Below are positions 1 to 33,361 of a stretch of DNA of 33,361 nt, in pieces. A program made the translations under genes and the position numbers. Each line of letters opens with the position of its first letter. The first letter of the stretch is position 1. The notes under the pieces were generated by a model. It had not been told where the DNA came from, did no database searches, and saw nothing but the letters and a program-made list of their open reading frames with translations. This DNA comes from Armatimonadetes bacterium 13_1_40CM_64_14 (GTDB lineage Bacteria; Sysuimicrobiota; Sysuimicrobiia; Sysuimicrobiales; Kaftiobacteriaceae), in the NCBI GenBank assembly GCA_001917855.1, contig MNEU01000055.1, positions 1-33,361 of the forward strand, in the 5' to 3' direction.

Positions 1-341
1 AACCCGGAGTTCGCCGTCAACGGACCCACCAGCATGTCGACGCGGTCCTGCTCGACGAGTTTGCGGGCCTTCGTCAGCGTGTTCGCCGGAACGCCGGCGT
101 CATCTTCGGAGACCACCTCGACCTTGCGGCCCCCGGCCGTATAGTTCCGCTCCTCCCAAAACATGAGAAACCCGTTCAACATATCGCGACCATTGGCCGC
201 GAAGACTCCCGTCTGCGGGGCGATGAAACCGATGCGGATCGGCCCCATCCCTTGCGAGTGCGCGGGACCCCCGGCGCTCACGAAACCAAGGAGCGCGAGT
301 GCAGCTAAGACCCCCAGGCTACCGCGATATCCCCGTCGCAT
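1..341 (-). CDS. LIV-type ABC transporter substrate-binding protein (N-terminal part)
   Basis: Partial gene, cut by the left window edge; about 113 codons are visible. The ATG at 341 follows an AGAGGAGG ribosome site about 10 nt upstream. The product opens with a basic stretch and a hydrophobic signal segment ending near an AHSQ site, without a lipobox cysteine. The mature part begins with IRIGFIAPQTG, then a long helix and an EDDAG segment, followed by TKARKLVEQDRVDMLVGPLT. This is the standard opening of type 1 periplasmic binding proteins (LivJ/LivK, Peripla_BP_6), which bind amino acids, amides, urea or aromatic acids. It lies 45 nt downstream of livM and completes a LIV import cassette; the ATPases livG and livF would be expected just outside the window. 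The ligand cannot be read from this fragment. Confidence 0.88.
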   Translation of the reverse strand, partial: MRRGYRGSLGVLAALALLGFVSAGGPAHSQGMGPIRIGFIAPQTGVFAANGRDMLNGFLMFWEERNYTAGGRKVEVVSEDDAGVPANTLTKARKLVEQDRVDMLVGPLTANSG

Positions 342-386
342 CGTCTCTACGCCTCCTCTGTGTTTCGTCTCCCCAACTCTCCGGTC

Positions 387-1403
387 TCATGTTCTCTCTC
401 CCGCACCCGCCACTGGGTTGGCTTGGACGTCTGCGGATGGGAGACCAGGAGACACCACCCGCCCCAGCCGCCTCCGTGTCAGGAGCGCCTGGAGGGCGCC
501 CAGCACGCCTTGCGGCGCATAGAGGACAGTGAAGATGAAGATCCCGCCGAGAATCAGCATCCACCGCTGCGTATACGCACTCACTAAGTTGCGGAGAAAC
601 ACCACCAACCCCGCCCCTACCAGCGGTCCGAACAGCGTGCCCGCACCGCCAAGGATGACCATCAACACCTCTTCGGCCGAGGCGGCCAGGTGCAGATCGG
701 GCGGACTCACAAACCCGTTGTAGGCGGCGTACAACACCCCCGCGACGCCTCCGGCGGTGCCAGCAATGACAAACGCGACGTACTTGTGTAGCCACGTGTT
801 GTACCCCAACACGCGCATGCGCGACTCACTTTCGCGGATCCCCCGCAGCGTGAGGCCGAACGGGGAGTGCACGAGGCGGTAGAGCCCCCCCACCGTGGCA
901 GCGACCACCGTCAGCACCACGTAGTACAGCGCCACCGCATCGCGAAGCGGCCATCCGAATCCCAGATCCAGCGGCGGGATGCCGGGCAAGCCGTTGTCTC
1001 CGCCGGTGAGGGACACTAGACGGTAGGCCAAACCCCACAGCCCCATGCCGAGTGCGAGGGTGATAATGATGAAGTACACTTGCGTCGCGCGCGTCGCGAG
1101 CAATCCGAATAAGACGGCGAGTACACCCGCCGCCAGGATTCCGACCCCCATCGCAGGCAGCATTGGCATGTGAAACCGCAGGGTCAGCACCCCCACGGCA
1201 TAGGCGCCCATCCCGAAATACGCGGCGTGCCCGAAAGACGTGAGCCCGGTGTAGCCGAGGAGGAGGTCCAAACTGATCGCCGCCAGACCGTAGAGCAGCG
1301 TCAAAATGAGCAGGTGTGTGAAGTACACCGGCACGACGCGAGGGAGGACAACAAGGGCCACGAGCCCCGCGACCAGCCACGCCATGCGTCCGCGCGAGGC
1401 CAT
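387..1403 (-). CDS. livM: Branched-chain amino acid-type ABC permease LivM
   Basis: Inner-membrane permease of 338 residues, usual for LivM. About eight to ten hydrophobic segments are seen. The family hallmark LLLGYTGLTSFGHAAYFGMG lies near residues 48-67, and there is the cytoplasmic coupling-loop region RGIRESESRMRVLGYN. LivM pairs with LivH to form the channel of a LIV-I type importer. The gene follows livH by 9 nt and precedes the livK-like gene by 45 nt, so the three are one transcription unit. The ATG at 1403 has no strong ribosome site, so translation may be coupled to livH; an internal ATG at 1385 is the alternative start. The C-terminal 25 residues are basic and low in complexity. 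Substrate is not predictable; many such systems take up amides, urea or aromatic acids rather than Leu/Ile/Val. Confidence 0.93.
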   Translation of the reverse strand: MASRGRMAWLVAGLVALVVLPRVVPVYFTHLLILTLLYGLAAISLDLLLGYTGLTSFGHAAYFGMGAYAVGVLTLRFHMPMLPAMGVGILAAGVLAVLFGLLATRATQVYFIIITLALGMGLWGLAYRLVSLTGGDNGLPGIPPLDLGFGWPLRDAVALYYVVLTVVAATVGGLYRLVHSPFGLTLRGIRESESRMRVLGYNTWLHKYVAFVIAGTAGGVAGVLYAAYNGFVSPPDLHLAASAEEVLMVILGGAGTLFGPLVGAGLVVFLRNLVSAYTQRWMLILGGIFIFTVLYAPQGVLGALQALLTRRRLGRVVSPGLPSADVQANPVAGAGERT

Positions 1404-1412
1404 CGACTGGTG

Positions 1413-2267
1413 TTAGGCCCTGCCGAATAGTCCGGTGGGCCGGACCGCCAAGATGATGGCCATCGGCACAAAGAGGGTGAAGTAGGACAACTCGGGGAAC
1501 AGCGCTTTGCCAAAATTATCGAGGATGCCGACCAGTGCGCTGCCCACCACCGCACCCTTCAGGCTGCCCAACCCGCCGATGATGACCACGGCAAACGCGA
1601 GCGGTAGCACATCGCTATCCGCCCCGGGATAGGCTCCGAGAAACGGAGCCCCCATCACGCCTCCGATTCCCGCTAAGGCAGCCCCGAGCGCGAACATGCC
1701 CGTGAGCAGGGGACCGACATCGATCCCCAGCCCCCGGGCCATCTCCTGATCGTCCACCGCGGCGCGCAGGGTGGCGCCGATGCGTGTTTTTTCTAAGACG
1801 AGCCACAACAAAAGTGCAACCGCGGCGCCGACCACGATCATGACGGCGCGGTAGGCAGGAAAGAAGACCGGTCCGATGGGCACGGAGCGAGCCAGGAGGG
1901 AGGGGGTCGGCAGCCGCTGCGGATCGCCGCCCCACACGAGGAGCGCCACGTCCGCGAAGACAAACGAGAAGCCCATCGTCAGCAAGACCTGAGCGAGCGT
2001 CTGCCGGTAGAAGCGGGCCAGAAATACTCGTTGCATGACGAACCCGACGCCCCCGACGCCGGCGGCGGCAGCCACGAGCGCCAGGATGAAACTGTGCGTG
2101 GCCTTGACCACCGAGAGGGCGATATACGCCCCGAGCAAGTAGTACGAGCCGTGCGCGATGTTGACGATCCGCATCAACCCGAAGATCAAAGAGAGACCAC
2201 TCGCGAGCAAAAAGAGGAGCGCACCGAACGACAGGCCGTTCAACGTCTGGGCCAGCCAGAATTCCAT
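1413..2267 (-). CDS. livH: Branched-chain amino acid-type ABC permease LivH
   Basis: Permease of 284 residues, normal for LivH. The N-terminal half holds the signature ASGLSLIFGLMRIVNIAHG (about residues 22-40), followed by YYLLGAY. The C-terminal half holds the GGLGSLKGAVVGS and GILDNFGKALFPE stretches typical of the family. Eight or so membrane helices are visible. The ATG at 2267 follows a GGGGAGAGG ribosome site. The gene lies 12 nt downstream of the cupin gene and 9 nt upstream of livM. Its placement behind a complete NitT/TauT-type importer means one operon encodes two unrelated ABC uptake systems, which suggests either two related substrates or import of substrate and a co-metabolite. 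Confidence 0.93.
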   Translation of the reverse strand: MEFWLAQTLNGLSFGALLFLLASGLSLIFGLMRIVNIAHGSYYLLGAYIALSVVKATHSFILALVAAAAGVGGVGFVMQRVFLARFYRQTLAQVLLTMGFSFVFADVALLVWGGDPQRLPTPSLLARSVPIGPVFFPAYRAVMIVVGAAVALLLWLVLEKTRIGATLRAAVDDQEMARGLGIDVGPLLTGMFALGAALAGIGGVMGAPFLGAYPGADSDVLPLAFAVVIIGGLGSLKGAVVGSALVGILDNFGKALFPELSYFTLFVPMAIILAVRPTGLFGRA

Positions 2268-2279
2268 CCGCCTCTCCCC

Positions 2280-2615
2280 TCAGATCTTGTGCCCGTGCCC
2301 CTCCACGACGTTCTTACAACTCAGCACCTCAGCCGCCTCCAGCGCGGTCACCTGGTGCAGGACGTTCGACGGCGCCAGGAAACCCTCGCCCGGTCCGAGA
2401 TCGCGAGTCTGGCCGTCCATCGTCACGCGTAGGCGGCCAGTGACCACGAGCATCACCTGCTCTTGGGGATGGGCGTGGGGCACCGCACCCTCGCCGGCCC
2501 CAAAGCGTAACCGCCCGACCTCGATCTGCTGACCGGTGACCAACGGGCCAAACGCCTTCGAGTACTTGGGCGTTACATATTCCCCTTGGAGGCGGTCCAG
2601 ATTAAAGAACGGCAT
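2280..2615 (-). CDS. Small single-domain cupin protein (copy 1)
   Basis: Cytoplasmic cupin of 111 residues. Cupin motif 1 is seen as PHAHPQEQVMLVVTGRL (about residues 46-62), giving two histidines and one glutamate for a metal. Motif 2 follows as PSNVLHQVTA (about 82-91) with the last metal histidine. The ATG at 2615 has a GGAGGGAG ribosome site. The protein is clearly paralogous to the cupin at 11810-12172: both open MPF-aromatic, then share the YS-A-G--VTG--IEVG and GAxPHxHPxEQ patterns and end in a VEGxG tail. Small cupins of this type can be dioxygenases, isomerases or mere ligand binders; the exact reaction is unknown. It sits between the binding protein and livH, in the same operon. Confidence 0.85.
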   Translation of the reverse strand: MPFFNLDRLQGEYVTPKYSKAFGPLVTGQQIEVGRLRFGAGEGAVPHAHPQEQVMLVVTGRLRVTMDGQTRDLGPGEGFLAPSNVLHQVTALEAAEVLSCKNVVEGHGHKI

Positions 2616-2641
2616 CGTCTCCCTCCATGGCCAACCCCGCT

Positions 2642-3700
2642 CTACCGGAGCTTCAGCTCCAACAGTGGGGACGGCTTTAGATCGGCGAACCAGGACGGGT
2701 TATCGCGGATCACCTGGTTTAGCTGGCGGGTGTCCACCCACCCTTGCATGGGCACAGGACCTTGGAGCCGTTTGAAGCGGCTCAGGAAGCGGTATGACTG
2801 GTCCCACGCGATGCGAGTGTAGTCTGTAATCCGGACATCGAAGGGGACATTCTTCAATCCCGCCTCGAGCAACGGGACACCCAAGGTGGGCAGCCAGGTG
2901 CTCACGGCGAGTGCGGCCTCATGTGGGTTCTGGCGCGTCCACCACGCAGACTCGGCCATCCCTTCGATGACGCGCCTCGTGAGGTCCGGTCGGTCGCGAT
3001 ACGTGCTCTTCTTGGCGAGGCCGAAGATGACGTAGTTGAAGTACCCCCCACCGCGGGCGACTTCCACAGTCCCGGGGACTTCCTGCAGGGCCTGAGTGTT
3101 CCAGGGCTCCCATGCGGAGATGGCATCAACCTGCTTCGCGCGCAACGCCTGAGCGGAGTTGGCCGGGACCACCTGCACCATCTTCACGTCCTCTTCGGAT
3201 AGCTGCGCTTTCTCCATGACCGCGCGCAGGTACAACTCGGCGGTTCCCCCGAGCGAGAGCCCCACGGTCTTCCCCTTGAGGTCTGCTGGTTTCTGAATGC
3301 CGCTCCCGGGGGCGGCTGTGATGGCTAGCGGCCGGTCGTTATCGCGGGAGGCGCCATCCCCCATGATCACGATATAGGCCACATGCTCTAGACCAGCCTG
3401 GATCTCCGTCTGGAAGTTGTTCATCGCGGAGGTCCCGATCCCGATGTCTCCGGCGGCGAGGGCCTTCGCCACTTCCTGACCACTGCGGAACAGCTTCAGG
3501 TCCGCGTTCAGCCCGTGCTTGGCGAAGAAGCCTCGACTCACCCCGATCATGGACAGGGCGGAGAGCAGGTTGTCCACGGCGCCGAGCGTGACACGCTCGG
3601 GCGGCGCCTGAGCCCAGACCGCACTCGCTCCCACGGCCCCCGTCACGACCAGGATGCCCACCAGGACCCCGTGCACCACCGCGGCATGCGTCCATCTCAC
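2642..3700 (-). CDS. NitT/TauT-family ABC transporter substrate-binding protein
   Basis: Periplasmic binding protein of 352 residues. The N-terminus has a long hydrophobic signal peptide ending at a VWAQA site, with no lipobox. The fold signature of the SsuA/TauA/NMT1 class is clear: GVSRGFFAKHGLNADL near residues 53-68, GDIGIGTSAMNNF near 94-106, PADLKGKTVGLSLGGTAELYLRA near 137-159 and VDAISAWEPW near 191-200. Known relatives bind sulfonates, nitrate, pyrimidines or phthalate-like acids; the ligand here is unknown. The GTG start at 3700 overlaps the TGA of the upstream ATPase gene as GTGA, so translation is coupled. The two permease genes and the ATPase lie just upstream, making a complete importer. 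Confidence 0.92.
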   Translation of the reverse strand: MRWTHAAVVHGVLVGILVVTGAVGASAVWAQAPPERVTLGAVDNLLSALSMIGVSRGFFAKHGLNADLKLFRSGQEVAKALAAGDIGIGTSAMNNFQTEIQAGLEHVAYIVIMGDGASRDNDRPLAITAAPGSGIQKPADLKGKTVGLSLGGTAELYLRAVMEKAQLSEEDVKMVQVVPANSAQALRAKQVDAISAWEPWNTQALQEVPGTVEVARGGGYFNYVIFGLAKKSTYRDRPDLTRRVIEGMAESAWWTRQNPHEAALAVSTWLPTLGVPLLEAGLKNVPFDVRITDYTRIAWDQSYRFLSRFKRLQGPVPMQGWVDTRQLNQVIRDNPSWFADLKPSPLLELKLR

Positions 3701-4854
3701 GGCCGTTCCTCCTCCAGTGTGGTGATGTTCGAGACCCAGTACACGCGCGCGATTCGACGCACGTCCTCAGACGTCACATCGCGGAGATGCACGAGGTCGC
3801 CGGTGACGCGTTCCACTGTCCCCCAGCGTTGGAGGTAGCGGATGTGGAACTCCTCGGCAGGGGTGGCGAGGCGCACCTGAATCCGCTGCACTGCGCCCGG
3901 GATCTGTGCTCGCGCAAGATCGGCACCGAGTTTGCTCGGCGCGGTGATCACGCCCGCGGCCTGCACGCCGACTGCCGATGCCACCGTTAACAGCAGGGCC
4001 CACACGGTGCGGTGACGCAGCCACTGCCGCAGCCGCATCGCGGTGCTCGACGCCGGAGTGAGAGGACGCTCCGCGCTTTCTGAGGCGGCGACCTCCGTGC
4101 GGATGAGCTCAAAGATCTGCTGTTTGATCGCCTCCATCTCCGGACGCTGCGACATGCCGCTGTAGGTTCGCTCACCCCGCGGCACCGGAATCGCAAACTC
4201 CGCCTTCACGCTCCCCGGCCGCGAGGTGAGAACTACCACCCGGTCCCCGAGGAAGACCGCCTCTTCCACGTTATGGGTGACAAAGAGCGTCGTGCTCTTC
4301 GTGTGCTCCGTGATCCGGATGAGTTCTTCGGCAAGCGTAATCCGGGTTTGAGCATCGAGCGCGGCAAAGGGTTCGTCCATGAGCGCGACTTTAGGATTCA
4401 CCGCTAACGTGCGGGCCACGGCCACGCGCTGGCGCATGCCGCCGGACAGCTCATGAGGGTAGCGGTCCTCAAATCCTTGCAGCCCGCACAGTTTCACGAA
4501 GCCGCGTACGATCGCCTCCTGCGACTCCGCAGCCGTCCCCTGGATCTCCAGGCCGTGCTGGATGTTCTGGCGCACGGTCCGCCACGGAAGAATCGCCCCT
4601 TCCTGAAACACCATCCCGCGGTCGGCCCCCGGCGCGCGAACCGGCTGCCCGTCGACCCTGATCTCCCCGTGGGTGGCCGACAAGAGTCCTGCGACCAACA
4701 GCAGCAGCGTCGATTTCCCACAGCCGCTTGGCCCCACCACCGTGACAAACTCGCCATCATGCACCGTCAAGCTCACGCCCGATAACGCGCGCACGCCTAG
4801 GGCTTGCGAGCTGAAGTACTCGTGCGTGACATTGGTGATCTCAATGTCGGCCAT
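3697..4854 (-). CDS. NitT/TauT-type ABC ATPase with C-terminal membrane-anchored tail
   Basis: ABC ATPase of 385 residues, against about 250-280 for SsuB/TauB. The nucleotide-binding domain is complete: Walker A GPSGCGKS at 41-48, Q-loop glutamine 84, signature LSGGM at 136-140, Walker B ALMDEP at 157-162 and switch histidine 194. From about residue 255 the protein continues into an unrelated region. This has a basic stretch (RLRQWLRHR, 274-282), a hydrophobic segment of about 19 residues (283-301) and a roughly 80-residue tail rich in charged beta-like sequence. The tail is open to its end, in frame, with codon use like the rest. It could be a membrane anchor with an extracytoplasmic domain, or the fused remnant of a separate small gene. 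The ATG at 4854 lies 9 nt after the permease gene. Confidence 0.9.
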   Translation of the reverse strand: MADIEITNVTHEYFSSQALGVRALSGVSLTVHDGEFVTVVGPSGCGKSTLLLLVAGLLSATHGEIRVDGQPVRAPGADRGMVFQEGAILPWRTVRQNIQHGLEIQGTAAESQEAIVRGFVKLCGLQGFEDRYPHELSGGMRQRVAVARTLAVNPKVALMDEPFAALDAQTRITLAEELIRITEHTKSTTLFVTHNVEEAVFLGDRVVVLTSRPGSVKAEFAIPVPRGERTYSGMSQRPEMEAIKQQIFELIRTEVAASESAERPLTPASSTAMRLRQWLRHRTVWALLLTVASAVGVQAAGVITAPSKLGADLARAQIPGAVQRIQVRLATPAEEFHIRYLQRWGTVERVTGDLVHLRDVTSEDVRRIARVYWVSNITTLEEERP

Positions 4855-4863
4855 CCTAGCCCC

Positions 4864-5670
4864 CTACCGATGCACGACGCCCCACCGCTCCACCGTCCAC
4901 CGCTCTAGAGGCGTAAAGAGCAACCGATCCAGAGTCACGCTTATGAACCCCAACAAGAGAATGCCAGCCCAGACTATGTCGAAACGAAAGTCGTAGCTGC
5001 TGCGGTACACCAAGTAGCCCAACCCCGAGGCGGCGGCGACCATCTCCGCCGCCACGAGGGCCCGCCACCCAAACCCTAGCGCCAGCCGCAACCCGGTCAG
5101 AATCGTCGGAAACGCGCCGGGGAGCAACACATCGCGGACGATCCTCCACCGGCTCGCCCCCAAGACCGCGAGCCCGTTCGCGTAGATGTCCGGCACGCTT
5201 TGCACCCCCGTCAGGGTGTTTACTGCCACCACGAAGAACACGCCGTTGGCGGTCACGAAGGCCACCGTCGGCGTGCCCGCGCCGAACCACATCATGGCCA
5301 GCGGCAGCCACGCGATTCCCGCGATCGCATTGAAAAAACCCAGTAGAGGGCGCATGAAGCGACCCAAGCCGGAGACCAATCCCAATGCCAGCCCTACCGC
5401 AATCCCCAACCCTGCGGCAAGGGGGTAGTACACGGCGAATCCCAGCAAGCTCTCTCGAACATCCCGCAAACGCCCGCCGGTCGTGAGGATCTCCGCGACT
5501 CCCTTCGCCACGACAATGGGGGTGGGCAGAAATGCCCGCGGGACGACGTTTAGCCCGATGATGATCCACCACGCGGCGAGGACGATCCCCAGCGCGGCGA
5601 ACGGACCCGCCAGACCCATGCCCGAGGCTGCGGGCAGCCGAGCGATACTTACGGGCGCACGGTCCCCCAT
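4864..5670 (-). CDS. NitT/TauT-type ABC permease (second of two)
   Basis: Inner-membrane permease of 268 residues, the usual size of SsuC/TauC. Six hydrophobic segments are visible. The coupling region is seen as LGASRWRIVRDVLLPGAFPTILTGLRLALGFGWRALVAAEM, in pieces around residues 163-205, which carries the EAA-like loop that contacts the ATPase. The ATG at 5670 follows GAGAGGA and lies 22 nt inside the end of the preceding permease gene. The C-terminus ends with the TVERWG pattern, matched by TVRRWG at the end of the preceding permease, so the two are paralogs. Most NitT/TauT importers use one permease as a homodimer; this pair probably forms a heterodimer. Confidence 0.92.
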   Translation of the reverse strand: MGDRAPVSIARLPAASGMGLAGPFAALGIVLAAWWIIIGLNVVPRAFLPTPIVVAKGVAEILTTGGRLRDVRESLLGFAVYYPLAAGLGIAVGLALGLVSGLGRFMRPLLGFFNAIAGIAWLPLAMMWFGAGTPTVAFVTANGVFFVVAVNTLTGVQSVPDIYANGLAVLGASRWRIVRDVLLPGAFPTILTGLRLALGFGWRALVAAEMVAAASGLGYLVYRSSYDFRFDIVWAGILLLGFISVTLDRLLFTPLERWTVERWGVVHR

Positions 5671-6518
5671 CGTCGAACCGTCCTCTCTTCCAGCGGCTCC
5701 ATTAGGAAGAAATCGACCGCAGCGGCCAGCGTGCCAATCACTGCCATCCCGGCCACCATCCGGGGCGTGAACCCTACACTCTGCGCGCGAAAGAGCAGGT
5801 GGCCCAATCCACCTTGCGCCACGAGCATTTCCGCGGCGATGAGCGCGCGCCAGCCGTAGGCGAACCCCAACCGCATCCCCGCGGCGATGCTAGGCAACGC
5901 TCCGGGCACTAGCACGTCGCGGATGACGTGGAACCCCGTCCCGCCGAGCGTGCGGATCGCGCTGCGCAAGACGCGCGGGACGGTCTGCACCCCGACCAGG
6001 GTGTTGAACAGGACGGGGAAGAAAAAGCCATACGCAGCCGTGGCGATAATGCTGGTCTCGTTAAAGCCGAGCGTCACGAGGAACACAGGCAGCCAGGCAA
6101 TCGCGGGGATCGCGGTCAGATACCGGAACACGGGCATCAACGTGGCAGCGGCGGGGCGCACCAACCCCACCAGCAGTCCGGCCATCACCCCCAGCGGGAT
6201 GACGGCGGCGGCCGTGAGCAAAAGACGCGCCAGGGAGCGTTGCACGTAGTCGGGCAAGACACCGCTGCGCAGTGTGAAGACAACCTCCTCGGCCACGCGC
6301 AGCGGAGAGGGCAGCACGGCCGGAGAGGGGTGGATCAGCGCAACGACGAGGGCCCAAACGGCCACGAGCGCCGCGAACGGGCCCACGTTGTAGAACAGCG
6401 CGGACAGAAGCGGGCGAGGCCGCCAGGCCAGCACGGCGGGGCCGGATCGGGTCTGAGGGACCCCGAGTGCACCGGGGATTTGTGGTTGCTGCGCCCTCAT
6501 CTTGGAGGCCGTGCGCAC
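5649..6518 (-). CDS. NitT/TauT-type ABC permease (first of two)
   Basis: Permease of 289 residues with about six membrane helices, beginning with a 35-residue cytoplasmic, proline- and arginine-rich tail. The coupling loop reads GGTGFHVIRDVLVPGALPSIAAG, followed by FAYGWRALIAAEML, as in SsuC/ThiX-type proteins. The start is taken as the GTG at 6518 because a GGAG site sits about 9 nt upstream inside the end of the M24 gene. An ATG at 6500 is possible but has no ribosome site. It is homologous along its length to the next permease, so the pair arose by duplication and divergence. It lies 4 nt after the M24 gene, firmly linking the transporter with the catabolic genes. Confidence 0.91.
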   Translation of the reverse strand: MRTASKMRAQQPQIPGALGVPQTRSGPAVLAWRPRPLLSALFYNVGPFAALVAVWALVVALIHPSPAVLPSPLRVAEEVVFTLRSGVLPDYVQRSLARLLLTAAAVIPLGVMAGLLVGLVRPAAATLMPVFRYLTAIPAIAWLPVFLVTLGFNETSIIATAAYGFFFPVLFNTLVGVQTVPRVLRSAIRTLGGTGFHVIRDVLVPGALPSIAAGMRLGFAYGWRALIAAEMLVAQGGLGHLLFRAQSVGFTPRMVAGMAVIGTLAAAVDFFLMEPLEERTVRRWGTVRP

Positions 6519-6522
6519 CGTC

Positions 6523-7782
6523 TCACACTCCCCAGTACTCCGGGTGCTCGCAGAGCGTGAAGCGTTCGGTGCCCTGATCAGTCACGCAGATGTTCTCTTC
6601 CAACCGCACCGTCTGCTCCAACCCGGGGAAGCCGCTGAAGGTCTCGATGGCAAAGTACATGTTTTGTTTAATCGGCGCGGGATGCTTGAGGGAGTACGCG
6701 CGGGACACCCACATGCCTTCGTACAGCGACAGCCCGATGCTGTGGGCGAACTGCTGGAGGCTGACGCTGCCATAGCGGTCATCGTCGTACTCGGGGAATT
6801 TCGCGGCGATATCCGCCGTGGTGCCTCCGGGCCGCACCGCGGCGATCCCCGCATAGAGCGAGTCGTAGCAGCGCTTATAGAGGTCTTTCTCTTTGGTCGT
6901 GGGCTTCGCCGCAACTTTCCAGCACCGCACAAAGTCGATGAAGTACCCGCCGGGGCCGATGGCGTTGATGTCCACGATCATGAGGTCGCCTTGGCGGATG
7001 ACCTTGTCCGTGTGCCACCGGCGATAAGGACTGGTGTTGCCTCCGCTCGCGACGATGATGTCGTAGACAAAGTCAAACCCGCTGCGGTAGAGGTACTCGT
7101 TGACTTTGGCGCAGACCTCGGCCTCGCGCACGCCAGGCTTGGCCCACTCGTGCATCGCCATCCACATTGCCGCGTCCCCGTGGGCGGCGGAGATTTTGAG
7201 GCACTCCAGTTCGTCAGGGGTCTTGAGGACGCGAGCCGTCGACATCGCCGGCCAGGCGTTCACAATGTTGAGTCCCAGCCCTGTCAGAGCCTGGTATGCC
7301 GTCATGTCCATGATGTCGATCCCGATACGTCCCTTGTGCACCCCGTTTTCCTTCAGCACGTCGGCGACGCTCTGGGCCATGCGCTGGGCCATTTCCGGCT
7401 CGGCGCCTTCGGCCCACTTCCAGGTGATCGCCGGCCGGACTTCGGCTTCCAGCCAGGGGGCGTCGATCTGGGCGCAGACCATGTCCGAGCCCACGGTCTC
7501 AAAGAGCACCGGCTGCCCCCCGCGGGGCAGCACGCAGTACCGGATGAAGATGTTGTTCTTCCAGTTTCCCTGAAAGACGCCGGTCACATAGCGGACATTC
7601 TCGCCGACAAATAGCACCAGGCCGTCGAGGTTCTGGTGCTCCATCTGCTCTCGGGCGCGTGCCAGCCGATCCTGCCGCAGCCGCGCAAAATCGACCCGCC
7701 CTTGCCAGTCGGTGGCCGTGGTACTGAACACCCGGCGGGGCTGGTACTCGTGCTGCCCTCCCAAGAACTCGTGATATCCCAT
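6523..7782 (-). CDS. M24-family metalloenzyme (Xaa-Pro peptidase/creatinase/DddP-like)
   Basis: Cytosolic pita-bread-fold enzyme of 419 residues. An N-terminal creatinase domain covers roughly residues 35-185 and the C-terminal metal domain 195-405. All five metal ligands of the family are present: D271 and D283 (VDINAIG...YFIDFVR), H347 (FAHSIG), E380 (AIETF) and E395 (VRLEEN). The open frame extends upstream to 7920, but that part overlaps the preceding gene and is arginine-rich junk. The ATG at 7782 with GGAGGG 7 nt upstream is the real start. The family includes aminopeptidases P, creatinase and the DMSP lyase DddP. The WK.WAEGAEPE and GYFIDFVRCW regions look closer to the DddP/creatinase side than to ordinary dipeptidases, but the substrate cannot be fixed. 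Confidence 0.88.
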   Translation of the reverse strand: MGYHEFLGGQHEYQPRRVFSTTATDWQGRVDFARLRQDRLARAREQMEHQNLDGLVLFVGENVRYVTGVFQGNWKNNIFIRYCVLPRGGQPVLFETVGSDMVCAQIDAPWLEAEVRPAITWKWAEGAEPEMAQRMAQSVADVLKENGVHKGRIGIDIMDMTAYQALTGLGLNIVNAWPAMSTARVLKTPDELECLKISAAHGDAAMWMAMHEWAKPGVREAEVCAKVNEYLYRSGFDFVYDIIVASGGNTSPYRRWHTDKVIRQGDLMIVDINAIGPGGYFIDFVRCWKVAAKPTTKEKDLYKRCYDSLYAGIAAVRPGGTTADIAAKFPEYDDDRYGSVSLQQFAHSIGLSLYEGMWVSRAYSLKHPAPIKQNMYFAIETFSGFPGLEQTVRLEENICVTDQGTERFTLCEHPEYWGV

Positions 7783-7783
7783 G

Positions 7784-8791
7784 CTAGCCCTCCCGTGTCG
7801 CATGCGTGACTTCCCAGTGCAAGAGTTTGCGCGCGGATTCTCCCAACAGGGCCGCCGCCGCCGGCGGCGCCAGACCCAGTCGGCGGATCCGCGCCAAGGG
7901 CTCAGGGTCCGCCATGTCATAGGGTGTGTCCGTGCCTAACACGATCTGCTGCGGTCCCACCAGGTCAAGCAACAACCGCAGCGCCAGATCATGGTGGGTT
8001 ACCGTGTCGAAGTAAAAGCGCTTTATGTAGGTGCTGGGAGGGGCGGCGATCGCGTCCCGCACCTCCGCGCGCTGCCGGTAGGCGTGATCCAGCCTACCCG
8101 CCAGCACGGGCAAGACACCGCCCCCGTGGGCCAGGACAATCCGCAAGGACGGATGACGATCGAGGGTGCCTGAAAAAATCAGGCGCGTCGCGAGCACGGC
8201 CGTTTCCACAGGAAACCCGACAGTGTTGAACAAATGCCAGCGATCCATCACCTCGCGGCCGATGTGGTTCTGCGGATGGATGAACACCGGAGTGCTCCGC
8301 GAGGCCGCTGCCTCCCACAGGGGGGCGAACTGCGGAGCATCGAGATAGCGTCCGCCCACCGCGGTCGCCACGTAGATCCCCCGCATGCCCAGGTCTACGG
8401 CGCGATCCATCTCTCGCAGCGCCGCATCTATGTCCTGAAGGGGCAACGTGGCTAGCCCGACAAACTGATCCGGGAAGCTCGCCTGAATCTCGAGGATCCC
8501 GTCGTTGAACGCGCGGGCCAGCTGGACGCCCAGCTCGGCCGGAGCCCAGTGCACCATCGGGGGCGACAACGAGAGGGCCTGCGCCGCGATCCCCAATTCC
8601 TGAAGGCGGGCCCGCCGAGAGGCGACGGTCGTGAACTGCGGCGTCAATGGCACTGGGGGATGCCCAGGCAGAGTCAGCCACTCCACGCCGTCCCGGCGAT
8701 CCACGGAGGCCCCGGCGGGTGCGCCGTGGGAGCGGATCAACCGGACGAACTCGTCTGGGAAGAAATGGCTGTGGACGTCGACAGCATCCAT
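7784..8791 (-). CDS. Amidohydrolase-2 family metal-dependent hydrolase/decarboxylase (ACMSD type)
   Basis: TIM-barrel metalloenzyme of about 335 residues. Metal ligands are seen as the N-terminal HxH (DVHSHFFP, H7 and H9), the barrel histidine in FIHPQNH, the histidine in LAHGGG and the final aspartate in LGTDTPYD. This matches the ACMSD/gamma-resorcylate decarboxylase branch of the amidohydrolase superfamily, whose members decarboxylate or hydrate aromatic and unsaturated acids. The reading frame is open to 8869, but that part overlaps the upstream gene. ATGs lie at 8797 and 8791, and AGGA is well spaced only for 8791. It ends 1 nt before the M24 start. Substrate unknown; the neighbours suggest ring-cleavage or dicarboxylate chemistry. 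Confidence 0.88.
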   Translation of the reverse strand: MDAVDVHSHFFPDEFVRLIRSHGAPAGASVDRRDGVEWLTLPGHPPVPLTPQFTTVASRRARLQELGIAAQALSLSPPMVHWAPAELGVQLARAFNDGILEIQASFPDQFVGLATLPLQDIDAALREMDRAVDLGMRGIYVATAVGGRYLDAPQFAPLWEAAASRSTPVFIHPQNHIGREVMDRWHLFNTVGFPVETAVLATRLIFSGTLDRHPSLRIVLAHGGGVLPVLAGRLDHAYRQRAEVRDAIAAPPSTYIKRFYFDTVTHHDLALRLLLDLVGPQQIVLGTDTPYDMADPEPLARIRRLGLAPPAAAALLGESARKLLHWEVTHATREG

Positions 8792-8798
8792 CGGCATC

Positions 8799-10055
8799 CT
8801 ACGTGCCGCGTGCTGGGGAAGGCGTCGCGGTCCGTCCCAGCACCCCCTCCACCACCGTACGAAACTCATCGGTTGTCAGCAGGCTCTTGGTGGCGAGCGA
8901 GCGTTCTTTCACTCGCACCAGGATCTCATCGACCCGCGGATCGGTGGGCCCGACCGTGTACCCCAGGTGGCTCAGGAAGTAGAGAATGGAATCGCGACCG
9001 CTGCCCTTCCCTAAGACGATCTCGGCAGGGGCCTGGCCCACCAGACTCCAGTGGAACGGGAAGAGCTCGACCGGCCGTTTGTCCTTGAGGCGCGCCAGCC
9101 ACGTCGCAATGATGCCCGACTCGATCTTGTACAGCATCTCGCCCACGATCGGCCGATTGGGTGGCAACGTAACACCCGCGAGTTTCTGCACGAGGCGCGA
9201 CAGCTCCGTGAACGTCTGGGGGCGCAGGCCGGTATCGATCCCATAGAGGGTAAGGAGGGCTAGCGCCAGGTCTTCCAGCGCGCAGTTGCCGGCTCGCTCG
9301 CCGAGAGAGGACACGGTGACGTGCGCGACTTCCACGCCCAAGGTGAGCGCCATCAGCGTGTTGGCTACGGCCATGCCGAAGTCATCGTGGAAGTGGGCCT
9401 CCAGCGGTTTGCGGACGCGCGCTTGCACCTGTTTGGTGAAGTAGGAAATAGCGTGCGGGGAGGATCCGCCAAACGTGTCGACCAACACCAGGGCATCCAT
9501 GTGGCCGTGGGTGGCGACGTGGTCGATGAGGTTCAGGAACCAGCCCAGCTCGGCGCGCGTCGCGTCGATGGGGAAGAAGACCACATAGAGACCCTGCTTG
9601 TGGGCGTACTGCGTTGCCTCCACTGAGAGGTCAATTGCCTTCTGCAGGGGCCACTCGTACCCCAGCTCGATGATGTGCTCGCTACTGGGGATCTCGACGA
9701 CGACCCCCTCGACGCCGCAGTCCACCGCGCGCTGGATGTCGGCGACCATGCAGCGGGAAAAGGCGAAGATCTTCGGGCCGAGCTTGCGCTTCACGATCTC
9801 CTTGATCGCGGCCTCATCAGCCTTGGACACGGTGGGCATCCCTGCTTCGATGCGGTGCACGCCGGCTTCGGCGAGCTTTTCCGCGATCCGAATCTTGTCG
9901 TCCTTGGTAAACACTACTCCGGTCTGCTGCTCGCCATCGCGCAGGGTGATGTCATGAAAGGTAATCTTCTTGGCAAACTTGAGCTGCGCGCGGACCTCCT
10001 CATTAAAGTTGTGGGGACTCGTAAACCAGCGGTCGGTCATCCACGGCGTCTTCAT
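8799..10055 (-). CDS. LeuA/NifV-like Claisen condensing enzyme (DRE-TIM metallolyase family)
   Basis: Cytosolic enzyme of 418 residues related to 2-isopropylmalate, citramalate and homocitrate synthases, which condense acetyl-CoA with a 2-oxo acid. The active-site opening HDITLRDGEQQTG (34-46) supplies metal ligand D35 and catalytic R39. IEAGMP follows at 69-74, the metal pair is H221/H223 in HFHDDFG, and the GERAGN signature is at 252-257. The DGEQ form separates it from HMG-CoA lyases, which read DGLQ. The large C-terminal regulatory domain of LeuA is absent, as in NifV-type enzymes, so feedback control by leucine is unlikely. The ATG at 10055 has AAGGAGG upstream and the start lies 1 nt after the dehydrogenase stop. 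Its presence in a catabolic operon is unusual. Confidence 0.9.
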   Translation of the reverse strand: MKTPWMTDRWFTSPHNFNEEVRAQLKFAKKITFHDITLRDGEQQTGVVFTKDDKIRIAEKLAEAGVHRIEAGMPTVSKADEAAIKEIVKRKLGPKIFAFSRCMVADIQRAVDCGVEGVVVEIPSSEHIIELGYEWPLQKAIDLSVEATQYAHKQGLYVVFFPIDATRAELGWFLNLIDHVATHGHMDALVLVDTFGGSSPHAISYFTKQVQARVRKPLEAHFHDDFGMAVANTLMALTLGVEVAHVTVSSLGERAGNCALEDLALALLTLYGIDTGLRPQTFTELSRLVQKLAGVTLPPNRPIVGEMLYKIESGIIATWLARLKDKRPVELFPFHWSLVGQAPAEIVLGKGSGRDSILYFLSHLGYTVGPTDPRVDEILVRVKERSLATKSLLTTDEFRTVVEGVLGRTATPSPARGT

Positions 10056-11045
10056 TCATCGACCTCCTTGTGAAATAGGCACTGAGGGGAGCGGGACCGC
10101 GTAGTGTGGGGCGTGGCCGGTAAGCACCCGCGCCACCTCCTCGGCGGCCTTGCGCTGCAGTTCTTGCATGGACTCCTGCGAGTAGAAGGCGACATGGGGC
10201 GTCAGGAGAACCTGGGGCAGGGTCATGAGCGGATGCGTCGGCGGAAGGGGCTCGGTCTCCACGACATCTAACGCCGCCCCCGCGATCCACCCCGCCTGGA
10301 GAACCCTGACCAGCGCGGCCTCTCTGACCACCGGCCCCCGCGCCGTATTGATGAGGAAGGCGGTGGGTTTCATCTGACGCAGCTCCGCTTCCCCGATCAG
10401 CCCGCGAGTCTGTGCGGTGAGGGGAGCGTGCACCGAGACGAAGTCTGCTTGGGCCCACAGCGTGGAAAGGTCGACCTTCTTTGCCCCGTGCGCGGCACAG
10501 GTGGCCGCGTCAACGAAGGGATCAAAAGTGACGGAGACCAGCCCTACCCCTGCGGCTTTGGCCGCGACCCTCCGCGGAATTTTCCCGAATCCAACCAGCC
10601 CCAGTACCTGTCCTTGGAGCCGTCGGATCGGCAGCGCGTCTCTAGAGTCCCACCGACCTGTGTGCACGAGACGGTCTAAGTGGACGACCCGCCGTGCGCA
10701 GGCCAATATCAGCGCCAGGGCGTGGTCGCTGACTTCCTCGATGCAGTAGTCGGGGACGTTGGTCACGACGATGCCGCGGGCCGCGGCCGCCTGGAGATCC
10801 ACGTTGTCGACGCCGATTCCATACCGGGCGATCACACGGCACCGCGACGCGCGTTCGATCACGCGCTGCGTCACCGGCGCATAGCACACCAACAGTCCGT
10901 CGGCATCCTCCACCGCCTCCAGGAGCTCTTCCTCACGCGTGGCTTGCAGCGCTATGAGGTGCGCGCCCACGGCGCCCAACACGGACCGTTCAATGTCGAG
11001 TGACGGGAACACGGAGTCGGTAACCACCACCGTCAATTGGTTCAT
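10056..11045 (-). CDS. D-2-hydroxyacid dehydrogenase (CtBP/phosphoglycerate dehydrogenase-like)
   Basis: NAD(P)-dependent dehydrogenase of 329 residues, interconverting a 2-oxo acid and a D-2-hydroxy acid. The nucleotide-binding loop is GLVGFGKIPRRVA (149-161), with proline where most family members have the last glycine, a form seen in the C-terminal-binding-protein-like branch. Catalytic residues are visible: arginine 236 in INTARG, the glutamate of VVETEP (261-266) and histidine 284 in TPHVAF. The frame is open to 11132, but the ATG at 11045 overlaps the preceding stop as ATGA and has an AGGTGG ribosome site, so it is the start. Its product or substrate may feed the neighbouring condensing enzyme. 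Confidence 0.9.
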   Translation of the reverse strand: MNQLTVVVTDSVFPSLDIERSVLGAVGAHLIALQATREEELLEAVEDADGLLVCYAPVTQRVIERASRCRVIARYGIGVDNVDLQAAAARGIVVTNVPDYCIEEVSDHALALILACARRVVHLDRLVHTGRWDSRDALPIRRLQGQVLGLVGFGKIPRRVAAKAAGVGLVSVTFDPFVDAATCAAHGAKKVDLSTLWAQADFVSVHAPLTAQTRGLIGEAELRQMKPTAFLINTARGPVVREAALVRVLQAGWIAGAALDVVETEPLPPTHPLMTLPQVLLTPHVAFYSQESMQELQRKAAEEVARVLTGHAPHYAVPLPSVPISQGGR

Positions 11046-11791
11046 CCACCTGTCACCCGACTGACATGGGGCGGAAGGACCGGGGGGGACATCTGGAGCA
11101 GGTGGACAAATTCGTCCGCGGAGAGGACCCACCCTAGGGCGCGACTGATATTTTCCAACCCAAATGCGTGCAAGTCGTCGCCATACATGCTCGCGACGGC
11201 ATCGCCGATGACGATGACTTGGAGGTCACGGTTGAAAGCATCGAAGGCCGTGTTGAGCACGCAGGTGTTGGTGTTGATGCCTGCGAGCGCCATGGTCGCG
11301 ATCCCCCGCGAGCGCAGTACGACCTCCAGCTCCGTGCCGTAGAAAGCTGAGAGACGTTTCTTGGACCGGATGACCACGTCGGAGCGATCGGGACCCAGTT
11401 CCGGTAGGATCTCGGTTTGGACTGAGCCCTCCAGATTGTGGCCAGAGATCGTGCTTGGCCGGTCGGGTGTCAGCGTCTGCTTCGCCGCCTCCACCGCCCG
11501 CCAGAACGGGTTGCCCATGCTGTCCACACCAGGGTAGGGAAACCTGCCGTGGGTCAAGACGACATGGATGACGGGAACGTGTGCGGAGCGCGCCCCGGTG
11601 ACGAGGTGCGCCAGGCGCTCGCGCACCCGTCGTGCCTGGTCCGGGGGAACCGGCATGGTTGCCACTTGGGGATCGAGATGACCGCGGTGGGCATCAACGA
11701 GGACCACAGCCGTGCGCCCCGGATCGATCGTCAGCTGCGCCCGCAAGGAGGCGATCATCTGTGAGCGGTCCACGCGTGGTGCGTCCGTCAT
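11042..11791 (-). CDS. Isochorismatase-fold cysteine hydrolase
   Basis: Cytosolic hydrolase of 249 residues. The catalytic triad of the family is present: D33 in VLVDAHRG, K144 in RSKKRLSAF and the nucleophile C177 in GINTNTCV. Family members include nicotinamidase, N-carbamoylsarcosine amidase, ureidoacrylate and maleamate amidases, and true isochorismatase. The cysteine argues for an amidase rather than an isochorismate hydrolase, which often lacks it. A 20-residue N-terminal extension precedes the fold. The ATG at 11791 has GGAGG about 8 nt upstream, and the stop overlaps the dehydrogenase start as ATGA. It probably releases ammonia or a carbamate from the imported compound; the exact amide is unknown. 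Confidence 0.9.
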   Translation of the reverse strand: MTDAPRVDRSQMIASLRAQLTIDPGRTAVVLVDAHRGHLDPQVATMPVPPDQARRVRERLAHLVTGARSAHVPVIHVVLTHGRFPYPGVDSMGNPFWRAVEAAKQTLTPDRPSTISGHNLEGSVQTEILPELGPDRSDVVIRSKKRLSAFYGTELEVVLRSRGIATMALAGINTNTCVLNTAFDAFNRDLQVIVIGDAVASMYGDDLHAFGLENISRALGWVLSADEFVHLLQMSPPVLPPHVSRVTGG

Positions 11792-11809
11792 CCCCGTGCC
11801 TCCGCCAGC

Positions 11810-12172
11810 CTACTTCTTCACGGGAGCCTGGGCGGACCAGCCCTTGCTCCCCTTCCCCTCCACCAGATCTTTGCTGCTAATGAACTGAGTGTCCTCGAGG
11901 GCGTGGATCTCGTGGACGGTGTCCGGCGGAATATGGATAACGCCACCGGCACTGACATCCTGGGCCTGCTGTCCTATGCGAGCGCGTATGCGGCCGCGGA
12001 GGACGTAGACGATCTGCTCGTTGGGGTGGCGGTGTGGCGCGGCGCCGGTGCCGGCGGGCATGCGGTACAGGCCTACCTCGATTTTCGTGCCGGTCACCGT
12101 TCCCCCGGCGGCCGTGGAGTAATGGGGCGAGATCGTTTCGCTGGGCAGTTCGTCAAACCGATAGAACGGCAC
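11810..12172 (-). CDS. Small single-domain cupin protein (copy 2)
   Basis: Cupin of 120 residues with motif 1 APHRHPNEQIVYVLRG (about 45-60) and motif 2 PPDTVHEIHA (about 82-91), giving a complete three-histidine plus glutamate type metal site. The start is taken as the GTG at 12172, just 2 nt after the TAG of the preceding cupin. There is no independent ribosome site, so translation is likely coupled. The protein matches the cupin at 2280-2615 through most of its length, so the operon carries two diverged copies at its two ends. The C-terminus adds a short lysine-rich tail. Function unknown; binding or conversion of a pathway intermediate is plausible. Confidence 0.84.
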   Translation of the reverse strand: MPFYRFDELPSETISPHYSTAAGGTVTGTKIEVGLYRMPAGTGAAPHRHPNEQIVYVLRGRIRARIGQQAQDVSAGGVIHIPPDTVHEIHALEDTQFISSKDLVEGKGSKGWSAQAPVKK

Positions 12173-12174
12173 GG

Positions 12175-12588
12175 CTATGCGCGGCTGGGAGCCTGCCAGG
12201 GTCGTTCCACGAACGTCGTGCCCGCGTCATCTTTGCTGGGACAGTTGCCGTAGGTGAACACCAGCTCCGCTGGCTCGGTCCCGCTGAGATTTTGGATGCC
12301 GTGAATCATCCCCGGCGGCACAAACACGAACTGATTCTCGTCGACGACGTACTCCCTGCGCTCCTCACCGATGTAGGCCTTGATCCGTCCCTTGCGCACG
12401 AAGAAGGCCGCCTCACAGGTGTGGTGGTGGGCGGGATTGCGCCCGCCGGGGGGGATGATCGTGCGCCCCATCGTGACCGTCCGCGACCCGACGCTGTTCT
12501 TATCCACCCCGAAGGCGATCACGAGCGGGGGCTCGTAGGTCACGTCCTTGGCGATCTTCTCGGAATCGACAATCGCGAATTTGGCCAT
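12175..12588 (-). CDS. Cupin-domain protein (third type)
   Basis: Cupin of 137 residues. Motif 1 is seen as RNPAHHHTCEAAFFVRKG (about 50-67) and motif 2 as PPGMIHGIQN (about 93-102). It is less similar to the other two cupins of the operon and has a longer N-terminal strand region, VTYEPPLVIAFGVDKNS. The open frame runs up to 12753, but the ATG at 12588 with GAGGAAGAG directly upstream is the evident start and avoids overlapping the regulator gene. A histidine triplet and a cysteine next to the metal motif suggest a metal centre. It is the first enzyme-like gene after the regulator, 79 nt downstream. Function unknown. Confidence 0.84.
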   Translation of the reverse strand: MAKFAIVDSEKIAKDVTYEPPLVIAFGVDKNSVGSRTVTMGRTIIPPGGRNPAHHHTCEAAFFVRKGRIKAYIGEERREYVVDENQFVFVPPGMIHGIQNLSGTEPAELVFTYGNCPSKDDAGTTFVERPWQAPSRA

Positions 12589-12667
12589 CAGCTCTTCCTC
12601 CTCTTCACACTCGCGTCCCTGCGCCTGACCCCACCCGCACTTCCTAACCCCGTGCCGCTCGCCGGAC

Positions 12668-13351
12668 TCAGCGGGACCGGGCGAGCCCAGAACGCTCAGT
12701 GCGCGCGTCGCGCTCTTGCGACAGATATGTGACAAGTCCACGACAGGCCACATCCAGATGGCGTTCCAGGGCGGCTAGGGCCGCGGGGACATCGTGGCGT
12801 CTCACCGCGTCTAAGATCATTCGGTGTTCTTCCTGCGACCGTGGTTTGTGGTGGAGTAACGAGATGTAAATGCGCAGGTACCGGCCGACATTCGCCCGCA
12901 GGTTCTTGATCAGGGCCAGCAGCCGCGGCCGATTGGCGAGCACGTACAGTCCAGCGTGGAATTCGTCGTTGAGGTGGCCCCACCGTCCGAGATCGGTTTC
13001 TCGGTCGATGGCATCGAGGATCTCTTCGGCTCGACGGACATCCGCATCCGTCACGTGCGGGAGGGCGAGACGCAAAGCCGTGCACTCGAGCGGGATGCGC
13101 ATCTCGTAGATCTCTTGCACCTCGTCGGCCGACAGGGAGGACACCAACACGCCGCGCCGGGGGAGGAATTTCACGAGACCCTCGGCTTCGAGCTGCCGAA
13201 GACCTTCGCGGACGGGGATCCGACTTACGCCCAACTGGGCGGCGACCTCATCCTGCCGCAGTTGCTCTCCACCCTTCAGCAACCCGCGCAGGATCGCTTC
13301 GCGCACCACCTCGGCCACGAGCTCCGGGGTACTCCGGTACCGCTCCGTCAT
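12668..13351 (-). CDS. GntR-family transcriptional regulator, FCD (FadR-like) subfamily
   Basis: DNA-binding repressor of about 227 residues. The winged helix is at the N-terminus: ELVAEVVREAILRG, then QDEVAAQLGVSRIPVREGLRQLEAEGLV, then the wing PRRGVLVSSL. The C-terminal all-helical FCD domain follows, with metal- or ligand-binding residues in the NDEFHAGLY region (DxxxH type) and the last helix AALAALERHLDVA. The start is the ATG at 13351; a GTG at 13378 is an alternative, and neither has a good ribosome site. The longer frame to 13591 would overlap kdpD and is rejected. As first gene of the catabolic operon it very likely controls it. FCD regulators usually sense a carboxylic acid, which fits the pathway. 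Confidence 0.9.
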   Translation of the reverse strand: MTERYRSTPELVAEVVREAILRGLLKGGEQLRQDEVAAQLGVSRIPVREGLRQLEAEGLVKFLPRRGVLVSSLSADEVQEIYEMRIPLECTALRLALPHVTDADVRRAEEILDAIDRETDLGRWGHLNDEFHAGLYVLANRPRLLALIKNLRANVGRYLRIYISLLHHKPRSQEEHRMILDAVRRHDVPAALAALERHLDVACRGLVTYLSQERDARTERSGLARSR

Positions 13352-13387
13352 GAGGGGAGCGACGCTGGTGAGGTTCACGGCGGATAC

Positions 13388-13397
13388 TCGTATACGA
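13388..13397. promoter_or_regulatory. Candidate GntR/FCD operator palindrome
   Basis: A perfect 10-bp palindrome, TCGTATACGA, lies between the divergent GntR gene and kdpD. Operators of FCD-type GntR regulators are commonly short palindromes centred on GTATAC or of the TNGT-ACNA form, which this matches. The surrounding 25 bp are AT-rich in a GC-rich region, and on the minus strand a TACATAT patch just upstream could serve as a -10 element. A bound repressor would therefore cover the transcription start of the operon. Confidence 0.5.
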
Positions 13398-13475
13398 TAT
13401 GTAAATATACGGTTCCTCCTCCCAAACGTGCTAGAGTTGAACCTGATCCTAGATAGCCTCAGGTGAACTCGACGA

Positions 13476-16196
13476 ATGGCAAAGGAACTAGAGCGCCCTA
13501 ATCCCGATGCGCTGCTGACGCAGGCGAAGCAAGAAGAGAGTCGCGTCGGCAAGCTCAAGATTTTCTTGGGGTACGCTGCAGGGGTCGGCAAGACCTACGC
13601 GATGCTGGAGGCTGCCTGCCAACGGCAGGCCGAAGGCATCAATGTGGTCGCGGCGTTGGTAGAGACGCACCACCGCAAAGAGACCGAGGCTCTGCTGGAA
13701 GGCCTGCCCGCGATCCCCCGCCGCAAGTTCGAGCACCGCGGGGTTGTACTCGAAGAACTGGACCTCGACGCGGTCCTGGCGCGGCGGCCCCAGCTCGCGC
13801 TCGTTGATGAACTCGCCCACACCAACGCACCCGGAAGCCGCCATGCCCGCCGGTATCAGGACATCGAGGAACTGCTCGCCGCCGGTATTGACGTCTACAC
13901 CACGCTGAACATCCAATCCGTCGAGAGTCTCAGCGACGTGGTCTCACAAATCACGGGCGTCGTGATTCGGGAGACTGTGCCGGATCAGGTATTAGAGAGA
14001 GCCGATGAGGTCATTCTCATCGACTTCCCTCCTGATGAGCTGATCAAGCGGTTGCACGAGGGCAAAGTTTACGTCCCCGAGCAGGCGGGAACCGCCGTTC
14101 AGAAATTCTTCCGTCCCGGCAATCTCACGGCGCTCCGCGAGTTGGCTCTCCGCCATCTGGCGCGTAAGGTCGACCGCCAGATGCGCACGTACATGGGGGC
14201 GCACGGGATTCCCGGACCCTGGCCCGCCGGCGAATGCGTGCTGGTCTGCCTGGGGCCGGGGCCGATTGCCGAGCGCCTCGTGCGCGTAGGCCGGCGCCTT
14301 GCCGACACCTTGGATGCCGAGTGGATCGTCGTGTTCGTGGAGACGCCCGAGTACCGCCGACTACCCGACGCGGAGAAAGATCGCATCGCGCGCGCTCAGC
14401 GGCTGGCAGAAGAACTGGGGGCCCGCACCGAGACCATCACCGGAATCAGCCCGCCACAAGAGATTGTACGGTACGCGCTCACCCACAATGTGACGAAGGT
14501 CGTCGCCGGCGTCTCTCGGCGACCGTTCCTGGAACGCCTGATCCGCGGGTCTCTCGTGGATTGGATCGTCCGGCATACAGAGAACATCGACGTCTACGTG
14601 ATCAGCAGCCCGTCCGGTCGGGGCGCGACCCCAACCACTGTGCGCCCGCGCCGACCGGCGGCCCTGTGGCCTTATGCGTATGCGCTGGCTATCGCGGCCG
14701 CCGTGGGGCTATCCGGCAGCGTCTTCCCGAGCCGACTTGAACCGGTTAATCTGACCACGCTGAACTTGCTCGTCGTCGTCATCGTCGCGTATTACTGGGG
14801 GCGCGGCCCCGCTATCCTGGCCGCGTGGCTTGGTGCGGCAACCTTCTACCTTGCCGTGGCCCCCCGCCTGACCATGCGGGGGGTTGTTAGTCCCCAGTTC
14901 CTCCTGACGCTGACGGGCCTGCTCGTGGTCGGGCTGGTTATTGGCACCCTGACCAGTCGGATCCGAGAGCAGGCCCAGGCAGCACGAGCTCGGGAAGCCT
15001 CCACAGCGGCACTGTACGCGCTGAGTCGTGACCTCGCGGCCGCCGAGAACATGGAGGAGATTCTCAACGCCGTGACCCGGCACATCTCAAGCGTTTTCAG
15101 CCGCCAAGTCGCGATTTTTCTCCCTGCCGAAGGGAAACTCGATATGGCTGTCCAAAGTGGGGACTTCCCCTTCACCGACAATGAGCGCGCGGTCGCGTCT
15201 TGGGTGTTCGCGCACGGCGAGCCGGCAGGGCGAGGGACCGAAACGCTGCCCGCAGCCACAGCACGGTACTTGCCTTTAAAAACGGCCCAGGGCATTCGCG
15301 GAGTCCTGGGCGTTCTCCCGGCGGCAGAGGCGTTACCGGCGTTGGGACCGGAGCAGCGGCACCTGATGGAAGCCTTCGCCAGCCAGGCGGCTGTCGCGAT
15401 CGAACGCGCGCAGCTCGCTGCAGAAGCTCGACGGACCCACGTGCTGCAGGAGACGGAGCGCCTCCAGTCGGCTTTGCTGAACTCCATCTCCCACGACCTG
15501 CGGACGCCGCTCGCCGCGGTCACCGGTGCCCTGAGCACGCTGGTCGAGAACGGAAACGTCCTCGACGAGGCCACACGGCGCGAACTGGTCGAAACGGCGC
15601 GGGACGCGGCTCAGCGCCTCAACCGCCTCGTGGGCGATCTCCTGGATATGACGCGCCTGCAAGGAGGCGCGCTGCGGCTCCGCCGGGCGCCGGCCGACAT
15701 CCAGGATCTCATCGGAACCTCGCTGTCGCAGCTCGGGGATACCGTGACCGGACGGAAGATTGAGGTCGACGTGGCTCCGAACATTCCGCTGGTCTCCGTG
15801 GACTTCGCGCTGATCACCCGGGTCCTCGCCAACATCGTGGAGAATGCCATCAAGTACTCGCCGCCTGAGACGCCAATTACAATCCAGGCACGCGCGGTCG
15901 GGCGGAATCTGGAAATCATGGTCGCGGATCGCGGCCCGGGCGTCCCCGAATCCGATCTGGTCCAGATGAGCGGAAAATTACAGCGCGGTCGCCCCGGGGC
16001 AAACAATGGCACAGGATTGGGGTTAGCGATCTGCAGAGGCTTCGTCGAAGCCCACGGGGGACATATCACTGTGGAAAACCGCCCGGGGGGCGGCCTGAAC
16101 GTCTTCTTTACGCTCCCGCTCGACGGGGGCCCGCCAGAGGAGGCCGCGCACATCCCCGATGAACGAGCAAAGTCTGAGGGTCTTAGTCGTCGATAA
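13476..16196 (+). CDS. kdpD: KdpD-type sensor histidine kinase
   Basis: Full-length membrane sensor kinase of 906 residues. The N-terminal KdpD domain (about 25-235) carries the Walker A-like GYAAGVGKT (32-40) and VDELAHTNAPGSRH (110-123). A universal-stress-protein-like domain covers about 252-375; in other bacteria this region binds c-di-AMP. Four closely spaced membrane helices (DUF4118) lie at about 398-492, then a GAF-like region (510-645). The HisKA domain has phospho-acceptor H673 in SHDLRTPL. The ATPase domain has N-box NIVENAIKYS, G1 DRGPGV and G2 GTGLGL (845-850). The F-box is altered (VQMSGKLQRG instead of the usual IFxxFxR form). The ATG at 13476 follows AGGTGA. KdpD normally senses K+ and turgor with KdpE; no kdpFABC lies here and kdpE is broken. 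Confidence 0.95.
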   Translation: MAKELERPNPDALLTQAKQEESRVGKLKIFLGYAAGVGKTYAMLEAACQRQAEGINVVAALVETHHRKETEALLEGLPAIPRRKFEHRGVVLEELDLDAVLARRPQLALVDELAHTNAPGSRHARRYQDIEELLAAGIDVYTTLNIQSVESLSDVVSQITGVVIRETVPDQVLERADEVILIDFPPDELIKRLHEGKVYVPEQAGTAVQKFFRPGNLTALRELALRHLARKVDRQMRTYMGAHGIPGPWPAGECVLVCLGPGPIAERLVRVGRRLADTLDAEWIVVFVETPEYRRLPDAEKDRIARAQRLAEELGARTETITGISPPQEIVRYALTHNVTKVVAGVSRRPFLERLIRGSLVDWIVRHTENIDVYVISSPSGRGATPTTVRPRRPAALWPYAYALAIAAAVGLSGSVFPSRLEPVNLTTLNLLVVVIVAYYWGRGPAILAAWLGAATFYLAVAPRLTMRGVVSPQFLLTLTGLLVVGLVIGTLTSRIREQAQAARAREASTAALYALSRDLAAAENMEEILNAVTRHISSVFSRQVAIFLPAEGKLDMAVQSGDFPFTDNERAVASWVFAHGEPAGRGTETLPAATARYLPLKTAQGIRGVLGVLPAAEALPALGPEQRHLMEAFASQAAVAIERAQLAAEARRTHVLQETERLQSALLNSISHDLRTPLAAVTGALSTLVENGNVLDEATRRELVETARDAAQRLNRLVGDLLDMTRLQGGALRLRRAPADIQDLIGTSLSQLGDTVTGRKIEVDVAPNIPLVSVDFALITRVLANIVENAIKYSPPETPITIQARAVGRNLEIMVADRGPGVPESDLVQMSGKLQRGRPGANNGTGLGLAICRGFVEAHGGHITVENRPGGGLNVFFTLPLDGGPPEEAAHIPDERAKSEGLSRR

Positions 16197-16323
16197 TGCG
16201 CGGGCGATCCGTCGCTTTCTACGCGGCCCTCACCTCAAAGGGTCACGCAGTCATCGAAGCGGAAACCGCGCAGGCCGGGATCTCCGCGGTCACGACCGAA
16301 CGCCTCGGCTGATCGAAACCTAA
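16159..16323 (+). pseudogene. kdpE: kdpE response regulator remnant (frameshifted and truncated)
   Basis: The ATG at 16159 overlaps the end of kdpD by 38 nt, a usual kdpD-kdpE arrangement. It opens with SLRVLVVDNARAIRRFLRG, the recognisable first strand and helix of a KdpE receiver domain. After about 27 codons the match moves to the +1 frame, which reads GHAVIEAETAQAGISAVTTERLG and then stops at 16310-16312. This is a frameshift followed by loss of everything beyond residue 50 or so. The acidic pocket is also damaged (VVDNA instead of VVDDE), and the phospho-acceptor aspartate and DNA-binding domain are absent. The unshifted frame ends at 16323. It cannot be a working regulator. Confidence 0.8.
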
Positions 16324-16453
16324 CCCATCGACCGAGCACGTCGAGACCCCGCGTCGTCACATGCGCCTGCGTTGGACCCGGGAGGCCCATGACGATCCTC
16401 CTACGCCCCGGGGTACCCCCGACGCAGTGTGCGTCTGCCGGTCCTCCTCGTCC

Positions 16454-16909
16454 TCAAGGATCGGATGCGACCGCCGCTCGAACGCGACCAAGGAGGTCCT
16501 CGCCCGCCGCAATGAGCGCGTGGGCCTCCCCCTCGGAGATCGGGTCATCTCCAAACGCTGCAGCGTGGAGGGCGGCCTTCATGCGGGCTGCCAGCCGATT
16601 GCGTTCTGCTGTCCAGCCTTGGAGCCGCTGTGTCAAGCCCTTATCCGAAGACCGCGGCGTGGAGGTCGATTCCCTCAATAACCTGTGCAGGATTGCACGG
16701 CCGCCTTCAGAGGTACGGACTCGCGGCGCCGGAAGTGGCAGGCGCAATACCAATTTGCTCCGCGGGGTCCCATAGGTCGCTTCAGCGCAGACACGAGAGC
16801 AGAACGGATCGTTGTGCTTGCGAGCGGTCGGCGGAATGCGACTGCCGCAGCGCTTGCACAGTGTCCGGGCCCTCTTCCTGGGCGTATGTTTCGAACGGAG
16901 GGTGGTCAT
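16454..16909 (-). CDS. Small zinc-ribbon protein of unknown function
   Basis: I do not recognise this gene. The 151-residue product has a basic N-terminus followed by a likely zinc site, CKRCG at 18-22 and CSRVC at 37-41 (CX2C-X15-CX3C), then a proline-rich linker. The C-terminal half is helical and alanine/arginine-rich. The ATG at 16909 has GGAG about 8 nt upstream. It faces against its neighbours, between the kdpE remnant and the molybdate genes. The proximity to a decayed gene suggests an insertion into this interval. Overlapping plus-strand frames at 16361-16775 have unnatural composition and are treated as shadows. It may bind nucleic acid, but that is only inference. Confidence 0.55.
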   Translation of the reverse strand: MTTLRSKHTPRKRARTLCKRCGSRIPPTARKHNDPFCSRVCAEATYGTPRSKLVLRLPLPAPRVRTSEGGRAILHRLLRESTSTPRSSDKGLTQRLQGWTAERNRLAARMKAALHAAAFGDDPISEGEAHALIAAGEDLLGRVRAAVASDP

Positions 16910-17065
16910 TTATGCTCTCCGAGTTCTCAGCCTATCCCATAGTAAACGGTTTTCCCATCGAGAGAATTCCCCCGTCCTGAACATCCCTTGGCTATTGAGG
17001 TGTACATTCCCCTAAATCGGCGATGAAAGCGGGGACTTAATGCCCGCGGATCAACAAACCTATTG

Positions 17066-17078
17066 AGCATAATATGCT
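17066..17078. promoter_or_regulatory. Palindrome in AT-rich promoter of the HTH-Mop gene
   Basis: A perfect inverted repeat of six bases around one central base, AGCATA-A-TATGCT, sits about 40 nt upstream of the HTH-Mop start. The whole 17060-17118 stretch is strongly AT-rich compared with its surroundings, and a TATAAT sequence occurs at 17101-17106. If that is the -10 element, the mRNA would start about 7 nt before the ATG, and no ribosome site precedes that ATG. The palindrome is a fair candidate for an autoregulatory site. The rest of the gap 16910-17118 shows only a weak 5-bp hairpin at 17029-17047. Confidence 0.4.
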
Positions 17079-17118
17079 ATCAGAAGGAATCTAAAGGAAT
17101 TATAATAACAATAATAGC

Positions 17119-17553
17119 ATGCCAGCAGACCGAGCAGTAGACATTCTAAACCCCAGCCAAGCAGCGGCCCTTCTGGGACTTCACGCCAAGACGGTGGTGC
17201 GGATGGCCCGCGAGGGCCGTCTCCCGGCCACGAAGGTGCTGGGCCGTTGGCGGTTCATTCGAGGAGGGCTAGAAGATTGGCTTGCAGGGCAATCCGCCCG
17301 CACCCAACCCGCGTCGGATCTCCCTTCCCCCTCTGGGAGCACTGCTCTGAGTGCGCGAAATCAACTTCGGGGAGTCGTCGGGCGCGTGGCGGTGGACGGC
17401 TTGATGGCGGAAGTGACGGTCAACCTGGAGCCTGGGACCCTCGTCGCCGTCATCACTCGCGCATCCGCCGAACGCCTGGGTCTTCAGCCGAACAAACCCG
17501 TGACCGCAGTCATCAAGGCCACCGAAGTTCTCATCGGGACGCGGGAGCCGTGA
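17119..17553 (+). CDS. Excisionase-type HTH regulator with molybdate-binding Mop (TOBE) domain
   Basis: Two-domain protein of 144 residues. Residues 8-56 form a MerR/excisionase-like HTH: LNPSQAAALLGLHAKTVVRMAREGRLPATKVLGRWRF in pieces, then LEDWL. After a proline/serine linker, residues 80-140 form one Mop domain: NQLRGVVG, then VTVNLEPGTLVAVITRASAERLGLQPN and VTAVIKATEVLIG. Mop domains bind molybdate or tungstate, usually as oligomers. This layout differs from classical ModE, which has a winged helix and two Mop copies. The modA gene starts inside its stop codon (GTGA overlap), so it very probably controls molybdate uptake. The ATG at 17119 lacks a Shine-Dalgarno sequence, so the mRNA may be nearly leaderless. 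Confidence 0.88.
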   Translation: MPADRAVDILNPSQAAALLGLHAKTVVRMAREGRLPATKVLGRWRFIRGGLEDWLAGQSARTQPASDLPSPSGSTALSARNQLRGVVGRVAVDGLMAEVTVNLEPGTLVAVITRASAERLGLQPNKPVTAVIKATEVLIGTREP

Positions 17554-18329
17554 AGGGCAGCGTCGCTGTGGCTGTGCTCCTCCTCCTGACCGCACCCGGA
17601 GTCCGCAGCGCGCAGGGAGGACCAGTGGTGGAGGTGGCGGCCGCTGCCGACGCTCGATTTGCTCTGGATGAACTCGCTGCCCTCTTTATGCGACGGCAGG
17701 GGGGGCAGGTTCAGATCACCTATGGCTCCTCCGGGCAGCTGGCCACCCAGATCGAACAAGGAGCGCCGTTCGACCTTTTCTTCTCGGCGGATGAGCAATT
17801 GATTCGCCACCTCAGCGCGCAGGGTCTCATCGCCGAGCAGACGGAGAAGATTTACGGCATTGGGCGGATCGTTCTCTGGGTGCGCCACGGCTCCCCGATC
17901 GATCCCCAGCAGGGACTTCGCGTCCTCAGCGACGATCGCATTCGGTTCATCGCCATCGCCAACCCCGAGCATGCGCCCTATGGCCGAGCGGCCGAGCAAG
18001 CCCTCCGGGCCACGGGATTGTGGGACCGGGTGCAGACAAAACTGGTGCTGGCCGAGAATATCAGCCAAACGCTGCAGTTCGCCCGCACCGGGAATGCCGA
18101 TGTCGGGATTATTGCCCTCTCTCTTGCGGTAGCGCCTCCTATCCAGCCCATCGGGCGGTATGGGCTCATTCCAGCCTCGCTGCACGACCCGATCCGCCAA
18201 GCTGCGGGAGTCATCGCGCAGTCGCCGCACCTGGAACACGCCAAAGCCTTTCTGGCTTTTGTGACCGGTCCGACAGGGCGAGACGTGCTGCGTCGGTACG
18301 GGTTCACCCTTCCCGCAGAAAGTCGGTAG
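17550..18329 (+). CDS. modA: Molybdate ABC transporter substrate-binding protein ModA
   Basis: Periplasmic protein of 259 residues. It starts with a signal peptide (KGSVAVAVLLLLTAPGVRSAQ) without lipobox. The mature part shows VEVAAAADARFALDELAALF, ITYGSSGQLATQIEQGAPFDLFFSADE and ANPEHAPYGRAAEQAL in order, all hallmarks of ModA/WtpA-class oxyanion binders; the serines of YGSSG and the later NADVG loop normally contact the oxyanion. The GTG at 17550 overlaps the regulator stop (TGA 17551-17553). The open frame reaching back to 17247 is an artefact of overlap with that gene. The product would bind molybdate or tungstate and deliver it to ModB 10 nt downstream. Confidence 0.92.
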   Translation: MKGSVAVAVLLLLTAPGVRSAQGGPVVEVAAAADARFALDELAALFMRRQGGQVQITYGSSGQLATQIEQGAPFDLFFSADEQLIRHLSAQGLIAEQTEKIYGIGRIVLWVRHGSPIDPQQGLRVLSDDRIRFIAIANPEHAPYGRAAEQALRATGLWDRVQTKLVLAENISQTLQFARTGNADVGIIALSLAVAPPIQPIGRYGLIPASLHDPIRQAAGVIAQSPHLEHAKAFLAFVTGPTGRDVLRRYGFTLPAESR

Positions 18330-18339
18330 CCGCGCAGAC

Positions 18340-18993
18340 ATGAGCTGGTCGCCGTTCTGGCTCTCGTTGCAAGTCGCACTTCTCGCCACAGTGATATCGG
18401 CCGTAGCGGGAATCTTCCTCGCGTACTGGCTGGCGGAAAGCCACGCGCCGGGTCGCGGGGTGGTGGAATCTCTGACAGCATTGCCGCTTCTGCTGCCTCC
18501 AACCGTCCTCGGCTACTACTTGCTCGTGTCACTAGGCCGCGCCACTGTCCTCGGGTCTTGGTTTGAACGCGTAACAGGATCTCCCCTCGTGTTCACCTGG
18601 CGCGGCGCGGTCGTCGCGGCCGCCGTTGCCTCCTTTCCATATGTCGTCCGCACGGCACGTGCAGCCTTCGAAGATATCGACGTCAGCGTCCGCGAGGCGG
18701 CGCGTATTGACGGCGCATCCCGCGCATACTTGCTCGTGTCTCTGTTGCTCCCCCTCGCCCGCCGGGGCATCCTGGCGGGAATCGCCTTGGCCTTTGCCCG
18801 AGCCCTGGGAGAGTTTGGGGCGACGCTGATGGTGGCGGGGAATATTCCGGGGCGCACGCAGACGATGCCCCTCGCGATCTATGACGCGGTCCAGGCCGGA
18901 CGTTTTGACGCGGCGAACGCGCTCGTCTTCGTGCTCACCGCGGTCGCTGTGGTCGTCCTGTGGCTGGCTGGCCGCCTGGGGATGGCGATCTGA
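18340..18993 (+). CDS. modB: Molybdate ABC transporter permease ModB
   Basis: Inner-membrane permease of 217 residues, standard for ModB, with five to six hydrophobic segments. The family features are LPLLLPPTVLGYYLLV near residues 48-63 and the ATPase-coupling loop VREAARIDGAS (126-136) followed by VSLLLPLARRGILAG. FARALGEFGATLMVAGNIPGRTQTMPLAIY near 158-187 is almost diagnostic of ModB/CysT-like permeases. It lies 10 nt after modA. No modC follows: the next 275 nt hold no reading frame and the next gene is a potassium transporter. The ATPase must come from elsewhere in the genome. Confidence 0.93.
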   Translation: MSWSPFWLSLQVALLATVISAVAGIFLAYWLAESHAPGRGVVESLTALPLLLPPTVLGYYLLVSLGRATVLGSWFERVTGSPLVFTWRGAVVAAAVASFPYVVRTARAAFEDIDVSVREAARIDGASRAYLLVSLLLPLARRGILAGIALAFARALGEFGATLMVAGNIPGRTQTMPLAIYDAVQAGRFDAANALVFVLTAVAVVVLWLAGRLGMAI

Positions 18994-19123
18994 ACGCAGT
19001 GACGCGATCTCTGTGGGATTGCAGGACATCCTCGACACATCAGCGCAGCGCTCTAGGCTTGAGGTACCCATGCGTCTGGATGATCGGATGGTTTACTGAC
19101 TCGCAGCCGCATCGTTCGCCTCC

Positions 19124-19152
19124 TTGACCGCTCGGTTGCAATCTCCTAAGAT
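19124..19152 (+). promoter_or_regulatory. Sigma-70-like promoter for the kimA-type gene
   Basis: A -35 element TTGACC (19124-19129) and a -10 element TAAGAT (19147-19152) are separated by exactly 17 bp. They lie about 117 nt upstream of the transporter GTG start. This is the best sigma-70-like match seen by eye in the window. It implies that the potassium transporter is transcribed separately from modAB, with a leader of about 110 nt. I looked in that leader for the conserved segments of the ydaO/kimA c-di-AMP riboswitch and did not find them. Confidence 0.5.
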
Positions 19153-19268
19153 ACCCGGAGACCCAGTGACACCCGCCTCTGGCAAAAAACCATTGGCGCA
19201 TATTCCCCCCTGCGTGCGGAGCTGGGAGTGCCGGCTGGAAGGTACCACAGAAGGGTGAGGATGCGCTC

Positions 19269-21236
19269 GTGACCACTGGAACCCTGCCAGTACCACCGGA
19301 GAAACCCTCCTCCCGAATTACCTTCCGCCGGATCTTGCTAGGCTCACCTCTGGCGACCAACGAAATGCCCCAACAGACCGTCGGCAAGCTGGTGGGACTC
19401 GCCGTCTTCGCCTCAGACGCGCTCTCTTCTACCGCGTACGCGACCGATGAGATCTTGTTCGTGTTAGCTGTAGCCGGGACGGCTTTCTTCTCCCTTTCCA
19501 TCCCGATCTCGTTGGCGATCGCCGCGCTTCTGCTTGTCCTCACCATCTCTTACCGGCAGACGATCTTTGCCTACCCAAATGGCGGCGGGGCATATATCGT
19601 CGCACGAGATAACCTCGGGGAGCTGGCTGGCCAAACCGCAGGGGCCGCTTTGCTCACAGACTACATTCTTACCGTGTCCGTGAGTGTCGCCTCGGGCGTC
19701 GCGCAGATCGCCTCGGCGTTCCCGACGCTGTGGCCATGGCGTGTCGAGCTGTCGGTGGGGTTGATCCTGGCGATGATGCTGGTGAATCTGCGTGGCACGC
19801 GGGAGTCCGGGAAAATCTTCGCGGTCCCGACATATTTCTTTCTCATCCTGATGCTGGTGATGCTGGCGATGGGTTTCTTTCAAGTGCTGTCGGGGCGCCT
19901 GCCCACCGTCAGTGGCGTGCAGTCGGAGGTCACAGGCGGCGCCGGCTTGACCCTCTTCCTCTTGCTTCGGGCATTCGCGAGCGGCAGCGTCGCGGTTACG
20001 GGCACGGAAGCGATCAGCAACGGGATCCAGGCGTTCTCAGAGCCGAAGAGTCGCAACGCTGCTGCCACCATGGCCTGGATGAGCACCCTCCTGGGTGTGA
20101 TGTTCGTGGGCACGACTATCTTGGCCTATCGCGCGCACGCCCTGCCCGCCGAGACGGAGACTATCATTTCGCAACTGGCACGGACGATCTACGGGCCCGG
20201 TCCGCTCCACGTGCTCACGCTCGCAGCGACGACGATCATCTTGGTCATGGCCGCCAACACCTCGTTCGCCGACTTCCCGCGCTTGGCCGCCCTCCACGCC
20301 GCCGATGGATTCTTACCCCGCCAGTTGACGTATAAGGGGAGCCGCCTAGTCTTCTCTTGGGGCATCGTCTTTTTGGCGTTCATCTCGTCGCTGCTGGTCG
20401 TGCTGTTCCGCGCCCGCGTGACCGCGCTGATCCCCCTTTACGCGATCGGTGTGTTCCTCTCGTTTACGATGTCACAACTCGGGATGGTGGTCCGCTGGAC
20501 AAAGATCGGGCGACTGAGGCCGGAGGAGGTTCTGGAGACCAAGGCCTCCCGGCTTCACTACAATCCGCAGTGGCGGCGCAAGCGTGCGGTGAATGCTGTC
20601 GGCGCCGTCGTCACCTGTGTCGTCATGCTCGTCCAAGCGGTCACGAAGTTCATCGCGGGGGCGTGGATCGTTGTCATCCTCATTCCGGCCATGGTGTGGA
20701 CATTCTTCCGCATCCACCATCACTACCAAATGGTGCGGCGCTTCTTGAGCATCGAGGGCACCAAGCACTTGGGTGGGCCCATGCCCATCATCCACATAGT
20801 GCTGATTTCCGGGGTCCACGCGGCCGCCCTTCGTCAGATTAACTTTGTCCAGTCGCTCGGTGTGAAGTGGTCTGCCGTGTATGTGGCGATTGATGAGGAC
20901 CGCGCCGCCGATGTCCGCCACAAGTGGGACCAGTTCTTCCCTCACGAACAGCTCACGATCCTGCCCTCGCCGTTCCGAGATCTCGTCGGACCGGTCCGCC
21001 AATACGTCGAGCAGCTCCGGACGGCGCACCCGGACGCCTACATCCACGTGGTGGTGTCGCAAATCTTGATGGACCACTACTTGGAACAGGCTCTCCACCA
21101 GAATGCGACGGTGATCTTCAAACTCGCGCTGCAGCACATCCGACAGGTCGTGGTGACCGATGTTGCGTACCCCCTGCATCTGAGCGGGCTCCCGGTGCTC
21201 CCCACTGCTCCGCCGGGCCAGCCCGCAGAGTCTTGA
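19269..21236 (+). CDS. KimA-type potassium importer (APC superfamily, KUP-like)
   Basis: Membrane protein of 655 residues. An N-terminal APC-fold core of about twelve helices (about 35-470) is followed by a cytosolic domain (about 490-645). It resembles Bacillus subtilis KimA throughout: SDALSSTAY at 49-57, YPNGGGAYIVARDNLG at 102-117, LLTDYILTVSVS at 128-139, TGTEAISNGIQAF and ANTSFADFPRLA. The K+-binding residues I recall for KimA (D36, Y43, D117, Y118) correspond here to D50, Y57, D131 and Y132. KimA imports K+ with protons and is inhibited by c-di-AMP binding its cytosolic domain. The GTG at 19269 has GAGG about 10 nt upstream. Automatic annotation may call this an amino acid permease. 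Nearby KdpD supports a role in K+ homeostasis. Confidence 0.88.
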   Translation: MTTGTLPVPPEKPSSRITFRRILLGSPLATNEMPQQTVGKLVGLAVFASDALSSTAYATDEILFVLAVAGTAFFSLSIPISLAIAALLLVLTISYRQTIFAYPNGGGAYIVARDNLGELAGQTAGAALLTDYILTVSVSVASGVAQIASAFPTLWPWRVELSVGLILAMMLVNLRGTRESGKIFAVPTYFFLILMLVMLAMGFFQVLSGRLPTVSGVQSEVTGGAGLTLFLLLRAFASGSVAVTGTEAISNGIQAFSEPKSRNAAATMAWMSTLLGVMFVGTTILAYRAHALPAETETIISQLARTIYGPGPLHVLTLAATTIILVMAANTSFADFPRLAALHAADGFLPRQLTYKGSRLVFSWGIVFLAFISSLLVVLFRARVTALIPLYAIGVFLSFTMSQLGMVVRWTKIGRLRPEEVLETKASRLHYNPQWRRKRAVNAVGAVVTCVVMLVQAVTKFIAGAWIVVILIPAMVWTFFRIHHHYQMVRRFLSIEGTKHLGGPMPIIHIVLISGVHAAALRQINFVQSLGVKWSAVYVAIDEDRAADVRHKWDQFFPHEQLTILPSPFRDLVGPVRQYVEQLRTAHPDAYIHVVVSQILMDHYLEQALHQNATVIFKLALQHIRQVVVTDVAYPLHLSGLPVLPTAPPGQPAES

Positions 21237-21351
21237 TCGGAAGACGAAATCGTCAGCCGACCTCGCACGCGCGTGCCCTCGGGCGAAACTGATCACATGA
21301 ACCGCTTACCCGATCTTTTCTGATCACCAGCGAACCAGTTATCATGGGAGC

Positions 21352-22521
21352 ATGTCCCGGTTGGATGCCAAAAAGCGCGCCCGTCTTCGGGAAAGCGCCT
21401 TCGCGTACGTTGATTCCCATGGCCGGCGGCGGCTGCCGATTCACGACGAGGCGCACGTGCGCAACGCCCTCGCCCGGTTCAACCAGGTCGTGTTCGAGAG
21501 CGAGGCCGCTCGGGAACGCGCCCGCAAGCGGCTGCTGACTGCGGCGAAGAAGTACGGCATCCTCCCCATTGGGTTCATCACGGGGCAGCTGCAGTCGGAG
21601 CGCAGACACGCGACGGCCGGTCGCCTCGTAATCGAGTTGGGTCGCAACGGCGCCCCGGGGGACCTCGAACAACGCCTGCGCGGCGTCCTCCGCGACCCGA
21701 CCCTGACCGTTCTATACTGGTCAAACGCCGCTGGAGCGTATCTCGATGGCGGGGGAAAACCCGTCCCCCTCCCCACCAAAAAGGACAAGCGGGTCGTGAC
21801 CTATCTCGAGCGGCATGGGCGGCCGATGACGGCCCTCGTGCACGATCCTGCGGCCTTGGATGATCCAGACCTCACCGAAACCGTGCTGGCCGCGGTGCGC
21901 TTCGTCGTCGAGAAGGACCGGGCGTACGGGCAACTTCCGGTCACGGCGATCGACGCCGCGGTGCTCCCCACTGGCTTTGTGACGCTCTTGATGAGCGACA
22001 TCGAGGCCTCGACCGCCCTCCTTGATCGGTTGGGCGACGGGTATCGCGACGTGCTGAATGACGTACGCCGGATGCTGCGGTCGGCCGTGTCGCGTGCAGA
22101 TGGCCGCGAGATTGACACCCGCGCCGACGAGTTCTTCGCCGTCTTCGAGCGCGCCACAAACGCCGTCGAGGCTGCCGCCGCTATCCAGCGTGCGTTCGGC
22201 AGGAAGCGCTGGCCTGAAGATCTCCCGGTCCGAGTGCGCATCGGAATCCATAGCGGCCGGCCCACGCTGACGGACATCGGGTACATCGGCCTGGCCGTCC
22301 ACACCGTGGCCCGCGTCTGCGCGGCGGCGCATGGGGGTCAAATTGTCATCTCCGAGATGGCAAAAGACGCGGTCGCAGGATCGCCGTCGACGGGCATCCG
22401 CTATCGCAGCCTCGGTCGGCATCGCTTACCCGGCCTAGGAGAACCTCAGGGACTCTTTCAGATCGAGGCGGATGGCCTCCCGGCCACCTTCCCCCCACCG
22501 CGGACGGAGGCCCGCGCCTGA
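21352..22521 (+). CDS. Class III nucleotide cyclase with N-terminal DUF6582-like domain
   Basis: Soluble protein of 389 residues with three parts. Residues 1-72 resemble DUF6582 (FAYVDSHGRRRLPIHDEAHVRNALARFNQ in pieces, then RLLTAAKKYGI). Residues 85-190 resemble the GAF-like sensory segment of some actinobacterial kinases (LRDPTLTVLYW, LERHGRPMTALVHDP). Residues 205-372 are an adenylate/guanylate cyclase catalytic domain. Metal aspartates D216 (LLMSDIEAS) and D259 (RADEFFAVF) are present, as is the transition-state arginine R321. The usual asparagine before it is replaced by H317 (AVHTVAR). The ATG at 21352 follows GGGAG. Activity is uncertain because of that substitution; it could be a slow cyclase or a nucleotide sensor. 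Confidence 0.85.
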   Translation: MSRLDAKKRARLRESAFAYVDSHGRRRLPIHDEAHVRNALARFNQVVFESEAARERARKRLLTAAKKYGILPIGFITGQLQSERRHATAGRLVIELGRNGAPGDLEQRLRGVLRDPTLTVLYWSNAAGAYLDGGGKPVPLPTKKDKRVVTYLERHGRPMTALVHDPAALDDPDLTETVLAAVRFVVEKDRAYGQLPVTAIDAAVLPTGFVTLLMSDIEASTALLDRLGDGYRDVLNDVRRMLRSAVSRADGREIDTRADEFFAVFERATNAVEAAAAIQRAFGRKRWPEDLPVRVRIGIHSGRPTLTDIGYIGLAVHTVARVCAAAHGGQIVISEMAKDAVAGSPSTGIRYRSLGRHRLPGLGEPQGLFQIEADGLPATFPPPRTEARA

Positions 22522-22538
22522 CGTCAGAGCGGGAGCGG

Positions 22539-23303
22539 TTAGGTCATCACCGCGCCCCCGGCGACGTCGAAAACGATGCCCGTAACCCACCCAGACTCCT
22601 CTGAGGCGAGGAACAGGGCGGCCCGCGCGACGTCGTCGGGTGTTCCCAGGCGTCGGATGGAGTGCAGATCGACTAGCGCCTGTTTCTGCTCGTCGGGGAT
22701 GCGCTGCCGATTGCGTTCGGTGAGGATCGTCTCAGGCGCGATGCAGTTCACCCGGATGCCGTAGGGTCCGGCCTGGGTGGCGAGATCCTTGGTTAGGATC
22801 TCAATACCCGCTTTGGCGGCGGCGTACGGGATGGGGGACCTGGGGTGGGGTCGGTGGCCGGCAACCGATGACATCGTGATGATGTTGCCTGCGTTCCGTT
22901 CCTTCATCCCCGGAAGAACACTCTTGATCGTAAGAAACGTCGCTGTCAGATTGCCGTCGATGGATGCATGCCACCCGTCCTCGCTGATCTGCTCGACGGG
23001 CCCGGGGATCGTGAAGCTGCCGCCGGCGTTGGCGACGAGGACATCGATCGGACCCAAGTCGTGTTCGATCTGACGACGCATCGCCTCGATCTCGGCGAAC
23101 TTCGTCACATCGGCAACGACCTGCGTGACCGTGCCGCCGGCGCCCTCGATGTCGGAGCACACGGCGGCGAGCGCCTTGGTATCCCGGCCGTGCACCGCCA
23201 CCTTGGCGCCGTGCTGTGCAAACAATCTTGCGATCGCCGCGCCGATACCCCGTGAACTGCCTGTCACCAACGCGACTTTCCCGTCCAGACTGCTCCCCGC
23301 CAT
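22539..23303 (-). CDS. SDR-family oxidoreductase (FabG-like)
   Basis: Short-chain dehydrogenase of 254 residues. The cofactor motif TGSSRGIG is at 15-22, NAGG near 92-95, the catalytic serine in MSSVAG and the catalytic pair in YAAAK (about 160-164). IRVNCIAPETILT follows, and the C-terminus reads GWVTGIVFDVAGGAVM. HGRD at the end of the second strand points to NADP(H) preference. This branch contains 3-oxoacyl-ACP reductases and many catabolic alcohol dehydrogenases, so the substrate is open. The ATG at 23303 has GGGAG about 10 nt upstream. It converges with the cyclase gene (17-nt gap) and diverges from the BMP operon, and so stands as a single-gene unit. Confidence 0.92.
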   Translation of the reverse strand: MAGSSLDGKVALVTGSSRGIGAAIARLFAQHGAKVAVHGRDTKALAAVCSDIEGAGGTVTQVVADVTKFAEIEAMRRQIEHDLGPIDVLVANAGGSFTIPGPVEQISEDGWHASIDGNLTATFLTIKSVLPGMKERNAGNIITMSSVAGHRPHPRSPIPYAAAKAGIEILTKDLATQAGPYGIRVNCIAPETILTERNRQRIPDEQKQALVDLHSIRRLGTPDDVARAALFLASEESGWVTGIVFDVAGGAVMT

Positions 23304-23710
23304 GGCACCAATCTCCCTGAGGACCGTCGCGATCGAGGTTCACCATCAACGCTCCACTGACACCCCAGGCCCTCACGTAAGATATTAACGGTCCCTTTGT
23401 GAACTCGCTGTGAACACCCCGCGGAGGCGGGATGAAACTCCCCGCGGTGCGCAGCACGAGACCTCTCAAGCGGACAGTATCTCGACATCGCCACTTTCAG
23501 CGGGGCGGATGGCGCAGAGGGAAAACCCCTCGCGCTGTAGAAACGTCGCGCATCGCCCATACTTCAATCACCCGGTAGGACACCCAGCTCTGGGGGTGAC
23601 TTTCTCCGTGCGCGGTTGCCCCAGGGCCGGCACTCTCACGGGTCGTTTGAGCGCGCGCAAGCACATCATTCTGCCTACTCAAAAACCTGAGAAGGATGGA
23701 GGAAAGTGAT
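23304..23710 (+). promoter_or_regulatory. Divergent intergenic region and structured leader of the BMP operon
   Basis: This 407-nt gap holds no convincing gene. An AT-rich patch at 23378-23390 with a weak CTGACA (23357-23362) upstream could be the promoter. Two copies of TGTGAAC occur at 23398-23404 and 23409-23415, 11 bp apart and so on the same DNA face, and an inverted GTTCAC occurs at 23339-23344. Further down, two hairpins can form: 23512-23536 (bulged 9-bp stem, AAAA-type loop) and 23590-23624 (CTGGGG pairing with CCCCAG). I do not recognise a known riboswitch. Confidence 0.35.
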
Positions 23711-24892
23711 ATGACGCGGACACTTGGATGGCACACGCGGGTTGCACTATTCCTGATTGTCATCGCACTCGCGGCAGGGTTCGGAAGCGGGATAGGGTCG
23801 TCTGCCTCGGCCGCGGCGGCCAAGAACGCCACGTTGGCGATCTTGCACTTTAGCGTCATCAAGGGGACCACCTGGTCCGGCGCCCATGATCGCGCTGGCC
23901 AGCGCCTCCACGCGAAGCATCCGAACGTGAAGATCGTCGTGGGGAACGCCGAGTTCATGGGGCTCCCCCTGAAAGACATCGCAGACAAGTATCCGAACGC
24001 ATACCTCGGGTCGGTGGTCGCTAGTGACATCACCACCAAGAGAAACTTCATCCGATTCTTCCCGCGCCAATACCAAGCCCTCTACCTCGAGGGCCTCATC
24101 GCCGGCGCCCTCACCAAAACCGGGAACGTGGGAATTGTCTCCGCCTTCCCCAACATCCAGGTCCTGCGCCGCACGGCTGGCTTCTACTTGGGCGTCCAGG
24201 ACGCGGCCAAAGCACTCAATAAGCGTGTCAACGTGTACGTGAAGTACGTCGGAGACTGGTACAAGCCGACTGAGGAACGGGACATCGCCTCCACCCTGGT
24301 GAGCCAGTACAAGGTGGACGTGCTCACCCAGCAGACGGACTCCGGCTCGCCGCTGGACGTGGCGCAGGAGAAGAAGATTTGGTTTGTGGGGAAGGATATG
24401 GACACGGTAGGTTTCTACGGCTGGTCGAACACCGACACCGTGGCCGTCTCGTTCGACACACGCTGGGAGGTCCTCTACGACCGCATGATCCAGGATTGGA
24501 TGGCCGGCAAGCAGAACCCCCGCACCTTCCTTTACCTGGGCATGAAGGACACCATGACCCTCGCCGACGGCACCGTGGAGCCCACGGTCGACATCATGAA
24601 CAACAAGAAGATCGGCGTGGACGCGATCAGCCCGAAGGCGCTGCCTTTGATTCCCAAGTCGATCGTGCAGCTCGTGGGCCAACGCCGGGAGCAGATGCTG
24701 AAGGGCGACTGGGATCCGTTCACCGAGCACGAGTTCGTCAGCAACGGGACGGGGCTGGAGCTCAAGGGCACCCCGGGTACCCCCATTCCGTCCAAGGGCA
24801 CGGTGGTCAAGAAGGCCCAGCAGGTGCCGGCCGATGACTGGCTGCTTGGAAAGTTCAACTTCGACCTCGATGGAATGACGATCCTCAAGTGA
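23711..24892 (+). CDS. BMP-family (PnrA/Med-like) ABC transporter substrate-binding protein
   Basis: Periplasmic protein of 393 residues. A signal peptide (about 1-37) without lipobox cysteine ends in an alanine run. The BMP family is recognised from LAILHFSVIKGTTWSGAHDRAGQ, PRQYQALYLEGLIAGALTKTGNVGIVSAFPNIQVLR, GDWYKPTEERDIASTLVSQYKVDVLTQQTDS and the following VAQEKKIWFVGKDMD, each taken in part. Relatives bind purine or pyrimidine nucleosides, autoinducer-2-like or other small ligands. The segment that normally links the first helix to the IIFTTSF strand is about 28 residues shorter than in typical members. The ATG at 23711 has AGGA well placed; the ATG at 23696 is too early. The gene heads a four-gene importer operon. 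Confidence 0.9.
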   Translation: MTRTLGWHTRVALFLIVIALAAGFGSGIGSSASAAAAKNATLAILHFSVIKGTTWSGAHDRAGQRLHAKHPNVKIVVGNAEFMGLPLKDIADKYPNAYLGSVVASDITTKRNFIRFFPRQYQALYLEGLIAGALTKTGNVGIVSAFPNIQVLRRTAGFYLGVQDAAKALNKRVNVYVKYVGDWYKPTEERDIASTLVSQYKVDVLTQQTDSGSPLDVAQEKKIWFVGKDMDTVGFYGWSNTDTVAVSFDTRWEVLYDRMIQDWMAGKQNPRTFLYLGMKDTMTLADGTVEPTVDIMNNKKIGVDAISPKALPLIPKSIVQLVGQRREQMLKGDWDPFTEHEFVSNGTGLELKGTPGTPIPSKGTVVKKAQQVPADDWLLGKFNFDLDGMTILK

Positions 24893-24893
24893 G

Positions 24894-24993
24894 GCGGGTA
24901 CGGGCATCTACCCGCGAGAGGGTCCCGAAACCGCCCTCTCCAACCAAGAGGGTTTGAGACTTCTCCGCCCGCCCCCGACAGGGGCGGGCGGAG
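24894..24993 (+). terminator. Three consecutive hairpins between binding-protein and ATPase genes
   Basis: Directly after the stop codon come three perfect stem-loops: 24894-24915 (7 bp, GCGGGTA/TACCCGC), 24916-24940 (7 bp, GAGAGGG/CCCTCTC) and 24963-24993 (13 bp, CTCCGCCCGCCCC with a CGACA loop). A fourth, 24934-24952 (CCCTCT/AGAGGG), excludes the second. The last stem is extremely stable but is followed only by CGGCATTTG, not a T run. It may act as a partial terminator or as a block to 3'-end decay, raising binding-protein mRNA above transporter mRNA. Confidence 0.6.
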
Positions 24994-25043
24994 CGGCATT
25001 TGTCCCGTGAGCATGAACCGCGCCCGATACCAGAGGTGCCCAC

Positions 25044-26603
25044 TTGCCGAAGCCGTTGCACGCTGACGGGCCTTCCGCAGAACCCATCCTTGCGGCCCGC
25101 GCCCTCACGAAGCGCTTCCCGGGGGTATTAGCCCTGGATCACGTCGACGTCGAGGTCCAGGAGCGCGAGATCCATGCCATCCTGGGGCAGAACGGAGCCG
25201 GCAAGACCACCCTCATGAACATCCTGTTCGGCCTGGTGCAGCCTGATGAGGGTGCGCTCTTCCTGCGCGGGCATCAGGTTGAGTTCCGATCCCCCCACGA
25301 CGCTCTTGCGCACGGGATCGGCATGGTCCACCAGACCCGGAGACTCGTCTCTGCGCACACGGTGCTCGAGAACATCGTCCTCGGACACCCGCGCGTGCGC
25401 GGTGTTCTCAATCTCCGACGCGTCGCCCCCGAAGTGGAGGTACTCTGCAACAAGTACGGCTTCACGGTGGACCTAGCCGCTCGAGTGTGGCAGCTCCCCG
25501 AAGGCGAACGTCAATGGGTGGAGATCCTCAAGGCCCTGTACCGCGGGGCGCAGGCTCTCATCTTGGACGAACCTACATCCACGCTGACGCCACCTGAAGT
25601 AACGACGCTCTTGGCAGGATTGCAGGCTCTGGTCCGCGACCAGGGCGTCACGATCCTCCTCGTCACCCACAAGCTCCCAATCGTCATGGCCGCCAGCCAC
25701 CGCGTGACGGTTCTCCGATCAGGGAAAGTCGTGGCACGCGTGCGGACAGCGGACGCCACCGAGGATATGCTTGTGCGCCACATGATCGGCCGTGACATCG
25801 CCGTCCGCACGGGGAAGCGATCCGGGGAACCGGGGCTCCCTGTGTTGCAGGTGGATCGGCTGTCCGCCGTCAACGACAAAGGCCAGCTCGCCCTCCAGGA
25901 CATCTCGTTCTCTCTGCGTGAAGGCGAGATTCTCGGCGTCGCGGGTGTGACTGGCAACGGTCAAGATGAACTGGCCCAGGTCCTGGCCGGGCTGCGTGAT
26001 GCGGTCTCGGGAACCGTGCGGTTCGATGGACGCGACGTGACTGGCCTGTCCCCGCTGGCGCATTGGCGCGTCGGGATAGGCTACGTCCCCGCCGAACGCG
26101 TCGAGGTGGCGTCCATCGCCGCCTTTTCGCTGGTGGAGAACACCGCGCTGAACTACCACTTTGATCCCGCGTTCGCCCGGCGCGGTCTGCTCGACGATGC
26201 GAGATTGGAACAGCTCACCCGGAATATCCTCTCCGGTTATGACGTCAAAGCGCCGACCGCGCGCACGCGGGCCCAGCACTTGTCCGGCGGGAACCTGCAA
26301 AAGCTTATTTTGGGCCGGGTGTTGTCCCGCAAACCCCGGCTCCTCATCGCGCACCTCCCCACGCAAGGCCTGGACGTGGAAGCCGCCGCGTTCGTCCGCG
26401 CCGCCCTCCTGGACGCGAAAGCCGACGGGGCAGCGATCGTACTCATCTCCGAGGACTTGGACGAGATCTTGTCCTTGGCTGACTGGGTGGCTCCGATCTA
26501 CGAGGGCCGATTCGGAGCCGTCCTCCCTCGAGCGGAGGCCGACATCGAAACTGTAGGCGCGATGATGGCGGGATGGTCCGCGAAGGAGGTCCGCGTGCAG
26601 TGA
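25044..26603 (+). CDS. BMP-system ABC transporter ATPase (double nucleotide-binding domain)
   Basis: Cytosolic ATPase of 519 residues with two tandem ABC domains, the form used by nucleoside (NupO/YufO) and simple-sugar importers. The first half has Walker A GQNGAGKT, Q-loop MVHQ and Walker B ALILDEPT; its signature is LPEGERQ where relatives read LSVGxQQ. The second half has the usual degenerate Walker A (GVTGNGQDEL) and an intact LSGGN signature followed by IAHLPTQGLD. Alternation of active and degenerate ATP sites is normal in this family; the LPEG change in the first half is not. The start is a TTG at 25044 with AGAGG upstream; no better start lies nearby. The stop overlaps the next gene. 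Confidence 0.93.
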   Translation: MPKPLHADGPSAEPILAARALTKRFPGVLALDHVDVEVQEREIHAILGQNGAGKTTLMNILFGLVQPDEGALFLRGHQVEFRSPHDALAHGIGMVHQTRRLVSAHTVLENIVLGHPRVRGVLNLRRVAPEVEVLCNKYGFTVDLAARVWQLPEGERQWVEILKALYRGAQALILDEPTSTLTPPEVTTLLAGLQALVRDQGVTILLVTHKLPIVMAASHRVTVLRSGKVVARVRTADATEDMLVRHMIGRDIAVRTGKRSGEPGLPVLQVDRLSAVNDKGQLALQDISFSLREGEILGVAGVTGNGQDELAQVLAGLRDAVSGTVRFDGRDVTGLSPLAHWRVGIGYVPAERVEVASIAAFSLVENTALNYHFDPAFARRGLLDDARLEQLTRNILSGYDVKAPTARTRAQHLSGGNLQKLILGRVLSRKPRLLIAHLPTQGLDVEAAAFVRAALLDAKADGAAIVLISEDLDEILSLADWVAPIYEGRFGAVLPRAEADIETVGAMMAGWSAKEVRVQ

Positions 26604-27745
26604 GGCTCGGCCGGTACGACGTCACCCTGGAGCCCCGGACCACGCGGCCTGCGTTCTACTCATCGCTCACGGCGGCGGGGGCTATCCTGTTGGCCCTGGC
26701 CCTCGCCAGCGTGCTGTTCCTCTCGGCCCAAACCCCTCTCCTCGAGGCGTACCGGGCCATCTTCTCGTACGCCTTTTTCAATCCGAACGGTCTGCTTGCC
26801 ACCATCCACCGGTCTATCTATCTCCTGCTCTGTACTTATGCCTTTCTCGTGCCACTGCGCGCGGGGCTCTGGAACATTGGCCTCCCGGGGCAGGTCTATG
26901 CCGGGGGAGTCGCGGCGTTTGCGATCCCGTTCGTCTTCCGCACGCAAGAAGCCCAGACGCTGTCTCTCCCGCCTGTGCTCCTCATCCTGCTCATGGTCGC
27001 CTCTGCCGCTGCGGCGGGAGCGGTGGTCGGCGGCTTCGCCGGCATCCTGCGGGCCCGGTTCCAGGTGAGCGAGATTCTCGTCACGATGATGCTAAATTCA
27101 ATCCTCTTCTGGCTTGTCGCATACATGATCAAGGAGGGCGGGCCGTTCATGAGTCCCAGGGGCGAAGGGGAGAGTTTCGCTCTCCCCCCGGCATTGCACG
27201 CGCCTCTGTTGTGGGGCGTGCCCTTCACCGCTGTGCTTGCGCTGGGAGCCGCGGTCTTCCTCGACATCCTCTTCGCGAAGACCCCTCTCGGATATCGCAT
27301 TCGGGCCTTCGGCCAGAGCCCGGCGGCCGCGCGCTACGGCGGCATCATCCCCTTGGCCCTGTCTTTGTTGGTCTTCCTTCTGGGTGGGGGCTTCGCCGGT
27401 CTGGCCGGGTACCACTACTTTGCCGCTCTCCCTGGCGTGTACAAGATCTCGGGGAACTACGGGTACTATGGGGACCTCAGCTTCTATGGAATCATCTCCG
27501 CATTGATCGCACGGGGCTCGTCGCTGGGAGCCGTCCCCATCGCCGTACTTTTCGCAGGGCTCTCCTTGGGGGCACGGTTCGCCCAAGGTGAGTTGCGCCT
27601 GCCATTCGGAGTCGACTATGCTCTCCTGGGCCTGCTGATGATGACGTTTGTCGCCTCGCACGTTCTCTACCAGTTCCGCGTCGCGTGGCGGCGGGTCCCC
27701 TCCCTGGCCTTGCGACACGCGCCCACGCAGCTGCCCCCAGGGTGA
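26600..27745 (+). CDS. BMP-system ABC permease (first, NupP/YufP-like)
   Basis: Inner-membrane permease of about 381 residues with eight or more hydrophobic segments. The family features are RAGLWNIGLPGQVYAGGVAAF near residues 94-114, AGAVVGGFAGILRARFQVSEILVTMMLN and KTPLGYRIRAFGQSPAAARYGGI, all in part, as in the BPD_transp_2 permeases of nucleoside importers. The start is set at the GTG at 26600, which overlaps the ATPase stop as GTGA and has a strong AAGGAGGT site 10 nt upstream; an ATG at 26573 is the alternative. It pairs with the next gene product to form the channel. Confidence 0.93.
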   Translation: MRLGRYDVTLEPRTTRPAFYSSLTAAGAILLALALASVLFLSAQTPLLEAYRAIFSYAFFNPNGLLATIHRSIYLLLCTYAFLVPLRAGLWNIGLPGQVYAGGVAAFAIPFVFRTQEAQTLSLPPVLLILLMVASAAAAGAVVGGFAGILRARFQVSEILVTMMLNSILFWLVAYMIKEGGPFMSPRGEGESFALPPALHAPLLWGVPFTAVLALGAAVFLDILFAKTPLGYRIRAFGQSPAAARYGGIIPLALSLLVFLLGGGFAGLAGYHYFAALPGVYKISGNYGYYGDLSFYGIISALIARGSSLGAVPIAVLFAGLSLGARFAQGELRLPFGVDYALLGLLMMTFVASHVLYQFRVAWRRVPSLALRHAPTQLPPG

Positions 27746-27751
27746 TCGCAC

Positions 27752-28627
27752 GTGTGGGAGCTGCTGGCCCGAAGCTTAGAGGCGTCGACGATCTTCCTGT
27801 TCGCGGCGCTCGGGGAACTTATCAACCAACGCGCCGGCGTTCTCAACGTCGGGCTGGAAGGGCTCATGCTCTTTGGAGGAACGACGGCCTTCATCACGGC
27901 GCAAGCGACGGGGAGTTATCCGCTGGGATTCGTGGCGGGCCTGGCCATCGGGGGCCTCCTCGGCCTCGCCCACGGTTTCTTCTCGATCACCCTGCGGGGC
28001 GATCAGGTGGTGAGCGGGATGGGCCTGTGGATTCTCAGCTTCGGTCTCACGACCTACCTCGGCAACCCGCATACGGGGCCGTTGGGCCTGGGACGCATCG
28101 CGAGCTTTTTCGGGCTGTCACCGTTCTTCGTGCTGGGGGTCGCTCTGGTGGGGATCACTTGGTTCCTGCTGTTCAGGACGACGCAGGGGTTGGCGATTCG
28201 ATCCGTGGGGGAGAATCCGGCCGCTGCGGAGGGCTCCGGGATCTCCGTCACGGCCGTCCGGTACGTCTGCGTCCTGTGCGGGGGCGTCTTAGCAGGCCTG
28301 TCGGGCGCGGCGTATACGCTGTCCTACAACCCCGTGTGGAACTACAACTTTCTCATGGGTTGGGGGTTTGTCAGCCTGGCTCTGGTGTTCTTCTCCATGT
28401 GGAATCCCTGGATCTTGCTCGCGGGAGCCTCGTTGTTCGGAATCATGTGGCAACTCTCGCTCAGCCCAGAGCTCGTCCTCCCTGGGGTCCTGTCGCGCTA
28501 CGTCTGGAGGATGGTCCCCTTTGCCATTACGATCCCGATCCTCTCCGTGATCTCCACGCCCTGGTTCCGAAGGCGGTGGGGCCTTGCCCGGCCTGAAGCG
28601 CTGGGCCGACCCTATGAAAAGAGTTAG
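27752..28627 (+). CDS. BMP-system ABC permease (second, NupQ/YufQ-like)
   Basis: Permease of 291 residues with about eight membrane segments. The N-terminal signature LGELINQRAGVLNVGLEGLMLFG (in part) is nearly invariant in this family. GDQVVSGMGLWILSFGLTTYLG and TTQGLAIRSVGENPAAAEGSGIS follow, the latter being the ATPase-coupling loop. It begins with a GTG at 27752, 6 nt after the preceding permease, and completes the importer. The gene ends the operon and converges with a thioredoxin-like gene. The 58-nt gap holds a short bulged hairpin around 28656-28673 without a T run, which might weakly separate the two transcripts. Confidence 0.93.
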   Translation: MWELLARSLEASTIFLFAALGELINQRAGVLNVGLEGLMLFGGTTAFITAQATGSYPLGFVAGLAIGGLLGLAHGFFSITLRGDQVVSGMGLWILSFGLTTYLGNPHTGPLGLGRIASFFGLSPFFVLGVALVGITWFLLFRTTQGLAIRSVGENPAAAEGSGISVTAVRYVCVLCGGVLAGLSGAAYTLSYNPVWNYNFLMGWGFVSLALVFFSMWNPWILLAGASLFGIMWQLSLSPELVLPGVLSRYVWRMVPFAITIPILSVISTPWFRRRWGLARPEALGRPYEKS

Positions 28628-28685
28628 GGGAGATCGATGCCCAGGCAGAGTGCACCGCGGTCGCTGGACCGGCGCTCCCGCCCTC

Positions 28686-29207
28686 CTAGCTGTGTTCGGC
28701 CAGCAGTTGTTGGATCATACGCTCGGTCTCCTCGTACGCCCCCTCGCCGACGTGCGAGTACCGGATCAGACCCTTCTTGTCGATGAGGTAGAGGGTGGGC
28801 CAGTAGACGTTGCGGTACGCGTGCCAAATCTTGAAGTCGTTATCCATGACCACCGGGTAGCGAATCCCCAACTTGGCCACCGCCTCGCGCACGTACTGCG
28901 CCGACCGCTCGTGGGCAAACTCCGGGGAGTGGACTCCCACTATGGTGAAGCCCTGGGATTTATACGTGTCGTTCCAGGTTTTCAACCAGGGTACGACGTT
29001 CAGGCAGTTATAACACCCCGCCGTCCACATTTCGACGGCGACCACTTTCCCGCTTAGGGCAGCCAAATGGAGCTCCTGCCCTCCAGTGTTCAACCAGGAT
29101 CCTCCTCCCGTGAAATCCGGGGCCTTCTGGGCCGCGAGGACAGACTGTCCTGGGGTGAGCGTTGCTATGAAAATGACGAGGAGAAGCACATCCCTGAGCA
29201 CCTGCAT
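28686..29207 (-). CDS. Periplasmic thioredoxin-fold protein (DipZ C-terminal-like)
   Basis: Exported protein of about 173 residues. A signal segment is followed by a TlpA-like fold with the redox motif CYNC in WTAGCYNCLNVVPWLK. The downstream GVHSPEF, then ELAKLG-type helix, YPVVMDND and YWPTLYLIDKKGLIRYSHVGEG closely follow the C-terminal domain of DipZ/CcdA-fusion proteins (often WTYTCINC), here as a stand-alone protein. It would reduce or oxidise protein disulfides in the periplasm, needing an electron donor such as CcdA elsewhere. The ATG at 29207 has AGGGGG 8 nt upstream; the GTG at 29216 is less likely. Confidence 0.86.
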   Translation of the reverse strand: MQVLRDVLLLVIFIATLTPGQSVLAAQKAPDFTGGGSWLNTGGQELHLAALSGKVVAVEMWTAGCYNCLNVVPWLKTWNDTYKSQGFTIVGVHSPEFAHERSAQYVREAVAKLGIRYPVVMDNDFKIWHAYRNVYWPTLYLIDKKGLIRYSHVGEGAYEETERMIQQLLAEHS

Positions 29208-29489
29208 CGAACCCACCCCCTCATGGGCGCACGCGCCCTGGTACCATGTTCAGTGAACGGGATGACTGTGAGGATTTGATAAAGCCTCCTGCAGGCCCAG
29301 GGGGACCGACTTGGGGGCCCAGCGCCCTCGACAGATAGTGACGGCGACGTCCCTCCGAGGAAGCCACTCTACAGACGGTTGCGGGAGGCTACCTATTCTT
29401 GCGCGTATGGTTGCCGTCGGCGGGGCAAATCCTTCCGGGCGCGCCAGCCTCACCACTGACGGTCCCGACAGACGCGAAGTCGATGAGAC

Positions 29490-31652
29490 TTACGATGCCC
29501 GCTCCCCTCGCACTTCTGCCTGGAGACGGTTCCCCTGCATGCGCGCCGCGCGCAGGACCTCACCCATTTGGGCGGCGTCAATCGGCTTCGCAAAGAAGTA
29601 GCCTTGCGCCGCGTTGCAGCCCAGCGCCCGTAATTCGCTAGCCTCCTCCGCATGCTCCACACCTTCCGCAAGGGTTTGCAGGTTCAACGCCTTGGAGAGT
29701 GCCACGATGGCGGATGTCAGCGCCATCTCCTCGGGCTGGGCGAGACTCGCGACAAAGCTCTTGTCGATCTTGACGATGTCGACTGGCAGCCGGCGCAGAT
29801 TGTTCAACGACGAGTAGCCCACGCCGAAATCGTCAACGGCCACGCGCACACCGAGTTGCTTCATTCCTTTGAGGACTTCGCCCGTTGCGATCAGGTTCTG
29901 TGCCAGAATGCTTTCCGTAATTTCCAGGATCAGGGCTTCCGCGGCCAATCCCGAGTCCCGCAAGGCCTGGGCCACATCAGCGACGAACCCCGGATCTTCA
30001 AGTTGCTTGACGGAGATATTGACGCCGATCCGAACAGGCAAGGGCTCGGGACTATCCGCCTGCCACAGATGTACTTGACGACAGGCCTCCCGCAGCACCC
30101 ACCGGCCGATGGGCACAATCAAGCCGGTGTCTTCGGCAACGGGAATGAACTCCGCAGGGAGGACCAACCCGCGGGTGGGGTGCTGCCAGCGCAGCAGAGC
30201 CTCCACGCCGATGATCGTCTGTGTGGGGAGGTCCACGACGGGTTGGTAGTGGAGAGTGAACGCCTTACTCTCAACTGCGCGCCGCAGGTCTTCTTCCAAG
30301 CTGACTTGCTGCACAGCCACCTTGTGCATACTTTGATCGAATACTTGGTAGCGATCCCTCCCCTGCCGTTTCGCTGCGTACAAGGCGAGGTCAGCATTCC
30401 GGATAAGCTCGTCCGCCGTGGGCTGCTCATCGCCGCTGAGGGCAATGCCCATGCTGGCCCGCACACCAAACGGCTTGTTGAGCACCATGATGGGCATGTG
30501 TAACGCGTCCAACGTCCGCTTGGCCACAGTTACAGCGTCGTCCGGCTGATGCAAGTCCTCAAGCAGGAGAACAAATTCATCTCCCCCGAGCCGCCCCGCA
30601 GTATCCGCTTCGCGGATGACGGTCCGGAGCCGCTGAGCGACTTCCATCAACAGGGCATCGCCTGCAGAGTGTCCCAGGCTGTCATTGATCTTCTTGAACC
30701 CATCAAGATCCAGCTCCATCACCGCAAGCGACTTCTGTTGACGCTTGGCTCGAGCGAGAGCGTGCTCGAGACGATCCCGAAAGAGGACTCGATTGACCAG
30801 ACCCGTCAACCCATCGTGGGAGGCTTGGTAGGAAAGCGCTTGCTGACTCCGTTCGATTTTTTGCGCCATCGTGTTGAACAGCTCGGCCAGCCGCCCAAGT
30901 TCGTCTCGCCGCTCCACAACGACTCGATGGGACAGGTCGCCCATGCCAAAGAGCCTCGCGGCCTCCTGCAGACTGTGCAGTGGCCGCAGGACAGAGCGCC
31001 CGAGCGTGGTGGCTGCCAGAATGGATATCGCCACTGCGCCGGCAACCATTAGACCGAGAATCCTCAGGAGGCGCTGCTGGGCGACTTGAGCGCTCCACAG
31101 GCTATAGCCTAGGTCAGCCCTTTCCGCTCTATGGAGCTGGTCTAAGGAAAGTTGGATACTTCCGATGAGGTCGTCGTACTGCCTCACCCCCTCGGCTGAG
31201 GTGGGGGAAGGAACGCCTGGTCGGGGTCTCGTGGCCGCGGCAGTGATCGCCTGGACCCGCTGCCAGTCCCGCTCGATGTCTTGGGCAATTTCTTTCTCCC
31301 CAGGGCCCCAGGGATCGGCCTCAAGAGCCCGCAGGGCTACATCCCCTTGTTCGTTCATGCGCAACCACTGCTCCCGACTGGGAGAATCGCCGAGGCTGGC
31401 GTGGCCATGGAACCCTTCGGATACCTGGGAGAGCGCTGTTTGCGCACCAATAATCAGCGACAACTCCTTCAGTGAGGATGCCGCAGCATCCCCGAACGAC
31501 GTGACGAGCCGAACAGAAAGGTACACAGCCGAGGTGAGCATCAAGACGGGAATGAGCAAGGCGACAATGGCGACGATCACTCGAAGTCTCAGAGAACTGT
31601 GCCAGAGCGGACGACCGATCCGACGCCTTAGTGCCCTGAGAGTATCTGCCAT
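29490..31652 (-). CDS. Membrane GGDEF-EAL protein (c-di-GMP synthesis and breakdown)
   Basis: Inner-membrane protein of 720 residues. TM1 lies at about 22-44, a periplasmic helical sensor region at 45-195, TM2 at 196-216 and HAMP at 217-268. The GGDEF domain (about 275-440) has an intact GGDEF at 356-360 and the inhibitory I-site R347-x-x-D350 at the right distance. The EAL domain (about 450-705) retains EALLRW (484-489), LEITES, VDDFGVGYSS, KIDKSF, EGVE and GYFFAKP, so both activities look intact. Such proteins switch between making and degrading c-di-GMP on an external cue. The ATG at 31652 is used. It lies 198 nt downstream of an orphan TRAP binding protein in the same direction, which could supply the cue. 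Confidence 0.93.
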   Translation of the reverse strand: MADTLRALRRRIGRPLWHSSLRLRVIVAIVALLIPVLMLTSAVYLSVRLVTSFGDAAASSLKELSLIIGAQTALSQVSEGFHGHASLGDSPSREQWLRMNEQGDVALRALEADPWGPGEKEIAQDIERDWQRVQAITAAATRPRPGVPSPTSAEGVRQYDDLIGSIQLSLDQLHRAERADLGYSLWSAQVAQQRLLRILGLMVAGAVAISILAATTLGRSVLRPLHSLQEAARLFGMGDLSHRVVVERRDELGRLAELFNTMAQKIERSQQALSYQASHDGLTGLVNRVLFRDRLEHALARAKRQQKSLAVMELDLDGFKKINDSLGHSAGDALLMEVAQRLRTVIREADTAGRLGGDEFVLLLEDLHQPDDAVTVAKRTLDALHMPIMVLNKPFGVRASMGIALSGDEQPTADELIRNADLALYAAKRQGRDRYQVFDQSMHKVAVQQVSLEEDLRRAVESKAFTLHYQPVVDLPTQTIIGVEALLRWQHPTRGLVLPAEFIPVAEDTGLIVPIGRWVLREACRQVHLWQADSPEPLPVRIGVNISVKQLEDPGFVADVAQALRDSGLAAEALILEITESILAQNLIATGEVLKGMKQLGVRVAVDDFGVGYSSLNNLRRLPVDIVKIDKSFVASLAQPEEMALTSAIVALSKALNLQTLAEGVEHAEEASELRALGCNAAQGYFFAKPIDAAQMGEVLRAARMQGNRLQAEVRGERAS

Positions 31653-31850
31653 ATGCGCGACCCTAAGTCGGGGATCAGAGTTCAGCCTCGTTTACCTCCT
31701 ACCCCTGGCGTTGGCGAAATAGGCGAGCCGATTCCGCGGTCCCCGGCTTGCGTGGGATCGATCCCTAGCTCACGCTTGGGCCCCGCGTCGGTCGGTACGC
31801 TATCGCAAGATAGCGATGGCACTGGACGAGAATATCGCGGCGATCCTCTG

Positions 31851-32846
31851 TTACGGGCGCAAGGACTGCACGAGGCGGATCAAATCAGCTCCGCTGGAGA
31901 CCTCTTTCGCGAACTGCTCGTAGAGAGTAGCTGAGGCATTCATGAACGCCTTCTTATCGACGTCGTTCACTTTGAGCTGAGGGTTGGCTTTTGTCATCTG
32001 CTGCACGAGCGAGCTGTCCAGCCGCTCCCCCTCCGCACGGGAGTAGTCGCCAACCTCGACTGCGACGCGTCGGATGACAGTGCGGACGTCTGGAGGGAGA
32101 GCCTGCCACCAGCGCTCCCCGGCCGTTGGATACACAGGCGTATAGACGTGCCCGGTCAGGGAGAGGTAGCTCTGCACCTCGTAGAACTTCGCGCCCCAGA
32201 TCTGAGCCAGAGGGTTCTCCTGCCCGTCGATGACACCGACCCGCAGCGCCTTGTAGACCTCCCCAAACGTCATCGGGACGGGATTTGCCCCGTACACTTG
32301 GACGATTCGTTGACGCCACGCGCTGCGAGGAATGCGCAGTTTGAGACCGCGCAGGTCATCGGGTCTGACGATGGGCCGGACGTTGTTGGTCACGTGGCGA
32401 AAGCCATTCTCCCAAAAGGCCAGCACCCGCAATCCCTTCAGCGCCTGCGGGTCGAGCAGAATCCTCTGGACATCGGCGTTCTCCGCCACGCGTTTCATCT
32501 GCGCCCGGTTGACGATGATATATGGCATTTCGAAAACGCCGAATCCATCGTCCACCGCGCTCATGATCGTGGACGGCAAGAACATTTCTAGCGCGCCACC
32601 TCGCAGAGTCCGGATCAATTCTTCGTCCGTCCCCACCTGACTGTTGCGGAATACGCGAACCTCCACTCGCGCGCCCAGTTCCTTGTCGAGGCGTTTGGCA
32701 AACTCTTGCGCCGTCCGTTGATAAAGTGACTCCAGGCCCCCGTCGTGACCGAAGCGGATGACAATCTTGGGCTGCGCGTGGGTCGGCAGAAACAGCGAGG
32801 TGAGCAGGATGACGAGCACCACACCGGTGACCCAGAGGTTTCTCAT
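31851..32846 (-). CDS. TRAP transporter substrate-binding protein DctP
   Basis: Periplasmic protein of 331 residues with a signal peptide ending at a THAQ site. DctP features in order: IRFGHDGGLESLYQRTAQEFAKRL in part, QVGTDEELIRTLRGGALEMFLPS in part, then LRGLKLRIP with the conserved carboxylate-clamping arginine R171. GVIDGQENPLAQIWGAKFYEVQSYLSLTGH completes the set. Ligands of the family are mostly C4-dicarboxylates and other organic acids. The ATG at 32846 has GGGGGA upstream. No dctQ or dctM gene lies in the window; the next gene downstream is the GGDEF-EAL protein and upstream are tRNA genes. It is either an orphan component or a sensor protein. Confidence 0.92.
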   Translation of the reverse strand: MRNLWVTGVVLVILLTSLFLPTHAQPKIVIRFGHDGGLESLYQRTAQEFAKRLDKELGARVEVRVFRNSQVGTDEELIRTLRGGALEMFLPSTIMSAVDDGFGVFEMPYIIVNRAQMKRVAENADVQRILLDPQALKGLRVLAFWENGFRHVTNNVRPIVRPDDLRGLKLRIPRSAWRQRIVQVYGANPVPMTFGEVYKALRVGVIDGQENPLAQIWGAKFYEVQSYLSLTGHVYTPVYPTAGERWWQALPPDVRTVIRRVAVEVGDYSRAEGERLDSSLVQQMTKANPQLKVNDVDKKAFMNASATLYEQFAKEVSSGADLIRLVQSLRP

Positions 32847-33114
32847 GCGATCCCCCTTGGTCCGATCTTTCCTGCACGGCGCGGTTTGGGACCGACCGCG
32901 ACCTTAGACCTAGTCTACCCTGTAAACACCCGGCCGGTTCGATCTCCTTGAGCTACTTTTGCGCATCTGGTGATTTTAACCGATGGGCTTCTGTGGTCGC
33001 CTGATTCGGCCCCCCGATGTGGAAGACTCACAGTGGGTCACCGGGGGACACGATAGGGGAGCTCCTTGCCCTGCTGGAGATGGGGGAGGAAGCATAGTAT
33101 GACGGGTATGACCG

Positions 33115-33190
33115 TGGTGCCGGGGGAGGGAATCGAACCCCCCACGCGCGGCTCTTCAGGCCGCCGCTCTACCAACTGAGCTACCCCGGC
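33115..33190 (-). tRNA. tRNA-Phe (GAA)
   Basis: A 76-nt cloverleaf reads on the minus strand: acceptor GCCGGGG pairing with CCCCGGC, D-arm GCTC-AGTTGGTA-GAGC, anticodon stem GCGGC/GCCGC around the loop CTGAAGA (anticodon GAA) and T-arm with TTCGATT. The CCA end is encoded in the genome. Confidence 0.97.
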
Positions 33191-33271
33191 GCAAATCTAG
33201 AGCGTCACTCGCGATGTACCCTGGGCAACTCGCGGCCTGAGACATCTCGAGTCACGCAAGTGGTTTCGGGT

Positions 33272-33350
33272 TGGCGGGAGCGACGGGATTTGAACCCGCG
33301 GTCTCCTGCGTGACAGGCAGGTGTGTTGAACCAGGCTACACCACGCCCCC
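33272..33350 (-). tRNA. tRNA-Asp (GTC)
   Basis: A 79-nt cloverleaf on the minus strand: acceptor GGGGGCG pairing with CGCTCCC (one G-T wobble), an 11-nt D-loop, anticodon stem CCTGC/GCAGG around CTGTCAC (anticodon GTC), T-arm GCGGG-TTCAAAT-CCCGT and encoded CCA. It precedes tRNA-Phe by 81 nt in the same direction, so both probably share one transcript. Confidence 0.97.
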
Positions 33351-33361
33351 GAATGAGGAAC

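Follow-up and report, generated by a model that had tools for sequence, protein, structure and literature searches.

In the stretch of DNA analysed here (33,361 nt, termed the window) an intact kdpD gene is followed by the remains of its partner kdpE, no gene of the KdpFABC pump is found, and a predicted KimA-type K+/H+ symporter is encoded 3 kb downstream. KdpD without KdpE is already known, from Francisella, but a full-length KdpD without either KdpE or KdpFABC, and close to KimA, is a new variant. We tentatively suggest that KdpD, kept after the death of kdpE and the apparent loss of the pump, is a K+ sensor that uses its serine kinase to act at the protein level, with KimA as the likeliest client.

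The remains of kdpE, and the reading frame that now occupies part of its site, are as follows.

16159..16323 (+), kdpE stub ORF of 54 aa, beginning at the former kdpE start codon
16159..16300 (+), kdpE N-terminal relic, codons 1 to about 48, with 2 nt missing at ~16225 (frameshift-aware alignment, codon-position pattern)
16377..16415 (+), kdpE C-terminal relic PGRPMTILLRPGV, equivalent to KdpE 210-222 (PARPRYIVTEPGV) (0/400 shuffles)
16454..16909 (-), small zinc-ribbon ORF on the site of the former central and C-terminal kdpE codons (N-terminal 70 aa conserved in family relatives)

The stub (MNEQSLRVLVVDNARAIRRFLR) matches intact KdpE proteins (MSESGLRVLVVDDEQAIRRFLR) over 22 codons, after which the match passes into another frame beyond ~16225 (ALTSKGHAVIEAETAQAGISAVTTER) and continues up to about codon 48. 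In a frameshift-aware alignment to KdpE the relic scored 74.2, compared with 31.9 +/- 3.9 (maximum 44.8) for 100 shuffles of the DNA; the scoring was started at 16197, so that the part protected by the overlapping kdpD was left out. The stub reported in the preliminary description of this DNA is thus real, although no Pfam domain was found in it. That description identified kdpE partly by a 38-nt overlap with kdpD. The overlap is present, running from the stub ATG at 16159 to the end of kdpD at 16196, but it is not diagnostic, as in relatives there is an overlap of 28 nt or none, or kdpE lies 5′ of kdpD. The frame jump also exists, at about 16225 rather than in the interval 16230-16260 proposed for it, but it is not the only lesion. 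The acidic pocket carries the substitutions D13N and E14A, ~150 central codons are gone, and on the far side of this gap lies the C-terminal scrap, with a score of 38.2 that none of 400 shuffles reached. A mid-receiver alignment of 16311-16423 was matched by 12/400 shuffles and was rejected; because the C-terminal alignment is the better of the two, an internal deletion is preferred.

Given the number of lesions, a single frameshift or sequencing error was rejected as an unreasonable explanation. kdpE is a pseudogene, for which an internal loss of ~150 codons together with smaller lesions is the parsimonious description, and there is no open frame with the phospho-Asp and winged-helix domain of a functional KdpE. 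In itself the relic is ordinary gene decay. Its codon-position pattern is still coding-like (matches of about 0.50/0.72/0.36 at positions 1/2/3), which implies that much of the divergence predates the death of the gene; this may therefore have been recent. We note that the C-terminal part of the zinc-ribbon ORF reaches into the decayed kdpE region.

By contrast with its partner, kdpD is undamaged as a reading frame.

13476..16196 (+), kdpD, 906 codons, intact; KdpD/serine-kinase, Usp, DUF4118 (TM), GAF, HisKA and HATPase domains (Pfam, ortholog alignment, tree)
13560..13610 (+), Walker A region (GYAAGVGKTYAML) of the KdpD serine-kinase domain, intact (alignment to E. coli KdpD)
13806..13811 (+), Walker B D111-E112 (E. 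coli D109-E110), intact (alignment to E. coli KdpD)
15492..15494 (+), codon of the phospho-acceptor His673 (ISHDLRTPL), intact (alignment to E. coli KdpD)
15966..15983 (+), F-box of the HATPase lid, degenerate, i.e. QMSGKLQR against IFDKFxR in most other KdpDs (ortholog alignment)

The earlier statements that all 906 codons are open and that the kinase has outlived its partner both hold: kdpE is dead, while kdpD has all the KdpD domains recognized by Pfam and is constrained. E. coli KdpD is a tandem serine/histidine kinase, the serine-kinase activity of which needs Walker A, D109/E110 and R190 (PMC11018627). The window KdpD has the same domains and keeps all of these catalytic residues (Walker A, D111/E112 and R192, the equivalent of E. 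coli R190). At the position of W39 it has Y, like all the non-E. coli KdpDs compared. It also keeps the phospho-acceptor His, the N-box, the G1 and G2 boxes and all HisKA invariants. It is changed at five positions that are invariant in 15 other KdpDs (H148S, P464R, D472S, F832S and F835L), the last two removing both F-box phenylalanines. The histidine-kinase arm is suspect because both are lost; the serine-kinase arm is not. Loss of the F-box bears on kinase activity, but taken alone it does not exclude the protein from the KdpDs. The preliminary description offered KdpD a new partner or a kinase-independent role. This was a fair pair of options, now sharpened by the intact serine-kinase residues and phospho-His, the degenerate F-box and the KimA gene 3 kb downstream, although any present function of KdpD is inferred.

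A new partner would mean that KdpD is still a histidine kinase, signalling to another response regulator. There is a precedent in Francisella, where KdpD signals to PmrA/QseB and kdpE is a pseudogene in some strains (PMC6584805). In Francisella tularensis SchuS4 kdpD lies beside a kdpE pseudogene (PMC6584805), as in the window, but kdpB and kdpC are kept there (kdpA being a pseudogene), whereas the present search gave no kdpFABC gene, and KimA is nearby. His673, the N-box, both G-boxes and the HisKA invariants are all consistent with continued phosphotransfer, and other OmpR-type regulators are present in the source MAG. One of these (C8, 41-44% identity to KdpE) has its own kinase adjacent; for another (C23, 39-41%) no kinase was seen before the contig end. 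The best regulators thus reach only 39-44%, and the MAG contains no second regulator of KdpE grade. Moreover, in a survey limited to Kdp(F)ABC species the KdpDs without KdpE were mostly without the kinase half too (PMC11018627), while the window KdpD keeps that half with a degenerate F-box. Taken with the loss of two phenylalanines that are otherwise invariant, this makes signalling to another regulator rather unlikely.

The second alternative is that the loss of kdpE is recent and kdpD will be next, having no present function and a decay that is not yet visible. The coding-like pattern of the relic would allow this, and the F-box, H148, P464 and D472 of KdpD have already gone. In simulations of neutral decay the full 906-codon frame survived about 25% of the time at 0.02 substitutions/site, but only 5% of the time at 0.05. 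Yet kdpE has a large internal deletion and other lesions where kdpD has none, and the rate of kdpD is not accelerated. In the tree the window KdpD is sister to the KdpDs of intact kdpFABCDE operons of the same order (97/96 support), with a branch of 0.44 compared with about 0.36-0.52 for these. A relative-rate count gave 85.9 own-unique changes against 80.5 for the whole protein, i.e. no overall acceleration. By part, the serine-kinase domain was slightly slower (14.4 vs 17.8) and the TM (18.3 vs 13.4) and HATPase (17.8 vs 13.6) regions slightly faster, these per-domain differences being too small to lean on. kdpD is therefore open and under normal constraint, evolving no faster than the KdpDs of intact operons; conservation of this kind suggests that it likely retains a function, and we regard decay in progress as unlikely.

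A further comparison is with the kdpFABC-DE operons of another family of the order (f7, L135-L141), whose KdpDs are 57-61% identical to that of the window. There too kdpE stands beside kdpD, but both kdpE and the pump are intact. Full KdpD occurs in 8 of 43 genomes of the order; the seven other than the source MAG belong to this one family and all have KdpA, with the kdp genes and kdpE intact wherever the contigs let this be seen. In the family to which the window itself belongs, the nine other genomes lack both KdpA and full KdpD. A lateral origin of kdpD is not favoured, given its sisters in its own order, although its distribution is patchy. A scan of genome contigs did not find a near relative, and no promoter signal rose above chance.

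It was stated previously that no kdpFABC lies nearby, and none is present in the window, where the flanks of kdpD are complete. Thus the locus has neither the intact kdpE nor the kdpFABC of the canonical system. The MAG (2.08 Mb, 95 contigs, 77% complete) was searched family by family. It has one copy of KdpD; no KdpA, KdpC, TrkH or DAC (c-di-AMP synthase) was found in the 77% that is covered, and the search elsewhere in the genome for a replacement kdpE gave the same answer. The incompleteness of the MAG would allow for a kdpE or kdpFABC in its missing part, with KdpD working normally alongside it, but this is very unlikely when the kdpE at this locus is itself a relic, the complete flanks hold no pump genes and the nine family genomes have none of KdpA or full KdpD. 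That an assembly or sequencing error interrupts an intact kdpE is scarcely credible in view of several independent lesions, including the acidic-pocket substitutions and the missing ~150 codons.

Downstream of the relic the same strand carries two further features.

17119..18993 (+), molybdate genes, i.e. HTH-TOBE regulator, modA and modB, between the kdpE relic and kimA
19269..21236 (+), KimA-type K+/H+ symporter, 655 aa (phmmer to KimA 6s3k E=7e-126, site residues kept)

The second of these was absent from the preliminary description. Pfam labels its product an amino acid permease; the full-length match is to KimA of Bacillus subtilis (6s3k; PMC6994465). All eight residues of the K+/H+ site listed for KimA (PMC6994465) are identical (D36, Y43, D117, T121, S125, T230, E233 and Y377), and the product is a predicted KimA-type K+/H+ symporter. 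It may be a main K+ importer of the MAG, in which a search for TrkH, KdpA and KdpC found none of them. In contrast to the B. subtilis gene its neighbours are kdpD and the molybdate genes, and the window lacks a ydaO riboswitch; as no member of a DAC family was found in the MAG either, control by c-di-AMP is not indicated. In the tree the window KimA forms a clade (100/100) with those of two genomes from other families of the order, next to which branch G266 and a plasmid gene of Leptolinea (Chloroflexota). By this topology it is apparently a lateral acquisition and not the KimA inherited vertically in its family. The gene lies ~3 kb past kdpD and the kdpE relic, and a kdpD-kimA operon is not established because the three molybdate genes and the zinc-ribbon ORF separate them. 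modC was not seen directly behind modB, where kimA comes next.

We return to a serine-kinase role for KdpD, which we consider the best explanation, if a tentative one. The lineage shares KdpD with relatives holding the whole kdpFABCDE operon, has no pump that could be found, and carries an apparently laterally acquired KimA importer downstream of kdpD. KdpD would persist in the membrane as a K+ sensor with an output at the protein level, by way of the N-terminal Walker A/B serine kinase and with the neighbouring KimA as the likeliest client, while the His-Asp transcriptional arm, its receiver gone, would now be losing its ATP lid. A multi-lesion relic beside a constrained kdpD, serine-kinase residues kept where the F-box phenylalanines are lost, the failure to find KdpA, KdpC, TrkH or DAC, and a nearby KimA of a clade linked to KdpDE-like genes all point this way. 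Against it, KdpB, on which alone this serine kinase is known to act, was not found (and its partners KdpA and KdpC are absent); the two genes are separated as described; HisKA is as well conserved as in functional KdpDs; and the MAG is 77% complete. A lineage with KdpD, without KdpE and apparently without the pump, but with KimA close by, would be a natural test of whether a sensor with a kinase known to act on KdpB can regulate other K+ importers.

KdpDE-like genes are found at other KimA loci. The two nearest relatives of the window KimA (70%; G014 and G034, of the same 100/100 clade) come immediately after genes for a KdpE-like regulator and a short KdpD-like kinase. The regulators are 55-63% identical to true KdpEs and intact, where the window has a relic; the short kinases yielded no KdpD/Usp part, whereas the window KdpD is full length. 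In these relatives the pairing of a KdpE-like regulator with KimA can be tested directly for a regulatory link. In G126 KdpDE-like genes adjoin KimA divergently, and in G286 they are 3.4 kb from it, with both the sensor and kinase parts of KdpD present and no kdpABC within the stretch read. Among about 51 KimA loci surveyed, five of them on plasmids and about 46 others, 4 have KdpDE-like neighbours, and none of these is on a plasmid. The association is recurrent, yet confined to a minority of loci, which also tells against KimA as client. No report of a KdpDE-KimA pairing was found in the literature searched, at title/abstract level for most. The broader proposition, that a full-length KdpD lacking KdpE and the Kdp pump is now the protein-level (serine-kinase) regulator of a KimA-type importer and that in several lineages KimA is under the control of KdpDE-like sensors, we consider improbable as a whole.

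The clusters of short kinase, KdpE-like regulator and KimA are at L143 1551-5802 and L201 13327-17648; in L201 the kinase match shifts frame at about 16566, by frameshift or assembly error. The genes beside or near KimA in the two unrelated genomes are at L230 3673-8154, and at L266 7395-10633 with L239 1186-8035. In G286 the KdpDE-like genes and KimA are separated by ORFs that, read by eye, are of TrkA type. Two tRNA genes are located near the end of the window (33118-33350, -).
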